Source: Mucilaginibacter rubeus | Lineage (GTDB): Bacteria > Bacteroidota > Bacteroidia > Sphingobacteriales > Sphingobacteriaceae | DNA: 64,000 nucleotides | Assembly: GCF_014643835.1 (NCBI RefSeq) | Contig: NZ_BMKD01000005.1 | Coordinates: forward strand, 62,001-126,000 | Reading direction: 5' to 3' | In this document: positions 1-64,000 of the stretch, one piece after another | Layout: each line of letters opens with the position of its first letter | Position numbering within the stretch: the stretch's first letter is position 1 | Made by a program: the position numbers and the translations under genes | The notes under the pieces: generated by a model | Told to the model about the DNA's origin: nothing | Seen by the model: only the letters and a program-made list of their open reading frames with translations | Databases searched by the model: none

Positions 1-1506
1 CTGGTAAAGGATGACAATCCCATTTATGTAATGCAGGTGCAGGTAAGGGTTTATAACGAGGGGGTTGCATTCCGGTATTATTTCCCCGAAAACCCTAAAG
101 GAACCTACTACAACATCACTGCGGAAAACACCGAGTTTCACCTGCCTGAAGGCACCCAGGCCTGGTTTGCCAATTGGGCACAAGCGCCGTATTACAAACT
201 GTCGCTAAAAAACTGGCCCGGCGAAAGCGAACGGCCGTTAACCATCGAATTGCCTAACGGCCTTTTTGCAGCGCTGGGGGAAGCACAACTAATTGATTAT
301 GCACGCACCAAATTTAAGCTGAGTGCCGATAAACCATCCACCCTGGTAACCTCTATGTTTGGCGGGGCGCAGCTCATCTCGCCGATAGGCACGCCATGGC
401 GGGCAATCATGATAGCTGAAAAACCGGGCGACCTGATTGAACATAATTACATGATGTTAAATCTTAATGAGCCATCGGCAATAGCCAATACTAATTGGAT
501 TAAACCCGGTAAAATCATGCGGGTAATGGCCATGACAACAAATGATGCAAAAACCAATATTGATTTCGCGGTAAAGCATAACCTGCAATATATTCTGTTT
601 GATTGGAAATGGTACGGACCGGCATTTAGCTTTAGCTCGGATGCTACCAAGGTTGCTATACCTGATTTTGACCTCTCCGGTATAATCAAATATGGCAAGG
701 ATAAGGGCGTTGGTGTTTGGTTATATGTTAATCAGCAGGGTTTATTAGCCCAAAGTGATAGTTTATTTGCCATTTATCATAAATGGGGTGTAAAAGGCGT
801 AAAATTTGGTTTTGTGCAGCAGGGCTCGCACCGCTGGACAACCTGGGTGGAAAAAGCAATTCAACAGGCGGCCGCTGCCCAGATCATGGTAAATATTCAT
901 GACGACTGGCGGCCAACCGGCGAGCAGCGTACCTGGCCAAACCTGATGTCGGCCGAAGGGATCCGTGGCAACGAGGAAATGCCCGATGCCACGCACAATA
1001 CCGTGCTGCCTTTTACGCGATACATTGCCGGAGCAGCCGATTATACCTTCTGTTATTTTAATAAACGTATTAAAACTACCCATGCCCATCAATTGGCGCT
1101 GGCCGCAATTTATTACAGCCCGCTGCAAACGTTGTATTGGTATGACAAGCCATCGGCGGAGCATAATGAGCACGAACTGGAATTTTGGGACAAGATCCCA
1201 ACCACATGGGACGAAACGAAAATAGTGCAGGGAACACCTGGCGAATACATTTCTACAGCCCGCAGGAGCGGAAAAGATTGGTTTGTAGGTACTATCACAA
1301 ACAATGATGCACGTGAAATCAAACTTGACCTAAGTTTTTTAGAACCCGGTAAAAAGTATAAAGCGACTATTTACAGCGATGACCCGTCGGTGAATACTGA
1401 GACGCATGTTAGGGTCAGCAGTAAAACTGTTAACAGTAAAACAGTATTAAAACTTGCCCTGCTGCCATCAGGCGGAGAGGCGGTTTACTTAACTCCGGAA
1501 AAATAA
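1..1506 (+). CDS. Glycoside hydrolase family 97 (alpha-glycosidase), 5' end missing
   Basis: The frame is open from base 1, so the N-terminus lies outside the window; the Met codon at 31 is internal. The visible part starts late in the N-terminal beta-sandwich (YNEGVAFRYYFPE), continues through the barrel (DWKWYGPAFSF near 600, NIHDDWRPTGEQRTWPN near 895-940) and ends in a C-terminal beta domain. These motifs are typical of GH97, which in Bacteroidota are periplasmic, Ca-dependent alpha-glucosidases or alpha-galactosidases. At 802-813 the sequence reads KFGF, where retaining members have a catalytic Asp (KxDF). Gly at this place points to the inverting, SusB-like branch, so alpha-glucoside hydrolysis is my preferred guess. 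It heads an operon with a sugar kinase 21 nt downstream and a sugar transporter. Confidence 0.9.
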   Translation: MVKDDNPIYVMQVQVRVYNEGVAFRYYFPENPKGTYYNITAENTEFHLPEGTQAWFANWAQAPYYKLSLKNWPGESERPLTIELPNGLFAALGEAQLIDYARTKFKLSADKPSTLVTSMFGGAQLISPIGTPWRAIMIAEKPGDLIEHNYMMLNLNEPSAIANTNWIKPGKIMRVMAMTTNDAKTNIDFAVKHNLQYILFDWKWYGPAFSFSSDATKVAIPDFDLSGIIKYGKDKGVGVWLYVNQQGLLAQSDSLFAIYHKWGVKGVKFGFVQQGSHRWTTWVEKAIQQAAAAQIMVNIHDDWRPTGEQRTWPNLMSAEGIRGNEEMPDATHNTVLPFTRYIAGAADYTFCYFNKRIKTTHAHQLALAAIYYSPLQTLYWYDKPSAEHNEHELEFWDKIPTTWDETKIVQGTPGEYISTARRSGKDWFVGTITNNDAREIKLDLSFLEPGKKYKATIYSDDPSVNTETHVRVSSKTVNSKTVLKLALLPSGGEAVYLTPEK

Positions 1507-1527
1507 TCCATAATATATATAGCATAC

Positions 1528-2451
1528 ATGAGCCAACAGAATAAAAATAATTATGTAATCAGTGCAGATATCGGCGGTACGCATATTACGGCAGCGGTCA
1601 TTGATCTGGAAAAAAAAATGATCATTGAAGATACCCGTACCCGGTTAACTGTGGACTCCCATGGAACGGCAACTGAAATACTTAAAACCTGGGCGGAAGC
1701 ATTAACACAGGCTTATGAAAAATTCGGATCTCCGGCTCAGCAGGTTGCCCTGGCCATGCCTGGCCCGTTTGATTATGAAAATGGGATTTCACTGATCAAA
1801 GACCTGCATAAGTATGAGGCCATTTATGGTTTAAATATTAAGTTATACTTGTCGGAAGAGCTCAGGATAGATGCTACAAATATCCTGTTCCGAAATGATG
1901 CCGAAGCATTTTTACAAGGGGAAGTTGTAGCGGGAGCAGGCACCGGCTCCCGTAAGGTTCTTGGGCTTACGCTGGGCACAGGGTTTGGTTCAGCTTTGAG
2001 CATTGATGGCATTGTGAAAGATTTAAACCTGGGCGGCGGACCTTATAAAGATAGCATTGCAGATGATTATTTCTCTACAAGATGGTTCTTACGGCGATAT
2101 CATGAAACAACCGGACTGTCCACTACCGGAGTGAGCTCGTTGATATCAATGTCCAAACACAGCGCTGTGGTCCGGAACATCTTTGATGAGTTTACATTCA
2201 ACCTGTCGTTATTCCTCCGGGATATTATCCAAACCAAACGTCCTGATGTAATTGTTATCGGTGGCAATATTGCAAAAGCGTCGGGCATGTTTCTGGATGA
2301 ACTTACCGCCAGGTTAACGGCATATGCTGAAAGTTTAAAAATAAAATTAGCTTTATTGGGAGAAGACGCGGCGCTGATGGGTGCTGCTGCGGCTTTTGAT
2401 AGCAGGCGGGGACTTAATATCTTATTTAACGCCAATCATCCGGGTAATTAA
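1528..2451 (+). CDS. ROK-family sugar kinase
   Basis: A 307-residue protein with the N-terminal phosphate-binding motif DIGGTHIT (residues 14-21) and a second glycine-rich segment LGLTLGTGFGSAL, as in the ROK/actin-like ATPase fold. ROK kinases phosphorylate glucose, other hexoses or N-acetyl sugars in the cytoplasm. The Cys-rich zinc motif of many ROK kinases (CxCGxxGCxE) is not visible; the region reads LNLGGGPYKDSIADDYFS instead. No N-terminal HTH is present, so it is an enzyme-type member and not a NagC-like repressor. It sits 21 nt after the GH97 gene and 13 nt before an MFS transporter, so it probably phosphorylates the sugar that GH97 releases. The substrate cannot be read from the sequence. 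Confidence 0.88.
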   Translation: MSQQNKNNYVISADIGGTHITAAVIDLEKKMIIEDTRTRLTVDSHGTATEILKTWAEALTQAYEKFGSPAQQVALAMPGPFDYENGISLIKDLHKYEAIYGLNIKLYLSEELRIDATNILFRNDAEAFLQGEVVAGAGTGSRKVLGLTLGTGFGSALSIDGIVKDLNLGGGPYKDSIADDYFSTRWFLRRYHETTGLSTTGVSSLISMSKHSAVVRNIFDEFTFNLSLFLRDIIQTKRPDVIVIGGNIAKASGMFLDELTARLTAYAESLKIKLALLGEDAALMGAAAAFDSRRGLNILFNANHPGN

Positions 2452-2464
2452 TTTTAACAACAAT

Positions 2465-3697
2465 ATGACCAATAAACCAGCTTTTACCGAGAAAAAATTC
2501 ATCGTAACCTTTGTATTTGTAACCTCGCTATTTTTAATGTGGGGTTTACTGCATTCCATGAGCGATGTGCTGAACAAGCATTTTCAAAATGTGCTTAATC
2601 TCTCCAAATCTCAATCCGGCTTAATCCAGTTCTCCGTGTTTGGGGCTTATTTTATTATGAGTATTCCCGCAGGATATTTTCTAAAGAAGTTTGGTTATAA
2701 ACCGGGCGTAATCCTGGGCCTGATTTTATTTGCCCTGGGTTTATTTCTTTTTGTCCCTGCAGCCAACGCGGCTTCATTTACTTTTTTCAGGATAGCCTTA
2801 TTTATTATGGGCTGCGGTATGGCTACTTTAGAAACTGTTGCGCATCCCTTTGCAGCCGCCCTGGGCGATCAGCGCCGGAGCGACCAGCGTGTAAACTTCG
2901 CGCAAACATTTAACGCGGTAGGTACCATGATCGGTCCGGCCATCGGTTCTTATTTCCTTTTAGGTTCGGACACGGTGCGTTCAACCGATCTTACCTCTGT
3001 AAAAACGCTGTATGTGGCCATTGGTTGCGTGATTATACTTATAGCGGTTGCTTTTATGTTTTTGAAAATTCCGGTTTTAACAGATCCTCATGCAGAAACT
3101 ACGGCCATCGATCCTGATGCGGTTAACGTGGACGTGGAGCCATCAAAAAAACTATATCAGCATTCGCATTTTGTATGGGCAGTTGCGGCACAGTTTTTTA
3201 ACGTGGCGGCACAGGCCGGCACCTGGGCATATTTTATCAACTACGGTGTGGATATTATGCATTTCAGTAATGAAAAGGCCGGTTACTTTATGATTATTTT
3301 TATGGGGATGATGGCGCTGGGACGTATTGTGGGCACTTCATTAATGACTTATATAGCGCCCAATAAATTATTAGCGGCATTTGCCTGCGGCAGCATCTTA
3401 ATGTGCCTGATAGTTGCACAGAGCCTGGGCTGGACGTCATACATCGCCCTGCTCATGATCAACTTCTTTTTTAGCATTATGTTCCCCACCATTTTTAGTT
3501 TGGGGATCAAAAACCTGGGCAGTCATACACAACAGGCTTCATCTTTTATAGCGATGGGGGTAGTAGGAGGCGCGGTATTTCCAATGATAATGGGGCAGAT
3601 AGCCAATCATAGTGTCGCTCACGCTTATTACCTTCCGATCATCTGCTACGCGGTGATCTTTTTATTCGGCGCTAAATTTTATAAAGTTAAACACTAA
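2465..3697 (+). CDS. MFS sugar transporter, FucP-like
   Basis: The 410-residue product starts at the ATG at 2465; the frame is open 84 nt further upstream, but that part overlaps the kinase gene. The sequence is strongly hydrophobic with about 12 membrane segments, beginning KKFIVTFVFVTSLFLMWGLLHSMSDVLNKHFQ. The FLMWG motif, the G-A-Y-F-I-M-S-I-P-A-G-Y stretch and the central charged loop are features of the FHS/FucP group of the major facilitator superfamily, which imports fucose, glucose or galactose with protons. Co-location with the GH97 and ROK genes supports uptake of the released monosaccharide across the inner membrane. The stop codon overlaps the start of a 54-codon reading frame. 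Confidence 0.9.
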   Translation: MTNKPAFTEKKFIVTFVFVTSLFLMWGLLHSMSDVLNKHFQNVLNLSKSQSGLIQFSVFGAYFIMSIPAGYFLKKFGYKPGVILGLILFALGLFLFVPAANAASFTFFRIALFIMGCGMATLETVAHPFAAALGDQRRSDQRVNFAQTFNAVGTMIGPAIGSYFLLGSDTVRSTDLTSVKTLYVAIGCVIILIAVAFMFLKIPVLTDPHAETTAIDPDAVNVDVEPSKKLYQHSHFVWAVAAQFFNVAAQAGTWAYFINYGVDIMHFSNEKAGYFMIIFMGMMALGRIVGTSLMTYIAPNKLLAAFACGSILMCLIVAQSLGWTSYIALLMINFFFSIMFPTIFSLGIKNLGSHTQQASSFIAMGVVGGAVFPMIMGQIANHSVAHAYYLPIICYAVIFLFGAKFYKVKH

Positions 3698-3861
3698 TGA
3701 AAAGTGCCCGGAGAAACATATCAACCCACATATTGCCTGCACACCATACTATCACACTCAATAATGTAACGATAAAAGCCGAGCCGGTAAACCAGGGCTT
3801 CAATAAACAATGGTGTTTTAATATGCCGGCAAGCGCCGATGCTGAAATTGTATTGAATTAA
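3697..3861 (+). CDS. 54-residue reading frame, possible gene remnant
   Basis: An ATG overlapping the MFS stop (TAATG) opens a 54-codon frame that ends 4 nt before the next gene. The product has no signal peptide or membrane segment. Its second half (ITLNNVTIKAEPV, then a Trp/Cys strand and a polar end) reads like the last beta-strands of a carbohydrate-active or beta-sandwich domain and not like a complete small protein. It may be a decayed tail of a deleted enzyme gene, or may not be translated. I could not assign a family. Confidence 0.25.
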   Translation: MKSARRNISTHILPAHHTITLNNVTIKAEPVNQGFNKQWCFNMPASADAEIVLN

Positions 3862-3865
3862 AATT

Positions 3866-5518
3866 ATGAGAAGGTATTGTCTCTATTTTATTTTTTTAAG
3901 CTCGCTGATGTTGGTAGATCTGCCGGTAGCACAAGCGGCTGTTTGGCAATGGTCTGTGGCGGTTAAGCCTGCTGGTACCAAGCGGGATCCGTCAAGGGCT
4001 TTTTTATGGATATCGCCGAATTGTAAGCAAGTGAAGGCGGTCATATTCGCCCAGAACAATATGGAGGAGCAATCCATATTGGAAGATCCTCAATTCAGAA
4101 AGGAAATGGGCAAGTTGGGTGTTGCGGAGATTTGGGTTAGCCCGGCTTTCAATCTTAAGTTTTTGTTTAATGAGGGCGCCGGAGATCAGTTTAACACGTT
4201 GATCAATGACCTCGCTGATATTTCAGGTTATAGCGAATTGAAAACAGCGCCGGTGATCCCTATCGGGCATTCGGCAGCGGCAAGCGCGCCTTATTATTTT
4301 GGTGTCTGGAACCCTTCGCGTACGCTTGCTTGCATCTCAGTAAGCGGGCAATGGCCATATGTAAGAAACATTTTTGCTCCCGATATCTGGCGTAAAGATC
4401 AAAGCCTGGATTATGTCCCTTGTTTAGAAACAATGGGCGAATACGAAGCTGCCAACACCTGGAGCGATGAGGGATTAAAAGAAAGACAGGAACATCCGCT
4501 GCTGCCGTTGAGTATGCTATCCAACCCGGCACAGGGGCATTTCGCTACCACGCCTGAAAAAACCGGTTACCTGGCCTTCTACATTAAAAAAGCCATGGAG
4601 TACCGCTTGCCAAAAAATGTACCTCCGGGTAATGTTCCGAAATTGATTGATATCGATCCGACAAAAACCGGCTGGCTGGTTGATAAATGGCGCTATAATG
4701 AATTGCCCGCCGCGGATGCAGCACCTGTAGGCAGGTACAAGGGCGATGCTTCAAAAGCTTTTTGGTATTTTGATGAAGAAACAGCTCGGGCAACAATAAC
4801 CTACCAGGCAAAACATCGTAATCAAAAACCACAGCTCATAGGTTATGTACAGCATGGCGGGATGGTTGAACAGCGTAATACGCACCAGCAAGTAAACCTG
4901 AAATTTGAACCTGAAGCCGATGGCATCACTTTTAAACTCCATGCTGCATTTTATGATACGGTGCCCGGGGGCAGTCCCCGCTTACCTGTTTGGGCTGGCA
5001 TGCCGGTTGGTTCCGCTATAGGGCATGCTGCCGGGAATATTCCTATTGCTATTAACCGCATTACAGGCCCGGTTATCAAGATAAATGATTCCACTTTCAG
5101 ATTGAGCCCGCAGGCCGGTTTTTGGGAGAACCCGCATAGTTATGAGTTGTGGTTTGCTGCTACCCATCCTGGAGATGCTGAGTATAAACCGGCCGTACAG
5201 CAATCACAAATGCTTGTGCCACCACACAATACAGCGGGGAAGGAGCAGCATATTACATTTTTTCCGGTCCCCAACCAAAAGGCACATGCAAAGGGAATAA
5301 AATTGGATGCCAGCTCAGATGCACAGGTGTCTGTGGGGTTTTATGTATTAGAAGGCCCGGCGGAGCTATCAGGCAATACATTAAATATTACAGCTATTCC
5401 GCCGAGAAGCCGTTTCCCGGTAAAAGTTACCGTGGTAGCCTGGCAATATGGTAATAGCCATGAGCCTAAACTGCAAACGGCAATGCCCGTTGAACAATCC
5501 TTTTTTATTGAAAAATAA
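3866..5518 (+). CDS. Secreted alpha/beta-hydrolase-like protein
   Basis: A 550-residue protein with a signal peptide (residues 1-25, cleavage after AQA). The segment VIPIGHSAAASAPYY places a Gly-x-Ser-x-Ala nucleophile elbow at Ser136, typical of alpha/beta hydrolases and carbohydrate esterases. The preceding region (KAVIFAQNNMEEQSIL, then IWVSPAFN) fits the early strands of that fold. The C-terminal half (about 290-550) is rich in beta-strands and resembles accessory sandwich domains. The position at the end of the GH97/ROK/MFS operon suggests removal of acyl groups from the glycan or binding to it. The family is not recognised precisely, and catalytic Asp and His could not be assigned. Confidence 0.7.
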   Translation: MRRYCLYFIFLSSLMLVDLPVAQAAVWQWSVAVKPAGTKRDPSRAFLWISPNCKQVKAVIFAQNNMEEQSILEDPQFRKEMGKLGVAEIWVSPAFNLKFLFNEGAGDQFNTLINDLADISGYSELKTAPVIPIGHSAAASAPYYFGVWNPSRTLACISVSGQWPYVRNIFAPDIWRKDQSLDYVPCLETMGEYEAANTWSDEGLKERQEHPLLPLSMLSNPAQGHFATTPEKTGYLAFYIKKAMEYRLPKNVPPGNVPKLIDIDPTKTGWLVDKWRYNELPAADAAPVGRYKGDASKAFWYFDEETARATITYQAKHRNQKPQLIGYVQHGGMVEQRNTHQQVNLKFEPEADGITFKLHAAFYDTVPGGSPRLPVWAGMPVGSAIGHAAGNIPIAINRITGPVIKINDSTFRLSPQAGFWENPHSYELWFAATHPGDAEYKPAVQQSQMLVPPHNTAGKEQHITFFPVPNQKAHAKGIKLDASSDAQVSVGFYVLEGPAELSGNTLNITAIPPRSRFPVKVTVVAWQYGNSHEPKLQTAMPVEQSFFIEK

Positions 5519-5730
5519 TTGAAACACTTTTAATATTAACCGTAGTTATGCTTCTTCTAAAAACTCAATGTGTTTCACCTAAAAGGCAATGAAATAAGCA
5601 GTATAGTCTTTTATTATACCCGAATTGATCGCCAATAATCAGTTAAGATCAAGAGTTAACGAAATATTTAACGGTGCTGCCCAGCGCTACATGAAACCTA
5701 AAGGAATAGAAGTATAGCTCGGGGGCCCTG

Positions 5731-7710
5731 CTAATAAGCCAGCAGCCGTTCCATGCTTTCTTCCAATCGCGCCTTGGCCAAAAACTGATCTTCCAAAGCT
5801 TTGTTCATGGGGATGGCTGTATCGAGGCTACCACAACGCATTACGGGGGCATCAAGATATTTAAAGCAATGTTCGGCCAAATGGGCCGCAATTTCGGCGC
5901 CGAAACCATTGGTGAGTGTATCTTCATGCAAAATCAGCACCCGGCCTGTTTTTTTAACACTGGTTTCCACCGCTTCCTGATCCCAGGGTTGCAGACTGCG
6001 CAGGTCGATGATCTCTATGGATTGATCGGGACGCTTGTCTGCATACTCCAATGCCCAGTGTACACCAAGGCCGAATGTAATTATACTGGCCTTTTCGCCT
6101 TGCTTAATCACATTAGCCTTGCCTATCTCTATCATTACATCATTATCGGGCACATCGGCGCTGATACTGCGGTACAGGTATTTGTGTTCAAAATAAATTA
6201 CCGGGTTAGGATCGTCAATGGCGGCAAGCAGCAGGGCTTTGGCATCTGCCGGAAAAGCCGGATAAATCACTTTTAAGCCGGGAGTTTTGGTAAACCAGGC
6301 TTCATTGCTTTGCGAGTGGAAGGGGCCTGCGCCGGTACCTGCACCCGCGGGCATCCGTATTACCACATCAACGCTCTGCCCCCAGCGATAATGCGTTTTT
6401 GCCAGGTTGTTAATAACCTGGTTAAAGCCGCAGGTAACAAAATCGGCAAATTGCATTTCAACCACAGCTTTGTAGCCGTTAAGCGCAAGTCCCATGCCTG
6501 CACCAACAATTGCCGATTCGCAAATGGGGGTGTTACGTACACGCGCCTTACCAAACTCCTCAACAAAGCCCTGGGTGATTTTAAATGCGCCGCCGTATTC
6601 GGCAATGTCCTGTCCCATGATCACCAGGTTGGGGTGTTTGCGCATAGCTTGTTTAAGCCCGTCGCTAATAGCATCTATATAGCGCTTACTGGTAACCGGC
6701 GATGATTTTGGCTGTACAGCAGGAAAGCTGTAAGGCTTGTACATATCCTGCACCTCGGTGGCCACATCCGGTATAATATCTGTTTCGGCATAAGCCTTTT
6801 CAATTTCGGTTTCAATAAGGGCGGCGAACTCCTTACGGATAACAGAGATCATGTCTTTAAACAAAACCCCTTCGGTAATCAGGTACTTTTCAAAGTTTGT
6901 AACCGGGTCCTTTCCTGCCCACCACTCAAATAAATTAGTGGGAACATATTTGGTGCCTGATGCTTCCTCATGGCCACGCATCCTGAAGGTCATACATTCC
7001 AGCAAAACAGGGCGCGGATTTTCACGAATAGCTTTATTAAGTGAGGTTATGGTGTTATAAACTTCAAGCAGGTTATTGCCGTCAATACGGCGGCCTTCAA
7101 TACCGTAGCCTACGGCTTTATCAACCAGTTCGCGGCAATTATATTGTTCGTTGGTTGGGGTTGAAAGGGCATAGCCATTATTTTCGATCAGAAATATTAC
7201 CGGCAGTTTCCAAACAGAAGCTATGTTAAGTGCTTCGTGAAAGTCCCCTTCACTGGTGGCACCCTCGCCGGTAAAAACAAGGGTTGATTTTTTTTTAGCC
7301 GATAATACATCCGCTAAGGCAATGCCATCGGCCAGGGCAAGCTGCGGACCGAGATGGGATATCATCCCAATGATCTTATACTCCTGGGTACCGAAGTGGA
7401 AGGAGCGGTCGCGCCCTTTAGTAAAGCCCGAGGGTTTACCCTGCCATTGCGCCATTAACCGCGACAAAGGGATATTTCTCGATGTAAAAACACCGAGGTT
7501 GCGGTGCATAGGCAAAATATATTCGTCGGCATTCATAGCAAGGGCGCTGCCAACTGCTATGGCTTCCTGGCCAATACCCGAAAACCATTTGCCAATGCGG
7601 CCCTGCCTCAGCAGGATCAGCATCTTCTCTTCAACCATGCGCGGAAACAGCATTTTTTTATAAAATTCCAGCAAAGTATCATTATCGAGGTTTTTCCTGT
7701 CAAAAATCAT
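5731..7710 (-). CDS. 2-oxoacid dehydrogenase E1, fused alpha and beta subunits
   Basis: A 659-residue fusion. Residues 1 to about 330 are the thiamine-diphosphate-binding alpha subunit, with GEG (148-150) followed by NN (177-178) as the TPP/Mg motif. From about 345 on is the transketolase-like beta subunit (MGQDIAEYGGAFKITQGF, CESAIVGAGMGLALNG) with the usual C-terminal domain. Such fusions are common in Bacteroidota and act as E1 of the branched-chain 2-oxoacid or a related dehydrogenase complex, decarboxylating the oxoacid and passing the acyl group to lipoyl-E2. No E2 or E3 gene lies nearby, so the substrate is uncertain. Its start is 59 nt from the divergent DUF4198-type gene. Confidence 0.93.
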   Translation of the reverse strand: MIFDRKNLDNDTLLEFYKKMLFPRMVEEKMLILLRQGRIGKWFSGIGQEAIAVGSALAMNADEYILPMHRNLGVFTSRNIPLSRLMAQWQGKPSGFTKGRDRSFHFGTQEYKIIGMISHLGPQLALADGIALADVLSAKKKSTLVFTGEGATSEGDFHEALNIASVWKLPVIFLIENNGYALSTPTNEQYNCRELVDKAVGYGIEGRRIDGNNLLEVYNTITSLNKAIRENPRPVLLECMTFRMRGHEEASGTKYVPTNLFEWWAGKDPVTNFEKYLITEGVLFKDMISVIRKEFAALIETEIEKAYAETDIIPDVATEVQDMYKPYSFPAVQPKSSPVTSKRYIDAISDGLKQAMRKHPNLVIMGQDIAEYGGAFKITQGFVEEFGKARVRNTPICESAIVGAGMGLALNGYKAVVEMQFADFVTCGFNQVINNLAKTHYRWGQSVDVVIRMPAGAGTGAGPFHSQSNEAWFTKTPGLKVIYPAFPADAKALLLAAIDDPNPVIYFEHKYLYRSISADVPDNDVMIEIGKANVIKQGEKASIITFGLGVHWALEYADKRPDQSIEIIDLRSLQPWDQEAVETSVKKTGRVLILHEDTLTNGFGAEIAAHLAEHCFKYLDAPVMRCGSLDTAIPMNKALEDQFLAKARLEESMERLLAY

Positions 7711-7769
7711 AACGTAAAACTACTGAAGTTTTTAAAACTTTGTATGTTTGGTGATACTATCCAAAAACT

Positions 7770-8621
7770 ATGAAGCGCACCTCTATTTTCATCATTATAT
7801 TACTGCTCATGATCGGCTTTGCGGCCAGTTCGCAGGATTTTTTCTTATTGCCACATAATTTTTACGTTCACAAAGGCGATAAGCTTAACCTGCACTTGTT
7901 GAGCGGCAACGAGTTTAAACCCGAAAATGAATTTAAGTTTGCCACAGCAAAGGCAACTAAATTTATGCTGTATGAAGGCTCAAAGAAAACGGACCTTTCA
8001 AAAGTCAGTAACTCTGCCGATAGCAGTCTGCTTGTCTATGAGCTGCAAAACTCCGGTCTTGCACTTTTTGAACTGGTAAGGGATGATGAAACAGAATCGG
8101 AAAGGAATAAATTTATCAGAGCACTTGAAAGTGAAGGCCTTGATAAAATGGCCGAAGAAGCCCGGGCCAGTAGTCAGCAATACTTTGTTGAAAAGTATCA
8201 CCAGTCAAGCAAAACCCTTATTTCTGTTGATAAAGCTAACGGTAAGGACTTTGATAAACCCCTGGGTGAGGAATATGAAATTGTAATACAGCAAAACCCT
8301 TATAAATCAAGCTATGGCGATGATGTTACCGCTCAAGTGCTTTTTAGAGGTAAACCTATGAAAGATGCTGTGGTGATGCAATATGTACGTACTTTGAACG
8401 GCACCATCGTTCCGCAAAAATTATTGAGCGACAGCAACGGCCTGGTATTTTTTAAGCTGAGCCGTGAGGGGGTATATATGGTCAGTTCAACCCATGTTGA
8501 ACCATCGCAGGATAAAAAAGCCGATTATGAAAACTGGAGCACTACTTTCACCTTTGCCTTCAGCAATACCGATGATGTGCCAAATTCATACAGGGAATTT
8601 GGATTTGGAAATAAGCATTGA
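7770..8621 (+). CDS. DUF4198-type secreted protein
   Basis: A 283-residue exported protein with a signal peptide (MKRTSIFIIILLLMIGFAASS, cleavage near residue 21). The mature start DFFLLPHNFYVHKGDKLNLH matches DUF4198 proteins, periplasmic beta-rich proteins sometimes linked to metal or cobalt/nickel uptake. Residues 170-280 form a CarboxypepD-like or Ig-like tail (YKSSYGDDVTAQVLFRGKPM). A TATGTTTG box at 7743-7750 fits the Bacteroidota -7 element, but no clear -33 element is seen. No metal transporter is adjacent, so the function remains open. Confidence 0.75.
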   Translation: MKRTSIFIIILLLMIGFAASSQDFFLLPHNFYVHKGDKLNLHLLSGNEFKPENEFKFATAKATKFMLYEGSKKTDLSKVSNSADSSLLVYELQNSGLALFELVRDDETESERNKFIRALESEGLDKMAEEARASSQQYFVEKYHQSSKTLISVDKANGKDFDKPLGEEYEIVIQQNPYKSSYGDDVTAQVLFRGKPMKDAVVMQYVRTLNGTIVPQKLLSDSNGLVFFKLSREGVYMVSSTHVEPSQDKKADYENWSTTFTFAFSNTDDVPNSYREFGFGNKH

Positions 8622-8723
8622 TTTTTTAGCAGCATTTGCAGGTTTTAGTAGCGGGTTAAAAATATAGAGACCTCATTTCTTCCCTTTTGTCGGTGATTGG
8701 GAGGGGACTGAAACCTTAATTAC

Positions 8724-9503
8724 CTACCTGCTCGCTGAAACCGCGTTAGTAAGTTTTACAAAATCCTCTACACTCAATCTTTCCGCACGAAGATCGAGGA
8801 CAGGTTCATCAGTCAATTTTTCTTTGTTGATGAGTGATGATATGGCGTTGCGCAGGGTTTTGCGGCGCTGATTAAAACCCGCTTTTACTATCTGCCAAAA
8901 TAGCTTCTCGTCGCAATCAAGTGTTTGTTTATCGTTGCGTGTAAGCCTGATCACTGCCGAAAGCACCTTGGGCGGAGGATTAAATACACCGGCCTTCACC
9001 GTAAACAGGTATTCCACTTTATAATAGGCTTGTAAAAACACGCTGAGTATACCATATTCCTTGCTGCCTGGTTTGGCGGCACAGCGTTCAGCAACCTCTT
9101 TCTGGAACATGCCCACTACCTCAACCACCTGCTGGCGGTTGTCAAGCACCTTAAAAAGTATTTGCGATGAGATGTTATAGGGGAAATTACCGATAATGGC
9201 AAAGTTTTCGGGAAAAATGCTTTTAAAATCAAGCTCCAAAAAATCGGCATTGATAAGGCGGGTACCTAATTGCGGGTATTTTTTTTTCAGAAAATCGTAC
9301 GATTCGGTATCAATATCAATGAGTGAGGTTTCATACTCACTTTTTTGCAGCAGGAAATCAGACAATACACCCATGCCCGGCCCCACCTCAAGCACATGGC
9401 CGAAACGCCCTTCGGGTTTCAGGTTGTCAACTATCTTTGCTGCTACGTTTTTATCAGTAAGAAAATGTTGCCCTAAATGTTTTTTTGCCCTTACCAATGT
9501 CAT
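8724..9503 (-). CDS. rsmA: 16S rRNA dimethyladenosine transferase
   Basis: A 259-residue enzyme, the normal length for RsmA/KsgA, which dimethylates two adjacent adenosines near the 3' end of 16S rRNA using S-adenosylmethionine. The diagnostic start KKHLGQHFLTDKN, the SAM motif EVGPGMG (39-45) and the catalytic NFPYNIS motif (106-112) are all present, as is the C-terminal domain (RRKTLRNA). It is divergent from pdxA; the two genes are also neighbours in many other bacteria. No downstream partner on the minus strand. Confidence 0.97.
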   Translation of the reverse strand: MTLVRAKKHLGQHFLTDKNVAAKIVDNLKPEGRFGHVLEVGPGMGVLSDFLLQKSEYETSLIDIDTESYDFLKKKYPQLGTRLINADFLELDFKSIFPENFAIIGNFPYNISSQILFKVLDNRQQVVEVVGMFQKEVAERCAAKPGSKEYGILSVFLQAYYKVEYLFTVKAGVFNPPPKVLSAVIRLTRNDKQTLDCDEKLFWQIVKAGFNQRRKTLRNAISSLINKEKLTDEPVLDLRAERLSVEDFVKLTNAVSASR

Positions 9504-9670
9504 TATTAATCAAATATTTGAGCAAATTAAATCATATTTGTGCTTTTATCAGGAACTATAAGCTTAAAATCTTTTATTTGCGAGATGAAAGCTTAAAGCT
9601 AAAGGCCTAAAGTCTAACGCTTAACGCCCGATTTGGTGTAAATTTAAATAATAAACAATCACAATTAGAA

Positions 9671-9723
9671 TCAGTGAAAATCATCAAGTAATTGGTGAAA
9701 TCACGAACTAATCAGTGAAATCA
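9671..9723. repeat. Three degenerate copies of a TCAGTGAAATCA-like unit upstream of pdxA
   Basis: Units at about 9671-9683, 9692-9703 and 9711-9723 share the core GTGAAA(A)TCA with roughly 20-nt periodicity, ending 10 nt before the pdxA start. The preceding bases 9583-9626 are a run of AAGCTTAAAGCTAAAGG-type words. This could be an operator array for a regulator, or one of the low-complexity intergenic repeats that are frequent in this genome. Confidence 0.45.
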
Positions 9724-9733
9724 ATATATAAAA

Positions 9734-10789
9734 ATGAGCGATAAATTAAAAATTGGGATCAGCATTGGCGATGTAAACGGCATCGGTTTAGAGATAATTA
9801 TTAAAACTTTGGCCGATAGTAAGATTTATGATTATTGTACGCCTATTGTTTACGGGCATACCAAAGTGGCTTCGTTCCACCGCCGCGCGACCCAGGTTAA
9901 TGAGCTTAATTTTTTGGTGATCAATGATCCTTCACAAACTCATTTTCGCAAACCTAACATGATCAACTGTTGGGAGGAAGATGTAAAGATTGATATAGGG
10001 CAGGTTACGGAAGCAGGAGGCAAGTACGCTTTTAAATCATTGGAGCGCGCTGTTTATGACCTGAAAGAAGGTTATATAGATGCATTGGTTACCGCCCCCA
10101 TCAATAAAGACAATATCCAAAGTGAGCAGTTTCACTTCCCCGGCCATACCGAATATTTGCAGCAATACGATGGTGCTGCCGAATCGCTGATGTTTTTAGT
10201 GAGCGATACTTTACGCGTTGGCGTGGTTACAGGTCATATCCCGGTATCAAAAATTGCCGAAAGCATTACCGCCGAAAAAATATTGGCCAAACTGAAGCTA
10301 ATGAACCATAGTTTGCAAAATGATTTCTGGGTGCGCAAGCCAAAAATAGCCGTATTGGGGCTTAACCCCCACGCCGGCGATAACGGCCTCATCGGCAGCG
10401 AAGAAAAAGATATCATTATACCTGCTATTGAAGAAGCCCGCTCAAATAATATACTGGCATTTGGCCCATACTCGGCCGATGGTTTTTTTGCCAATGGCAC
10501 TTACCTGCAGTTCGATGCTGTACTGGCTATGTATCACGACCAGGGCCTGATCCCTTTTAAACAGATCGCCTTTGAAACAGGTGTTAATTTTACAGCCGGG
10601 CTAAACTTTGTGCGCACCTCGCCCGATCACGGAACTGCGTATGATATAGCAGGAAAAAACCAGGCTTCTGAGGTCTCCTTCCGCGAAGCGCTGTTTACAG
10701 CTATCCACATTGTCAAAAACCGCAGGGAAGGACTCGAACTTAATGAAAATCCACTTTTATTCAGCAAGCTAAGCCGCGACAGAGATTAA
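9734..10789 (+). CDS. pdxA: 4-hydroxythreonine-4-phosphate dehydrogenase
   Basis: A 351-residue protein with PdxA motifs: GDVNGIGLEI near the start, FPGHTEYL, LNPHAGDNGLIG, and MYHDQGLIPFK, which supply the His metal ligands and the phosphate site. PdxA oxidises 4-phosphohydroxy-L-threonine with NAD in the DXP-dependent pyridoxal phosphate pathway. The length is about 20 residues above the E. coli enzyme, mainly in loops and the C-terminus. It is divergent from rsmA, 230 nt away. No other vitamin B6 gene is in the window. Confidence 0.97.
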   Translation: MSDKLKIGISIGDVNGIGLEIIIKTLADSKIYDYCTPIVYGHTKVASFHRRATQVNELNFLVINDPSQTHFRKPNMINCWEEDVKIDIGQVTEAGGKYAFKSLERAVYDLKEGYIDALVTAPINKDNIQSEQFHFPGHTEYLQQYDGAAESLMFLVSDTLRVGVVTGHIPVSKIAESITAEKILAKLKLMNHSLQNDFWVRKPKIAVLGLNPHAGDNGLIGSEEKDIIIPAIEEARSNNILAFGPYSADGFFANGTYLQFDAVLAMYHDQGLIPFKQIAFETGVNFTAGLNFVRTSPDHGTAYDIAGKNQASEVSFREALFTAIHIVKNRREGLELNENPLLFSKLSRDRD

Positions 10790-10871
10790 AAAAGCCTTGT
10801 AATAGTAATGTTTCAATTTAATTACCGTTAAATTAAAACATTTACGCTGCTTGTTGCATTTACATGACTGA

Positions 10872-12059
10872 ATGAATAATTTTCTTAGCCGCATACGTTC
10901 AATAGATGCATTCCGCGCTGTAACAATGTTCCTCATGATATTTGTGAATGACCTGGATGGCATTCCGAATACCCCAACATGGCTTAAACACGCGGGCTCA
11001 AATGTTGATGCGCTGGGTTTGGCAGATACTATTTTCCCCGCGTTTTTATTTATAGTCGGGCTTTCAATTCCCTTTGCTTTTCAAAACAGGTTAAAGCAGG
11101 GCGACAATTTCAAGCTACTATCACGGATAGTGAGCCGCTCGTTCGCGCTCATTTTTATAGGTTTCTTTCATGCCAACATGGAAACCTACAATGAAGCTAC
11201 CACCCTGTTACCCAAACCCGTTTGGGAAAGCCTGGTTACATTCAGCTTCTTCTTTATTTTTTTAGATTACGGTAAGGATACGTCAGCCACTAAACGCTAT
11301 ATGCTGCAGGGCTTCGGCATATTGTTACTTGCAGGCATGGCAGCCCTCTATCGTACCAGCGACCCCGGACATACCTGGCTTCACTTTACCTGGTGGGGTA
11401 TTTTAGGCCTGATAGGCTGGTCATACATGCTTTGTGCGCTTATCTATTATTATTCCGACGGGCATTTATGGGTACAACTGGCGGCCTGGATGTTCTTCAT
11501 ATTTTTTAACCTGGATGTGCATTTCGGCTTTCTTGATTTTATCGACAAGCTGCAGGGCTATATCTGGATTGCGGGTAATGGCGCCATGCAATCGTTCACC
11601 ATGGCAGGGGTATTTATTTCGGTATTGTACATGCGCCTCAAGGCCAATAACGAAATGAAGATGCTTTGGGTGGCCATGATCCTGATTGCAATAATTTTGT
11701 TTAACCTGGGCTTTATCGTGCGCTATTTTAGTGGCGGCATCTCTAAAGAACGCGATACCCCTTCATGGGTGCTCATTTGTACCGGCATTAGTTTGGTGGT
11801 ATATGCTTTCTTTATTTTCCTGGTTGATGTTAAAAATAAATACAACTGGTTTAAGGTGATAGAGCCCGCCGGCACCAACACTTTTACCTGTTACATAGTG
11901 CCCTTCCTGTTTTATCCCATGTATGAAATGAGCAGGATAGGCTACCCCGAATACCTGAGCCAGGGCACCGGGGGCTTAATCAAGTGTATTATATTTGCTT
12001 TTGTAATGGTATGGCTTACAGGGCTGTTGGATAAGATCAATATCCGGATCAAGATATAA
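10872..12059 (+). CDS. DUF5009 / heparan-alpha-glucosaminide acetyltransferase-like membrane protein
   Basis: A 395-residue multi-pass membrane protein with about 10-11 predicted membrane segments. The N-terminal signature RIRSIDAFRAVTMFLMIFVND and the LADTIFPAFLFIVGLSIPFA segment match the DUF5009/DUF1624 family, related to the lysosomal heparan-alpha-glucosaminide N-acetyltransferase, which moves acetyl groups across a membrane. In Bacteroidota such proteins are presumed to acetylate periplasmic sugars. It is convergent with a small minus-strand gene only 6 nt downstream, and no partner gene reveals its substrate. Confidence 0.85.
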   Translation: MNNFLSRIRSIDAFRAVTMFLMIFVNDLDGIPNTPTWLKHAGSNVDALGLADTIFPAFLFIVGLSIPFAFQNRLKQGDNFKLLSRIVSRSFALIFIGFFHANMETYNEATTLLPKPVWESLVTFSFFFIFLDYGKDTSATKRYMLQGFGILLLAGMAALYRTSDPGHTWLHFTWWGILGLIGWSYMLCALIYYYSDGHLWVQLAAWMFFIFFNLDVHFGFLDFIDKLQGYIWIAGNGAMQSFTMAGVFISVLYMRLKANNEMKMLWVAMILIAIILFNLGFIVRYFSGGISKERDTPSWVLICTGISLVVYAFFIFLVDVKNKYNWFKVIEPAGTNTFTCYIVPFLFYPMYEMSRIGYPEYLSQGTGGLIKCIIFAFVMVWLTGLLDKINIRIKI

Positions 12060-12065
12060 ACAAAG

Positions 12066-12410
12066 CTACTTTGTTTGATATGTTCTGATAACATCACCAG
12101 TTTGCGGATCTATGATAACAGCGGTATCGCACCAGTTAAATAATACAAATTCGTTTTGCTTATTGACAAGTGCTCCTATAAAGGGGCAGAAATCGCCGTT
12201 GTGATAGAGCGGTACATCTTTTATCTGCCATAAAAAATCGCCGGTTCTGCTAAAGGCAAAAACATTACGACGATCACGAACATTGTTGGGTATTTTCAAT
12301 GTAACAACTAAAATACCGTCAACTTCAAAAATTTCCTCGATTGGATATTCAAAATCAATGCTGTTATCATCGGAAAACGTTATTTGATTGCCATTTTTAG
12401 AATAAGCCAT
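12066..12410 (-). CDS. Small hypothetical protein, 114 residues
   Basis: A soluble acidic protein without signal peptide. It is built of short beta-strands with a repeated pattern of hydrophobic residues followed by Gly/Asp turns (FAFSRTGDFLWQI, FVLFNWCDTAVIIDPQTGD), like two or three blades of a WD/PQQ-type propeller or a small single-domain protein. Similar stand-alone proteins are sometimes immunity or repeat-fragment genes, but no toxin gene is adjacent. It lies tail to tail with the DUF5009 gene and head to head with the pdhB-like gene. Function unknown. Confidence 0.65.
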   Translation of the reverse strand: MAYSKNGNQITFSDDNSIDFEYPIEEIFEVDGILVVTLKIPNNVRDRRNVFAFSRTGDFLWQIKDVPLYHNGDFCPFIGALVNKQNEFVLFNWCDTAVIIDPQTGDVIRTYQTK

Positions 12411-12503
12411 TGTTAATTTTTGAATTAAATGGACACTATCAGTTTTTTTTCGATTTAAAATGTAAAATATATGTATTAAAAATCAAACCAATACCACGGT
12501 TAA

Positions 12504-12533
12504 TTGCATTTAACACATTAGTGTTTATATTTG
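12504..12533 (+). promoter_or_regulatory. Bacteroidota-type promoter of the E1 beta gene
   Basis: ATTG (TTG at 12504-12506), then 19 nt, then TATATTTG at 12526-12533, a full match to TAnnTTTG. The predicted start of transcription is near 12537, giving a leader of about 26 nt before the ATG at 12563. Confidence 0.7.
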
Positions 12534-12562
12534 CGTTCGCAAAAAAACATCATTTTACGATA

Positions 12563-13546
12563 ATGAGAGAAATACAATTCAGAGAAGCGCTAAGAGAGGC
12601 CATGGTCGAAGAAATGCGCAGCGACGAGAATATATACCTGATGGGTGAAGAGGTTGCCGAATATAACGGCGCGTACAAGGTAAGCCAGGGAATGCTGGAC
12701 GAATTTGGCGCAAAGCGTGTTATAGATACGCCCATCTCTGAATTGGGTTTTGCCGGTATCGGCATTGGCTCGGCAATGAACGGCTTACGCCCTATCATCG
12801 AGTTCATGACTTTCAACTTTTCACTGGTAGCTATTGACCAGATCATCAATGGCGCTGCCAAAATGATGTCAATGAGCGGCGGCCAGTTTTCGGTGCCGAT
12901 TGTTTTCCGCGGCCCTACCGGTAATGCAGGTATGCTTAGCTCACAGCACAGCCAGTGCTTTGAAAACTGGTATGCCAACTGCCCTGGCTTAAAAGTGGTT
13001 GTACCATCAAACCCATACGATGCTAAAGGTTTATTAAAATCAGCCATCCTTGATCCCGATCCGGTTATTTTTATGGAGTCGGAATTAATGTATGGCGATA
13101 AAGGTGAAGTGCCTGAAGAAACTTACTATATCCCATTGGGTAAAGCAAAAGTTGTTAAAGAAGGTACTGACGTTACTTTAGTTGGCTTTGGCAAGATCAT
13201 GAAAGTGGTTATCGCTGCTGCTGCCGAACTTGAAAAAGAAGGTATCCACGCTGAAGTGATCGACCTGCGTACTGTACGCCCTATCGATTATGCTACAGTT
13301 ATCGAATCGGTAAAGAAAACAAACCGCCTGGTAATTATTGAAGAAAGCTGGCCGTTAGGTTCAATTGCTACCGAGGTTGCTTTCAAAGTTCAAAAAGACG
13401 CGTTTGATTACCTTGATGCTCCTATCCTGCGTATCATGGGTGGCGATGTTCCGCTTCCTTATGCTCCAACTTTGATCCAGGAGTACCTGCCAAATCCTGA
13501 AAGGGTGATCAAAGCGGTTAAAGAAGTAATGTACGTTACCAAGTAA
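12563..13546 (+). CDS. pdhB: Pyruvate/2-oxoacid dehydrogenase E1 beta subunit
   Basis: The 327-residue product begins at the ATG at 12563 (MREIQFREALREAMVEEMR); the open frame upstream contains the promoter and was left out. Hallmarks are MGEEVAEYNGAYKVSQG, ISELGFAGIGIGSAMNGLRP, the SSQHSQ segment with the active-site histidine, and the transketolase C-terminal domain. It pairs with a separate E1 alpha (PdhA) to decarboxylate pyruvate and transfer the acetyl group to E2. PdhA and E2 are not in the window. Its length matches PdhB, unlike the fused E1 at 5731-7710, so the two E1 systems probably serve different oxoacids. Confidence 0.93.
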   Translation: MREIQFREALREAMVEEMRSDENIYLMGEEVAEYNGAYKVSQGMLDEFGAKRVIDTPISELGFAGIGIGSAMNGLRPIIEFMTFNFSLVAIDQIINGAAKMMSMSGGQFSVPIVFRGPTGNAGMLSSQHSQCFENWYANCPGLKVVVPSNPYDAKGLLKSAILDPDPVIFMESELMYGDKGEVPEETYYIPLGKAKVVKEGTDVTLVGFGKIMKVVIAAAAELEKEGIHAEVIDLRTVRPIDYATVIESVKKTNRLVIIEESWPLGSIATEVAFKVQKDAFDYLDAPILRIMGGDVPLPYAPTLIQEYLPNPERVIKAVKEVMYVTK

Positions 13547-13575
13547 TCGTTTTCTTAAACAAAATATTCAATTAG

Positions 13576-13607
13576 GCCCGGTATTTCATACCGGGCTCTT
13601 TGTTTTT
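13576..13607 (+). terminator. Rho-independent terminator after the E1 beta gene
   Basis: Perfect 9-bp stem GCCCGGTAT / ATACCGGGC (13576-13584 and 13588-13596) with a 3-nt loop, followed by a T-rich run. Confidence 0.85.
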
Positions 13608-13714
13608 AGAAACTTTATTTTAGCTGCCCGCTTTGCCACATTTCAATCATCTTAACAGCTATTATTGGGGGATTTGCAAAAAATGCCTACTTTTAAAAAT
13701 TAACATTTTTGAAC

Positions 13715-14215
13715 ATGCGATACACCTACTTTAAAGCATTTAAACCCTTATTTTTTATCGTATCGGCGCTGGTATTCACCGGCAATGTCGCCTCGGCACA
13801 AACCCAGGCGGCCGCTGCTACCGCAGCTCCGGCTGCGGCTCCGGTAACCGGGGTACAAACCTTTATTGATAAGTTTTTTAAAGAATACGACAAGCAAGGC
13901 ACGGCCCGTGCAGTGATTGATATTTTTAAAAGCAACAAGCAGATGGATTCAACCCGACTTACCGGGATTATTGTTAAAATAGATTCCATGCGCAGTGTAA
14001 TAGGCAAATATCTCGGCAAGGACCTGATCATGCAACGCAAGGCTTCAAATAGCCTGGTTCTGTACAGCTATCTGCTTAAACACGAAGGCCAACCGGCCCG
14101 CATGACGTTTATGTTTTACAAACCCAAAAATGAATGGGAGATCTACCGCCTCTACTTTGATGTAGACGTTGATGGTGAACTTGCCGAATCATCAAGAGTA
14201 ACGGGGAAACCATAA
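13715..14215 (+). CDS. Secreted hypothetical protein, 166 residues
   Basis: I chose the ATG at 13715; a TTG two codons upstream is the only nearby alternative. The signal peptide is residues 1 to about 27 (cleavage after ASA, before QTQAA). Next comes an Ala/Pro-rich linker (QAAAATAAPAAAPV) and a folded domain (about 45-166) of helix plus beta-strands ending in YFDVDVDGELAE. The shape resembles small NTF2-like or lipocalin-like periplasmic proteins, but I recognise no named family. It stands alone, convergent with the DtxR-type gene. Confidence 0.7.
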   Translation: MRYTYFKAFKPLFFIVSALVFTGNVASAQTQAAAATAAPAAAPVTGVQTFIDKFFKEYDKQGTARAVIDIFKSNKQMDSTRLTGIIVKIDSMRSVIGKYLGKDLIMQRKASNSLVLYSYLLKHEGQPARMTFMFYKPKNEWEIYRLYFDVDVDGELAESSRVTGKP

Positions 14216-14230
14216 AAGAGGTAAAAGGAC

Positions 14231-14292
14231 AAAGGCGAAAGGTAAAAGGCTTTTTTTGTAAAGATTAACTGAACCTTTATCCTTTCGCCTTT
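14231..14292. terminator. Bidirectional stem-loop between convergent genes
   Basis: 19-nt arms at 14231-14249 and 14274-14292 are complementary at 17 of 19 positions, built of AAAGGCGAAAGG-type words. A run of T after the left arm and of A before the right arm fit termination in both directions. Confidence 0.6.
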
Positions 14293-14300
14293 AACCTAAA

Positions 14301-14957
14301 TTAGTCCACCAATATATTCTCGCCAAACTTTTGCGAAACCGTGGTATCCCCGCGGTTTTCAATTTTTATCACCAGCGAATTGTCGTACGGAATTTTTTCA
14401 ATCAACTGAATTTTTGTGCCTATCCCTATGTTCAGCCGTTGAAGGTATTGCAAAAATGAACTGCTGGTGTCGCGCACGGCGGCAACATGACTTTGGGCAC
14501 CAGGTTTAAGCTCAGAAAGGCTTACGGAATAGGATTTAGGCACTTTACCGTTCGCCTTTGGTATAGGGTCGCCATGCGGGTCATATTCAGGAAATCCCAG
14601 GAATTTATCCAGCCTGTCGGCAAGGGTGGCGTCGTTAATGTGTTCCAGTTCTTCGGCAATATCGTGGATCTCATCCCAGTGATAGCCTAATTTCTCCAGT
14701 AAAAAAACTTCCCAGAGTCGATGGCGGCGTACAATTAATGTAGCATCCTTTAAGCCCTGCTGGGTTAACCTTACACCATTCTTTTTATCATATTCTATCA
14801 ATTGTTTTTCGGTAAGCTTACGGATCATATCTACCACCGAGGCCGGGTTATTGCTGAGCGATTCGGCAATGGCGGTGGGCGTTATTTTAAAATCCTTCCC
14901 TTGTAATGCAAGGCGATAAATAGCTTTTAAATAGTTTTCTTCCGAAAGCGTATACAT
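14301..14957 (-). CDS. DtxR/MntR-family metal-dependent repressor
   Basis: A 218-residue protein. The N-terminal winged helix (MYTLSEENYLKAIYRL, then PTAIAESL with NNPASVVDMIRKL as recognition helix) is followed by the dimerisation/metal domain (RRHRLWEVFLLEKLGYHWDEIHDIAEELEHI), whose His/Glu residues are the usual Mn/Fe ligands. A FeoA/SH3-like domain follows (about 145-218). Such regulators repress metal-uptake genes when Fe(II) or Mn(II) is bound. No transporter is adjacent. Two TAnnTTTG boxes (14980-14987 and 14990-14997, minus strand) lie upstream, without a clear -33 element. Confidence 0.92.
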   Translation of the reverse strand: MYTLSEENYLKAIYRLALQGKDFKITPTAIAESLSNNPASVVDMIRKLTEKQLIEYDKKNGVRLTQQGLKDATLIVRRHRLWEVFLLEKLGYHWDEIHDIAEELEHINDATLADRLDKFLGFPEYDPHGDPIPKANGKVPKSYSVSLSELKPGAQSHVAAVRDTSSSFLQYLQRLNIGIGTKIQLIEKIPYDNSLVIKIENRGDTTVSQKFGENILVD

Positions 14958-15094
14958 CAGTAATCAATTTGATAAAACACAAACATAAGCAAAAGTAAAG
15001 CGCTTATTACATCCTGAACGTTAGGTAGTGCCTCAGCTTAAAAGAAAATACTCCGGATAAAACTTTTGAAGATTGGTTTTAATTATAATTGTAT

Positions 15095-15532
15095 ATGGAT
15101 ATTCAACTTTGTATTATTCTGCAAAATCCTCCGGCGGGGGTAGATTTCGGAATTCAAAAGGGCAGCGGAAACAGATATGAAACCATTCAGACACAACGAT
15201 CCGATGGGCTGGATATCCAATTTAATCTGACGATCCAATTAAAAAGCGATCCGCAGAAGATCAATGATCCTCGATTTTCGGGGCCGTTTGTACAGGGACA
15301 GCCCGCAAGTCAATTCCTTTATATTGACGTTGGTGAATATGCAGGCCAGGTGGGAGGCTGGAGCCGCAGAGTTAAAGTTCCGCTTTCCGGAGTAACCTGG
15401 GACATGATAACCCAGCTTGGCCACCATTCGACTGCATTCCTTATAACGAGCTTTCCGGGAACAGCAAAAGACGGCAGTCCCATTTGTGCTACGGTAAAAC
15501 CATTTGAAGGCTGGAAGGTAAATATGCCTTAA
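15095..15532 (+). CDS. DUF5990 family protein
   Basis: A 145-residue cytoplasmic protein starting at the ATG at 15095; a TTG two codons earlier is possible but less likely. The pattern ILQNPPAGVDFGIQKGSG, FSGPFVQGQPASQFLYIDVG and a late ITSFPGTAKDGSPICATVKP matches DUF5990, a small single-domain family of unknown function found across bacteria. No signal peptide or catalytic motif is evident. It is isolated between two convergent or divergent minus-strand genes. Confidence 0.8.
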   Translation: MDIQLCIILQNPPAGVDFGIQKGSGNRYETIQTQRSDGLDIQFNLTIQLKSDPQKINDPRFSGPFVQGQPASQFLYIDVGEYAGQVGGWSRRVKVPLSGVTWDMITQLGHHSTAFLITSFPGTAKDGSPICATVKPFEGWKVNMP

Positions 15533-15572
15533 ACTGAGCCTCAATGACCTTATAGATATGCCTTAGAAACAA

Positions 15573-15600
15573 AATAGGCCTCCTTGTCAGGAAGCCTATT
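15573..15600 (-). terminator. Terminator downstream of the 15620-16162 gene
   Basis: Arms AATAGGCcTCC and GGAAGCCTATT (15573-15583 and 15590-15600, one mismatch) with a short loop. On the minus strand the hairpin is followed by a TTTT run. It also lies between convergent genes and may work in both directions. Confidence 0.7.
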
Positions 15601-15619
15601 TGCTATATAATAATGTTTA

Positions 15620-16162
15620 TTAGTGATGCCCGTGACCACCACCGTGACCATGTCCGCCGTCACCACCGTGCCCGCCACCATGACCATGATCACCGCCGCC
15701 GTGCCATCCGCCTCTGTTTGGGTTACCGCCATGCCATCCGCGATCGCCGCCGCGCCAGTGATTGGCATATCTTACATCACGGCTGTTACGGATGATCACC
15801 TGATCATGACGGCCGCGATAGCCGGAATAATGATCCCTGTAGTATGCGTTGCGTATCCATGGGTTACGCTCATTTACCACAACTTTATATCCATTGTAAA
15901 CATTATAGTTACGATACCTTACAGGTAAATACCTGCGGTGTACCCATACGTTGTTTTCATAGTAAATATAATTATGGGTTGGCACATCGTAGTAAGCATC
16001 AATATCAGGCATGTAATAATAGTCAACATGATCATAGCCTACAGGCCCCCAATCGGGCTGGCTGCCTATGTTGATCCCTAAACCAATACTAACCTGTGCA
16101 GAAGCTATTTTTGCAGTAAAGCAGCTTAACAAAATAACTGCCGATAAAATCATCTTTTTCAT
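15620..16162 (-). CDS. Secreted Tyr-rich protein with Gly/His-rich tail (paralogue A)
   Basis: A 180-residue protein with a signal peptide (cleavage after ASA near residue 22). The mature part has a Tyr/Val-rich domain (WGPVGYDHVDYYYMPDIDAYYDV, then YIYYENNVWVHRRYLP). The last ~45 residues are almost only Gly, His and Trp (HGGGDHGHGGGHGG), a tail likely to bind metal ions such as Ni, Cu or Zn. It is paralogous to the protein at 17664-18170, which shares the signal peptide, the core and the NxRDxRYxNHW-like motif but has a Lys/Asn/His-rich end. The family is a Bacteroidota secreted protein of unknown role. Confidence 0.75.
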   Translation of the reverse strand: MKKMILSAVILLSCFTAKIASAQVSIGLGINIGSQPDWGPVGYDHVDYYYMPDIDAYYDVPTHNYIYYENNVWVHRRYLPVRYRNYNVYNGYKVVVNERNPWIRNAYYRDHYSGYRGRHDQVIIRNSRDVRYANHWRGGDRGWHGGNPNRGGWHGGGDHGHGGGHGGDGGHGHGGGHGHH

Positions 16163-16486
16163 AACGCGTGTAATAAGTTATATTTATATGACTACGGTTA
16201 AAGCCCATGGTTTAACCTGTCTCAATATCTGTTGCTCCATTTATTCAAAACAAATGCCATTGTAATGGCAACCTTAGTGTAATGAAGCAAGCTCAATTAA
16301 TTGTAACACAGCAAATGTTAGTTATTTTCCGTCTTAATTAAATGAGCAATATTCCAAATTAAAAAAATTGTATTTTGTTATCATTCGGTTAATAATTGTA
16401 TGGAAAATAAAAGCTTTCCGGCCCTCCCGGCGCCCTGCTTCAGCCCTTGCAATGCTGTCTGCAAAAACATACGAAAATAGCCGCAC
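16163..16486. other. Gene-free stretch with no recognised element
   Basis: About 320 nt of A+T-rich sequence upstream of the Gly/His-rich protein gene. It should hold that gene's promoter, but I found no TAnnTTTG box with a matching -33 element. There is a short palindromic word pair around CATTGTAATGG (16258-16268) and nothing else. Confidence 0.5.
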
Positions 16487-16511
16487 AAAAAAGCCACCCC
16501 AACCGGGTGGC
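16487..16511 (-). terminator. Rho-independent terminator of the OmpA-type gene
   Basis: Perfect 7-bp stem (GCCACCC at 16493-16499 with GGGTGGC at 16505-16511) and, on the minus strand, a following run of six T. It lies 25 nt after the stop codon. Confidence 0.9.
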
Positions 16512-16535
16512 TTGAAATTGATAGCTAAACTACAA

Positions 16536-17411
16536 TTATTGTTTAGGCGGCGCGGGCTGATCGGCTGGTGCTTTGCCTATCAGGTCCATAAACTGATCCA
16601 ATTTTGGTGTTATGATAATTTGAGTACGCCTGTTTTGTGCTTTACCACTCGGGGTTGAATTATCCGCGATAGGATTATACTCACCACGGCCGCCGGCAGT
16701 TAAACGTTTAGGATCAACCTGGTAAGTGGTTTGCAGGGCCTGCACTACTGATGAGGCACGTAAAGCACTTAAATCCCAGTTGTTGCGGATATTTTTCTGC
16801 GAAATAGGAACATTATCCGTATTACCTTCAATCAGCACATCATAATTGCTATAGTCCATAATAATCTTGGCTATCTTGCTTAAAGTAGCACCTGCCTTAT
16901 CAGATATTTCATAACTACCTGATTTATATAACATATTATCAGATAATGAAATGTAAACCACTCCCTTCAATACCTTTACATCAACATCCTGGGTTTCCTG
17001 CGGAGTTAATGAGCGGGTAAGGTTGTTGGTCAACACCATGTTAAGCGAATCGCTTTTGTTTTTAGCGTTAACCAACTGCTGTATATAGCGGTTTGAAGCA
17101 TTGATCTCATCAACCAGCTTTGATATATTCACATTGCCCTGGCTGCTTGAGTTTAAACATTTGTTCAAGGCATCCTGCAAAGCGGTTACATTTGTTTTTT
17201 GCTGCTCAATTTGCTCTTCAAGGCTTTTGTTACGGCCACGTGCCACGGCAAGGGCCTGTTCGCTGGTTTGGTATTTAATGCTCAGGTCTTTGGTGCTGTT
17301 CTGCAATTGTGTGTAATTAGCATCCAGCTCTTTGTATTTTTTGCTGCTTACACAGCTTTGGCCTAATACTGCTGTTACAAGCAGGGCCAAAATGGATATT
17401 CGATATTTCAT
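16536..17411 (-). CDS. OmpA-family peptidoglycan-associated protein with coiled coil
   Basis: The 291-residue product starts MKYRISILALL at 17411; the 42 upstream codons of open frame look like spurious extension. The signal sequence ends in VLGQSC, a relaxed lipobox, so it is probably a lipoprotein. Residues 25-150 are Gln/Asn/Lys-rich coiled coil (YTQLQNSTKDLSIKYQTSEQ). The C-terminal OmpA domain (about 165-275) holds the NWDLSALRASSVVQAL and GRGEYNPIADNSTPSGKAQN motifs that bind peptidoglycan. This resembles the OmpA/MotB proteins that tether the outer membrane to the wall. It lies between two paralogous secreted-protein genes on the same strand. Confidence 0.9.
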   Translation of the reverse strand: MKYRISILALLVTAVLGQSCVSSKKYKELDANYTQLQNSTKDLSIKYQTSEQALAVARGRNKSLEEQIEQQKTNVTALQDALNKCLNSSSQGNVNISKLVDEINASNRYIQQLVNAKNKSDSLNMVLTNNLTRSLTPQETQDVDVKVLKGVVYISLSDNMLYKSGSYEISDKAGATLSKIAKIIMDYSNYDVLIEGNTDNVPISQKNIRNNWDLSALRASSVVQALQTTYQVDPKRLTAGGRGEYNPIADNSTPSGKAQNRRTQIIITPKLDQFMDLIGKAPADQPAPPKQ

Positions 17412-17594
17412 AGTGTAATTTGATTTAAATCGTTTAACAATAAATCGGTTAGCTAAGTAACGAATATAATGTCCGTTTATAGCTAACCTATACAGGTAAA
17501 CTATTAAAGTTAACCGGAATGTGACATAAAGGGGCAACTTTTGTGCCGAAGGCCAACTATGCCCCTTAAGGGAAGATATAAGGGGAATTGCAAG

Positions 17595-17626
17595 AAAAAA
17601 GGGCTGTCCTTTTTGGGGGACAGTCC
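17595..17626 (-). terminator. Rho-independent terminator of the 17664-18170 gene
   Basis: Near-perfect 9-bp stem GGGCTGTCC / GGACAGTCC (17601-17609 and 17618-17626), followed on the minus strand by a run of six T (17595-17600). Confidence 0.88.
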
Positions 17627-17663
17627 TTCATAAAAACAATCAAAATTATAACAATACAAAAAC

Positions 17664-18170
17664 TTAATCGCGGTGGCCATTGCCGTGATTGTCGTGACCA
17701 TCATGTCCGCGTTTATTACCGTTTGATTTTTGTTTTACGTCAACCCTGCGTATGGTTTTACGTTCAACCCAATGGTTACGGTATTTTTCATCGTGGCTAT
17801 CACGAATTACAACCTGATCATGACGGCCTTTGTACGAGGCATATTTACGTTTGTAAACATCGTTCCTAACCCAAGGGGTGCGCTCGTTAACTACTACCTT
17901 GTAGCTGCGATATACATCAAAGTTGCCAAAGCGCGGCGGCAACATAGCGCCATGCACCCAAACATTATTATCAAAATAAACATACTGGTGGGCATTGATA
18001 TCGTAATAAGCGTCAATATCGGGCAGGTAATAATAATCTACATGGTCATAACCTACAGGCCCCCATGCCGGCTGACTGCCTATGTTGATATTTAAGCTTA
18101 TTTGCGCGCCGGCTATTTTTACGGTTAAGCTGCTTAATAATATGGCAGCTGTTAAAATTATCTTTTTCAT
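17664..18170 (-). CDS. Secreted Tyr-rich protein (paralogue B)
   Basis: A 168-residue protein with signal peptide MKKIILTAAILLSSLTVKIAG. The core (NINIGSQPAWGPVGYDHVDYYYLPDIDAYYD, in two parts, then YVYFDNNVWVHGAMLPPRFGNF) is clearly homologous to the protein at 15620-16162. The C-terminus is basic and His/Asn/Gly-rich (KSNGNKRGHDGHDNHGNGH) but lacks the long Gly/His run. The two genes flank an OmpA-type gene in the same direction, each with its own terminator, so they are separate units made by duplication and not an operon. Function unknown; a cell-surface or metal-binding role is only a guess. Confidence 0.75.
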   Translation of the reverse strand: MKKIILTAAILLSSLTVKIAGAQISLNINIGSQPAWGPVGYDHVDYYYLPDIDAYYDINAHQYVYFDNNVWVHGAMLPPRFGNFDVYRSYKVVVNERTPWVRNDVYKRKYASYKGRHDQVVIRDSHDEKYRNHWVERKTIRRVDVKQKSNGNKRGHDGHDNHGNGHRD

Positions 18171-18299
18171 TTGGTGTTATTGTTTGTTTGTAAGTATATG
18201 ACAATAACAGGCCATAAAAGTTTAACTCCCTTACCTATTGCAAGGGGTAACTAATTGGATGCAATGTGTATTTTGAATTGAAACAAACTGGTGTTCAGC

Positions 18300-20051
18300 C
18301 TATTCGTCGTCGTTATCTTTATCGGCTGCTTTTTTAGCTGCCATGGCCAATACAGGTTTTCCGATAACTTTATAGGTGCCTTCGCCTTTTAGTATTGATA
18401 CCAATTGGGCCTTGTCCTGCATGGTTTTTACGCTCTGCGCAAGTTCCTTATCGTATTTAAAGTTGGTTTCGTAGCGTCCTTTTTCGTAGTAATAGCGTGA
18501 CGCTATTTCGTTTTCAAGTACTTGTTTTATTTCGTCCTTGTGTTGAATGAGGTCATTCTTTTTGCTGGCAATAAGTTTGGTTTTCAAGCCTTCATACTCG
18601 GCCTGGATATCGTTGAACTGTTTATCCTTGGTGGCTTCAACTTTTAAGGAGCTTAACAATTTTTCGGATGCGGTGGTGTAGCTATAGTTTTTATCGGCCA
18701 GGTATTTTATAAAGTCATTGTATTCACCGTCAGATAGCGTAAACGAACGGGCATCGGCAATTTTAACGTGCTTATCGTGGTAAACGGTGGCATAATCAAA
18801 TATCAGCAGTTTGCCCACCAATGCCTGGGTAACATTGGCAAATTTTTCCTGTTTGATAAACAGGTCCGGGTAAATACCGCTGCCGTCATAAACAGAACGG
18901 CCGTTTTTTGTTTTAAATTCATGGATCAGCGAATCGGCCACTTTTACCACACTGCCATCATCCTTACGGTGGGTATAATCCAGCTCCTGGATACAACGGC
19001 CCGAAGGCACATAGTATTTGGCAATGGTAATTTTTACCAGGCTATTGTATGGTAAATTGAAAGTTTGCTGTACCAGGCCTTTGCCATAACTGCGCTGCCC
19101 GATAATCACCGCGCGGTCGAGGTCCTGCAGGGCGCCGGCAACAATTTCACTTGCCGATGCCGAATGGCTGTTTACCAATACCACCAAAGGCAAATCGGGT
19201 TCGAGCGGTGCGCTGATGGTGCTGTAAGTAAAGTTCTTTTCCTTTATCTTCCCTTTTTGCGATACGATCTCCACATCTTTCTGCACAAAAAGGTTCACTA
19301 TTTTTACGGCTTCCTGTAATATGCCGCCGCCGTTTGAGCGAAGATCAAGAATGATACCGTTGGGATTTTTCTTTTTTAGCTCCCCGAGGGCATTGGTAAC
19401 TTCGGCAGCGGAATTTTCAAGGAATTTATCCAGTTTAATATACCCCATGTTGCCATCAACCATGCCAAAGTACGATACATTGGGCTGTTTGATCTCGTCA
19501 CGAACCAGGTTCTTTTCAAATGGCTGAGGTGTATTATCCCGTTTTATGAACAATTTTATGGCCGCGCCCTTTGAGCCTTTCAGCAACTGGCTCACCTGGT
19601 CATTATTTTTGCCGTTAAGGTCAACATCGTTTATCTTCAGGAGCTGATCGCCGGGGTGTACATCTCCTTTTTGGGCCGGGAAGCCCGCAAACACTTCCGA
19701 TACAAATACTTTACCGTTACGCAAAAAAATACTGGCACCAATGCCGCCATATTGGGTACTTACGTAATGCAGCTTATAATCTTCAATTTCTGATTCGGGC
19801 ACAAACTCGGTATAAGGGTCAAGGCCATCGAGCATAGCATCAACACCGGTTTTTACAAGCTTGGCCGAATTGATGTCATCAACATAATTGATATTAACCT
19901 CTTTATAAACAGAGGCAAAAACATCAAGGTTCTTCGAGATCTGGAACAGGTCGTCATTAAAACCCACTATGCCCGCGGCCAGCAATGCAATACCTGCAAA
20001 TAAGCCTGCTCTTTTGTATTCTTTTTTGAACACTAAACCCTGTTTCATCAT
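18300..20051 (-). CDS. S41 C-terminal processing peptidase
   Basis: A 583-residue protein. A single N-terminal membrane segment (AGLFAGIALLAAGIVGF) is followed by a CTP N-terminal region, a PDZ domain (about 85-165, with YGGIGASIFLRNGKVFVSEV) and the S41 protease domain. The catalytic Ser lies in NSHSASASEIVAGALQD (around 300) and Lys in GQRSYGKGLVQQ (around 323). These proteases cut periplasmic or lipoprotein substrates from the C-terminus and act on envelope quality control and cell-wall hydrolases. The C-terminal ~170 residues are helical and charged, ending in an acidic tail. A CsbD-like gene on the same strand lies 63 nt upstream. Confidence 0.93.
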   Translation of the reverse strand: MMKQGLVFKKEYKRAGLFAGIALLAAGIVGFNDDLFQISKNLDVFASVYKEVNINYVDDINSAKLVKTGVDAMLDGLDPYTEFVPESEIEDYKLHYVSTQYGGIGASIFLRNGKVFVSEVFAGFPAQKGDVHPGDQLLKINDVDLNGKNNDQVSQLLKGSKGAAIKLFIKRDNTPQPFEKNLVRDEIKQPNVSYFGMVDGNMGYIKLDKFLENSAAEVTNALGELKKKNPNGIILDLRSNGGGILQEAVKIVNLFVQKDVEIVSQKGKIKEKNFTYSTISAPLEPDLPLVVLVNSHSASASEIVAGALQDLDRAVIIGQRSYGKGLVQQTFNLPYNSLVKITIAKYYVPSGRCIQELDYTHRKDDGSVVKVADSLIHEFKTKNGRSVYDGSGIYPDLFIKQEKFANVTQALVGKLLIFDYATVYHDKHVKIADARSFTLSDGEYNDFIKYLADKNYSYTTASEKLLSSLKVEATKDKQFNDIQAEYEGLKTKLIASKKNDLIQHKDEIKQVLENEIASRYYYEKGRYETNFKYDKELAQSVKTMQDKAQLVSILKGEGTYKVIGKPVLAMAAKKAADKDNDDE

Positions 20052-20114
20052 TTATCCTCGAAAAAAATAAAAATACAAAAAAGCTATCCAGTTTGTATAA
20101 CCGCAGTGTCTATT

Positions 20115-20330
20115 TTACAGTCGGTTGGTATCAATATTAACCAGGGCCTTTTTTAGGGTAAAAACCACATATTTGCGATCTCGGTTTACCAGGTCCATCA
20201 GTTTGGTAATCAAGCTTTCTTCCTGTCCTTCGCTGTATTTTAACTGCTCGTCTGTAAGGTGGTTGTATTTACGTTGAATCTTAATTTTTACGCGTTCCCA
20301 ATCCTTGTTGGTAATACTGATTTCAGCCAT
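20115..20330 (-). CDS. Small CsbD-like stress protein
   Basis: A 71-residue cytoplasmic protein starting at the ATG at 20330 (MAEISITNKDWERVKIKI). The order of a Trp-centred helix, a KYNHLTDEQLKYSEGQEE-like turn and a second helix with LITKLMDLVNR resembles CsbD/YjbJ proteins, which are small helical general-stress proteins of unclear role. A TATTTTTG box on the minus strand (20348-20355) lies 18 nt upstream and may be its -7 element. It is on the same strand as the S41 peptidase gene, 63 nt before it. Confidence 0.6.
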   Translation of the reverse strand: MAEISITNKDWERVKIKIQRKYNHLTDEQLKYSEGQEESLITKLMDLVNRDRKYVVFTLKKALVNIDTNRL

Positions 20331-20522
20331 GTTCAATTTATTTTCAGCAAAAATATAAAAAATACCAAGTTGCTACTGCTAATTGTTTGGCTCGTGTATT
20401 GATAATACGTAATACGGTTCAAATATGGGCCGGATTATAACCAAAGTAAATTAATAGCGTAGGGCCGTATACAATTTAAAGGATAACGTGCGTTTATGGC
20501 TTTACATTTAACATCGAAAATC

Positions 20523-21095
20523 ATGAAAAAGTATCTATTAAGTGCAGTATTGCTGATAGCTGTAAGCATCAGTGCAAAAGCACAATTTTCTTTAGGCGTA
20601 AAGGGGGGTGTCAATTTTTCAAAAATTGGCTCCGATAATTTTAACGACAAAAACCTGACCGGCTACCAGGCTGGTTTATTTGCCCGCGTAGGCAACGGCG
20701 TTTACTTACAGCCAGAGCTTTACCTGAGCGGCACCGGCGGTAAATTTGAATCAAATGATAACAACACTGCTTTTAGCGGTAAAGTGAGGTTCACTAACCT
20801 CAATGTGCCGTTATTGGTTGGTAAATCATTTGGCGAAAAAGATTTGAACTTCCGCATTATGGCAGGTCCTATTTATACTTACACGCTTGATCAAAGCACC
20901 AGCGTAAGTAATAACGTAGGTAATGCATTCAATGATTTTAATAAAAGCAATATTGGTTTCCAGGCCGGGGCCGGTGTTGATATAGGTTCAATCACTGCCG
21001 ATTTGCGTTACGAGGGCGGCTTAACCAAAGTGAGCGACAGTTTTGCTAAACGCCAAAACCTTTGGGCACTGAGTGTGGGCTTCAAGATTTTTTAA
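20523..21095 (+). CDS. Outer membrane beta-barrel protein, PorT-like
   Basis: A 190-residue exported protein starting at the ATG at 20523 (MKKYLLSAVLLIAVSISAKA, cleavage before QFSLG). The mature part alternates hydrophobic residues in about 8 strands separated by short turns (FSLGVKGGVNFSKIG, YQAGLFARVGNGVYLQPELYL) and ends in a strand closing with Phe (LWALSVGFKIF), the usual outer-membrane sorting signal. This is the OMP_b-brl_2 / PorT type common in Bacteroidota. Function unknown. Several palindromes follow it. Confidence 0.85.
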   Translation: MKKYLLSAVLLIAVSISAKAQFSLGVKGGVNFSKIGSDNFNDKNLTGYQAGLFARVGNGVYLQPELYLSGTGGKFESNDNNTAFSGKVRFTNLNVPLLVGKSFGEKDLNFRIMAGPIYTYTLDQSTSVSNNVGNAFNDFNKSNIGFQAGAGVDIGSITADLRYEGGLTKVSDSFAKRQNLWALSVGFKIF

Positions 21096-21150
21096 GTTTG
21101 AAGTTAGTGAGGACTTGTTAATTGACATTCGTGAGGACACGAACGTTGGA

Positions 21151-21196
21151 AACGTAAAACGCCCCTGCAGGTTAACCTGCAGGGGCGTTTTACGTT
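21151..21196. repeat. Perfect 46-nt palindrome
   Basis: Bases 21151-21173 and 21174-21196 are exact reverse complements with no spacer: AACGTAAAACGCCCCTGCAG then GTT, mirrored. It contains a PstI-like CTGCAG core on each side. It can act as a terminator for the barrel gene, but its length and lack of loop set it apart from an ordinary terminator. Confidence 0.9.
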
Positions 21197-21204
21197 AAGC
21201 CTCA

Positions 21205-21241
21205 CCAAACCGTCTCCTTTGGAGATGGCTTGGCTTTTTTT
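21205..21241 (+). terminator. Terminator after the beta-barrel gene
   Basis: CCAAACCGTCTCC (21205-21217) and GGAGATGGCTTGG (21221-21233) pair over 13 positions with one mismatch and one G-T, loop TTT, followed by a run of seven T. Confidence 0.75.
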
Positions 21242-21244
21242 GAA

Positions 21245-21283
21245 GTCTCCCCTTCCGGGGGAGATTTAGAGGGGGCTGGGTTA
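21245..21283 (-). repeat. C-rich palindromic repeat fused to a stop codon
   Basis: On the minus strand this reads TAACCCAGCCCCCTC, then AAATCTCCCCC and GGAAGGGGAGA, the CCCC/GGGG palindrome familiar from Sphingobacteriaceae. The TAA is the stop codon of the gene at 21281-24703. Two more copies with the same TAACCC join occur at 54729-54868. Confidence 0.75.
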
Positions 21284-24200
21284 CTTCGCACTAAACACAA
21301 CTGATGTTACCCCTGCTGTCATAGCGGCTTTACTTGCCGGTTTGTATATGAAGAACAGCTTGTGCATTTTACCGTCAGTAACCGGCGTAAGTACAAGGTG
21401 AACAGCACCGCCTTTAGCATCCTTAGCAGGCACAGGCATACTTCCTTTACCTGCAAGGGTTCCTGTTTCCGAATCGAGCCTTAATTCAAAATTAAGCGGA
21501 GCAGTAGGTGGCGCTTGCCAGAAATTGGTTAGGTTAATGGAGCGTACGCCTGTTAAATCGATATTCTCCAATGCAAACCAACCGTCGGTACCCGGATAGA
21601 TCATCAGGTTAATGCCATTGTATTTAAAGGCGGTAAACCCGTTGAATTTTTCGGTGCCTTTAAACTGGTAAGTACTGCTGTTTAATGATACAATGGCGCT
21701 TCCGGTCAACTTCTTAATGTCATTACCGCCGTCATCTGTGTATTTGGCCGATAGTACCAGTGCCGCCGCTTGTTGTTTTTCAGGCGGAGCAGGCATAATA
21801 GTGCCAGATGCAGCTAACGAAGGTTTCTGATTGCTGTTATCGAGGGAAAGCACCCAGTTAATGATCTGATCAAGGTCGCCCTGCTTAATGTTTGGATGGG
21901 CAGACATTGCGGTTTCACCCCAAACACCGGCACCACCTTTAATTACCTTTTGGGTGAGTTTGGCCATGGCATTAGGATCTTTTTTGTACCTGCCCGCAAC
22001 CTGAACAAATGACGGGCCTATGGATTTGCCATCTTCTTTGTGGCAGCTTTTGCAATCCATAGTGAGCATGAGGGTTTTGCCACGATTTTCGGGCTCGCCC
22101 TGCTCATGCTGCGTGGCTGATTGTGCTTTATCAAAGCCTTCGATATAATCAAGCCCAACATAAATGCGTTTTGGATCTATCGCTTTGGTGTCAGGTCCAT
22201 CGGTTACGTTAACCGCGTATTTGAATGGCACACCAGGCAGGTAAAATGACTTATTGCCGCCTGTAATAGCGATAGTAACAGTTGGTTGCTCATTACCCGC
22301 GTAAATACTAACCGGCGCGCTTTTGCTTGCTGCACCTTTATCGTCTTTTGCTTCAACAGTAATTTTGTAATCGCCAACTGTTGTGTAAGTATAGCTAAGC
22401 GATGGGGTGGTTGTTTCTTTAGTTACACCATTACCCAGGTTCCAGGTGTAAGAAATATTATCTTTTTCCGGATCAGCGGCTTTGGCAGTCAGCTTAACAG
22501 TAAAAGGCAGCACGCCTGATGTTTTATCAGCTTTGAAAGATGAAATTTCGGGAGGACGGTTGCCTGAAATATAGTCAATGCGGAACAGGCCAGCATCCGG
22601 GTTATGCGAGAACCAGCCACTGCCGTACTCCAACCCATAAAGCCTGCCATCTGGACCAACTTCCATATCAATCATGGAGTTTACCTTCAGCTTAGGGAAG
22701 AAAGGTTCCATTTTGTCAAAATCACCTTCAGGAGTTAGCGTGATGGCCTTTATCCAGCCGCGCATCCAGTCGTATGCTAAAAACTTGCCGTTATAATAAT
22801 CAGGCAGGCGGGTTTCTTCGGGGAACATATCGGTATAATAAACCGGACCAGCCATAGCGTTCCTGCCACCTGCGCCAACCTGCGGAAAATCTGCCGATGG
22901 ACCATAAGGGTACCAGATAAATGCAGGTTGCGCCGGCGGCAGATCGGTTAAACCTGTGTTATTACGCGAGTTGTTAACCGGGTGCTTAGGATCAAACGCC
23001 GGGCCCGATTTGCCTGTGGCATAATCATAAAGATGGTACGGTTTGTTATCGCCCACAAAATATGGCCAGCCAAAGTTACCCGCTTTTTTAGCCTGGTTAA
23101 CCTCGTCGTACCCCATGGGGCCACGGTTGTCAAGGCTGTCATTATGCGCATCCGGACCCACTTCGCCCCAGTACAGGTAGCCGTTTTTCTGATCTACCGA
23201 AATCCGGTATGGGTTCCTGTCGCCCATTACATAAATCTCCGGGCGGGTTTTTGGCGTACCTTTCGGGAACAGGTTGCCTTCGGGGATTTCATATGTACCA
23301 TCATCCTTAAGGTTGATACGCATAATTTTACCGCGAAGGTCATTGGTATTACCGGCCGAGCGGCGTGCATCAAATTGCAGGTGACCCGGCCTGTCATCAA
23401 GCGGAGCATAACCACTGCTTACATATTTCTGTCCTTTTTCATTAAACGGAGTTGAATTATCCCCGGCCGAGAAGAACAGGGTTTTATCAGGCCCCGGACC
23501 AAAGGCTATTGAGCCCCCTGTGTGGCAGCAGATCTCGCGCTGTGCTTTTACCTCCAAAATAACTTTCTCGGTTTTTTTATCCAGTGTGTCGTTTTTAAAC
23601 GTAAACCTTGAAAGGCGGTTTACCGAACTATCGGCAGGACTGTAATAAATGTAAATCCAGTTGTTTTTTTCAAACTCTGGGTCTTTAGCCAGGCCAAGCA
23701 TCCCTTCTTCGGCATTTACATTGGGCACATGGGCTTTCCAATACACGTCAAAAAAACCAACCTGTTTTACCTTCTGGGTATCGTGCTTGTACAGCATGAT
23801 CTCGCCGCGGCGCTGGATCACCATAATATCAAGGTTCGGCAATATGGTCATCTCGGTTGGCTCAAAAAATTCGCCGGTTGATAATTGTGTCTTTTTAAAA
23901 CGATCCTCATCGGGTGGCAGTTGGGTTTTAGCCTTGCTGTAATCCAATTCCTTATTTTCGCCTATGGCATATTTAATACCGGCAAGCAGCATTTTCAGGT
24001 AGCCTGTTTCTTTATAACTTTCGTCGGTATGGCCCATGGCTGTATAAAATGCACGGCCCCCGTCAAAATCATGATACCAGGTGGCAGGGTGGTTACCCAT
24101 ACGCTTCCCTCCTTTGTAACTGTTTTCATCAAGGGTAATGAGTACATGTACATCTGTGGCTAATGGCTTGCGGAAACTATAAAACTCATCGGTGCGTTTC

Positions 24201-24703
24201 CATACTTTAGGCAGATCTTTAGTTGCATCGTTGTTGGCATCAACTATATTATAAGTGCCGGGCTGTACATTCGGGTTTTTATCATGGATACCCGGGTGGT
24301 CATAAAACCAGGCGCCAACCAGGCGACCATACCACCCCCAGTCATATTCTGTATCGGCGGCGGCGTGAATGCCTACATAACCGCCTCCCGCCTGAATATA
24401 ACGTTCAAAAGCCGCTTCCTGCCTGTAATCAAGTACATCGGCGGTGGTGCTCAAGAAAATAACAGTTGAATACTTTTTGAGGGTATCCTCGTTAAACATT
24501 GCCGAGTTTTTTGTAGTGTCTACCTCAAAGCCATTTTCGGCGCCAAGCTTTTTGATAGCGGCTATGCCTGCATCGATGGATGCATGGTGAAAGCCCATGG
24601 TTTTTGAAAAGATAAGCACGCGCGGTTTATTGGGGCGTGTTTTGTTACAGGATAAGTAAATGCAGCTAAATGCCACAAGAACCATCAGGACGATTTTTTT
24701 CAT
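21281..24703 (-). CDS. ThuA / PQQ-type sugar dehydrogenase / PKD / cytochrome c fusion
   Basis: A 1140-residue exported protein, probably a lipoprotein (YLSC at residue 19). Domains in order: ThuA-like (about 28-247, RVLIFSKTMGFHHASID, YVGIHAAADTEYDW); a glucose/sorbosone-dehydrogenase beta-propeller (about 265-710, EGMLGLAKDPEFEKN, GDRNPYRISVD, GEVGPDAHND); a PKD domain (about 715-797); a cytochrome c domain with CKSCH (about 883-887); and a C-terminal CBM6-like beta domain (about 965-1140). The chain could oxidise a sugar on the propeller and pass electrons to its own heme. Whether the propeller binds PQQ is not visible. It has its own promoter and stands alone. Confidence 0.88.
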   Translation of the reverse strand: MKKIVLMVLVAFSCIYLSCNKTRPNKPRVLIFSKTMGFHHASIDAGIAAIKKLGAENGFEVDTTKNSAMFNEDTLKKYSTVIFLSTTADVLDYRQEAAFERYIQAGGGYVGIHAAADTEYDWGWYGRLVGAWFYDHPGIHDKNPNVQPGTYNIVDANNDATKDLPKVWKRTDEFYSFRKPLATDVHVLITLDENSYKGGKRMGNHPATWYHDFDGGRAFYTAMGHTDESYKETGYLKMLLAGIKYAIGENKELDYSKAKTQLPPDEDRFKKTQLSTGEFFEPTEMTILPNLDIMVIQRRGEIMLYKHDTQKVKQVGFFDVYWKAHVPNVNAEEGMLGLAKDPEFEKNNWIYIYYSPADSSVNRLSRFTFKNDTLDKKTEKVILEVKAQREICCHTGGSIAFGPGPDKTLFFSAGDNSTPFNEKGQKYVSSGYAPLDDRPGHLQFDARRSAGNTNDLRGKIMRINLKDDGTYEIPEGNLFPKGTPKTRPEIYVMGDRNPYRISVDQKNGYLYWGEVGPDAHNDSLDNRGPMGYDEVNQAKKAGNFGWPYFVGDNKPYHLYDYATGKSGPAFDPKHPVNNSRNNTGLTDLPPAQPAFIWYPYGPSADFPQVGAGGRNAMAGPVYYTDMFPEETRLPDYYNGKFLAYDWMRGWIKAITLTPEGDFDKMEPFFPKLKVNSMIDMEVGPDGRLYGLEYGSGWFSHNPDAGLFRIDYISGNRPPEISSFKADKTSGVLPFTVKLTAKAADPEKDNISYTWNLGNGVTKETTTPSLSYTYTTVGDYKITVEAKDDKGAASKSAPVSIYAGNEQPTVTIAITGGNKSFYLPGVPFKYAVNVTDGPDTKAIDPKRIYVGLDYIEGFDKAQSATQHEQGEPENRGKTLMLTMDCKSCHKEDGKSIGPSFVQVAGRYKKDPNAMAKLTQKVIKGGAGVWGETAMSAHPNIKQGDLDQIINWVLSLDNSNQKPSLAASGTIMPAPPEKQQAAALVLSAKYTDDGGNDIKKLTGSAIVSLNSSTYQFKGTEKFNGFTAFKYNGINLMIYPGTDGWFALENIDLTGVRSINLTNFWQAPPTAPLNFELRLDSETGTLAGKGSMPVPAKDAKGGAVHLVLTPVTDGKMHKLFFIYKPASKAAMTAGVTSVVFSAK

Positions 24704-24801
24704 ATCGACTTAATTGCAGATTGGGTTAATTGGTGTTCGGATCGGTTTCAGGACTTAAGGCAGCAATATACCACAATCGATTGCAATAAATTGTTGCCAA
24801 C

Positions 24802-24831
24802 CAAATTTATAACTAAATCTTTACGAAACAA
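24802..24831 (-). promoter_or_regulatory. Bacteroidota-type promoter of the ThuA fusion gene
   Basis: On the minus strand TTG (24831-24829), 19 nt, then TAAATTTG (24809-24802). The predicted transcript starts near 24798, leaving a leader of about 95 nt before the ATG. Beyond it, 24832-25014 holds nothing I recognise. Confidence 0.65.
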
Positions 24832-25014
24832 TATCCAATGTGTAAAACTGACACATTATTTTTTACTGTAATTTTGACGGTTTTTGCTGCGTCCGGTCAT
24901 ATATAGAAAGGTTATTTCCTTTCCTGCTTTTTTCGGCAGGTGCCCGTGAAGCTATCCGGATGATGTTATGCGAATTGGCTTAGGCTGATTACAATATTTT
25001 GGAGAGTGCAAAAT

Positions 25015-25056
25015 AAAAAAGCTGTAAAAACAGCAAAGCCCCTGATGGGCAGGGGC
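25015..25056 (-). terminator. Tandem terminators of the tRNA-like unit
   Basis: Two consecutive hairpins on the minus strand: GCCCCTG...CAGGGGC (25056-25038), then GCTGT-TTTT-ACAGC (25034-25021) followed by six T (25020-25015). They lie 39 nt after the second tRNA-like gene. Confidence 0.88.
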
Positions 25057-25094
25057 CTTTACTAACCAATTATAAACCTAAATTATGAGAAGAG

Positions 25095-25210
25095 CTGTAG
25101 GAGAAGGAGTCGAACCTTCACGGAGTGGTTATTTTTATTGCTAAAAGTTTCCCAATTTCTCCGCCACCGCGACAAGGAGGTGTGTCTGCCAAAAATTTCA
25201 CCATCCTACA
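25095..25210 (-). tRNA. Oversized class-II tRNA-like gene, apparent anticodon GUC (copy 1)
   Basis: 116 nt including the discriminator. Read 5'-3' on the minus strand: acceptor TGTAGGA pairs with TCCTACA; D stem GTG/CAC with a 14-nt loop AAATTTTTGGCAGA (Leu-type); anticodon stem CCTCC/GGTGG with a central T-T mismatch and loop TTGTCGC (U33, GUC at 34-36, C38); a 44-nt variable region with outer stem CGGAG/CTCCG and an inner hairpin TTTTA-GCAA-TAAAA; T arm GAAGG-TTCGACT-CCTTC; discriminator G73. No CCA is encoded. The arm layout is that of tRNA-Leu, but the anticodon, C38 and G73 are aspartyl-tRNA-synthetase identity elements. An aspartate tRNA normally has a short variable loop. Charging and function are unknown. 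Confidence 0.75.
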
Positions 25211-25217
25211 GTGTTGT

Positions 25218-25266
25218 AAGTCTTAAGTCATTAGTCTGAAGTTCTAAGTCTTTTGACTTAAGACTT
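25218..25266. repeat. 13-bp inverted repeat between the two tRNA-like genes
   Basis: AAGTCTTAAGTCA (25218-25230) is the exact reverse complement of 25254-25266, within a stretch of AGTCTTA/TAAGACT words. It may fold in the precursor RNA and mark a processing site. Confidence 0.6.
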
Positions 25267-25287
25267 CTGACTTTGTACTTAAACTCG

Positions 25288-25399
25288 CTGTTGGGGAAGG
25301 ATTCGAACCTTCACAGAGTGGTTAGCCCGCTTCGGGTTTTCCATGATCTCCGCCACCGGGACAAGGAGGTGTGTCTGCCAAAAATTTCACCACCCAACA
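25288..25399 (-). tRNA. Oversized class-II tRNA-like gene, apparent anticodon GUC (copy 2)
   Basis: 112 nt including the discriminator, first in the unit. Acceptor TGTTGGG/CCCAACA; D stem GTG/CAC with the same 14-nt loop as copy 1; anticodon stem CCTCC/GGTGG and loop TTGTCCC (GUC, C38); a 40-nt variable region with outer stem CGGAG/CTCTG and an inner hairpin CCCG-AAG-CGGG; T arm GAAGG-TTCGAAT-CCTTC; G73; no CCA. Compared with copy 1, acceptor positions 4-69 and 7-66 change as pairs, and the inner hairpin keeps pairing with a wholly different sequence. That covariation supports a selected RNA fold. The first base is U, rare in bacterial tRNA. Confidence 0.75.
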
Positions 25400-25445
25400 T
25401 TGTTTTTACTTTAAAGAACATTAAGCATTTCCCTTTTGCTTGATA

Positions 25446-25477
25446 CAAATTTAATAGGACTATCTATTTCTTGCAAA
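25446..25477 (-). promoter_or_regulatory. Promoter of the tRNA-like unit
   Basis: On the minus strand TTTG (25477-25474), 20 nt, TAAATTTG (25453-25446), a full match to the Bacteroidota consensus. The predicted start is near 25441, about 40 nt before the first tRNA-like gene. Confidence 0.8.
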
Positions 25478-25550
25478 TATTTCAACAAAAATATTTTATT
25501 TTTAATCGAATTTTAATTAAACTTGTATTTCAATATAGATATTCAAATTT

Positions 25551-26027
25551 ATGTCCCACAGAAAAGCTCAAAATTTAGAAATTGATAATCTTGACATCCA
25601 GATTTTATCAATATTAATGAAAAATGCTACCACTCCATACACCGAGATAGCTAAAGAGTTGATTGTTTCTGGCGGAACCATACACGTGCGGATGAAAAAG
25701 TTAGAGGAGATGGGTGTAATAAAAGGGGCCAGCCTTGAGGTAGATCCGCAAAAGTTAGGATATGACATCACTGCATTCCTGGGTATTTACCTCGAAAAAG
25801 GATCACAGTATAATGAAGCTGTAAAGCAATTAAAAACAATTAAAGAAATTGTCGAGTTGCATTACACTACCGGCGAATGGAGCATTTTTGCTAAAATTGT
25901 ATGTCATGATACCACTCACCTGCGTGAAGTTTTGAACGAGCAGATCCAGGGTGTAAGAGGTATTCAACGTACCGAAACCTTCATTTCACTTGAAGAAAGT
26001 ATCAGGAGGCAAATAACGCTGGAATAA
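25551..26027 (+). CDS. Lrp/AsnC-family transcriptional regulator
   Basis: A 158-residue protein with an N-terminal HTH (LDIQILSILMKNATTPYTEIAKEL, in two helices, then GTIHVRMKKLEEMGVIKG) and a C-terminal RAM/AsnC ligand domain (about 70-150, TAFLGIYLEKGSQYNEAVKQL). Such proteins bind amino acids and control amino-acid metabolism or act as global regulators. It is divergent from the two tRNA-like genes across about 150 nt that hold their promoter. Regulation of that unit is possible but not shown; I see no obvious palindromic operator. The gene ends at a clear terminator. Confidence 0.92.
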   Translation: MSHRKAQNLEIDNLDIQILSILMKNATTPYTEIAKELIVSGGTIHVRMKKLEEMGVIKGASLEVDPQKLGYDITAFLGIYLEKGSQYNEAVKQLKTIKEIVELHYTTGEWSIFAKIVCHDTTHLREVLNEQIQGVRGIQRTETFISLEESIRRQITLE

Positions 26028-26045
26028 ATTTTACTCAAATTATTG

Positions 26046-26090
26046 AAACGCCTACAGCCTGGTTTTTACCGGGCTATAGGCGTTTGTTTT
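26046..26090 (+). terminator. Terminator of the Lrp/AsnC gene
   Basis: 17-nt arms 26046-26062 and 26069-26085 (AAACGCCTACAGCCTGG against CCGGGCTATAGGCGTTT, two wobble-type differences) followed by GTTTT. Confidence 0.85.
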
Positions 26091-26160
26091 ATGAAAACCT
26101 TAAATTGAATTACCAAAAAAACGGACCATTGAACGTGAAAAGGGAAAATTCATGACCCGA

Positions 26161-27606
26161 TTACCATGTCACCCTTACTGTAGTGAAAGATTTTCCGGCA
26201 TAATCAACATCGTAATAATTTTGATTCACATTATCCTGGCTCCAAATCAACACGTTATTTTCCGTTGCACTGGTCCTGTAAATCCTTATTGTACTTATAT
26301 TGCCGCCAAAGTACAGCCTAACCCTGTTTTGGGGATCGGTATTCCAGTTAACTACATTAATATCGGCCTTGTTTGAGGTTGTAAAAGCGCTTACGTTATC
26401 CGCTCCAAAGTTCGTTATGCCGGTTAAGGTTGTAGGAATATAATTTTCGTTAAGCAGGTTAGCCGTATATTGTTGAAAAACGTAGTAATTTTTCTTTCGT
26501 ACCGCCGGCGCTCCCCAGGGAGTATACAGCAGCCCGCCAAAATTAGTTTCAGGATTACCCCATTCAAAATACAGCCAGCCTTTCGCTCCGCCCCTAAAGG
26601 CATCGTGAAATTTATTAACAAGGTCAAGGGCAGCCGTTAATTCATCCGGTGTAGTTCCCATACCAAAGCCAGCGTGCCACTCCGTCATATACAGGCCCTT
26701 GGCACCCGCTGATGAAGAGGCCGCTGAAAAGTTAGCAGCCGAACTATTTAAATATTGATGAGTGGTGAAAAGACTTACGTTCCCCGAGGCATTAAGCCCC
26801 GAAACATATGATCCGGTATGGGTTACATCAATACAATCCGGAGATGCAAAAACAGGTACAGAGATACTCAATGACTGTAATTTAGTTTTAAGCCATCCGG
26901 CAGTGCTTGTATATACACTTTGAGCTTGCGCTGTGGTAAACTCCGCCGATTCATATGCTATACCCGAAGACGGGTAATCGGGCTCATTCATTAAGCTCAA
27001 ATAATTAACAGTTATTCCATTGTCTTTTAGATTTTTAATATGAGCATACAAAAATTCGCCGAACTCGCTATAAGCATTGGTTACACTGGCATTAAGCGTT
27101 CCTCCATTATTAACGCTATTGTTAGTTTTCAAATATTTAGGCGGAGATAATACAATAGCCCAAACTTTAATAGCCGGATTTGTAAGCTGCGCTTTTTTTA
27201 ACGCTGTTATCTGGTCAACCAGGTTAGAATTGCCGGTAAAATTAAATTTAGAAAAATCTGTGTTATTCGGGTCTGTGTTATCATTCACATCCTCCACTCC
27301 ATCAGCTCTAAGTACAATTTTAAAAACATTTACATTAAGGTCATGCCAAAGCCAGTTGCTTGCATCAGTAAAATTAGTTATCCCGTTTACCAGGTGCCCA
27401 CTATAAAAATAGCAGCCCGCCCCTATAAGGTCAATCTTCTGGAGGGGGCTTCCTATTCCTACAGTTATGCTTCCCCCGCTTTGAACGGAATTTATAACTG
27501 GCTGATTCACTCGTTGCTGTGCAGGAGGGACAGCATTTTTACGACAGGACAAAACAGCGCAAGCCAGTGTCACAGCTATCGCTGAAAGGATTTGATTCTT
27601 TCTCAT
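26161..27606 (-). CDS. Glycoside hydrolase family 30, surface lipoprotein
   Basis: The 481-residue product starts at 27606 (MRKNQILSAIAVTLACAVLSC, lipobox at Cys21). A (beta/alpha)8 barrel and C-terminal beta domain follow. The acid/base Glu is in LSLMNEPDYPSS (around 205) and the nucleophile Glu in LYMTEWHAGFG (around 309), as in GH30 glucuronoxylanases and related endo-xylanases or glucosylceramidase-like enzymes. The subfamily cannot be fixed by eye; the plant-xylan type is my preference. It probably faces the periplasm or outside. It stands alone between the Lrp/AsnC gene and a divergent apbE-like gene. Confidence 0.9.
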   Translation of the reverse strand: MRKNQILSAIAVTLACAVLSCRKNAVPPAQQRVNQPVINSVQSGGSITVGIGSPLQKIDLIGAGCYFYSGHLVNGITNFTDASNWLWHDLNVNVFKIVLRADGVEDVNDNTDPNNTDFSKFNFTGNSNLVDQITALKKAQLTNPAIKVWAIVLSPPKYLKTNNSVNNGGTLNASVTNAYSEFGEFLYAHIKNLKDNGITVNYLSLMNEPDYPSSGIAYESAEFTTAQAQSVYTSTAGWLKTKLQSLSISVPVFASPDCIDVTHTGSYVSGLNASGNVSLFTTHQYLNSSAANFSAASSSAGAKGLYMTEWHAGFGMGTTPDELTAALDLVNKFHDAFRGGAKGWLYFEWGNPETNFGGLLYTPWGAPAVRKKNYYVFQQYTANLLNENYIPTTLTGITNFGADNVSAFTTSNKADINVVNWNTDPQNRVRLYFGGNISTIRIYRTSATENNVLIWSQDNVNQNYYDVDYAGKSFTTVRVTW

Positions 27607-28017
27607 AAACTTTTCTTTGATTGATAATTGGTCCGTAATTTTCGATAATAAAACAAGCTGATAAATGGACATAATCAGGTTTTATATGGACTATATTACT
27701 TTCAGGATCTTCAACACCATATCCTGCTGAAGATTTATAAAAGCAGAGGAAAAAAGATATTTTATTTCGATGTTGCTTCAACACTGCCCTCTTCAGTTAG
27801 CGCTTCTGTCCGCTTTAACTCTTTTTATCACTTAAGTGTTAAAAAATGTCAAAATCAGTTAATTATATTAATTAAAAATCCTTTTTCATCTCAATTTCAT
27901 AAAGCGCCGCTACTTTAGTTTTTGTAAAGGAGTGATGTAGCGTAATTGATCAAACTCGCGTAAGGTAATTTACGGTGCATTGTGTGTTCATTTTTAGATA
28001 CTTAAAAGATTATTATT
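27607..28017. other. Gene-free stretch between GH30 and apbE-like genes
   Basis: About 410 nt, A+T-rich, presumably with both divergent promoters. No consensus -7/-33 pair was found on either strand. A short inverted repeat ATCTTCA...TGAAGAT lies near 27697-27720. Nothing coding. Confidence 0.5.
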
Positions 28018-28956
28018 ATGCTGGCTATAAAAACTTTAACCGATAATTTAACAGTCTACAAACGCAACATACGTTTAATGGGCGATAAATTTGAGATTAG
28101 TGTAGTGGGCAATAACCCCCTGCTGGCCGATGAGCAAATTGACATTGCCATTGATGAAATTAACAGGGTTGAAAAATTGCTTTCGGCTTTTAGCGATGAC
28201 AGCAGCATCAACCACATAAACCGTAATGCCGGTGTTGCCCCGGTTAAAGCCGATGGTGAAACATTCAGGCTCATTAACAGGGCACTGCAAATATCAGAAC
28301 TTACTTACGGCGCTTTTGATATTACTTACCTGGCTGATAACGCGTTTAACGAAACCACAGCCGAAAACAATTCGGTAAAAACTGCCAAACGTACGCTTCC
28401 ACTGGCCAGCTATAAAAACATAGTGCTTGATGCTGTAAAACAAACTGTTTTTCTAAAAGAAAAAGGGATGCGCATAGGTTTTGGCGCAAACGGCAAAGGT
28501 TACGCCGCCGACAGGGCCAAATATGTATTGCAAATGAACGGTGTAAGCAGCGGCGTGATCAATTTTGGTGGTGACCTGCTTGCATGGGGCTTACAGCCAA
28601 ACCTGCAGCCCTGGACTGTTGCCGATGCCGACATTAGCCAGCTAAACCAACCCTTTGCTGATTTGGAGATCAGTAATCTTGCTTTTGCAACATCGGTTAA
28701 TGCCGAAAAATATGCAAGTATCAGCAATAAAAAATTCACCAACGTATTTAACCCTAAAAAAGGTTTTCCGGTTAGCGGTATTACAAGCGTAAGCATCCTT
28801 AGCCCTACCGCCGAATTTGCCGACGCTTTGGCCACACCAATACTCACCATAGGTGTTAACGCCGGCCTATACATGATCAATCAGCTTAACCAGGTGGCCT
28901 GCGTTATTATTGATGATCAAAACCGGGTTTATCCGTCAAAAGACATCGCTCTCTGA
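28018..28956 (+). CDS. apbE: FAD:protein FMN transferase, ApbE-like
   Basis: A 312-residue protein with ApbE features: RLMGDKFEISVVG near the N-terminus, DEINRVEKLLSAFSDDSSINHINRN, GAFDITYL, and the FAD/Mg region GFGANGKGYAADRA with GVINFGGDLLAWG. The enzyme moves FMN from FAD onto Thr or Ser of targets such as NqrB/C or RnfG. No signal peptide or lipobox is present, unlike most periplasmic ApbE proteins, so it may act in the cytoplasm or be exported in another way. No flavinylation target is in the window; the gene is followed by unrelated genes. Confidence 0.88.
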   Translation: MLAIKTLTDNLTVYKRNIRLMGDKFEISVVGNNPLLADEQIDIAIDEINRVEKLLSAFSDDSSINHINRNAGVAPVKADGETFRLINRALQISELTYGAFDITYLADNAFNETTAENNSVKTAKRTLPLASYKNIVLDAVKQTVFLKEKGMRIGFGANGKGYAADRAKYVLQMNGVSSGVINFGGDLLAWGLQPNLQPWTVADADISQLNQPFADLEISNLAFATSVNAEKYASISNKKFTNVFNPKKGFPVSGITSVSILSPTAEFADALATPILTIGVNAGLYMINQLNQVACVIIDDQNRVYPSKDIAL

Positions 28957-29141
28957 CTTTCAAACATTAAAGTACACTCATAAACCTTTCATCATAATTG
29001 TGATTCGGATAATTCATTTGCATCGGCATTTTTACAAGTGCTCCTGCAAATGAATTGTTATTTGTTGTACCTTTCTCATTTTGGTGTAAACATTTAAATT
29101 GTCCTTTATTTGAGCCTTATTTTTACCTTTTCTTCTCCTCA

Positions 29142-29483
29142 ATGATAAAGTGGTTTGCGTATATTGTCCTGTTATTGATATTTGCAACACGTATATCATT
29201 TGCCAATGCCCTTACAAAAAACATTGATGCGCTTGCTCATGCCGGTAACAAAAAACCGGGTGCGTTGTCGTATACTTTATTAGCGGCTGATACTACTACC
29301 AAAACCAAAAAGCAACTGGAGGATGAAAAGAAAAAAATCAAAGAAATAGCCAAAGCAAAGCGGCAGGCTAAGCCGGCTACTGTTGACGATGATGCCGTAC
29401 CGCCTAAGCCCAAACCCAAAAGGCAGCGCCGCCCCGAAGGCATGGAGCGCCCGCCCGAAATACCGAGGAGAAATGGCAGTTAA
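29142..29483 (+). CDS. Small exported Lys/Pro-rich protein
   Basis: A 113-residue protein from the ATG at 29142. A hydrophobic N-terminus (MIKWFAYIVLLLIFATRISFA) serves as signal peptide, followed by a low-complexity charged part with KKQLEDEKKKIKEIAKAKRQ and a basic Pro/Arg tail (PPKPKPKRQRRPEGM). It is probably disordered. It lies directly before an outer-membrane-like protein (26 nt) and a two-component system on the same strand and may be co-transcribed. No family recognised. Confidence 0.6.
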   Translation: MIKWFAYIVLLLIFATRISFANALTKNIDALAHAGNKKPGALSYTLLAADTTTKTKKQLEDEKKKIKEIAKAKRQAKPATVDDDAVPPKPKPKRQRRPEGMERPPEIPRRNGS

Positions 29484-29508
29484 ACTGGTTAAACAATTTA
29501 CCATATTG

Positions 29509-30381
29509 ATGAAATACCTTTGCTTACTTTTTTTTATGGCTGCAAGCGGTACCGTATTTGGTGCGGATACTGATTTGCGCCTTTTTGCCGGTAAGCACCC
29601 CTTAGTAGCCGATTCTGATACCATTATTCGTAAGCGGTCAATTTCGGCCGGGGTAAGTTATGGCAGCGACGTGCTGTTTTTTGGTCGTACCGGCCCGGTA
29701 AAATATCCTTTTGTTACTGCCGATCTGATTTATAATACCAAGTCGGGTATCTTTTTATATGGGTCGGCTTTCAAGGTTTTGGGTTATGCCCCTGTTGATG
29801 AGGTTGATTTGGGCGGAGGGTATTTTTACAAATTTTCGAAAGCCTTTTCCGGCTCAGTAAGTTATACGCGGTTCTTTTTTGCCAGGGATGCAGCACAGGT
29901 TATCAAGTCGGCCTCCTCAAATGATATCAATTTTAAAAATTCATACGATTGGCATTACCTGAAAACAAGTGCTGTGCTTGATTATCTTTTCGGCAAATCG
30001 AACGACATTTTTTTAACGATAAGCAATTCAAAATACTGGGAAAGCAGCTGGAGCATTTTTGACGACCAGGATTTTCTTTCCTTTAACCCTTCCTTTAATT
30101 TCATCCTGGGCACGCAGAATTTTGTTCAGCGCTATTCACTTGATCATCATTTCAGGGACGAGGCCGCCAATATTTCTATACAATATGACCCGCGTTATGC
30201 GAGCCGTAACCGCCGGTTCAACATGCTTAATTACAGCTTCAAAATCCCGGTGGCTTATAACCGGCCGCATTACACGTTTGAGTTTTCGTACAAATATTCT
30301 ATCCCAGTTAACGTAGAAGGAGTATTGCTTAACCGGCGCGAGTCATTTTATAATTTAACTTTTTACTACGTTTTTTATTAG
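29509..30381 (+). CDS. Outer-membrane beta-barrel-like protein
   Basis: A 290-residue protein from the ATG at 29509 gives a clean signal peptide (MKYLCLLFFMAASGTVFGA). A second ATG at 29473, overlapping the previous gene by 11 nt and preceded by GAGGAG, would add 12 residues; either start is possible. The mature part has about 12 amphipathic strands and ends LTFYYVFY with a terminal aromatic residue, the outer-membrane sorting signal. It is 9 nt upstream of the response-regulator gene, so it may be a target or sensor partner of that system. No named family. Confidence 0.72.
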   Translation: MKYLCLLFFMAASGTVFGADTDLRLFAGKHPLVADSDTIIRKRSISAGVSYGSDVLFFGRTGPVKYPFVTADLIYNTKSGIFLYGSAFKVLGYAPVDEVDLGGGYFYKFSKAFSGSVSYTRFFFARDAAQVIKSASSNDINFKNSYDWHYLKTSAVLDYLFGKSNDIFLTISNSKYWESSWSIFDDQDFLSFNPSFNFILGTQNFVQRYSLDHHFRDEAANISIQYDPRYASRNRRFNMLNYSFKIPVAYNRPHYTFEFSYKYSIPVNVEGVLLNRRESFYNLTFYYVFY

Positions 30382-30390
30382 TCATAATAC

Positions 30391-31074
30391 ATGAATGTTT
30401 TAATAATAGAAGACGAAACAGCACTTGCCCACGAACTTGAAATTTTTCTTTCAAACTATAACTATATCTGCGAGGTTTGTTTTGACGGCACTTCGGCATC
30501 CGAAAAAATTGCCACAAATCTGTATGATTTTATATTGATAGACCTGGGCCTGCCCGATTATGACGGCCTTGATCTGCTTAGGGAATCAAAAAAGACTAAT
30601 TCGGAGGCGGCATGTATTATACTCACCGCCCGTGCAGAGATCAACGACCGGATCAAAGGCCTCGACCTTGGCGCCGACGATTATCTGCCTAAGCCTTTTT
30701 CATTGCTTGAGCTGCAAAGCCGTATGCAGGCCATCATCAGGCGTAAGTTTGGTGTTAAAAATAACATTGTTGAACTGGGTGGTTTCCTGATCGACCTTAC
30801 CGCACGTACTATATCCTATTATAACAGCGTTGTTAATACCATTACCAAAAAAGAATTTGACCTCATAGCCTATCTGATATTACATAAAAACCGTACGCTT
30901 ACCCGCATGCAGCTGAGCGAGCATATTTGGGGCAGCGTGGTAAATAATGATTATGACAGCAATTATATTGACGCGCATATTAAAAATATCCGTAAAAAAT
31001 TAAATGCCTATGCCCCGCCCGACTGGCTGGAAACGGTACGTGGTTTGGGTTATAAAATAAAGATCAACGCCTGA
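30391..31074 (+). CDS. OmpR/PhoB-type response regulator
   Basis: A 227-residue protein with a receiver domain (phosphoacceptor Asp51 in LIDLGLPDYDG; conserved Asp8; Lys near 100 in YLPKPFS) and a C-terminal winged-helix DNA-binding domain (TITKKEFDLIAYLI, NYIDAHIKNIRKKL, VRGLGYKI). It follows an outer-membrane-like gene by 9 nt and is 4 nt from the kinase gene, so a classic operon pair. The signal and target genes are unknown. Confidence 0.95.
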   Translation: MNVLIIEDETALAHELEIFLSNYNYICEVCFDGTSASEKIATNLYDFILIDLGLPDYDGLDLLRESKKTNSEAACIILTARAEINDRIKGLDLGADDYLPKPFSLLELQSRMQAIIRRKFGVKNNIVELGGFLIDLTARTISYYNSVVNTITKKEFDLIAYLILHKNRTLTRMQLSEHIWGSVVNNDYDSNYIDAHIKNIRKKLNAYAPPDWLETVRGLGYKIKINA

Positions 31075-31078
31075 GTAT

Positions 31079-32413
31079 TTGAAATTAGGAACAAAACTTA
31101 CCCTTTTTAACGCCATCTCCAAGCTGGTTATCGTGATACTGTTTGTATTGCTTGTTCCTGTATTGATCAAAAATATCAGCCGTAATTATGTCGACAGCAA
31201 GCTTATCAAACAAAAAAACAAGCTGCTGCAAATTGTAAAAAGCAAGGGCATTGAAACCTACATCGAAAACGGCGAAGGCTACGGCAGCTACCTCCCGCTC
31301 AAGGAAGAATATATCAGCCTCGACGAAGTTGACCCCGATTATTTCCTGGATACTATAAAAAGAGGTAAGCGCCTTTTTAGTGAGGGGGATACCTTAGAGT
31401 ATCGCATACTAAGCCATACCTTTAAGGTTAAGAACAAAAATTACCTGCTGGAAATTGGCAAAAGTGTAGATACTTTGGATGAAACCAGCGTCCCGCTGCA
31501 AAATATAGCTTTCCAGGTATTGCTGGGAATGATTTTGCTGACCGTACTGGCCGACCAGGTATATTCAACCTATGTGCTTAAGCCTTTACGGCTTATTATT
31601 AAAACTAAGCTTGTAGGGCAAAAGTTTCCTAATTTTCATACCTACCGGCAGGTACGTACTACCACATCAGATTTTCAGCATTTGGATATCAGTATCCATA
31701 ACATGATCGAAACCATTGCCGATAAGTTTCATAAAGAGCGGGAGTTTATTTCCAACGCATCGCATGAGCTTATGACACCCATCTCTATTCTTCAGTCAAA
31801 AATCGAGAATATGTTTGAGGAGGAGGATATCAACGATGAGCTTAAAGGCAGGTTATTGGAAATGCAAAAGATCCTGAACAGGTTGAAGAGCATTACGAAA
31901 ACGCTGCTGCTCATTTCCCAGATAGAGAACGAACAGTTTTTAAAAGAAGACAAGGTATCGGTATCCGAACTATTGCAGGAGGTTTATGACGAGATCTCCA
32001 TTCGCCTGCAGGATAAAAACATCAGCTATGAAATGTTGATGCCAGACAACTGGCATTTTGTCAACATCAATAAATTTTTACTCTTTAACCTGTTTTTTAA
32101 TCTTATCAACAATGCCATTAAATACAATCATGAGGGCGGCAGCATTAAGGTAACAGGCATTGCTGTAAATGATAAGTATATGATCAGTATAGCTGATACC
32201 GGCATCGGTATAGATGAAGACGCCATCCCGCTGATCTTTAACCGCTTTAAAAAATTCAGACAGTCATTACAACAAGATAGCTTTGGATTGGGCCTGCCTA
32301 TTGTAAAATCAATAGCGGCCTTTCATGATATTGAAATCAATGTAATTTCTGAAAAAGATAAAGGGAGCACCTTTAAACTTATTTTCCCTGCTACACTGAT
32401 AGTAATTTCCTAA
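31079..32413 (+). CDS. Sensor histidine kinase
   Basis: A 444-residue membrane kinase. The only start near the regulator's stop is the TTG at 31079, which gives a natural N-terminus (MKLGTKLTLFNAISK). Two membrane segments (about 15-40 and 140-165) enclose a ~100-residue periplasmic sensor. The DHp helix carries His229 in EFISNASHELMTPI, and the ATPase has the N box (NLFFNLINNAIKYN), DTGIGI and FGLGLPIV. It partners with the adjacent response regulator. The periplasmic sensor is not a recognised domain. Confidence 0.93.
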   Translation: MKLGTKLTLFNAISKLVIVILFVLLVPVLIKNISRNYVDSKLIKQKNKLLQIVKSKGIETYIENGEGYGSYLPLKEEYISLDEVDPDYFLDTIKRGKRLFSEGDTLEYRILSHTFKVKNKNYLLEIGKSVDTLDETSVPLQNIAFQVLLGMILLTVLADQVYSTYVLKPLRLIIKTKLVGQKFPNFHTYRQVRTTTSDFQHLDISIHNMIETIADKFHKEREFISNASHELMTPISILQSKIENMFEEEDINDELKGRLLEMQKILNRLKSITKTLLLISQIENEQFLKEDKVSVSELLQEVYDEISIRLQDKNISYEMLMPDNWHFVNINKFLLFNLFFNLINNAIKYNHEGGSIKVTGIAVNDKYMISIADTGIGIDEDAIPLIFNRFKKFRQSLQQDSFGLGLPIVKSIAAFHDIEINVISEKDKGSTFKLIFPATLIVIS

Positions 32414-32670
32414 AACTGCAAAAAGGTATGCCAAATTGTACTGTAGCAAAAATTTTACTGCTGCTTTGTACTAAAAATCGGGCAGTGTTGCAAAAATCAA
32501 TAATCCGGTATTCTTTACTTCATTGAAATTAACTTTACTTATCATTAAAAAAATGTTGCTATGATTGATGGAGGGTGTTCTTTTAAAGGAAGCAGTATAT
32601 AATACTGCCATCCGCTTTTTTTGGCATCTGCTTTGTAAAAAGCACGGTATAACATAATTATACAAGTACG

Positions 32671-33351
32671 ATGAGAACGCTTAAATTAAAAGTAGCCACC
32701 CTTGGTATAGCATTAGCTACAGCAGGCATATTAGGCTCAGGATGTAATTCACTTACAAAAACACAAAAAGGTGCTGCCATTGGCGCAGGTGCCGGTGGTA
32801 CAGTAGGTGCGTTTATTGGTAAAGCTGCCGGTAATACCGCATTAGGTGCTATTATAGGTGGTGCTGTAGGTGGTACCGCAGGTGCTTTTATCGGCCGTAA
32901 TATGGACAGACAAGCTGCCGAAATTAAACAAACAGTGCCGGGCGCCACAGTAACCCGCGAAGGTGAAGGCATTTTGGTTAAATTTGATTCAGGTATTTTA
33001 TTCGATACCGATAAATCAGATTTAAAACCTGCCGCTCAAACTAACCTGCAAAACCTTGCAGCTTCGTTACAAAAAAATCCGGAAACTAATATCACCATCA
33101 TTGGCCATACCGATAATACAGGGTCTGACAGTTACAACAAAACCCTTTCAGTAAAAAGGGCGGATGCTGTAAAATCATATTTAGTTGCGGGTAATGTAGC
33201 CTCATCACGTATGACAGTGACCGGCAAAGGCGAAAGTGAACCAATTGCCGATAATACCACTGCCGATGGCCGCGCACAAAACCGCAGGGTTGAGATCACC
33301 ATTGTGGCAAACGAAAAAATGAAGGAGCAGGCAAAACAGGCTGCCCAGTAA
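32671..33351 (+). CDS. OmpA-family lipoprotein with glycine zipper
   Basis: A 226-residue lipoprotein (lipobox GILGSGC, Cys25). Residues 30-85 are a double glycine-zipper (QKGAAIGAGAGGTVGAFIG, GGAVGGTAGAFIGRN), able to span or pack in a membrane. The OmpA/peptidoglycan domain follows (about 100-215, GHTDNTGSDSYN, LSVKRADAVKSYL, GKGESEPIADN). This order, as in YiaD-like proteins, tethers the outer membrane to peptidoglycan. A strong terminator ends the gene, so it is separate from the copper-type operon that follows. Confidence 0.93.
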   Translation: MRTLKLKVATLGIALATAGILGSGCNSLTKTQKGAAIGAGAGGTVGAFIGKAAGNTALGAIIGGAVGGTAGAFIGRNMDRQAAEIKQTVPGATVTREGEGILVKFDSGILFDTDKSDLKPAAQTNLQNLAASLQKNPETNITIIGHTDNTGSDSYNKTLSVKRADAVKSYLVAGNVASSRMTVTGKGESEPIADNTTADGRAQNRRVEITIVANEKMKEQAKQAAQ

Positions 33352-33358
33352 CACATCG

Positions 33359-33382
33359 TAATAATAAGATCAGTTAATAGTT
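33359..33382. repeat. 24-nt word shared exactly with 49532-49555
   Basis: TAATAATAAGATCAGTTAAT followed by AGTT occurs here, just after the OmpA lipoprotein stop, and again in the leader of the SusC gene, in the same orientation. CG lies just before it in both copies. Confidence 0.7.
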
Positions 33383-33394
33383 TAAAGAAGAAGT

Positions 33395-33419
33395 CCCCGG
33401 CGCAAAGCCGGGGCTTTTT
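33395..33419 (+). terminator. Terminator of the OmpA lipoprotein gene
   Basis: Perfect 7-bp stem CCCCGGC / GCCGGGG (33395-33401 and 33407-33413), loop GCAAA, followed by CTTTTT. Confidence 0.9.
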
Positions 33420-33485
33420 GGTATATGCCAAAATCACTATTTGCACATTTGTTAAACGATGTGTTGTCCCAACTGATAAAAACAT

Positions 33486-33517
33486 TTTGTAATCAACAAG
33501 TTAATCACCTACTTTTG
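33486..33517 (+). promoter_or_regulatory. Promoter of the HYC_CC_PP operon, suggesting a leaderless mRNA
   Basis: TTTG (33486-33489), 20 nt, TACTTTTG (33510-33517), a full consensus match. The ATG at 33522 begins only 4 nt after the box, where transcription should start, so the mRNA may have no leader. Confidence 0.75.
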
Positions 33518-33521
33518 CAGT

Positions 33522-33911
33522 ATGGTAAAAAGATCAGGAGCGATATTACTCACTATGCTGTACACGGTTACAGTATTGGGCTTTGCTCTTAATTTCCATA
33601 TTTGCGGCGATTATGTAGCATCTGTAAAAATTGATGCCCCGGCGGTTAACTGCAAAATGGACCAAAAAGGCGGCAAAATGAAATGCTGCAAGGATAAACA
33701 GGTTGAAGTAAAAGTAAAAGACGCTCACCAGGGCGAATCAACTTCGTTTTTAGCAAAGATATTTGGCTTTGAACTGCCAAGTTGGTCATTCGATAGCCTA
33801 TTTCCGGCCTTACCATCTTCTTCTTCCGACAAATTTTATGACCGCGGCCCTCCCGATCCATCGGTTCAGGGCATCGCCGCATTTATTCGCAACTGTATCT
33901 TCCGCATTTGA
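33522..33911 (+). CDS. HYC_CC_PP-type exported protein
   Basis: A 129-residue protein with an N-terminal membrane or signal segment (SGAILLTMLYTVTVLGFAL) and the three landmarks of the HYC_CC_PP family: a His-x-Cys motif (HICGDYV, residues 26-28), a Cys-Cys pair (KMKCCKDKQ, 55-56) with a further Cys at 44, and a Pro-Pro near 110 (DRGPPDPS). Members are found in Bacteroidota next to metal-handling genes. The Cys/Met-rich part (NCKMDQKGGKMKCC) suggests copper or another soft metal as ligand; this is inference. It begins an operon with an HMA-domain protein. Confidence 0.8.
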   Translation: MVKRSGAILLTMLYTVTVLGFALNFHICGDYVASVKIDAPAVNCKMDQKGGKMKCCKDKQVEVKVKDAHQGESTSFLAKIFGFELPSWSFDSLFPALPSSSSDKFYDRGPPDPSVQGIAAFIRNCIFRI

Positions 33912-33980
33912 TCTGTTAATTGTTAAACCCGGTAAACCTTATCAGCAGTTTATTCTCTAACAATTAATTACACGATCAAC

Positions 33981-34481
33981 ATGAAAACTTTAAAAATATT
34001 CATCATCATATTTGCGTTTTCTGTAACAGCAGCTAAAGCTCAATTTACCAAAGCCGAACTCCAAGTTAGCGGCCTTACCTGCGCCCTTTGCGCCAAATCA
34101 ACCGAAAAAGCATTGCGCACACTGCCGTTTATTGGCGAAATCAAAACTGATCTGATCCGTAACACTTACCTCATTACCTTTAAAAATGACGTGCCGGTAA
34201 ATTTTGAGCAGATCAGCAAAAAGGTTCAGGGTTCCGGATTTTCGGTTAACAGTTTAAAAGCCACTTATAATTTTGCCAATACCAAAGTTGCCGAGAATGC
34301 ATTTAACTACGGGGGCGATACTTATCGCCTGCTTAACGCTGCCGATAAATCATTCACCGGCGATGTGAGCTTTACCGTGGTTGACAACGGTTTCGCACCC
34401 AAATCGGTATCAAAAAAATACCTTGGCCAGGTTACCGATACTGCCCCTGCAAGTGGCCGCGTTTATCATTTAGCTATCTAA
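33981..34481 (+). CDS. Secreted heavy-metal-associated (HMA) domain protein
   Basis: A 166-residue protein with a signal peptide (MKTLKIFIIIFAFSVTAAKA) and an HMA/CopZ-like domain at residues 24-90. The metal site GLTCALCAKS (Cys34, Cys37) is the usual CxxC. Residues 95-166 form an additional beta-rich region without a recognised name. Export of a CopZ-like domain to the periplasm suggests copper scavenging or delivery there, and not the usual cytoplasmic chaperone role. The gene is 69 nt after the HYC_CC_PP-type gene and 26 nt before a barrel gene. Confidence 0.87.
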   Translation: MKTLKIFIIIFAFSVTAAKAQFTKAELQVSGLTCALCAKSTEKALRTLPFIGEIKTDLIRNTYLITFKNDVPVNFEQISKKVQGSGFSVNSLKATYNFANTKVAENAFNYGGDTYRLLNAADKSFTGDVSFTVVDNGFAPKSVSKKYLGQVTDTAPASGRVYHLAI

Positions 34482-34507
34482 ATTCTTCATTTAACATCAT
34501 TTTTTTT

Positions 34508-35308
34508 ATGAAGAGGATATTATTGGCTGTTTGCCTTATGGCAATGGCACGCTCCGTATTGGCGCAGGAACTGTATGTAAATACAGAACCTGCCAGCAAT
34601 ATGGCAACCGGCTCATTGGGCATTCGCGTGGAAAACCAGGGATATTTTAAGCCATCGTACAAAAACCGTAGTACTATTGAAGCCATGTATGGCGTTAGCC
34701 GGCATTTGATGGTGCATGGCTCGGTTTATATGTCTGATTATTATAATTCAAGCCAGCACTTTGAAGGTGGCAGCGTGTACGCCAAGTACCGGTTCCTATC
34801 TATCGATACCGTTCAAAAGCATTTCAGGGGCGCATTTTTTGCCAAGCTATCGAGTATTAACAACCCTATAGTGAACCGGGAGATCACTTTAGAAGGTGAT
34901 AACAGCGGTGCACAGGGCGGTGTGGTTTTCACCCAGCTACTACATAAGCTGGCACTTTCAGGTTCGGCAAGCTATTTGCGGGCTTTTAATAACAGCGGGA
35001 ACTATGAAATTTCAACCAATAGAGTACGTAATGCCGCGGCTTATACCTTATCTGGCGGCTATTTGCTTTTGCCACGTAATTATCGCGACTACAAGCAGGT
35101 AAATTTAAACTTGTATTGTGAACTGCTGGGCAAAATCAACCCAAGGCATAGCGAAAGTTATCTGGATGTTGCACCCGCTTTGCAACTGATCTTTAACAGT
35201 ACCTGCCGGCTTGATTTCTCGTACCGTACGCCTATCTATAATGAGATGCAACGGAATACTAAAAACATGTACCTCATCAGGCTGGAGTACAACTTTTTTA
35301 ATCTTTAA
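34508..35308 (+). CDS. Outer-membrane beta-barrel protein in the metal operon
   Basis: A 266-residue exported protein (signal MKRILLAVCLMAMARSVLA). The mature protein alternates polar and apolar residues in many strands (LMVHGSVYMSDYYNS, GSVYAKYRFLS, LALSGSASYLRAF) and ends LIRLEYNFFNL, a typical outer-membrane C-terminus. No plug or TonB box is seen, so it is a simple barrel or channel. It is 11 nt from the following Met/His-rich gene. The operon suggests a role in metal efflux or surface binding. Family not named by me. Confidence 0.75.
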   Translation: MKRILLAVCLMAMARSVLAQELYVNTEPASNMATGSLGIRVENQGYFKPSYKNRSTIEAMYGVSRHLMVHGSVYMSDYYNSSQHFEGGSVYAKYRFLSIDTVQKHFRGAFFAKLSSINNPIVNREITLEGDNSGAQGGVVFTQLLHKLALSGSASYLRAFNNSGNYEISTNRVRNAAAYTLSGGYLLLPRNYRDYKQVNLNLYCELLGKINPRHSESYLDVAPALQLIFNSTCRLDFSYRTPIYNEMQRNTKNMYLIRLEYNFFNL

Positions 35309-35319
35309 CCTACACTGCT

Positions 35320-36711
35320 ATGAAAGCATATATTGTGTTCGTTGCCCTAAGCCTGGCTACCGTGGGCGCATCCGCCCAGCACCATCACGATATGAAGATG
35401 AGCGATACCACAAAAAAGAATATGCGCATGAACAGCACCAAACCTATGGTTATGGATGGTATGGATATGGGCAATATGAAAAAGGATACGTCCATGCACC
35501 ATATGATGATGACGAGCCAGTTCTCGCGCGATCTCCCCATGAACCGCGACGGTTCGGGTACCTCATGGGCGCCTGATGAAACTCCACTGTATGCCTACAT
35601 AATCCATGGTAAAAAATGGATGAGCATGGTATATGGTAGCTTTTTTGCGCGGTATAACAACCAGGACCTGTTTAATTCGGGCAAGAGAGGTGGCAGTAAA
35701 AGGATTGATGTACCCAACTGGCTTATGTTCATGACCCAGCGAAAAGTAGGCAATAATGGGCTGTTCTCCATTAATACCATGTTCTCGTTCGATCCCTTTT
35801 TGGTGGGCAACGGCGGTTATCCCCTCCTGTATCAAACCGGCGAATCATACAAAGGACAAAAATTGGTGGACAAACAGCACCCGCATGATCTCTTTGCTGA
35901 GTTGAGTATAGCTTATACCCAGCGCGTGGCTAAGGATGCTGACCTCTATCTCTCGTTCGGTTACCCGGGAGAGCCGGCTTTAGGTCCGCCGGTGTTTATG
36001 CACCGCCTTTCGGCCATCAATGACCCCGATGCGCCGCTTGGTCATCATTATCAGGATGCTACACATATCACTTTTGGTGTCGCAACATTGGGCTTCCGTA
36101 TCAAAAATGTAAAGCTGGAAGGATCCATATTTACCGGCCGTGAGCCGGATGAGCACCGCTATGATTTTGATAAAATGCGATTTGATTCATACTCGGCACG
36201 TTTATCCTATAATCCATCCAAAGAATGGGCCGTGCAGGTATCAGACGGATGGATCCACAGCGCGGAAGAAGCTGAGCCGGGGCAAAACGTCAACAGGTTC
36301 ACTGCATCAGCCATCCATACCAAAATGTTAAGCAAAAACAGTTATGTAGCAACTACACTGGTTTACGGACAAAACCATTATTCGGACAATCATAAAACGC
36401 AGCCGTCTGTTTTGTTGGAGAATACTTTACAGCTCAACAAAACCGCTGTTTATGGCCGATATGAATTTGTGCAAAAAGACGCCGAAGAACTGGACATGCA
36501 CGATGCCTACCCGCTTAACCCCAACTTTAATATCAATGCTGTAACCCTGGGAGCAAACCGTATTTTAAGCAGCTTCAAAAACACCAATGTTACCGGCGGC
36601 GTACAGGCTACGCTCAATGTTTCACCATCGGCGTTAAAGCCGATTTACGGTAGCGCACCTGTTGGCTTTGAAGTTTATTTAAGGATAAGCCCGGCATTGA
36701 TGAAAATGTAA
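35320..36711 (+). CDS. Met/His-rich outer-membrane protein, copper resistance type
   Basis: A 463-residue exported protein (signal ends near residue 19, ASA). The mature start is strikingly rich in Met and His (QHHHDMKMSDTTKKNMRMN, MDGMDMGNMKK, MHHMMM), a typical Cu(I)/Cu(II)-binding segment as in CopB/PcoB. The rest (about 80-463) has beta-strands of an outer-membrane barrel (PNWLMFMTQRKVG, LYLSFGYPGEPALGPPVF) and a HPHDLFAELS motif. The combination with HMA and HYC_CC_PP-type proteins points to copper homeostasis in the periplasm and outer membrane. Last gene of the operon. Confidence 0.82.
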   Translation: MKAYIVFVALSLATVGASAQHHHDMKMSDTTKKNMRMNSTKPMVMDGMDMGNMKKDTSMHHMMMTSQFSRDLPMNRDGSGTSWAPDETPLYAYIIHGKKWMSMVYGSFFARYNNQDLFNSGKRGGSKRIDVPNWLMFMTQRKVGNNGLFSINTMFSFDPFLVGNGGYPLLYQTGESYKGQKLVDKQHPHDLFAELSIAYTQRVAKDADLYLSFGYPGEPALGPPVFMHRLSAINDPDAPLGHHYQDATHITFGVATLGFRIKNVKLEGSIFTGREPDEHRYDFDKMRFDSYSARLSYNPSKEWAVQVSDGWIHSAEEAEPGQNVNRFTASAIHTKMLSKNSYVATTLVYGQNHYSDNHKTQPSVLLENTLQLNKTAVYGRYEFVQKDAEELDMHDAYPLNPNFNINAVTLGANRILSSFKNTNVTGGVQATLNVSPSALKPIYGSAPVGFEVYLRISPALMKM

Positions 36712-36715
36712 TGAT

Positions 36716-36891
36716 CACTAATTTTTCGAATTAGGTCGAATTACACGAATTAAAAACAATTCATAATTCCGCCATCTTGCAATAACAGTTTCGTCTGAAC
36801 ATCAGACAAAACACAAAGAGGCCCGGTTTGCTACGCAAACCGGGCCTCTTTGTGTAATTCGTGAAATTCGACCTAATTCGAAAAATTAGTG
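36716..36891. repeat. Nested palindromic repeat, outer arms 37 bp
   Basis: Outer arms 36716-36752 and 36855-36891 are complementary at 36 of 37 positions (CACTAATTTTTCGAATTAGG...). They enclose a second perfect 20-bp hairpin (36811-36830 with 36836-36855). The words AATTACACGAATT and CACTAATTTTT also occur in the repeat at 43089-43207. Confidence 0.85.
36811..36855. terminator. Strong bidirectional terminator inside the repeat
   Basis: Perfect 20-bp stem with loop CTACG; the core is AGAGGCCCGGTTTG. It lies between the convergent copper-type operon and the coiled-coil gene. Confidence 0.8.
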
Positions 36892-36898
36892 CCGATGA

Positions 36899-37816
36899 TT
36901 ATTTAAGTGTAATACCTGTTTTACCCATAGTACCACCATCAGCATAAAGCATAATGGTATAAGTGCCTTTCTGGAATGGAAGGGTTGGGTTTATCCAGTC
37001 GATGGTGTATTGTGTGCCATCATCCTTAAAATCAATGGATGTTTTGTAGGTGTATTGCAGGTCCTGGCCATCGGCGCTGAAAGTTCCTGAATCAGGTGCT
37101 GTAATCAGGTTTCCGGTTGGATCAATGACGCGTACATAAATATCATGCATAGCTTTTGTAGCCAGAGTATTGCTGGCCACAGTGAAGTTGATCTTCAGTT
37201 TTTTGGCTGGGTTTGCACGGGTTACATCCACCTCTTTGCCGCTGCCTTTTATTTTATAGGCCACCACATCTGATGTTGCCAGCTTGAGTGCCTGGGCTAC
37301 TTTCACCTTAGCACCAAGATCCTCATTTTGTTTGGATAGCGTATCCACCTTTTTGGCAACCGTTGCCAAATTGGTTTTTAAAGTATCCCTTTCGGTGGTG
37401 AGCGATGTGTTCTGTTTTTTGAGCTCATCAATGTCGGCAGTATACTTGGTTACAAAATAACGGAGTTGTTTTACATCTTCCTGTACTTTGGCAAGTTCTT
37501 GTGCGGTAAGTTTACCTTTGGCCAGTTTAGCCCTCAAAACTTTAATGGTAGATTTTAACGAATCGTTTTTGGCGGTTAGTGCCGCGGTCATCTTGGCTTT
37601 GCCTGCAGTGACCTGTTCAACCTGCGATTCAAGACTGTCGAGCTCGGTTTGCAGCCTTGTTTGCTCATCATGCTGATAAACTATTTTTTTATCGGAGTTG
37701 TTTTTTTGCAGGTACAGATACACATCGGTACCCAATAAAGCAAGCACTACTACAATAAGAAAATAAATGACGTTTGAGTTTTTCTTAGGTTGTTGTTGCC
37801 CAGATTGGTTTTCCAT
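36899..37816 (-). CDS. Membrane-anchored coiled-coil protein
   Basis: A 305-residue protein with one N-terminal membrane segment (VIYFLIVVVLALLGTDVYLYLQ), a long coiled coil (about 50-180, LQTELDSLESQVEQVTAGKA, LTTERDTLKTNLATVAKKVD) and a C-terminal beta domain of about 115 residues (LKINFTVASNTLATKAMHDIY, in part) ending TYTIMLYADGGTMGKTG. The head domain probably points to the periplasm. The domain order is frequent in Bacteroidota, but no function is known to me. It is convergent with the copper operon. Confidence 0.7.
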   Translation of the reverse strand: MENQSGQQQPKKNSNVIYFLIVVVLALLGTDVYLYLQKNNSDKKIVYQHDEQTRLQTELDSLESQVEQVTAGKAKMTAALTAKNDSLKSTIKVLRAKLAKGKLTAQELAKVQEDVKQLRYFVTKYTADIDELKKQNTSLTTERDTLKTNLATVAKKVDTLSKQNEDLGAKVKVAQALKLATSDVVAYKIKGSGKEVDVTRANPAKKLKINFTVASNTLATKAMHDIYVRVIDPTGNLITAPDSGTFSADGQDLQYTYKTSIDFKDDGTQYTIDWINPTLPFQKGTYTIMLYADGGTMGKTGITLK

Positions 37817-38153
37817 AGCAATTAAATGTTAAGTTTTAGCATAGTTAAGCAAGTGGTATAACAAAAGCTTAGCTATAGTGTTTAGTTTTTAACGAAATAT
37901 CAACTGTTAATTGATGTAAAGCGCTTTCCTGCAAGTATATACAGATGCGTTTATCCTTAATGGTTAACATATTGAACGTTAAAACACTAAAAATATGATT
38001 TTTTAAAAAATTATTACATCAATTGTTTTAGGCGTTGAGCTAAAATAACTACAAAATGTTTAAAACACAATAAGGCTTCAATTTTTATACTTCATAATAA
38101 ACCTGCTACGTTATGAGTTTATATCTTTGCAACTTTCAATTTAATTCTATTTG
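37817..38153. other. Divergent promoter region
   Basis: About 340 A+T-rich nt between the coiled-coil gene and the GHL10 gene. A TATCTTTG box at 38122-38129 fits the Bacteroidota -7 element, 24 nt before the plus-strand ATG; no good -33 element lies 19-21 nt before it. Nothing else recognised. Confidence 0.45.
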
Positions 38154-39716
38154 ATGCATATATACCAACGGTTCATACTCCTGATTATAATCCTGTTTAC
38201 AAGTTTAACAGTTAATGCGCAGCCGGCCGATCTTGTACCGGCACCGGTTGATGTAAAAGTGCAGCCTAAGCGCGAATTCAGGGGAGTATGGATAGCCACC
38301 GTGGTTAACATCGACTGGCCAACCAACTCCAAAGCTCCATCAGAAAAGCAGAAACAAGAGCTTATAGATATACTAAACTCGCACCAGGAAACCGGGATCA
38401 ATGCGGTTATGCTGCAGGTGCGGCCCGCTGCCGATGCATTTTATGCCAAAAGCCGTGAGCCCTGGTCGAAATATTTAACCGGTAAACAAGGCCAGGCCCC
38501 CAACCCCAACTATGACCCGCTTGAATTTGCCATTACCGAAGCACATAAACGCGGCATGGAGCTGCACGCCTGGTTTAACCCTTACCGCGCTACTTTTGAC
38601 GGCAACTTTGCAGCGCTTAGTCCGCAGCATATTACCAAAATAAAGCCTGAGTGGTTCTTTACCTACGGCGGCATTAAAACTTTTAACCCCGGCCTGCCCG
38701 AAGTGCGTGACTATATTGTACAGGTAATACTGGATGTTGTAGACAATTACGACATAGACGGCGTACACATGGACGATTATTTTTATCCTTATCCAATTGC
38801 CGGGCAAAAAATAAACGACGAGGAAACATTTAGAAAGTACGGCGAGGGTTACGATAATATTAAAGACTGGCGCCGCCACAATGTGGACCTGCTGATACAT
38901 ATGATTGCCGACAGCGTTCACGCGCATGATCCTAACATCAAATTTGGTGTAAGTCCTTTTGGCATCTGGGCTAATAAAGCGCAGAATGAGGAAGGTTCCG
39001 AAACCAATGGCGGTTCCTCGTATTATGAAAATTATGCCGATACCCGCAAATGGGTAAAAGAAGGCTGGATAGATTATATCAATCCGCAGCTTTACTGGCA
39101 GATAGGCAACCGTGCTGCCGATTTTCAAAAGCTGCTCGACTGGTGGGGCGACAATACTTATGGCAGGCATTTATATGTAGGCCAGGCGGCTTACCGCATC
39201 AATGAGCGCAAAGTTCAGGCTTTCAGAAACCCGGCTCAGCTACCTCAGCAAATAGAACTTATTCGCAACAACCCAAGGGTTCAGGGCAGTGTTTACTTTA
39301 GTTCCAATTCGCTCACCAGCAACCCGCTTGGCTTTACCGACTCGCTCCGCGACAATTATTACCAATACCCTGCACTGCCGCCGGTAATGCTATGGCGCGA
39401 TTCGATACCGCCTAACGCCCCTCAACAGGTTACGGCCAAAGCCGTAGGTAGAAGTGTAGCAGTAAGGTGGCTTACTCCAACTTTAGCTAAAGATGAAGAG
39501 CCTGTTTACGGCTATGTGATCTACCGTTTTAACGATGGTGAAAAGATAGACATCGACAATCCTAAAAATATTCTCAAAATCAAATACGATCCCACGCAGG
39601 GGTATGACGATAATACTGTTATTAAGGGTAAAACTTATCTTTATGTAGTCACAGCATTAGATAGGATGAAGAATGAGAGTGAAAGGTCGCCAACGATAGC
39701 CGTCACGGTTCCGTAG
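38154..39716 (+). CDS. GHL10/DUF187 glycoside hydrolase-like protein
   Basis: A 520-residue exported protein from the ATG at 38154 (signal MHIYQRFILLIIILFTSLTVNA). It has the GHL10 signature: EFRGVWIATVVNIDWPT, INAVMLQVRPAADAFY, HAWFNPYRAT and DGVHMDDYFYPYP, the last carrying the likely catalytic Asp residues. A C-terminal fibronectin-type III-like domain follows (about 425-520). E. coli DigH, of the same family, hydrolyses denuded peptidoglycan strands. A cell-wall role is therefore likely here too, though a glycan-degrading role cannot be excluded. Confidence 0.88.
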   Translation: MHIYQRFILLIIILFTSLTVNAQPADLVPAPVDVKVQPKREFRGVWIATVVNIDWPTNSKAPSEKQKQELIDILNSHQETGINAVMLQVRPAADAFYAKSREPWSKYLTGKQGQAPNPNYDPLEFAITEAHKRGMELHAWFNPYRATFDGNFAALSPQHITKIKPEWFFTYGGIKTFNPGLPEVRDYIVQVILDVVDNYDIDGVHMDDYFYPYPIAGQKINDEETFRKYGEGYDNIKDWRRHNVDLLIHMIADSVHAHDPNIKFGVSPFGIWANKAQNEEGSETNGGSSYYENYADTRKWVKEGWIDYINPQLYWQIGNRAADFQKLLDWWGDNTYGRHLYVGQAAYRINERKVQAFRNPAQLPQQIELIRNNPRVQGSVYFSSNSLTSNPLGFTDSLRDNYYQYPALPPVMLWRDSIPPNAPQQVTAKAVGRSVAVRWLTPTLAKDEEPVYGYVIYRFNDGEKIDIDNPKNILKIKYDPTQGYDDNTVIKGKTYLYVVTALDRMKNESERSPTIAVTVP

Positions 39717-39732
39717 GAATCATACTGATCAT

Positions 39733-39868
39733 TGTCATTTCGAAACGAGGAACGAGTGAGAAATCTTATGCACTATATCAAGCGGCTATCCAAGGCGTTT
39801 AAGCCGGGCATATAAGATTTCTCTTTCGCCCAATGTTCAGCCTCTCTCTGCTCAGTCAGGAAATGACA
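39733..39868. repeat. Palindromic intergenic repeat (TGTCATTTCG type)
   Basis: Outer arms TGTCATTTC (39733-39741) / GAAATGACA (39860-39868) and inner arms GAGAAATCTTAT (39758-39769) / ATAAGATTTCTC (39812-39823) are exact inverted repeats. Elements beginning TGTCATTTCG with AGAAATCTTA are, to my knowledge, widespread in Sphingobacteriaceae genomes. Confidence 0.8.
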
Positions 39869-39872
39869 CAAT

Positions 39873-40661
39873 TTATACCTCAATCAATCCTTTTTCCTTC
39901 AGTTTATTGAGGTAGATATCGATCTCACTATCGCCCATGCCAAAAATGCTTTCATTTTTCCAAAACGCGTGGTAAATGGCCGTCTTGGTTTTAGCGCCGC
40001 CATTATAAATATCCAGTAGTTTTTGTTCGATATAGCTCAATCCATCAGCATTGGTTTGCATCCGTTTAAGGTGTGCCTGTAGTGCGGGCTTAAGCAGCGG
40101 GAGGCCGCCCCAAAAGGTATTTTCATTGAGCCATTTTTCTAACCCGGCGAGGTCATTATTAACATATAGCCTCCAGGCATCAGCGGCCAGCCCGAGCTCC
40201 CATTCGTTCAGGCGCTCGCGGGCATCATACAATTCTTCAAATTGTTCGCCGGTTAATTCACCCAGGCCTTTCTTATTATCAAACTGAACGCAATCGGCCA
40301 GGCAAATGAGATAAATGGCCGGGGCCGACATATCGGTTTTCAGCGAAAGCATTTCCAATACACCCAGCAGGTTTACCTGGCAATGCAAATCAAATTCAAA
40401 CCACAGGTTAATCTCGGTATACCGGCTGTTTAGTTTGCCCAGTTCATCTATTACTTTATGCTGATATTCATCAGCCGGGGCATCGAATGTTGTCCCAATC
40501 CAATCGCGGCGTGCGCTCCAGAAACTTCCTGAAAGGATATTTTCCTGTAAAGGGCCTTCAGAAAACACCTCGCGCCAAACCATAACATCCCCGTCGAGTC
40601 CGGTTTGATCAAAACCATCTAACGCGGCATCGCCATTTAATATATGCAGGATAGCGTTCAT
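39873..40661 (-). CDS. DUF1835-domain protein
   Basis: A 262-residue cytoplasmic protein starting at 40661 (MNAILHILNGDAAL); longer upstream starts are out of line with the family. The signature HILNGDAALDGFDQTGLDGD followed by MVWREVFSEGP identifies DUF1835, and the C-terminal end (SEIDIYLNKLKEKGLIEV) is a winged-helix-like part found with DUF3658. The function of the family is unknown. The gene is monocistronic and ends against a palindromic repeat. Confidence 0.82.
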   Translation of the reverse strand: MNAILHILNGDAALDGFDQTGLDGDVMVWREVFSEGPLQENILSGSFWSARRDWIGTTFDAPADEYQHKVIDELGKLNSRYTEINLWFEFDLHCQVNLLGVLEMLSLKTDMSAPAIYLICLADCVQFDNKKGLGELTGEQFEELYDARERLNEWELGLAADAWRLYVNNDLAGLEKWLNENTFWGGLPLLKPALQAHLKRMQTNADGLSYIEQKLLDIYNGGAKTKTAIYHAFWKNESIFGMGDSEIDIYLNKLKEKGLIEV

Positions 40662-40771
40662 GAAAGCTAAGTTATAAATAAAACCAAGGCCTTTTCTAAA
40701 GGGAAGTTTGTCAATCTTAATTTTAAATTCAGATTGCAAAAGTAGGCCGGCCTATGATACAGACTGGTGTT

Positions 40772-41278
40772 TTACATGCCGTTGCGCGGTACCCAAGCCT
40801 GGCTTTTAATGAGCCATTTACCGCTCACTATCCTTAATACGAACGAAAAGGCCCCCTGTTCTTCAAAATGCTCACCGTTCACAAGGCCGGTATATTCAAC
40901 AGGAGCTATGAGGTAAACTATTTCGTCGGTTTGCTGAAAAGTTTTGATACGCTGCAAATCGACTTTAAAATCCCTGATTTTAAAATCCTTAACCGCTTTT
41001 TGTACCGAATTTATCCATTGCACACCGGCCAGTTGCCCGTTCCACGAAAAAGGAGGCTGTTCATCGGCCACTACGGCATTAGGAGCATAAAGATCGGATA
41101 CTGCTTCGATACTGAAAGTGCCGGAAGCTTTTATTACCGTTTCAACAACCTGGCGTACCTCGGGCTTTAATTTAGCTACCGTATCCGCAGGCAGCACCAT
41201 TTCTGCCGAAGCTGCAACACCAGGCAAACTGCTCATAAACATGCACAGGCATAAAAGGGGTAGTAAATGCTTTTTCAT
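40772..41278 (-). CDS. Secreted NTF2-like (SnoaL/DUF4440-type) protein
   Basis: A 168-residue protein with a signal peptide (MKKHLLPLLCLCMFMSSLPG, cleavage near 24). The mature part has the alpha+beta cone layout of NTF2-like proteins: an amphipathic helix (VRQVVETVIKASGTF), DLYAPNAVVADEQPPFSWNG, and late strands SGKWLIKSQAWVPR. Such proteins bind small ligands or act as minor enzymes, and no catalytic residues are clear. It lies between the DUF1835 and M20 genes on the same strand, about 110-120 nt from each. Confidence 0.75.
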   Translation of the reverse strand: MKKHLLPLLCLCMFMSSLPGVAASAEMVLPADTVAKLKPEVRQVVETVIKASGTFSIEAVSDLYAPNAVVADEQPPFSWNGQLAGVQWINSVQKAVKDFKIRDFKVDLQRIKTFQQTDEIVYLIAPVEYTGLVNGEHFEEQGAFSFVLRIVSGKWLIKSQAWVPRNGM

Positions 41279-41402
41279 GATCTTAACAATTTCACACTAT
41301 GCTATTAAAGCCGTTCAATATACGAATAAGCCGTTGTAAAAATACTTTTTGATCACTATTGTTTCAGCAGCAATTAAAAAGAGCTATCGGGTACCAAGTA
41401 AC

Positions 41403-42707
41403 TTACCTTTTGTTATTCATGTAATCAATGGTCATGTTACACAAGGCTTTTACACCTAAACTAAAGCCGCTTTCATCAATATAAAAATCGGGCGTATGGT
41501 GCGATGGTGCTTTCAGCGGATCGCCTCCCTTTGGCATACCGCCCAAAAATATGAACAAGCCCGGTACCTTTTCCTGGTAAAAGCTAAAATCTTCGGCGCC
41601 GGTTACAGGAGGGCGCAACAGCACATTAGCGGCACCGGCAGTTTGCTGCAGGCTCGGCAGCATTTTTTGGGTCAGCTCGGGGTCGTTATAAGTTACAGGA
41701 TAGTGGTTGCTGTAGGGTATTTTTACCGTAGCTGTTGCTCCCTGCGCTTCGGCTGTTTTGGTGGCAATTTCGGTTACCCTGGTAACCAGCATTTTTTCAT
41801 CAGCAGGGGTGAAGGAGCGGAGGGTACCCAGCATTTCAACCGATTCGGGGATTATGTTTGAGCGGTTACCACCTTTTATAGCACCTATAGTTACCACTGC
41901 CGGGTTTTCGGTTACATTGATATTGCGGCTCACTATGGTTTGCAGGTTATTGATGATCTGGGCAGAGGTTACAATAGGGTCAACGCTCGACCATGGATAA
42001 GCTCCGTGGGCCGACCGCCCTTTTACGATGATCTGCATATCATTAACCCCAGCCATGGTACCACCCGGCCGGTAGGTTATTTTGCCAACCTCCGTTTGCG
42101 AATTAATGTGCAAACCAAAAACCACGTCAACTTTGGGGTTTTCCAGCACGCCCTCTTTTACCATTTGCTCTGCCCCGCCTTTCTGACCGGGTTCAACGCC
42201 CTCTTCGGCGGGTTGAAAAATGAATTTTACGGTTCCGTGCAAGTCTGCTTTCATTGACGATAGCACCTGCGCAACCGCCATCAGTATGGCCATGTGCGAA
42301 TCGTGCCCACAGGCATGCATCACGCCAACCTCCTGTCCGTTATAAGTAGTTTTTACTTTAGATGCAAATGGCACAGGTGTACGCTCAATAACCGGCAACC
42401 CGTCCATATCCGCCCTCAGAGCCACAACCGGTCCCGGATGCCCGCCTTTCAACACCCCAACCACACCGGTAGTAGCTATGCCGGTTGTTACCTCAATACC
42501 TAATGATTGTAAATGTTTGGCGATAATGGCCGATGTGCGTACCTCATGGTTACCCAGTTCGGGATGTTCATGAAAATCACGCCGCCAGGTTATTACCTGT
42601 TCCTGCAGGGCATCGGCTTTGGTATTTACCTGTGTACGTAAGGCATTTTTTTGAGCTATAGCTTGCAGCGAACACACACATAGTGATAAAATAAGGCTTG
42701 CTTTCAT
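41403..42707 (-). CDS. M20-family amidohydrolase (N-acyl-amino-acid hydrolase type)
   Basis: The 434-residue product from the ATG at 42707 has a signal peptide (MKASLILSLCVCSLQAIA). The metal-binding and catalytic motifs of the M20D/AbgA-HipO group are visible: FHEHPELGNHE, ALRADMDGLPV, HACGHDSHMA, PAEEGVEPGQKGGAE, and GAEDFSFY near the C-terminus. A dimerisation domain lies at about 215-330. It removes acyl groups or cleaves short peptide amides and, given its signal, works in the periplasm. A 600-nt non-coding stretch lies upstream. Confidence 0.92.
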   Translation of the reverse strand: MKASLILSLCVCSLQAIAQKNALRTQVNTKADALQEQVITWRRDFHEHPELGNHEVRTSAIIAKHLQSLGIEVTTGIATTGVVGVLKGGHPGPVVALRADMDGLPVIERTPVPFASKVKTTYNGQEVGVMHACGHDSHMAILMAVAQVLSSMKADLHGTVKFIFQPAEEGVEPGQKGGAEQMVKEGVLENPKVDVVFGLHINSQTEVGKITYRPGGTMAGVNDMQIIVKGRSAHGAYPWSSVDPIVTSAQIINNLQTIVSRNINVTENPAVVTIGAIKGGNRSNIIPESVEMLGTLRSFTPADEKMLVTRVTEIATKTAEAQGATATVKIPYSNHYPVTYNDPELTQKMLPSLQQTAGAANVLLRPPVTGAEDFSFYQEKVPGLFIFLGGMPKGGDPLKAPSHHTPDFYIDESGFSLGVKALCNMTIDYMNNKR

Positions 42708-43088
42708 ACGGGTTGTTTGGAGATAGTAATATAAGCACAATAGTTTAAATATGGTAGATTGAGAAGCACCGGCTATGAGCCACAATCAAAAAAGCAGGCA
42801 AGCACGATTCTTTTTATGCGAGTACATAGCCGTTAACTCAGGGCTAAAAGGGGGTTAACAGGGTTAACACAATTTCGATTTTTAATATACAAAATACTAA
42901 CAATCAACCATTTAACAAGAACACAGGGTTACCTAATTCGTTGATGAACCGGAGCCGGGTAGCCGTTAACTTAAGGAAGAAAAAGCGCAGAATTGCGTAG
43001 CTCCCATTAAGAAGCTTATGTCCGTTCAAAAACGGAATTAAGTCAAGAAAATCGCTTTTAACCACATGTGGATTGAAAAACAATAACT
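42708..43088. other. Gene-free stretch with short repeats
   Basis: No protein gene. The 11-mer AGCCGTTAACT occurs at 42830-42840 and again near 42962-42972; GTTAAC is repeated in between. A small hairpin TCCGTT-CAAA-AACGGA lies near 43021-43036. It could carry an unknown small RNA or a decayed element; nothing firm. Confidence 0.35.
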
Positions 43089-43207
43089 GAGAAATTTTGA
43101 CACTAATTTTTACGTATTAATCAAATTACACGAATTGAATTAAGTTAAGATTCGTGTAATTCGATTAATTGTTGAGAACTTGCAATGCATTAGTGTAAAA
43201 ATTTCTC
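43089..43207. repeat. Nested inverted repeat related to 36716-36891
   Basis: Outer arms 43089-43107 (GAGAAATTTTGACACTAAT) and 43189-43207 match at 18 of 19 positions. Inner words ATTAATCAAATTACACGAAT and ATTCGTGTAATTCGATTAAT form a second hairpin. The AATTACACGAATT word is shared with the other repeat. Confidence 0.8.
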
Positions 43208-43335
43208 AGTATGAGATTAGTAAAACAGATCGAATTATTTTAAACGCGATTTCCCTGGGAATTAAGTCCCATATTTTACTACCCTCCAACATTTTTATTA
43301 CCTTAAGCCCCTCATATCAGCAAAACATCTATACA

Positions 43336-43743
43336 ATGGCACTTTTAGGCAATTTAGGCAATTACAAAAACTTGGGGTTACTGATCATCCGCATCGGACT
43401 TGGTATTATGTTTATCTATCATGGCTATCCCAAGCTGATGGGTGGTACCCAAAACTGGAAAGATATTGGCGAATCAATGAAATATGTAGGAATCCATTTC
43501 TGGCCGGCGGTTTGGGGATTACTTGCAGCTGTTACAGAATGTTTTGGAGGCTTTCTGCTGATCATCGGGCTGGCATTCAGGCCGGTTTGTATCCTAATTT
43601 TTATAACCCTTGTAGTTGCAGCGTTAACGCATCTACGTACAGGCGGTGGCCTGGGCGATGCCGCTCATGCCATTGAAGATGCTGTTACGTTTGCCGGTTT
43701 AATATTTATTGGGCCAGGGAAATATAGTGTTGATAAAAAATAA
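43336..43743 (+). CDS. DoxX-family membrane protein
   Basis: A 135-residue protein from the ATG at 43336 with four membrane segments (LGLLIIRIGLGIMFIYHGYP, VWGLLAAVTECFGGFLLII, PVCILIFITLVVAAL and a C-terminal one). The HGYPKLMGG stretch near residue 29 and the small size are typical of DoxX, in which members are linked to thiol/oxidant defence or quinone-related electron transfer; the role here is unknown. The long upstream frame (from 43180) runs through a palindromic repeat and is not counted. Confidence 0.9.
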   Translation: MALLGNLGNYKNLGLLIIRIGLGIMFIYHGYPKLMGGTQNWKDIGESMKYVGIHFWPAVWGLLAAVTECFGGFLLIIGLAFRPVCILIFITLVVAALTHLRTGGGLGDAAHAIEDAVTFAGLIFIGPGKYSVDKK

Positions 43744-43888
43744 TCACATTAATTTAATATTAAGATATCCCGAAATACCTATCAAAATTTAATATCATTT
43801 TCACCTCAAAAAACAGGCAAATTTGAATGCATAGCTTTTGCAACCTCATATTGAAAGCAAAGGTAAAAGCCGATATCTATTAAAGCAA

Positions 43889-43914
43889 AACAGGTCGCCG
43901 ATTGGCGACCTGTT
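43889..43914. terminator. Bidirectional terminator between DoxX and the SusCD-type operon
   Basis: Perfect 11-bp stem (AACAGGTCGCC 43889-43899 with 43904-43914), loop GATT, flanked by A and T runs. Confidence 0.85.
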
Positions 43915-43936
43915 TATTAATCTCATCAAATAAATT

Positions 43937-44842
43937 TTATTTATAGTAAGTATCCTGAAGCGATCTATCTGATCCGTTATCATTATTATGAACCTTAAAC
44001 TTGAAAATAAATTTCTGAGCTATTGGATCAACAGACACTATTTCGGCAGGCGAACTGATCGATATTTTTGCTCCGGCCAAAGTTCCATCAGCCAAAGCAG
44101 CTGCGTCATCAGCATTTATCGCTACTGCGAAGTTAGAATAAGTACCCGCATTCTGCGTAAATGTAACTTCATAGCGTAATCCCAAATACCCGGAAGCAAC
44201 TTCAAATTGAGTTGGAGTAACCGGAGACAAAGTGGCCGACTGTCCTTTGGAATCAGTTGTTGGAGTTCCTGTGCCTGAACTGTTATTGTAACGTAAATAA
44301 TCCCATTTATAAACGCCGGCAAAGTGGTTACCAATTACGTGATAATAATGGATACCGAAGTTACCGCTGATAGTGGTTCCTGAAGCGTCTTTTATTACAA
44401 TTGGAAGCATGTAACTTAAAGACGGATCTAACTTATTTTTATAAATAGTAACCGAAACAATTTTTGTGCGGGTACCTTTTGCTATAGTTACAGAGACATC
44501 GGTAAACACAAAAGCGTTTGCAGGCATAGCTACATAAGAAACGCTGTTATCAATTTTCGCGTAAGCTGCAATAACCGAGTTATCAACTGCCAAAGTTACT
44601 TTCGTATCAGTTGTTGGGATTGACGGCGATGCAATATTAACTGCAAACTGCCTAACAATAGTATCGCCCGCTTCGGTGAACGCATCTTTACTAAAATTTG
44701 TCAAACCGCTTATCGGTAATTCGGCAATAGGTTTTGATGCCCCAAAGTCTACGTACCTGTCATCTTTAAGGCACGAGCTAAGTAATGTTACGCCCGCCAA
44801 CAGGACAACGCCCGTTAGCTTCGAATATATAAATTTTTTCAT
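43937..44842 (-). CDS. DUF1735-type lipoprotein of the glycan-uptake operon
   Basis: A 301-residue lipoprotein (VTLLSSCLKDD, Cys24). The body has the DUF1735-like layout: an early FGASKPIAELPISG stretch, FAVNIASPSIPTTDTKVTLAV, then AFVFTDVSVTIAKGTRTK and YMLPIVIKDASG, followed by a second beta domain with the calycin-like end. DUF1735 proteins accompany SusC/SusD and are thought to bind glycans at the surface. It is the last gene of the operon, 17 nt after the SusD-like gene. Confidence 0.82.
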   Translation of the reverse strand: MKKFIYSKLTGVVLLAGVTLLSSCLKDDRYVDFGASKPIAELPISGLTNFSKDAFTEAGDTIVRQFAVNIASPSIPTTDTKVTLAVDNSVIAAYAKIDNSVSYVAMPANAFVFTDVSVTIAKGTRTKIVSVTIYKNKLDPSLSYMLPIVIKDASGTTISGNFGIHYYHVIGNHFAGVYKWDYLRYNNSSGTGTPTTDSKGQSATLSPVTPTQFEVASGYLGLRYEVTFTQNAGTYSNFAVAINADDAAALADGTLAGAKISISSPAEIVSVDPIAQKFIFKFKVHNNDNGSDRSLQDTYYK

Positions 44843-44859
44843 ATCTGTCTATTTTTTAA

Positions 44860-46317
44860 TTATTTAGCCCAGAAAATCTTTGATTTGAATGGGTCAATGG
44901 TTCCTTCTTTACCTACGTTATCGGCGTTTTGCTGATACTCAGAAGTTGGATAAAACACCCTGGTTGGCAAACCTGTACCAATTGCTTTTGAATCAATTGA
45001 TCTTGGGACAGCAGGATAGCCTGTTCTTCTGATCTCGTTATAAGCTTCAAGGCTTCCGTAACCGGTTAATGAAATCCATTTTTGAGTAATGATAGCCTGA
45101 AGTTTATTAGTGCTCGCTGCCCAGCTTACATTAGCAATCGGCTGGCTATAGTAGGTAACAGCATCATCAGCACTAAGGCCTAAAGCAACAAATGAAGCTC
45201 TTATACCGCTCTCATATAGTGCTTGTGCATTACCTGTAATGGTTCCGTTTAATACAGCTTCAGCCTGAAGGAAGTACGACTCGGCTGATGACATCAGGAT
45301 ACCATCCTGTGTAGCTGATTTCAACAAGCCAGGACCGATAGCGCTTGTACCCGCATTCGGAACAGCAGAATCATCGCCAAATATGATACCAACACGTTTG
45401 ATTTTCTTCGGATCGTTAGCTATTGCAGCATAAAACGCCCTGGCCCTTAATGTATCATTAGTTGCCGTTAATATACCTAATTCGTATGCATTAGCACGGT
45501 AGTACGCGTTGTTACCGGTTGGGTTACCATTCTGATCAAAACCAAAGCTTCTCCAGAATGGGCTTTGCTGGCCACCTACCGCGTCGCTATTGGTATAACC
45601 AGGTTGGGTAGCGGCTTTCACACTTGCGTTAAGATAGTTAGCATCACCCGAAGCTGGTAATGTAGCAGTTAGTTTACCGCGAACAGCTAAACGTAATTTT
45701 AAAGTATTGGCAAACAATTTCCATTTAGCCATATCACCCTTAAATACGATATCTGAAATATCAGGGCTGGTAGCTGAAGCGTTACCGTCAATTAATGCGA
45801 TAGCTGCATCGATTTGTTTAATAAGGTCGGCATAAATATCAGCTCCTTTATCATATTTGGGGAACAGCGTTTTTGACGAGTTAAATGCCTCTGTGTAAGG
45901 AACGTTGTTATAATTATCAACCAGCTGTTCAAAATCATACGCTTTCATGATTTTGGCAATCGCCCTGAATTTTGCAAATGAAGCATCAGCAGAAATAGTT
46001 TCCAGCGTGTTAAAGTTGGTTAAGTTTGCATATAGCGGGGCAAATACCTGATAGTTATCCGTAGTGAACTGGTATTGCTGCAACTGCGGGCTCGGCACGT
46101 AGTTACCACTCGGTGATAACTGACCTGCCCAAACGCCGTAGTGAGGGTAATTGATATTAACGATATCCGACGCTACTTTAAGTGCACCAGCCAACGTAAA
46201 TTGCGGAGTGGTGACCGACGGCGTATTCGGGTTCACCGAAAGTTCTAAGAAGTCTTTTTTACAACCGGATAAACCGATGGTAACCAGACCTACCATTATA
46301 TAAAAATATTTTTTCAT
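44860..46317 (-). CDS. SusD/RagB-type nutrient-binding lipoprotein
   Basis: A 485-residue lipoprotein (GLSGCKKDF, Cys19). It has the TPR-like helices and long loops of the SusD-like_2 branch: NPNTPSVTTPQFTLAGALK, AKIMKAYDFEQLVDNYNNVPY, YADLIKQIDAAIALIDG, and AKWKLFANTLKLRLAVRG. SusD lids the SusC channel and binds the ligand outside the cell. The ligand cannot be inferred. It is between SusC (20 nt upstream) and the DUF1735-type gene. Confidence 0.95.
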   Translation of the reverse strand: MKKYFYIMVGLVTIGLSGCKKDFLELSVNPNTPSVTTPQFTLAGALKVASDIVNINYPHYGVWAGQLSPSGNYVPSPQLQQYQFTTDNYQVFAPLYANLTNFNTLETISADASFAKFRAIAKIMKAYDFEQLVDNYNNVPYTEAFNSSKTLFPKYDKGADIYADLIKQIDAAIALIDGNASATSPDISDIVFKGDMAKWKLFANTLKLRLAVRGKLTATLPASGDANYLNASVKAATQPGYTNSDAVGGQQSPFWRSFGFDQNGNPTGNNAYYRANAYELGILTATNDTLRARAFYAAIANDPKKIKRVGIIFGDDSAVPNAGTSAIGPGLLKSATQDGILMSSAESYFLQAEAVLNGTITGNAQALYESGIRASFVALGLSADDAVTYYSQPIANVSWAASTNKLQAIITQKWISLTGYGSLEAYNEIRRTGYPAVPRSIDSKAIGTGLPTRVFYPTSEYQQNADNVGKEGTIDPFKSKIFWAK

Positions 46318-46337
46318 CTCTTTATCTTTTAAACTAA

Positions 46338-49300
46338 TTAAAACGTTACGTGAAGATCAGCACCGTAAACACGGGTTGCAGGCGTTTGCGAAGCACTGTT
46401 TGTACCAACATCGTTACCAACAGAGTTACTGAACTCAGGATCACCCCAAGGGTTGCTTTTCGGAGTCCATAACGCCAGGTTACGACCAGTTAATGCAAAG
46501 CTTAAACCTTTGATGAATCCTGTTGTACGGATAAATTTAGTTAGGTCAAAATTAAGTGCGATTTCACGGATTTTCCAGAATGCAGCGCTCGATACCCTTG
46601 GTCCGTTTGCGGTGTTATAAGCAGAACTCTGCCAGAAACCATAGTTACCATCGGCAACAGTGACATTGGTATTTGGCGTGTAAACACCCGGCGAAGTTTG
46701 GATAACCGAATTAGGATACACAAAACGTGAACGGCCCGCTTCGGTTGAAATTTGTGATGAACCGCCAAAGTTTAAGGTTGAACCAACACCGTTGTAGATG
46801 ATGTAACCGCCGCGGAACTCACCAACACCCGATAAGGTTACGATGTCGTAACTAACCTGGGCATTAACACCAAGGATGTATTTAGGAGTTGTACGGCCAA
46901 AGTTTCTTAAAGTAGGATCAACCGATGGCAAACCGGTAGTTCCGCTTACAATTACACGGCCCTGAGGATCACGCAACAGATCTGAACCTTTGTAAACCGG
47001 GAAAGGCTGCCCCTCCACTGCAAAAACGTTGTTATTAATTTGTAACGAGTTGATACCCGGCAATAACGATATCACTTTCGAATCGTTAATTGATAAGTTA
47101 CCACCTAAACGTAAACCAACTTTGTTTTTAGCTTTGGTTAACACATCGGCGGTTAATTCAAATTCACCACCTTTTGACTCAATTTCACCAGCGTTCAATA
47201 ATACCTGCTGATAACCTGTAGCCGCAGAGGTACTAACTTTAAGGGTTTGATTTTTACTATTTTGTTTGTAGTATGTGGCTTTTGCACTGATGCGGCCGTC
47301 AAAGAATGAAGCCTCAGCACCAAACTCAATCTCGTTGATCGATTCTGGTTTCAAACCGTAGTTATAGTGAATTGAACCTGCAGTTAAAGCACCTAACGAA
47401 CCATAAGGGAAACCAGAGGTAACGCTGTAGGTATCAGTTAAGTTGTAAGGATCAATTGAGATGTTACCCACACGGCTAACCTCGCCATATAATTTTAAGT
47501 AGCTTAAAACTTTGTTGTTTTTCAGGAAGTCGAGGGCATCCGTTGGGATGAACGATACTTTACCTGATGGATAATAAAACGACCTGTTTGCAGTACTTAA
47601 ACGAGAATCACGCTCATTCCTTACTGTACCTTCAAGGAACAGGTAATTTTTGTAGCTTAAGTTTAAAGCCGCATAATATGCAACCTGGCGAATTTTAAAT
47701 TCAGATTCGGCAGCATTAGCTATACCGCCAATAGTATTGATGTTGTAAAAGTCTTTGATCAACAGGTTGTTGCTACCTGTGTTCATAGATTTACGGTATT
47801 TTTGAGTAATGGTATTACCTAAAAGTAAGTTAACACCAAGGTCGTTATTGAAAAATTTATGGTGGATAGTCACTATCGCATCCCCTTGTAACCTGGCGTA
47901 ACCATCGCCATTGGCGGTACCATCACCATATTGGTAGTAATCATTTACCTGGCCCGGGGCTTTACCTGTAGTAAAGGTACTTTGTACACTACCTGCACCC
48001 AGCGGATCGCTGATGCTGTAAGGCGTAAAGTTTACCTCGCGGCGTGTGGTTTTTTCCTGGTCGATACCAAAGTTATGCGAAACCCTGTAGTTCAGATCAA
48101 CCCATTTGTTCACGGTGTATGACAAGGTTAAGTTTGACAAGAACACATCCCTTTGTTTGTTGATCCTTGAGTTATCAGTGATCCAGTAAGGGTTGATGGC
48201 GTAAGCATCATAAAAATCGCTTGGGTTTGCGAAAGTCCCGTTGTTAGAGTCCCTGAAATCTTTGATATTTAGGAATGATGGCCACTGGATAAGGTTGGTA
48301 TACAACAATGAACCATTGTAACCTGTACCGTAAGTACTGATATCTGTACGGGTGTATTCAACCGAGAAATCGGCTTTAAAGTTTCCGTAACTTTTAGCGC
48401 CACGCACACTCACGGACGTACGGTTGTTTTTATCGCTTGGCACTACACCTTTTTGGTAAGCGTTCTGAGCAGAGAAATAAAATGAGTTTTTGGCATCGCC
48501 CTGAGAGAAGCTAATGTTGTTTTGTTCAACAATACCTGTGTTGAAGAAAGCTTTGATAGGATTTTTTTTCTGAGCAGAGTACGGAACCATCAATACCGGA
48601 CCATTAGGGCCACCTGCAGGGTAACCTACCTGCACCATGTGACCGTCATACAGCGGACCATATTGCTGGTTTTCATAAGGAGTGTACAGCGAGAAACCGG
48701 TAATAGGATCAACATAAGGAGCGCCTTCACCACCGTAGATACCGTATTGGTTTTGTAGTTTAGGGAAGAAACCAACGTCCTGAAGCTGGAACGAATTGCT
48801 GTAAGTAATCACGGGCTTAGCATCTGTACCTCTCTTAGTAGTGATGATCATCGCACCGTTTGCTGCCTCCGAACCATAAAGTGCGGCCGCACCGGCACCT
48901 TTAAGGATGTTAATGTCGGCGATGTCGTTCGGGTTGATTGATGATAATGATCCGCCCGGGATTGGCACACCATCAACAACGATAAGCGCGGTGTTGTTAC
49001 CCAGGGCCGACCTGTTACCACGTAAGGTAATCCTCACCTGAGGGTCGATACTGTTATCAATAGTTGATACCGCTAAACCGGCAACTTTTGCAGTTAAACC
49101 GTTAGCAACGTTAACAACGTTTGATTGGGTAAGTTCTTTACCGCCTACTTTGGTTGAAGAGTAACCCGTTTCGCGGGCTGCCCTTTTAATACCAAGAGCG
49201 CCAGTCACAACTACCTCTCCCAACTGTTTAGCTGAGGGTTCAAGAACTGCATTAACAATTGATGAAGTTCCAACCGCCTTGTCAAGTGACGTGTAACCAA

Positions 49301-49526
49301 CGAATGAAAATGTGAGCGTTGAATTTGCCGGTACGCTGAGAGAGAATTTACCGGCTGCACTGGTTTGGGTACCTATGGTTGTACCCTTAATCTTTACTGT
49401 TACTCCCGGAATGGGTAGGCCGTCGTCTTTGGCCGTAACCGTACCAGTAACTGTACGGTTTTGTGCGAATACTTGCGTCATAGACAACACAAGTAAGCAC
49501 AAACTTACGAGTAGAAGTTTTTTCAT
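46338..49526 (-). CDS. SusC/RagA-type TonB-linked outer-membrane transporter
   Basis: A 1062-residue protein with signal peptide (cleavage after VFA), an N-terminal carboxypeptidase-D-like domain (about 23-105), a plug (about 110-235, ending GAAALYGSEAANGAMIITTKRG) and a 22-strand TonB-dependent barrel ending DLHVTF. It forms the energy-dependent channel for the ligand bound by SusD. No anti-sigma, ECF sigma or hydrolase gene is linked. It is divergent from PadR across 183 nt. The leader contains the 24-nt word found also after the OmpA lipoprotein gene. Confidence 0.96.
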   Translation of the reverse strand: MKKLLLVSLCLLVLSMTQVFAQNRTVTGTVTAKDDGLPIPGVTVKIKGTTIGTQTSAAGKFSLSVPANSTLTFSFVGYTSLDKAVGTSSIVNAVLEPSAKQLGEVVVTGALGIKRAARETGYSSTKVGGKELTQSNVVNVANGLTAKVAGLAVSTIDNSIDPQVRITLRGNRSALGNNTALIVVDGVPIPGGSLSSINPNDIADINILKGAGAAALYGSEAANGAMIITTKRGTDAKPVITYSNSFQLQDVGFFPKLQNQYGIYGGEGAPYVDPITGFSLYTPYENQQYGPLYDGHMVQVGYPAGGPNGPVLMVPYSAQKKNPIKAFFNTGIVEQNNISFSQGDAKNSFYFSAQNAYQKGVVPSDKNNRTSVSVRGAKSYGNFKADFSVEYTRTDISTYGTGYNGSLLYTNLIQWPSFLNIKDFRDSNNGTFANPSDFYDAYAINPYWITDNSRINKQRDVFLSNLTLSYTVNKWVDLNYRVSHNFGIDQEKTTRREVNFTPYSISDPLGAGSVQSTFTTGKAPGQVNDYYQYGDGTANGDGYARLQGDAIVTIHHKFFNNDLGVNLLLGNTITQKYRKSMNTGSNNLLIKDFYNINTIGGIANAAESEFKIRQVAYYAALNLSYKNYLFLEGTVRNERDSRLSTANRSFYYPSGKVSFIPTDALDFLKNNKVLSYLKLYGEVSRVGNISIDPYNLTDTYSVTSGFPYGSLGALTAGSIHYNYGLKPESINEIEFGAEASFFDGRISAKATYYKQNSKNQTLKVSTSAATGYQQVLLNAGEIESKGGEFELTADVLTKAKNKVGLRLGGNLSINDSKVISLLPGINSLQINNNVFAVEGQPFPVYKGSDLLRDPQGRVIVSGTTGLPSVDPTLRNFGRTTPKYILGVNAQVSYDIVTLSGVGEFRGGYIIYNGVGSTLNFGGSSQISTEAGRSRFVYPNSVIQTSPGVYTPNTNVTVADGNYGFWQSSAYNTANGPRVSSAAFWKIREIALNFDLTKFIRTTGFIKGLSFALTGRNLALWTPKSNPWGDPEFSNSVGNDVGTNSASQTPATRVYGADLHVTF

Positions 49527-49531
49527 TTCGT

Positions 49532-49555
49532 TAATAATAAGATCAGTTAATAGTT
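49532..49555. repeat. 24-nt word shared exactly with 33359-33382
   Basis: Located 6 nt upstream of the SusC start, that is in the 5' leader of the SusCD operon. Sequence as in the other copy, same plus-strand orientation. Confidence 0.7.
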
Positions 49556-49673
49556 AATTAATCATAAAAGTAATGTTACGTTATCAAAAAGTCAAGTAAT
49601 TTCTTTGAAAACGTCATTTTTTTTTCAAAAAGCCAAGTTTTAGCTAAAAGAATAATAATTATAGTACTATGTA

Positions 49674-49705
49674 TTGCATAATACAATCTAAAACATATAT
49701 CTTTG
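49674..49705 (+). promoter_or_regulatory. Promoter of the PadR gene, suggesting a leaderless mRNA
   Basis: TTG (49674-49676), 21 nt, TATCTTTG (49698-49705). The ATG at 49710 follows the box by 4 nt, the same spacing as at 33522, so the transcript may begin at or next to the start codon. Confidence 0.7.
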
Positions 49706-49709
49706 TATT

Positions 49710-50042
49710 ATGATCGTCGAAAACACCCAAACCCAAATGAGGAAAGGCATACTGGAGTATTGCATCCTCTCCATCATAGCTAAGGGCGAAACATATGCAT
49801 CAGACATAATTGCTGAACTTAAGAAAGCCCAACTGCTTGTAGTTGAGGGTACTCTGTATCCTCTTTTAACCCGTTTAAAAAATAACGGACTGCTCACCTA
49901 TAACTGGGTGGAGTCAATTTCCGGGCCGCCCCGAAAGTACTATGTGCTCTCGGACGAAGGCCGTGCCGTACTTGAACAATTAGATAAAACCTGGCAGGAG
50001 CTGGTATTTGCTGTTCAAACAGCTATCGGCGATAGAAAATAG
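49710..50042 (+). CDS. PadR-family transcriptional regulator
   Basis: A 110-residue winged-helix regulator. The N-terminus QMRKGILEYCILSIIAKGETYASDIIAEL (in two helices), VEGTLYPLLTRLKNNGLLTY and GPPRKYYVLSDEGRAVLE are classic PadR motifs. It is short, with no extended C-terminal helix pair beyond the last helix, as in the s1-type subfamily. PadR proteins usually repress themselves and the neighbouring gene. Here the neighbour is the PspC-domain gene 25 nt downstream, so PadR most likely controls that envelope protein and responds to an unknown ligand. Confidence 0.95.
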   Translation: MIVENTQTQMRKGILEYCILSIIAKGETYASDIIAELKKAQLLVVEGTLYPLLTRLKNNGLLTYNWVESISGPPRKYYVLSDEGRAVLEQLDKTWQELVFAVQTAIGDRK

Positions 50043-50067
50043 AAAAACCTACAAACTCACTATAATC

Positions 50068-51750
50068 ATGAACAAAACAATTATCATAAATATAAACGGC
50101 ATGGTTTTTCACATTGAAGAAGATGCCTACGAAGTGTTGAAGAACTATATGACGGATGTAAAGCGTCATTTTTCTACTTCGGCCGATAGCCTGGAGATCA
50201 CAACCGACATTGAAAACCGCATTGCCGAAATGTTTAACGAGATCCTGGCACGAGATGCCAAACAAGTTATTGTTGAGACCGACGTTAAGGAAGTTACAGA
50301 ACAAATGGGCAGCGTACAGGATTTTGAAACTGCTGAAACCGACGCCAAAGCTGCGGGTGGCAATCCGTTTGAGTACAATACCGAACGCCGCAGGCTTTTT
50401 CGCGATCCGGACGATCACCTCATCAGTGGTGTATGCGCTGGTATTGCCAATTATTTTGACATTAACCCGGCCTGGGTAAGGTTGGCCTTTGTTATCCTGG
50501 TGCCTTTTGCCGCCATGGGCCTTGTTATATATATTATATTATGGATGGTTGTGCCGAAAGCCATAACCCGTGCCGACCGTATGGCTATGAAGGGTGAAAA
50601 GCAGGATTTGAAGGGTTTTAAAAAGAACTTTGAAGAAGAGTTGAGCACTGTACGCGAAAACCTTCAAAACTTTAAACATGAAGCCAAACCGTTCATTTAC
50701 CAGGTTCGCGATCTGATCAGCGATATCTTTGAACATCTTGGCGCCTTTTTAAGGGGTACGGGCAGTTTACTTGGCAAACTATTGGCTGCAGCTGTTTTAT
50801 TGGCCTGCCTTGGCATGACCATAGCGCTCATCGTTTCGCTTGTCGCTTTATTTGCGGCTGGTAATATGGGCATCTACAACCTGTTTCCGTTCAACATAAC
50901 TAATCACCAGGCCAATGGCATTTTTATGGCGAGCGGCTTTTTAGTACTAACTATACCTTTATTAGCCATTATTTTATCAACGATAGGCTTCCTGTTTAAA
51001 AAGGCTTCATTTAACCGCTCAATTGGTACCACCTTATTATGTATCTGGTTGGCCTCGCTGGGCGCAGTTTCATACTATGGCGTAAAAACAGCGGCCAGCT
51101 TCCGTGAGGGTGGTAAGTTTACGCAAACAGTTAAACTTAAGCCAACTGCAAACAACACGTATTACCTGCAGCTGAATGACACCAAGTATTTAAGTAATGA
51201 GGATAGTACCCGCCTTAAAATAAATGAACGCTTTAAAGGCATGATCATTTTAGATGATGATTTTAATGGCGATGACATGCCAAACCGCAACGTTAACATC
51301 GATATTGAAAAGAGTGATGTGCCGCAACCGGTGCTCATCGAAACATTCAGCGCTCGCGGCAGCAATCTTGAAGAAGCCTTGATCAACGCCCGCAGCGCTT
51401 CCTATCGCTTTGAGCAAAAAGATTCGGTATTGAATTTCGATCGCCACCTGGAAATGCCTAAAGGCTTTTTATGGCGCGGGCAGGAATTACATCTAACCCT
51501 AAAAGTACCGCTTAACGCTAAGATCATTATTGATCAAAAACTCGACCGTAACATCAACTTCAATATATATGAGTGCAAAAGCGATGGTGATGGCATTACC
51601 ACAGCCACCTATATCATGACCACCAATGGGCTGGAATGCAAAGTTGACCCGATAAAGGCAGCCAAATTCAAAGCAGATAGCCTAAAGGCGCTCAAACAGG
51701 AACAGGATACCTTACCGGCAAGCCCCGCCGATACAGCAAAAGCACAATAA
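50068..51750 (+). CDS. PspC-domain membrane protein
   Basis: A 560-residue protein from the ATG at 50068. An N-terminal soluble part (about 1-105, IININGMVFHIEEDAYEVL, TDIENRIAEMFNEIL) precedes a PspC domain (about 112-172, RDPDDHLISGVCAGIANYFD, VRLAFVILVPFAAMGLVIY). A cytoplasmic linker is followed by three more membrane segments and a C-terminal periplasmic domain with DUF2807-like strands. PspC proteins take part in the envelope-stress response. The 73-codon frame 11 nt downstream may be its operon partner. Confidence 0.9.
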   Translation: MNKTIIININGMVFHIEEDAYEVLKNYMTDVKRHFSTSADSLEITTDIENRIAEMFNEILARDAKQVIVETDVKEVTEQMGSVQDFETAETDAKAAGGNPFEYNTERRRLFRDPDDHLISGVCAGIANYFDINPAWVRLAFVILVPFAAMGLVIYIILWMVVPKAITRADRMAMKGEKQDLKGFKKNFEEELSTVRENLQNFKHEAKPFIYQVRDLISDIFEHLGAFLRGTGSLLGKLLAAAVLLACLGMTIALIVSLVALFAAGNMGIYNLFPFNITNHQANGIFMASGFLVLTIPLLAIILSTIGFLFKKASFNRSIGTTLLCIWLASLGAVSYYGVKTAASFREGGKFTQTVKLKPTANNTYYLQLNDTKYLSNEDSTRLKINERFKGMIILDDDFNGDDMPNRNVNIDIEKSDVPQPVLIETFSARGSNLEEALINARSASYRFEQKDSVLNFDRHLEMPKGFLWRGQELHLTLKVPLNAKIIIDQKLDRNINFNIYECKSDGDGITTATYIMTTNGLECKVDPIKAAKFKADSLKALKQEQDTLPASPADTAKAQ

Positions 51751-51761
51751 ACCATTTCCCT

Positions 51762-51983
51762 GTGAAAATACTTTTTAAATATATAAGCCTGCTAATTTTT
51801 AGCGGGCTTATTATACCCTTCTACCCCCTGCTTCAAACAAGCGGTAATCCGCTTTTAAACAGCAGGGTAACCAACCTCAAATCAAACTTTACCCGCCAAA
51901 ATGAAATGCCAATTACCTTCCGGATTATTAAGGATATGGCAAAAAATTTAATGCCCGCATTAAAAAGTGAAAATAATCTGTAA
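51762..51983 (+). CDS. Small exported protein, 73 residues
   Basis: Starts at a GTG (51762), 11 nt after the PspC gene. The product begins MKILFKYISLLIFSGLIIPFY, a signal or membrane segment, and continues with a short polar part (NSRVTNLKSNFTRQNEMPI). The good signal-like N-terminus and the close operon spacing support it; the GTG start and lack of recognised relatives argue for caution. Confidence 0.45.
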   Translation: MKILFKYISLLIFSGLIIPFYPLLQTSGNPLLNSRVTNLKSNFTRQNEMPITFRIIKDMAKNLMPALKSENNL

Positions 51984-52283
51984 CCAACACCCCTGTTTTT
52001 GCATCTTAATGTAAAAAGCAACACAATTACCATTTCCGGGTAATCCGGCAACATAAATTTAATAATCGTTAAAAAATGGCCTAAAAGCCAGGTGGGATTG
52101 TTTTGCTAAATTTAAATTAAAAGCATTAACACAATGAAAACAATCGCCTATATCTCATAACTACTAAACCCTAAAAAACCGGAAAAAGCACGCCGGAAAC
52201 TAAACACACTTATTTACAAATTTTAAAAAAGGAGCAATCCTTTAACGGCATTGTATTGCCCTTACTTTTAAACCGAACTAAAA
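51984..52283. other. Leader region of the TonB-dependent-receptor-like gene
   Basis: 300 nt, A+T-rich. It contains an 8-codon frame ATGAAAACAATCGCC... near 52134 and a small hairpin AAGGAGCAATCCTT near 52230-52243. No consensus promoter was found. Nothing coding. Confidence 0.4.
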
Positions 52284-54731
52284 ATGAAAGCTATCATACA
52301 CAACATATTTTATACACTGCTGCTTGTTGCTATCAGCTGTAGTGTATCCTTTGCCCAGCAGGCCGCGCCTGCCGCCAAGGTATCCGGGGCCTTACTCAAT
52401 GAACAGGGCAAACCACTTGATTATGCAACTGTAAGCCTTTTGCGCGCATCTGATTCAACCGTGGTTAAAGGAGCCTTAAGTAACGATGCCGGTGTTTATG
52501 TTTTTGACAACATAAAAGCGGGCAACTATATTATTAAAGCCACTGTTGTTGGCTATCAAAAAGCTGTAAGCAAAAGCTTCACCGTGCCTGCAAATACACC
52601 GCATGTTACAGCTCCTGCTTTAAACCTGCACACAGGCAGTACCGAATTAAAGGGAGTAACTATTACTGCTACCAAACCGCTCATTGAACGTAAAATTGAC
52701 CGTACGGTAATGAACGTTGAAAACAGCGTACTTGCAGCTGGCAACACAGCCATGGAAATTTTGGAACGTGCACCGGGCGTTACTGTTGATAAGGACGATA
52801 ACATCAGCCTGAAAGGCAAACAAGGCGTAACTGTCATGATCAATGACAAGCTAACCTATCTTACGGCAGCGCAGCTGGCTACTTTATTACGTTCAACTGA
52901 TGGCAATACCATTAAATCTATCGAGATCATTACCAACCCATCGGCAAAATATGATGCAGCAGGCAACTCAGGGATCATCAACATCAAATTAAAAAAGAAT
53001 ACACAATCGGGCACAAACGGCAGTATCACTGTAGGTGGTGCCAAAAGCAAATACTGGCGCGATAACAGCAGCCTAAACCTTAATCACAAACAAGGCAATC
53101 TCAATGTATTTACCTCATTAAGTAGGGGTGATAACAAACGTGGCCACGATATTGGCATTGACCGTATCATTACTGATTCGCTTGGCAATAAAACTTATTT
53201 CAACCAGAAATCAAGCCTGCCAAGCATCAACCATTACAACAACTATCGTTTAGGTGCCGATTATGACCTAACCCCAAAACATACCATAGGTTTTGTGGTA
53301 AGCGGCTATTCAAACAGCGAAAAAGACTTGAATGATAACCGCACAATTATCGGCAAACAATTTGGGGTGCCTGATTCATCGTTGCGCACTACATCAGATA
53401 TCAGGCAAACCTATAAAAACTTTGCCCTTAACCTTAACGACAGGCTTAAGCTTGATACCAGCGGCCAGGAACTGAGCATTGATTTGGATTACTCTAAATT
53501 CAAAAACAACTCCAATGCCATGTACAATACCGATTATTTTTTACCTGATGGAAGTATACAGCATGAACCACAAATGCTGCGTAACCAAACACCTTCAACC
53601 ATAAGCATCTACACCGGTAAGGCTGACTACACCAAACCGCTTACCAAAACCATCAAACTGGAAGCCGGGGTAAAATTCAGCAGTGTTAAAACCGATAATG
53701 ACCTGCAAGCGCAGATCTTCAGCAACGGTGCTTATATTAATGATACTACACGTACCAACCGGTTTATTTATACCGAAAAAATCAACGCCGGATATTTGAA
53801 CCTGAACAAACAGTTCAAAAAATTCTCGGTACAATTAGGCTTACGTGCCGAGCAAACCCGGTCTACAGGTAACCTGATTGGCAGTACACCTGTTAAGAGG
53901 AGTTATTTAAACCTGTTCCCAAGCGTGTTTATTAACCAAACCATTAATGATAAAAACGAGATAAGCTTTTCATACAGCCGCCGTATCGACCGTCCGGGCT
54001 ATGACGATCTGAACCCTTTTGTTTATTACCTTGACCCTTACACTTATTCGCAAGGTAATGCGTTCCTGAACCCGCAATACACTCAAAATTTTGAGCTTAA
54101 TTATACTTATAATAAAACTATCAATGTAAGCCTTGGTTACAGTCACACAACCGATGCTATTACAGAGCTGATTTTAACAGAAGGCAAGCGTTCATTTGAA
54201 ACACATCAAAACCTGCAAACACAAACCGGTTACAATGTCAACATCAACACACCATTCACCATTACCAAATGGTGGGAGGGCAATGTTAACGCAACCGCGT
54301 TTTACCTGGGCTTTAAGTCGGATACCCTTGCTGGTCAAAAGTTCAATGATGGGCAATGGGCTTTCCAGGGCCGTACAACACAAACATTCAAGTTTGCAGG
54401 CTACCGCTTTGAAGTAACCGGCGATTATCAATCATCATTAACCTACGGCATTTACAAGATCAGACCACGCTACTCAGTAGATATGGGTGTCAGTAAATCA
54501 TTCATGGAAAAGAAATTCAACATCAAAGCTTCATGCGATGACATCTTCAACATCCGCCGCAATGACTTGAGCAGCCAGGTGGTGAACAATAACTTTGTTA
54601 TCAAACAAAAAAATGATACCCGGGTAATGCGCCTTACTTTTACTTATAACTTTGGTAACAGTTCTATCAAAATGCGTCAGCACCGCAGCGGCGCCGATGA
54701 TGAAAAAGGAAGGGTAAAGGGGAATAATTAA
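52284..54731 (+). CDS. TonB-dependent-receptor-like outer-membrane protein (OMP_b-brl_3 type)
   Basis: An 815-residue exported protein: signal peptide ending near residue 25, carboxypeptidase-D regulatory-like domain (about 33-110, GALLNEQGKPLDYATVSLLR), a plug-like part (TEIKGVTITATKPLIE-like stretch near 120, VENSVLAAGNTAMEILERAPG, VMINDKLTYLTAAQLATLL) and a barrel of the outer-membrane beta-barrel family. The barrel end (FNYNFGNSSIKMRQ-like, then a charged tail) differs from SusC. Its substrate is unknown. The TAA stop codon is the first part of a 28-bp repeat arm. Confidence 0.92.
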   Translation: MKAIIHNIFYTLLLVAISCSVSFAQQAAPAAKVSGALLNEQGKPLDYATVSLLRASDSTVVKGALSNDAGVYVFDNIKAGNYIIKATVVGYQKAVSKSFTVPANTPHVTAPALNLHTGSTELKGVTITATKPLIERKIDRTVMNVENSVLAAGNTAMEILERAPGVTVDKDDNISLKGKQGVTVMINDKLTYLTAAQLATLLRSTDGNTIKSIEIITNPSAKYDAAGNSGIINIKLKKNTQSGTNGSITVGGAKSKYWRDNSSLNLNHKQGNLNVFTSLSRGDNKRGHDIGIDRIITDSLGNKTYFNQKSSLPSINHYNNYRLGADYDLTPKHTIGFVVSGYSNSEKDLNDNRTIIGKQFGVPDSSLRTTSDIRQTYKNFALNLNDRLKLDTSGQELSIDLDYSKFKNNSNAMYNTDYFLPDGSIQHEPQMLRNQTPSTISIYTGKADYTKPLTKTIKLEAGVKFSSVKTDNDLQAQIFSNGAYINDTTRTNRFIYTEKINAGYLNLNKQFKKFSVQLGLRAEQTRSTGNLIGSTPVKRSYLNLFPSVFINQTINDKNEISFSYSRRIDRPGYDDLNPFVYYLDPYTYSQGNAFLNPQYTQNFELNYTYNKTINVSLGYSHTTDAITELILTEGKRSFETHQNLQTQTGYNVNINTPFTITKWWEGNVNATAFYLGFKSDTLAGQKFNDGQWAFQGRTTQTFKFAGYRFEVTGDYQSSLTYGIYKIRPRYSVDMGVSKSFMEKKFNIKASCDDIFNIRRNDLSSQVVNNNFVIKQKNDTRVMRLTFTYNFGNSSIKMRQHRSGADDEKGRVKGNN

Positions 54732-54868
54732 CCCCCCAGCCCCCTGAAGGGGGAGCCTTTGATTAGCATGGCTATAAGTTAAAAGTAAAGGGCTTGTTTC
54801 CAAAATGGAACAAGCCCTTTACTTTTAAAGCGATGTCGCTGCTCCCCCTTCAGGGGGCTGGGGGGTTA
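54729..54868. repeat. Palindromic element whose arms contain both flanking stop codons
   Basis: 28-nt arms 54729-54756 (TAACCCCCCAGCCCCCTGAA then GGGGGAGC) and 54841-54868 are perfect reverse complements. The outermost TAA of each arm is the stop codon of the converging gene (52284-54731 and 54866-57373). The centre holds a further terminator hairpin (54781-54826). Confidence 0.92.
54781..54826. terminator. Bidirectional terminator in the centre of the element
   Basis: Arms AAAAGTAAAGGGCTTGTTTCC (54781-54801) and GGAACAAGCCCTTTACTTTT (54807-54826), 20 bp with a single T bulge, flanked by A/T runs. Confidence 0.85.
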
Positions 54869-57373
54869 CTGTCCCACCATAAATACGGCATTACTGAATA
54901 ACAGCTTACCGTTTTCCCAGAAGCTGCGGAACAGCGGATCATCAACCATATAAACTACCGAACCGCGGCCCATGGGCTGTACGCCAAGCAGCAAACCGTT
55001 TATGATCTTCTTTTTTGATTCGGCACCCACAAAGCCTGATACGTAACTATCCTTTTTTATAGTGCCTACGTTCCAGCCATCATCGCCAGAGAAAAGATCA
55101 TAGATATCATCATTCAACTTTAATGAATAGTAGTAATCCGGCAAACCGAAGCCAAGCGGATGTGTATTATCAAGGTTCAGTTTATAAATAGCACCGGGGA
55201 TGGACTCGCTAAGCGCTAACCGGTCGCGATCTCCATATAATTTAACGGTTTTATCCTTGTCCTTTTCTTTATCCTTGTCTTCTTTTTTCTCTTCCTTATG
55301 CTTAATCAGGAAGCCTTTTTTATCAACCAGTAATGATACAGCATTATCCACGGCTATCAGCTTACCGCCATCACGGATCCAGTTCTGTAATTTCTCTGAA
55401 GGAAAATCTTCATAACGCCCATCGGGGCAAATCACTACGTCAAACTCGCCCAGTTTTGTGCGACTTAAATCCTGGTACCTTATTAAAGTGACCGGATATC
55501 CAATTTGTGCCTCAAACAAATGCCAAACCTCACCCATTGCTTCGGAGTTTATACCATCTCCGGCAATCAATGCTATTTTAGGCTGATGGATATACCTTAC
55601 CGCATCCGAACCGATATCCGATCCTTTATCAACAAAGCCTGTTGAAATAGGGGTGATCTCCTGATTAAGTGATGCAGCGGTTTGAGTAACCACCTGGTCA
55701 AAATCGGCCAGATCGTTGCCTGCACGGGTAACAATTAATGAACCTGCTGTGAATTGCCTGCCCCCTGCTTCAAATGGCTTTTCGGCATAACGCACTTTAA
55801 TCTTCTTTTTAAGCAAAGCGGCCAAAAATTTCACATCGTTAACCGATTGCCATGCCGATACATAAGCATAGGCATGGGTATTTACCAGCGGCTTAGGTGC
55901 AGCAACACTCCACTCGGTGCTGGCAGGCTTAAATGATTCTTTTAACCCATAGGCCTTTAAACCATAAGCGTATGGAAGCGACCATGCTGTAATATCATAT
56001 GTATTAGAGTCCGGGATAAAAGTTTTGGGCTCCAAAAGCACATGCAGTAATACTGCTTTAGGCTGATAGGCATTAACTACCAGATCGTTTGCGCCAACAT
56101 TATATTGCTCCGTTTTTTGGGTAACATAGTTAAAGCCAGTAACGGTTTTATTAGCTAAGCCAAAACCATACTGGATGCCGTTGCGGCCCAGCATTTTTGC
56201 CAACGCGTTAATTTTATTATTGTTATCGTTTTTAATAACATAGGTTTTGTAATCGCCCGGGGGATTGGCCCGACTGTTGTCAAAAAACTTTTTATACTCA
56301 TCCAAAAGCTTTTGAGTATTTAACGCGGCTATTTCAAGCGTGCTTAAACTTGTTGAATGGTGATGGGCCACACGTTGCACCAAGGTAAGGGTATCGCCAC
56401 TGCGGGTAACCACAGCCAAACCGGCACTGATACCACCTTGCTCATACGTCATGCCGATAGAGCCATTGTATAAAGGATAAGTATCGCCATATGATGGGTA
56501 CAGTAAATCAAACTCGTATTTTGTAAAATACATCCAGCCGTTCTGGTCAAAGTACTTGGCATTGTTTTTACCAATGGTGATCTGGAACTGGCGTTGCCAT
56601 TGGGTAATATCTTTATGGTAAGGCTCGGCAGCAGGGGCAAAGTAATAAGGTGCGTTGTAACCCTGCTCATGGTAGTCAACATGAACCTGCGGCAGCCATT
56701 GGTTGTATAAGCCTACGCGGGCCTGGGTTTCTTTTTGCTGCTGCCAGGCCCAATCACGGTTAAGGTCAAAATAAAAATGGTTTACCCTGCCTCCCGGCCA
56801 TGGTTCAACGTGCTCGCGCGATGTTGGGCTGGGATCTGGCGCAGCGCCAACTACCGAATTATAAAAATTAACATAGCGGTCGCGCCCATCGGGGTTTAAA
56901 CAAGGATCGATAACAACAACCATATTTTTAAGCCAGGCTTTAGTAGCAGCATTTGCCGGATCAACCATGTCAAACAAAGTCCACATCGAAGCTTCGCTTG
57001 ATGCAGGCTCGTTACCATGTACATTATAGCTTAGCCAGGTAACAACAGGCATGGCAGTGCTGCCGCCACCGCTTTCAATCCCGGCCAGTTTAAGGTTATT
57101 ATGACGGATCTCTTCCAGCCTGCCAATATTTTCATCAGAAGCGATGAACATCGCCAGTAAAGGCCGGCCCTCGTTGGTAGTACCAAACTGCTGAAGTTTT
57201 ACATTTTTTGAAACCGACGCAACGTATCTAAAATATTCGGCGATACGATAATGTGGAGTAAAATGCTCACCCAGTTTATAACCCAGGAACTCCTGCGGCG
57301 ATTGGATCTTTTGCGCAAAGGCCGGGCAAAAAAAACTTACAAATACAAAAAGGAGTAAATGTTTTTTTATCAT
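54866..57373 (-). CDS. M14-family zinc carboxypeptidase-like protein
   Basis: An 835-residue exported protein (signal MIKKHLLLFVFVSFFCPAFA). The N-terminal half is an M14 zinc peptidase domain: zinc ligands His119 and Glu122 in NVHGNEPASSEAS, the Arg/Asn region NPDGRDRYVNFYN, a third His in VHVDYHEQG (231 or 235), and a likely catalytic Glu further on. The second half (about 420-835) has ThiJ/DJ-1-like or glutamine-amidotransferase-like features (FDVVICPDGRYEDFPSEKL) and a Lys/Asp/Glu-rich run near 705. It probably cleaves peptides in the periplasm. Its stop codon lies in a repeat arm. Confidence 0.88.
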   Translation of the reverse strand: MIKKHLLLFVFVSFFCPAFAQKIQSPQEFLGYKLGEHFTPHYRIAEYFRYVASVSKNVKLQQFGTTNEGRPLLAMFIASDENIGRLEEIRHNNLKLAGIESGGGSTAMPVVTWLSYNVHGNEPASSEASMWTLFDMVDPANAATKAWLKNMVVVIDPCLNPDGRDRYVNFYNSVVGAAPDPSPTSREHVEPWPGGRVNHFYFDLNRDWAWQQQKETQARVGLYNQWLPQVHVDYHEQGYNAPYYFAPAAEPYHKDITQWQRQFQITIGKNNAKYFDQNGWMYFTKYEFDLLYPSYGDTYPLYNGSIGMTYEQGGISAGLAVVTRSGDTLTLVQRVAHHHSTSLSTLEIAALNTQKLLDEYKKFFDNSRANPPGDYKTYVIKNDNNNKINALAKMLGRNGIQYGFGLANKTVTGFNYVTQKTEQYNVGANDLVVNAYQPKAVLLHVLLEPKTFIPDSNTYDITAWSLPYAYGLKAYGLKESFKPASTEWSVAAPKPLVNTHAYAYVSAWQSVNDVKFLAALLKKKIKVRYAEKPFEAGGRQFTAGSLIVTRAGNDLADFDQVVTQTAASLNQEITPISTGFVDKGSDIGSDAVRYIHQPKIALIAGDGINSEAMGEVWHLFEAQIGYPVTLIRYQDLSRTKLGEFDVVICPDGRYEDFPSEKLQNWIRDGGKLIAVDNAVSLLVDKKGFLIKHKEEKKEDKDKEKDKDKTVKLYGDRDRLALSESIPGAIYKLNLDNTHPLGFGLPDYYYSLKLNDDIYDLFSGDDGWNVGTIKKDSYVSGFVGAESKKKIINGLLLGVQPMGRGSVVYMVDDPLFRSFWENGKLLFSNAVFMVGQ

Positions 57374-57439
57374 AAATAAATAATAGATATATAGGAGAAA
57401 AGAGATAAGCTAATATGCAGAAAAATATTGGCAAATTGT

Positions 57440-57600
57440 TAGATGTGCAAATTTCAGATGTGCAGATATGTAAATGATTAGAAATCATACTGAATTTATT
57501 TATAAAAACACAAAACAAATAGGATGCGCATTATCTAAAATTTGCACATCTGAAATCCGCACATTTATAATCTGAAATCTGCACATTTGCATATCTGCAA
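57440..57600. repeat. Degenerate repeats of a TCTGAAATCTGCACATTTG-type unit
   Basis: TCTGAAATCCGCACATTT (57550-57567) and TCTGAAATCTGCACATTT (57571-57588) are direct repeats with one difference. AGATGTGCAAATTT (57441-57454) is an exact inverted copy of 57538-57551. It fills the promoter region between the M14 and recQ genes. Confidence 0.7.
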
Positions 57601-57609
57601 TTAACAAAC

Positions 57610-59787
57610 ATGACACCTATCCAGGCCCTGCAAAAATACTTTGGTTATAGTACCTTCAGGCATGAGCAGGAGGCTATCATTCAAAATATACTTAAGGGGC
57701 AGGATGTAATGGCGCTGATGCCTACCGGTGGCGGCAAATCATTGTGCTACCAGTTACCTGCTGTTCTGCTCGATGGGCTGACCATTGTAATATCACCGCT
57801 TATTGCGCTGATGAAAGACCAGGTAGATAGCCTGAACGTTAACGGCATCCCTGCGGCTTTCCTCAATTCGTCGTTAAATCCCGAGGAAACGAGGGTGCTT
57901 GTAAACCGGCTCCGAAACAATGAGATCAAACTACTTTACCTTGCCCCCGAACGTTTGTTCAGTGCCGAAAGCAAAGAAAATAAAGAAAGTAAGCTTATTC
58001 CTTTTTTAAAAACGCTGAAAGTTGCACAGATAGCTATTGACGAGGCACATTGTATCTCCTCTTGGGGACATGATTTCAGGCCTGAGTATTTAATGCTTGC
58101 CGGGCTTAAGGAAGAGTTTCCGTCGGTGCCGGTTATAGCACTTACGGCTACAGCCGATAAGCTTACGCAAAAAGATATCCTTGAAAAGCTCAACCTTCAT
58201 AAGCCGGCAATATTTGTATCCTCATTTAACAGGGCAAATATTACTTACCGCGTGGCGCCTAAAAAGAACAGCTTTAAACAGCTCATCGCCTTTTTAAATG
58301 AACATAAGGATGAGTCGGGGATTATTTATTGCCTATCCCGCAAATCTACCGAGGCCTTGGCCGAGGATTTAAAAGATGAAGGCTTTGCTGCAGAAGCCTA
58401 CCATGCCGGATTAAGCAACGAAATAAAAGCCCGTAACCAGGAAGCATTTTTGCGAGATGATATCAAAATCATTGTAGCTACCATCGCCTTTGGTATGGGC
58501 ATCAATAAATCAAACGCGCGTTATGTAGTGCATGTTGATCTGCCTAAAAACATTGAAGGCTATTACCAGGAAACAGGCCGGGCAGGGCGCGATGGGCTTC
58601 CATCGGAAGCATTGTTGCTTTACTCGCCCGGCGATGCTATGAAGCTGCAGGCTTTTGCCAAAGTAGAGGGTAACGAGCAGCAAAGCCGCATTATGCTTAA
58701 CAAGCTTAATGATATGGTTAAATATTGCCAGCTGCTCTCCTGCCGCCGGCAATACCTGATGAAATATTTTGATGAGGAATTTCCTGCCAAATGCGGCTCA
58801 TGCGATGTTTGCTTAACCGAATATAAACGTTTTGATGGCACGCTGATCGCTCAAAAAGCGCTCTCGGCGGTAGCCCGGTTAAATGAACGTTTCGGGGCTA
58901 ACTATGTGATTGATTTTTTACGGGGATCAAAAAGCGATAAGATCCGTGAAGAACATAAGCAGTTAAAAACCTACGGTATCGGTGCAGATATCAGCAAGGC
59001 CGACTGGCAGCACCACATCCGCGAGTTGATTAGTATGGGCTATCTGCAAACCGACGGCGATGAATACCCGGTATTAAAACTTACCGCGCAGAGCACCGAC
59101 GTATTAAAGGGCGGGCAAAAGGTTGAGTTTATTGAGATAGAAAAAGTTGAAGAGGTTCACCATGAAGAAAACCTGCCTTATGAGATTCCGTTATTCAACC
59201 GGTTAAGGGAAGTTAGGCGGGGCATTGCCGAGGGTGAAAATGTACCGGCTTATGTTATTGTATCCGATGCTACACTGCAGGAAATGGCTACCTACCTACC
59301 GCAAAGTTTGGATGAACTGCGAATGATTTCTGGTTTTGGCGATATTAAACTGGCCCGTTATGGTCGCGAACTGCTTGAACCGGTTAAGATTTATTGTGCT
59401 GAAAAAGGCCTCGGCTCAAAAATAAAACAGAAATCGCCTAAACGGGAGCGGAAGGCGAAATCACCGGGGCAAACCAAATCTTCTTCGCGAAGCAATGATA
59501 CTAAAGCCGAAACGTTTAACCTATATCGCTCCGGAAAAACCGTTGCCGAAATAGCTGCTGAGCGCGGGTTCACTACAGCTACCATAGAAACACACCTGAG
59601 TTATTATGTACAAAACGGCGATCTGGATATCACCGAAATAGTTCCGCAGAAAAAGATCGCTGTTATTGCCGACGCCGTTGAAAGTTATGGAACTGAAAGA
59701 CTATCGCCCTTAAAAGAAGTTTTAGGCGATGATTACAGCTACGGTGAAATCAAAGCTGTAATTGGCTGGATGAACAAGGGGGAATAA
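57610..59787 (+). CDS. recQ: ATP-dependent DNA helicase RecQ
   Basis: A 725-residue protein in the RecQ order: Walker A (PTGGGKSLCYQLP, Gly40-Ser44), DEAH (IDEAHCISSWGHDFRPEY, around 142), the RecQ helicase core, a zinc/winged-helix RQC region with Cys residues (KYCQLLSCRRQYLMKYFDEE, CGSCDVC), and an HRDC domain (about 530-605, VSDATLQEMATYLPQSLDEL). It unwinds 3'-5' at forks and recombination intermediates. After the HRDC domain comes a basic linker and an additional HTH-like end (TFNLYRSGKTVAEIAAERGF, about 635-680), also found in other Bacteroidota RecQ proteins. Monocistronic. Confidence 0.97.
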   Translation: MTPIQALQKYFGYSTFRHEQEAIIQNILKGQDVMALMPTGGGKSLCYQLPAVLLDGLTIVISPLIALMKDQVDSLNVNGIPAAFLNSSLNPEETRVLVNRLRNNEIKLLYLAPERLFSAESKENKESKLIPFLKTLKVAQIAIDEAHCISSWGHDFRPEYLMLAGLKEEFPSVPVIALTATADKLTQKDILEKLNLHKPAIFVSSFNRANITYRVAPKKNSFKQLIAFLNEHKDESGIIYCLSRKSTEALAEDLKDEGFAAEAYHAGLSNEIKARNQEAFLRDDIKIIVATIAFGMGINKSNARYVVHVDLPKNIEGYYQETGRAGRDGLPSEALLLYSPGDAMKLQAFAKVEGNEQQSRIMLNKLNDMVKYCQLLSCRRQYLMKYFDEEFPAKCGSCDVCLTEYKRFDGTLIAQKALSAVARLNERFGANYVIDFLRGSKSDKIREEHKQLKTYGIGADISKADWQHHIRELISMGYLQTDGDEYPVLKLTAQSTDVLKGGQKVEFIEIEKVEEVHHEENLPYEIPLFNRLREVRRGIAEGENVPAYVIVSDATLQEMATYLPQSLDELRMISGFGDIKLARYGRELLEPVKIYCAEKGLGSKIKQKSPKRERKAKSPGQTKSSSRSNDTKAETFNLYRSGKTVAEIAAERGFTTATIETHLSYYVQNGDLDITEIVPQKKIAVIADAVESYGTERLSPLKEVLGDDYSYGEIKAVIGWMNKGE

Positions 59788-59812
59788 TTTTTGTTAAGTT
59801 TGAAAGAACAAT

Positions 59813-59919
59813 CTTGCGCTCGTTTGCAACGAGCGCTTAAAATGGGCTTGCGTTTAAAACGCAAGCCCGGCGATACAATCGCCGAGCCACGTTAAGCACT
59901 CGTTGCAAACGTGCGCAAG
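59813..59919. repeat. Nested palindromic repeat between recQ and murF
   Basis: Outer arms 59813-59840 and 59892-59919 (CTTGCGCTCGTTTGCAACGA...) match at 26 of 28 positions. Inner palindromes GGGCTTGCGTTTAAAACGCA...(59844-59868) and GGCGAT-ACA-ATCGCC (59869-59883) make a three-part structure. Confidence 0.88.
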
Positions 59920-59960
59920 CTAATGATGACATATTTTTGAATTGTATTTGTTCAACACAC

Positions 59961-61316
59961 ATGACTACCACAACCCAACTGTACGATATATACCTCAAAC
60001 ACCCCGTAATTAGCACCGACACCCGGAAGATAGTGCCTGGCAGTCTGTTCTTCGCCCTCAAAGGCGATAAGTTTGACGCCAACACTTTTGCACAAAAAGC
60101 AGTTGAGGCCGGTGCAGCTTACGCAGTAATTGATAACGCCGAATATCAACTGTGCGAACAGTATTTATTGGTTGAGGATGTTTTAACTACCTTGCAGGAT
60201 TTAGCGCGCCATCATCGCCGCCAGCTTGACATCCCGGTTATCGGACTTACAGGTACCAACGGAAAAACCACCACCAAAGAACTGATCAACGCCGTATTAT
60301 CGCAGCATTTTAAAACCCAGGCTACCCAAGGCAATTTAAATAACCATATTGGTGTACCACTTACAATTTTAACCATTGATGCCAGCCACGAGGTGGCCGT
60401 TATTGAAATGGGGGCCAATCACCAAAAAGAGATCGAGATGCTTTGCAGTATTGCTCAACCATCGCTTGGCTTAATTACCAATGTTGGTAAAGCGCATCTG
60501 GAAGGTTTTGGCGGAGTTGAAGGTGTAAAGAAGGGTAAAGGAGAGTTGTATGATTATTTTGCCCCCCTGCCCCCTAAAGGGAGAGTAAGCAAAACAGATG
60601 GTGCTGTCTTTATCAATAGCGATGATACTGTTTTAATGGAGATGGCTGCGGCCCGTCGTTTGCGTCATGTGGAGTATTATGGTACTGATGCCATTGATAA
60701 TCTCATTAGCGGTGAACTGTTGGAAAACTCTCCCTTACTTACTTTGGAGTGGACCAATAATAAAACCGGCGACAGCTATCAAGTTAAAACCCAGCTAACT
60801 GGTACTTATAACCTGCCCAATATTTTAGTAGCCATATGTATCGGAACATATCTCGGTTTACCGGCTAATGAAATCAACGCCGGCATCGAGAGTTATCAGC
60901 CTAAAAATAACCGCTCGCAAATTGTACAAACAGCTACTAATACGCTCATTTGCGATTATTACAATGCCAACCCAAGCAGCATGTTTGTAGCCATTGAAAA
61001 CGTGGGCAAAATTGAAGCAAAAAGGAAGGTACTTATTTTGGGCGATATGTTTGAAATGGGGCCGGAAGCGGCTGTTGAACATGCATCTGTTATCCGCAAA
61101 GCTATGGATACCGCTGTTGATGAACGCATCTTTATCGGAAAGGATTTTTTAGGTGCTTCGCAGTCCATGGATCATGGACCATTGACCATGGACAAGTTTT
61201 ATGAAACTGCCGAAGGTGCCATTGCTGCTTTGAAAGCACAGCCTATTACCAATTCAACTATCCTGATCAAAGGATCGAGAGGAATGGCTTTAGAGCGGTT
61301 GGTGGAGTTGTTTTAA
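59961..61316 (+). CDS. murF: UDP-N-acetylmuramoyl-tripeptide--D-alanyl-D-alanine ligase
   Basis: A 451-residue protein from the ATG at 59961. MurF joins D-Ala-D-Ala to the UDP-MurNAc tripeptide with ATP in the cytoplasm, the last soluble precursor step for peptidoglycan. Visible motifs: STDTRKIVPGSLFFAL, GLTGTNGKTTTKELI (ATP site, around 95-108), AVIEMGANHQKEIEML, NVGKAHLEGFGG, and CDYYNANPSSM. Two short in-frame stretches look like intruded repeats: APLPPKGRVSKTD (around 201-213) and SQSMDHGPLTMDK (around 400-412). The last 49 nt are duplicated 1.09 kb downstream. It should remain active, since all catalytic motifs are intact. Confidence 0.95.
   Translation: MTTTTQLYDIYLKHPVISTDTRKIVPGSLFFALKGDKFDANTFAQKAVEAGAAYAVIDNAEYQLCEQYLLVEDVLTTLQDLARHHRRQLDIPVIGLTGTNGKTTTKELINAVLSQHFKTQATQGNLNNHIGVPLTILTIDASHEVAVIEMGANHQKEIEMLCSIAQPSLGLITNVGKAHLEGFGGVEGVKKGKGELYDYFAPLPPKGRVSKTDGAVFINSDDTVLMEMAAARRLRHVEYYGTDAIDNLISGELLENSPLLTLEWTNNKTGDSYQVKTQLTGTYNLPNILVAICIGTYLGLPANEINAGIESYQPKNNRSQIVQTATNTLICDYYNANPSSMFVAIENVGKIEAKRKVLILGDMFEMGPEAAVEHASVIRKAMDTAVDERIFIGKDFLGASQSMDHGPLTMDKFYETAEGAIAALKAQPITNSTILIKGSRGMALERLVELF
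60561..60585 (+). repeat. C-rich palindromic repeat read in frame inside murF
   Basis: GCCCCCCTGCCCCCTAAAGG followed by GAGAG differs from the element arm at 54729-54756 at only three positions in the shared 24 nt. It is translated as about eight residues with Pro-Leu-Pro-Pro-Lys at the centre. Confidence 0.75.
61163..61193. repeat. GTCCATGG-type palindrome read in frame inside murF
   Basis: GTCCATG-GAT-CATGGAC (61163-61179) is a perfect hairpin and is followed by another CCATGGAC (61186-61193). It encodes the SMDHGPLTMD stretch. Confidence 0.7.
61268..61316 (+). repeat. Direct repeat, murF 3' end (left copy)
   Basis: The last 49 nt of murF, stop codon included, recur at 62356-62404 with three transition differences (46/49). 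Confidence 0.92.
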
Positions 61317-61321
61317 ACTAA

Positions 61322-62269
61322 TCACTTAATCTTTATCGACTCTACTGTTTTTTTAAACTTAACAAGGTAATTGCTTGTATTGCTGTAAGCACTTCCCATA
61401 AAAAGAAGACTGGAATTTTCACCTACCAATGCTACCTGGTACATTACACCAGCCGTTCCGTTAAGTGTTGTTTTAGTATTTAAAACATAGGCAGTATAAT
61501 TACCTATTTTGGTTTTGCTTATTGTTTTATTGTCAAGCTTGATACCCTTTTTTTCGTATCGCCAAAGCATATCATTGGCAAACTCATTCGCTTTCTCTTC
61601 AGTAACTTTAGGGAGTGACGCAATGATAAAAGAATTGGCCAGCGAGTTGTTCACATCAGCTTTACCATTTTCATTATACATAAACATATTTGAAGCGGTC
61701 ATAGCATATTGAAAATTGGTGATGGAATGATCAAATTCAAAATTAGCCAATTCCAGCGGATCTGATTTCAATTCCTTGTCATAGTAAACTGATCTCAAGA
61801 TATCTAATAACTCCTTTTTTCCTTGTCCGTCTGCTGTTTTACAAACGCCCGCAATCAAGGTAACAAATGTTTCGTCACCAAAAACTAACATCACTTTTGT
61901 TTCGCCGGGATATTTGGAAGGTCCATCGCCAAAAATGCCGTCAAACTGATTTAATTTAATGCCTTTTACAACATCAATTTTTGCCCCTTTGGCTTCAATT
62001 GCTTCCCTCGTAAAACCAGTCTTGGCATTATTAAAATTTGCAGCAGTTGATTCAACAACTTGTATATACAACTTATCATTTTTTTGATAGCGGGCCAACT
62101 CTTTTATATACTGATAATCTTTAGGTATCTGCATATAAACCTTAGTTCCGGTTATTCTTACAAGCTTACCGGACTTAACTGTATGTATTTGATTGGGAAA
62201 TTCACTCTCAGTTTGAGCAAATGAATTAACTGCAAAAAGGGTAAGGATCAGGCTAAAGAATATTTTCAT
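61322..62269 (-). CDS. Secreted hypothetical protein in a single-gene islet
   Basis: A 315-residue protein from the ATG at 62269 with signal peptide MKIFFSLILTLFAVNSFA. The mature part is of mixed alpha/beta character (LVRITGTKVYMQIPKDYQYIK in part, GETKVMLVFGDETFVTLIAG, GTAGVMYQVALVGENSSLLF). It has no Cys cluster, lipobox or catalytic motif that I recognise. By eye it is richer in A+T than murF and recQ. It is the only gene between two copies of the murF 3' end, which suggests it arrived as a unit; it may be a self-contained cargo gene. Function unknown. Confidence 0.75.
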   Translation of the reverse strand: MKIFFSLILTLFAVNSFAQTESEFPNQIHTVKSGKLVRITGTKVYMQIPKDYQYIKELARYQKNDKLYIQVVESTAANFNNAKTGFTREAIEAKGAKIDVVKGIKLNQFDGIFGDGPSKYPGETKVMLVFGDETFVTLIAGVCKTADGQGKKELLDILRSVYYDKELKSDPLELANFEFDHSITNFQYAMTASNMFMYNENGKADVNNSLANSFIIASLPKVTEEKANEFANDMLWRYEKKGIKLDNKTISKTKIGNYTAYVLNTKTTLNGTAGVMYQVALVGENSSLLFMGSAYSNTSNYLVKFKKTVESIKIK

Positions 62270-62355
62270 AAAAACGCCATGTTGGAATAGCGCTTTAAAA
62301 TTAAAGCAAAATATCAAGAGCAAAAAATATTTAATAAGTGGAGTGCCCAACAGTC

Positions 62356-62404
62356 CAAAGGATCAAGAGGAATGGCTTTAGAGTGGTTGGTGGAATTGTT
62401 TTAA
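62356..62404 (+). pseudogene. Displaced fragment of the murF 3' end (right copy)
   Basis: 49 nt matching 61268-61316 with three differences, all transitions: two silent, one changing Arg to Trp. It encodes a KGSRGMALEWLVELF-like tail and a stop but has no upstream murF sequence. It looks like the ancestral or duplicated gene end left after insertion. Confidence 0.85.
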
Positions 62405-62412
62405 GTTTCAAA

Positions 62413-62503
62413 GTAAAGACGCGTCACATGCGTCTCCCATGAGGACAGATAAGCAATCAACGCAAAACCAGTCATTCGGGAAACGCATGTGACGAGTCTC
62501 TAC
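62413..62503. repeat. Palindromic intergenic repeat (GTAGAGACGCGTC type)
   Basis: Arms 62413-62437 and 62479-62503 (GTAAAGACGCGTCACATGCG...) match at 22 of 25 positions. It lies just after the murF fragment and before the end of the permease gene. Confidence 0.8.
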
Positions 62504-62519
62504 CAATTTGAACCAACTA

Positions 62520-64000
62520 TTATTCCCTCCGCAAACTATCAACCGGGTTAGCCAACGCGGCCTTAACCGATTGAAAACTGATAGTGATAAAAGCGATCAA
62601 TACAGCAATCACAGCAGCTAATACAAAGGCTGTCCAGCTTATGACGACTCGGTAAGCAAATGCATCAAGCCAGTGGCTCATAGCCAGCCAGGCAATCGGG
62701 AAAGCCACAACGATAGCAATAAGCACCAGCTTAATAAAATCTTTTGCTAAGAGGGCAACAACATTTGTTACGGTGGCACCCAAAACTTTCCGCACACCAA
62801 TTTCGCGGGTACGTAACTGAGCGGTGTAAGCTGCCAAACCAAGCAGGCCAAGGCAGGAGATTAAAATAGCTATCCCCGCAAAATAGTTAAACAATGTACC
62901 TTCCCGCTGTTCGCCCTGGTAAAGCTTGTTGAATATGTCATCCAGGAAAGTGTAACCAAACGGAAACTGCCCATTGTATTGTTTAAACTCTTTTTCGGCA
63001 GCTGCTATGGCTTTTGGCGCACCATCGCCGGTTGTTTTAATATACAGTGAAGCATACGTATCCGGGGCGTAGAAAAACACCATCGGCCCAATTTTTTCAC
63101 GCATACTTGCAAAGTGAAAATCCTTTACCACGCCTATGATAGTTCCTTCGGTTTTACGCAACCTGAAACGTTTGCCTATCGGGTCTTTCATACCTAACTC
63201 CTTAATTGCAGCCTCATTCAGGATATAATGAGCCGAATCACTCACCGAGCCATCAAAACCGCGACCTGCAGCCATTTTTATCTTGAAAAAAGAAATAAAA
63301 TCTTTATCAATTCCCTGGGGATGTACAATAAACGTTTGACCGGTGGCTTTACCATCCCAATCGTTATCGCCGGAAATACCACCATTATTAACAATATTGC
63401 CGCTTGAACGCGTTACGGCTTCAACCCCCGGTTGTTTCAAAAGTTCGGCTTTAACAGCATCATAATGATCTTTCATATCGCGCATCCAAAAAGCAAACAC
63501 ATGACTTTTATCATAGCCTAAATTTTTAGACCGGATGTAATTAAGCTGGCTGGTGATCACAATGGTACTGATGATCAATATTACTGAAAAGGTAAACTGC
63601 ACCACTACCAGGATCTTACGGAAAAGCACATCTCCAATACCATTGGATATTTTACCCTTAAGTGCTTTTAATGGTTCAAAAGATGAAAGCAGTAGCGCCG
63701 GGTAAATACTGGACAATACAAGGGTAGCAGTGATGGTACCCGCAATAACCAACCAGATATGGTAGTTGGAAAGATTAAATACCAGTTGCTTACCCGCAAT
63801 TTCATTAAATACAGGAATTACGTTATAAATTACCAACACTGCTAAAACCGACGAAAGGATAAACAGCAAAGCTGTTTCTACCACAAACTGCATAAACAAT
63901 TGTGTTTTTGCCGCGCCGATGATCTTTCGCATGCTTATTTCCTTGGCGCGCAGCATGGCCCGCGCGGTTGAAAGGTTAACATAGTTGATACAGGCAATCA
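62520..64000 (-). CDS. MacB/FtsX-type ABC transporter permease, 5' end missing
   Basis: The frame continues through 64000, so the start lies beyond the window; a Met at 63956 is internal, because the preceding codons read CINYVNLSTARAM, typical of these permeases. Two FtsX domains are visible: one N-terminal fragment (MRKIIGAAKTQLFMQFVVET, with membrane segments) and a C-terminal one (REIGVRKVLGATVTNVVALL) separated by a periplasmic MacB-like core (about 130-330). It belongs to the large Bacteroidota group of permeases with fused MacB_PCD and FtsX domains, thought to export small molecules or lipoproteins with a separate ATPase, which is not in the window. Confidence 0.93.
   Translation of the reverse strand, partial: IACINYVNLSTARAMLRAKEISMRKIIGAAKTQLFMQFVVETALLFILSSVLAVLVIYNVIPVFNEIAGKQLVFNLSNYHIWLVIAGTITATLVLSSIYPALLLSSFEPLKALKGKISNGIGDVLFRKILVVVQFTFSVILIISTIVITSQLNYIRSKNLGYDKSHVFAFWMRDMKDHYDAVKAELLKQPGVEAVTRSSGNIVNNGGISGDNDWDGKATGQTFIVHPQGIDKDFISFFKIKMAAGRGFDGSVSDSAHYILNEAAIKELGMKDPIGKRFRLRKTEGTIIGVVKDFHFASMREKIGPMVFFYAPDTYASLYIKTTGDGAPKAIAAAEKEFKQYNGQFPFGYTFLDDIFNKLYQGEQREGTLFNYFAGIAILISCLGLLGLAAYTAQLRTREIGVRKVLGATVTNVVALLAKDFIKLVLIAIVVAFPIAWLAMSHWLDAFAYRVVISWTAFVLAAVIAVLIAFITISFQSVKAALANPVDSLRRE

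Follow-up and report, generated by a model that had tools for sequence, protein, structure and literature searches.

What are the two outsized tRNA-like RNAs encoded in tandem in a 64,000-nucleotide stretch of the Mucilaginibacter rubeus genome (the window), which combine an apparently aspartate-specific anticodon with the shape of a class II tRNA? A preliminary description had read the region as one transcription unit, whose products might be charged with Asp, be read in translation, donate an amino acid or act as regulatory decoys. This interpretation was partly supported. The two RNAs were confirmed as real by their sequence, by family matches and by covariation (Table 1). Both have, as described, a 7-bp acceptor stem, a D stem formed by GTG and CAC around a 14-nt loop, a 5-bp T arm and a long variable arm. 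The cloverleaf stands with all its arms, but the anticodon stem had to be corrected: in the window's taxonomic family, a U.U mismatch lies in its middle (CCUCC/GGUGG). The anticodon loop of RNA B is TTGTCGC. A DNA search found a copy of RNA A with 100% identity in G001, the closest genome compared.

Table 1. Features of the tRNA-like RNA locus, with positions given within the window.
Feature	Position	Strand	Remarks
Two terminator-like hairpins	about 25015..25059	-	read by eye; loop of first hairpin, GCCCATC, recurs in relatives
Conserved 3' trailer GGTTTATAATTGGTTAG	25062..25079	-	upstream of terminator; exact 16-base core in the same place in many relatives
tRNA-like RNA B	25095..25210	-	116 nt including G73; C74 is the next encoded base, CCA not encoded
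Spacer between the RNAs	25211..25287	-	contains 13-bp inverted repeat AAGTCTTAAGTCA / TGACTTAAGACTT
tRNA-like RNA A	25288..25399	-	112 nt including G73; C74 is the next encoded base, CCA not encoded
Variable arm of RNA A, 40 nt	25313..25352	-	basal stem, 4-nt bulge, 3-bp stem, internal loop, apical hairpin (fold)
Anticodon loop of RNA A	25358..25364	-	TTGTCCC; G34, U35, C36 and C38 kept, C at 37
Spacer, RNA A to asnC-type gene, 151 nt	25400..25550	.	conserved A/T-rich stretches
Promoter-like TTTG-N20-TAAATTTG of the RNA unit	25446..25477	-	read by eye
AsnC-type regulator, Lrp/AsnC family, 158 aa	25551..26027	+	divergent from the RNAs

The other elements of the proposed unit were recovered as well. 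The promoter-like motif, which we take to be of the Bacteroidota type by its consensus, is kept in 23 aligned asnC-RNA spacers of relatives. The inverted repeat between RNAs A and B was seen, and the tandem terminators correspond to two terminator-like hairpins identified by eye. The A/T-rich stretches conserved in the spacer next to the asnC-type gene are possible AsnC sites. The sequence CACCUCCUU in the anticodon arm (25358-25370, in the window and its taxonomic family) equals what we take to be the 16S anti-Shine-Dalgarno tail; a corresponding role was dropped because anticodon stems differ in other taxonomic families (CCCUC/GGGGG, CCCGC/GCGGG and similar).

Standard tools did not report the pair. 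ARAGORN predicted 0 tRNA genes in the window, nor any in loci L001, L059, L081 and L112. An Rfam scan of the window gave nothing at the gathering threshold. The Rfam tRNA model had no match at E <= 5 over 24980-25550, and on G001 the same model (RF00005) found 50 tRNAs, none of them at the RNA pair. A full-text search of open-licence literature found no paper on such an RNA.

DNA and covariance-model searches established that the genomes of relatives do carry the tRNA-like fold. Within the window's taxonomic family, DNA matches at E <= 0.01, often multicopy, were obtained in 74 of 121 genomes (one of them, G070, only at 9e-4). A covariance model built from 44 sequences (R1) identified members of 107-175 nt in at least 67 of 395 genomes of the class, counting listed matches of at least 107 nt; R1 also matches tRNA-Leu genes (377 of the 395 genomes), and members were told apart by length and score. 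A second model (R2), made from 125 matches, was applied to 296 genomes of the phylum, of which at least 31 score 96 bits or more. Among the matches listed, members score at least 96 bits and others at most 57, except G178 (69.9). Two R2 matches, G726 and G734, lie outside the class and belong to one taxonomic family. A pattern scan of named genomes yielded at least 80 loci, in taxa including Mucilaginibacter, Pedobacter, Arcticibacter, Chitinophaga, Saprospiraceae, Cyclobacterium, Algoriphagus, Dyadobacter, Spirosoma and Fulvivirga. The covariance model matched 79 of 80 of these loci (104 matches), the exception being L172, from a Streptosporangiaceae MAG. Members thus occur in many taxonomic families within the class and in one beyond it.

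Several other explanations were set aside. Ordinary tRNA-Leu genes are separated by length and score (the R2 gap among the matches listed), and a 182-nt match in G506 proved to be two tRNA-Leu genes in tandem. Covariation and invariant bases exclude tRNA pseudogenes. As to a mobile origin, no match was found in plasmids, in phages or, with one exact pattern, in viral contigs. Copy number and form vary among loci. L031 contains an array of five copies 150 nt apart; L032 has five copies, each with its own promoter-like site, trailer and terminator, and L033 three copies about 700 nt apart. A 76-nt relative in G178 (L307 3039-3114) has almost no variable arm, with U1-A72, G73 and the loop CTATCTC. 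A Sphingobacteriaceae-like copy (106.6 bits, R1) in L127, a record titled Ignavibacteriales MAG, reflects either contamination or real spread.

The arms keep pairing in relatives. In an alignment of 44 relatives, 96.2% of cloverleaf cells are paired, and double-change cells number 39, compared with 10.4 in shuffles; the anticodon stem is invariant in this set. In 122 distinct rows from many taxonomic families, 97.7% of cells are paired, with 381 double-change cells against 100.3 in shuffles, a result favoured by the fitting of this alignment to the model. The cloverleaf fold is therefore supported by covariation.

Conserved positions were counted in 109 unique sequences from alignments A1 and A2. 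A1 came from 47 representatives, of which three were dropped (two copies of 142-144 nt and one cut by the locus end), and in it L001's two copies were replaced by the window pair. A third alignment, A3 (104 rows), was kept out of the main counts because its loci had been found with a pattern that demands GTCNC. G73, U1-A72 and G2-C71 are present in all 109 sequences, G34 in 105, U35 and C36 in 108 each, and C38 in 106. The exceptions at G34 are L062 (U), L090 and L091 (C), L110 (U) and the short G178 copy (A). Among genomes with the RNA (RNA+), those off the rule are G441, G304, G478 and, again, the short G178 copy at G34, and G396 at C38. U33 and a purine at position 37 are usual in decoding tRNAs. 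Here, U33 is found in 89 of 109 sequences and lacking in 20, a purine 37 in only 14 and lacking in 95, and the copies outside the class have A33. These counts indicate conservation of the loop bases recognized by aspartyl-tRNA synthetase (AspRS) but not of the decoding set.

A passage of PMC9976931 gives G73, G34, U35, C36 and C38 as the strong Asp identity set, adds that AspRS uses G1-C72 as well, and states that U1-A72 makes a tRNA a substrate for amidation by GatCAB, whereas tRNA-Asp is protected from it by G1-C72 and U20a. All five strong elements, already pointed out in the preliminary description, are present in the window RNAs and conserved in the above counts; the U1-A72 pair had gone unmentioned there. 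The D loop as parsed has one base between GG and A (the parser required it), and by analogy in numbering there is no U20a. The tRNA-like RNAs thus have the bases of a GatCAB substrate. The variable arm measures 37-131 nt in 200 parsed sequences (of 201 unique ones; L131, whose model match ended early, was left out). It contains GAYAAA facing CUAA and, in 49 of the 200, GGGUUGACCAC, a motif (for example in L029 1664-1805) that recurs across taxonomic families and in second copies of some Sphingobacteriaceae. C74 is encoded at 170 of 170 aligned ends and CCA at 16, these ends not being deduplicated.

The RNAs resemble tRNA-Asp in G73, G2-C71 and G34 U35 C36 C38 (the tRNA-Asp loop is CTGTCAC in G001, compared with CTGTCTC in many members), but differ from it in having U1-A72 for G1-C72, mostly a pyrimidine at 37, the large variable arm and a class II D arm. 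With tRNA-Leu and other class II tRNAs they share the D arm (GTG/CAC or ATG/CAT) and a long variable arm, and R1 also matches tRNA-Leu genes; unlike these, they have a far longer variable arm with motifs of its own, G73 for A73, and the R2 score gap among the matches listed. That they are translation tRNAs for Asp codons, used under special conditions, would accord with a cloverleaf with a GUC anticodon and with the preserved D and T loops. Decoding is unlikely, however, given that neither U33 nor purine 37 is conserved; moreover, G001 has two ordinary tRNA-Asp genes, the standard short tRNA-Asp expected elsewhere in the genome, and U1-A72 would let GatCAB make Asn from Asp at Asp codons. We regard this possibility as extremely remote. 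A role outside translation is likely, and among the roles initially envisaged that of amino acid donor comes closest to the evidence; the RNAs may also act as a regulatory decoy.

In many Sphingobacteriaceae the trailer recurs downstream of the last RNA, ahead of the terminator. Two genomes in which the RNA body was not found retain it next to an AsnC-type gene, G017 with the exact core and G022 with 2 mismatches. The UGGUUAG of the trailer could base-pair with CUAACCA in the variable arm. Taxonomic families other than Sphingobacteriaceae have different recurrent trailers. One could imagine a small regulatory RNA whose conserved trailer or loops pair with mRNAs, the tRNA fold providing stability; the exact 16-base core in so many Sphingobacteriaceae, and its persistence in the two genomes just mentioned, would suit such a role. 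Yet trailers differ between taxonomic families, whereas all of these share the tRNA-like body, the AspRS bases and U1-A72, and a regulatory RNA of this kind appears very improbable.

A further clue, beyond the preliminary description, came from the gene neighbourhood. The protein encoded divergently from the window RNAs scores 177 bits with the AsnC model (below the curated cut-off of 227), 88.1 with LrpA and 57.8 with Lrp, and its best solved structure is E. coli AsnC (2cg4, E 2e-37). All eight orthologues scanned score best with AsnC, six of them lying beside the RNA in their own locus, in five other taxonomic families or beyond; a paralogue scores best with Lrp. Named Mucilaginibacter records contain AsnC-type neighbours with 88-99% identity. 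When all flanking ORFs were compared with one another, one recurrent neighbour emerged, the AsnC-type gene (61 loci; next cluster, 12). Transcription of this gene diverges from that of the nearest RNA in 77 of the 78 sources having it (117 sources were surveyed, some from the same genome). Of the 79 loci in the named set, 49 have the gene no more than 600 nt from the RNA, always divergently (49/49) and 114-262 nt away; in the remaining 30, 5 of which are near a contig end, it is not near the RNA. The copies outside the class also have an AsnC-type neighbour (scored in L310), and the gene persists without the RNA in G017, G022, G185 and G142.

In E. coli K-12, asnC and asnA (asparagine synthetase) are likewise divergent, 151 nt apart. 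The gap has the same length as in the window, an equality that is perhaps coincidence; unlike in E. coli, the divergent partner here is an RNA gene and not a synthetase gene. Passages of PMC4482635 and PMC8707732 describe asnA as activated by AsnC unless Asn is present.

Some tRNAs donate amino acids in other bacteria: a non-translating tRNA-Gly of staphylococci serves cell-wall synthesis, and allo-tRNAs also stand outside ordinary decoding. The present RNAs are like these in being tRNA-like genes outside ordinary decoding, and unlike them in amino acid, in fold and in the link to AsnC and GatCAB. A non-decoding loop with AspRS elements would be expected of an aminoacyl donor, an RNA charged with Asp (then Asn) that passes the residue to a lipid, a peptide or a cell-wall precursor. 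Against this idea, which we consider quite improbable, the sole recurrent neighbour is the AsnC-type gene and not a transferase, and AsnC-type control together with the gatB link described below favours a part in Asn supply.

That link, also new relative to the preliminary description, was examined in 33 RNA+ and 35 RNA- genomes, hand-picked across taxonomic families from the R1 and R2 surveys, with GatCAB presence scored by gatB. Nine RNA- genomes are also without a family-level R2 match (G017, G022, G140, G142, G153, G185, G252, G310 and G406), and G017, G022 and G039 gave no match in the DNA search either; for 26 of the 35 the call rests on the single R1 search, with none among the matches listed. 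gatB is present in 33 of 33 RNA+ and 19 of 35 RNA- genomes. Asparaginyl-tRNA synthetase (AsnRS) is above cut-off in 68/68 genomes and GlnRS in 36/68. Because AsnRS and GlnRS are both present in those 36, GatCAB should not be needed there for translation. In this group gatB occurs in 18 of 18 RNA+ against 2 of 18 RNA- genomes (Fisher p 4e-8, ancestry ignored). The 32 genomes without GlnRS lend the link no support since all have gatB, RNA+ or RNA-; the 17 RNA- genomes among them are without AsnA and without E. coli-type AsnB. In the window's taxonomic family, 72 genomes have both RNA and gatB, 2 the RNA without gatB, 11 gatB without the RNA and 36 neither (p 1e-18, ancestry ignored). G022 belongs to the last kind, although RNA and gatB occur together in several members of its genus, g21.

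In the two GlnRS+ RNA- exceptions with gatB, G132 and G212, the gatB frame (1120 and 1112 aa, respectively) gives a match to an aminoacyl-tRNA synthetase model as well. In G132 (L344 2141-7124), a gatC-like gene, gatA and a GatB-AspRS fusion (1106 aa) stand in a row; AsnRS and GlnRS are present and the tRNA-like RNA was not detected. The same arrangement is indicated for G212. The AspRS part of the G132 fusion has His at what we take to be the non-discriminating position.

As to asparagine synthetases, AsnA was found in 7 of 68 genomes, 3 of them RNA+ (3/33). E. coli-type AsnB (E < 1e-250) occurs in 8 of 68, all RNA- and gatB-, and in 0/33 RNA+ genomes. AsnB-family proteins are above cut-off in 62 of 68 genomes and, by E-values, in 29 of the 33 RNA+. 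Those below cut-off (by E-values) are G441, G412, G356 and G402, which are RNA+ without AsnA, and G429 and G153, which are RNA- with AsnA; hence four RNA+ and zero RNA- genomes have neither synthetase.

The retention of GatCAB could have another cause, namely amidation on tRNA-Asn charged by a non-discriminating AspRS, with the RNA merely regulating, for example as a ligand of AspRS or GatCAB that reports Asp or Asn supply. In its relevant passages, PMC4206432 reports this route as shown in Bdellovibrio and proposes it there and for other bacteria. It lists Bacteroidetes among the genera, 18 of 547, that combine AsnRS, GlnRS and GatCAB and lack an Asn synthetase, and it considers GatCAB a possible vestige in bacteria that possess such an enzyme. 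The tRNA-Asn of G001, too, has U1 and A72. However, the AspRS of RNA+ genomes looks discriminating, 13 of 13 (G271 left out) being without His and with Lys at two positions that we take to be markers of non-discriminating enzymes. Furthermore, in the GlnRS+ sample gatB occurs without the RNA only as an AspRS fusion (G212 and G132, of which the G132 one was read), and the tRNA-like RNA itself carries the amidation pair. We consider this explanation unlikely.

In our opinion the RNAs are probably dedicated, non-decoding carriers under AsnC control, on which Asp attached by AspRS is amidated to Asn by GatCAB. This reading draws on the fold, the conserved bases, the divergent AsnC-type neighbour and the co-occurrence with gatB. 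The RNAs would be expressed, processed and provided with CCA. Having the anticodon-loop and discriminator determinants of AspRS, they would be charged with Asp by this enzyme; given these Asp bases, an ordinary discriminating AspRS would suffice. GatCAB would convert the RNA-bound Asp to Asn because the first pair is U1-A72. The lost U33, the lost purine 37 and the big variable arm would keep the Asn-RNA off the ribosome and unread at Asp codons, and Asn would then be released from the RNA. The divergent AsnC-type regulator would control the supply of the RNA, as AsnC does asnA in E. coli. Charging could be poor because the AspRS element G1-C72 is absent, and the variable arm might hinder AspRS. 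In most RNA+ genomes the carrier route need not be needed because AsnB-family proteins are present.

Such a carrier would resemble the tRNA-Asn route of Deinococcus, Thermus and Bdellovibrio, as outlined in passages of PMC4206432, in the presumed attachment of Asp by AspRS, in GatCAB, in U1-A72 and in having AsnRS and GlnRS alongside. In that route, however, the RNA is an ordinary decoding tRNA-Asn and AspRS is non-discriminating, whereas here a separate RNA has the Asp anticodon bases, a long variable arm and a non-decoding loop. We lean slightly towards a wider conception of RNA as a metabolic cofactor, an off-ribosome, tRNA-shaped carrier for Asn that stands in asnA's place and is switched by the same kind of regulator; its variable-arm domain may recruit enzymes or release the product.

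The tRNA-like RNAs constitute a new RNA family for annotation. If the carrier reading is true, it would explain why GatCAB is retained in bacteria having both AsnRS and GlnRS, offering the rule that where the RNA is present GatCAB is kept, and would represent a further case of an RNA used solely for making an amino acid.
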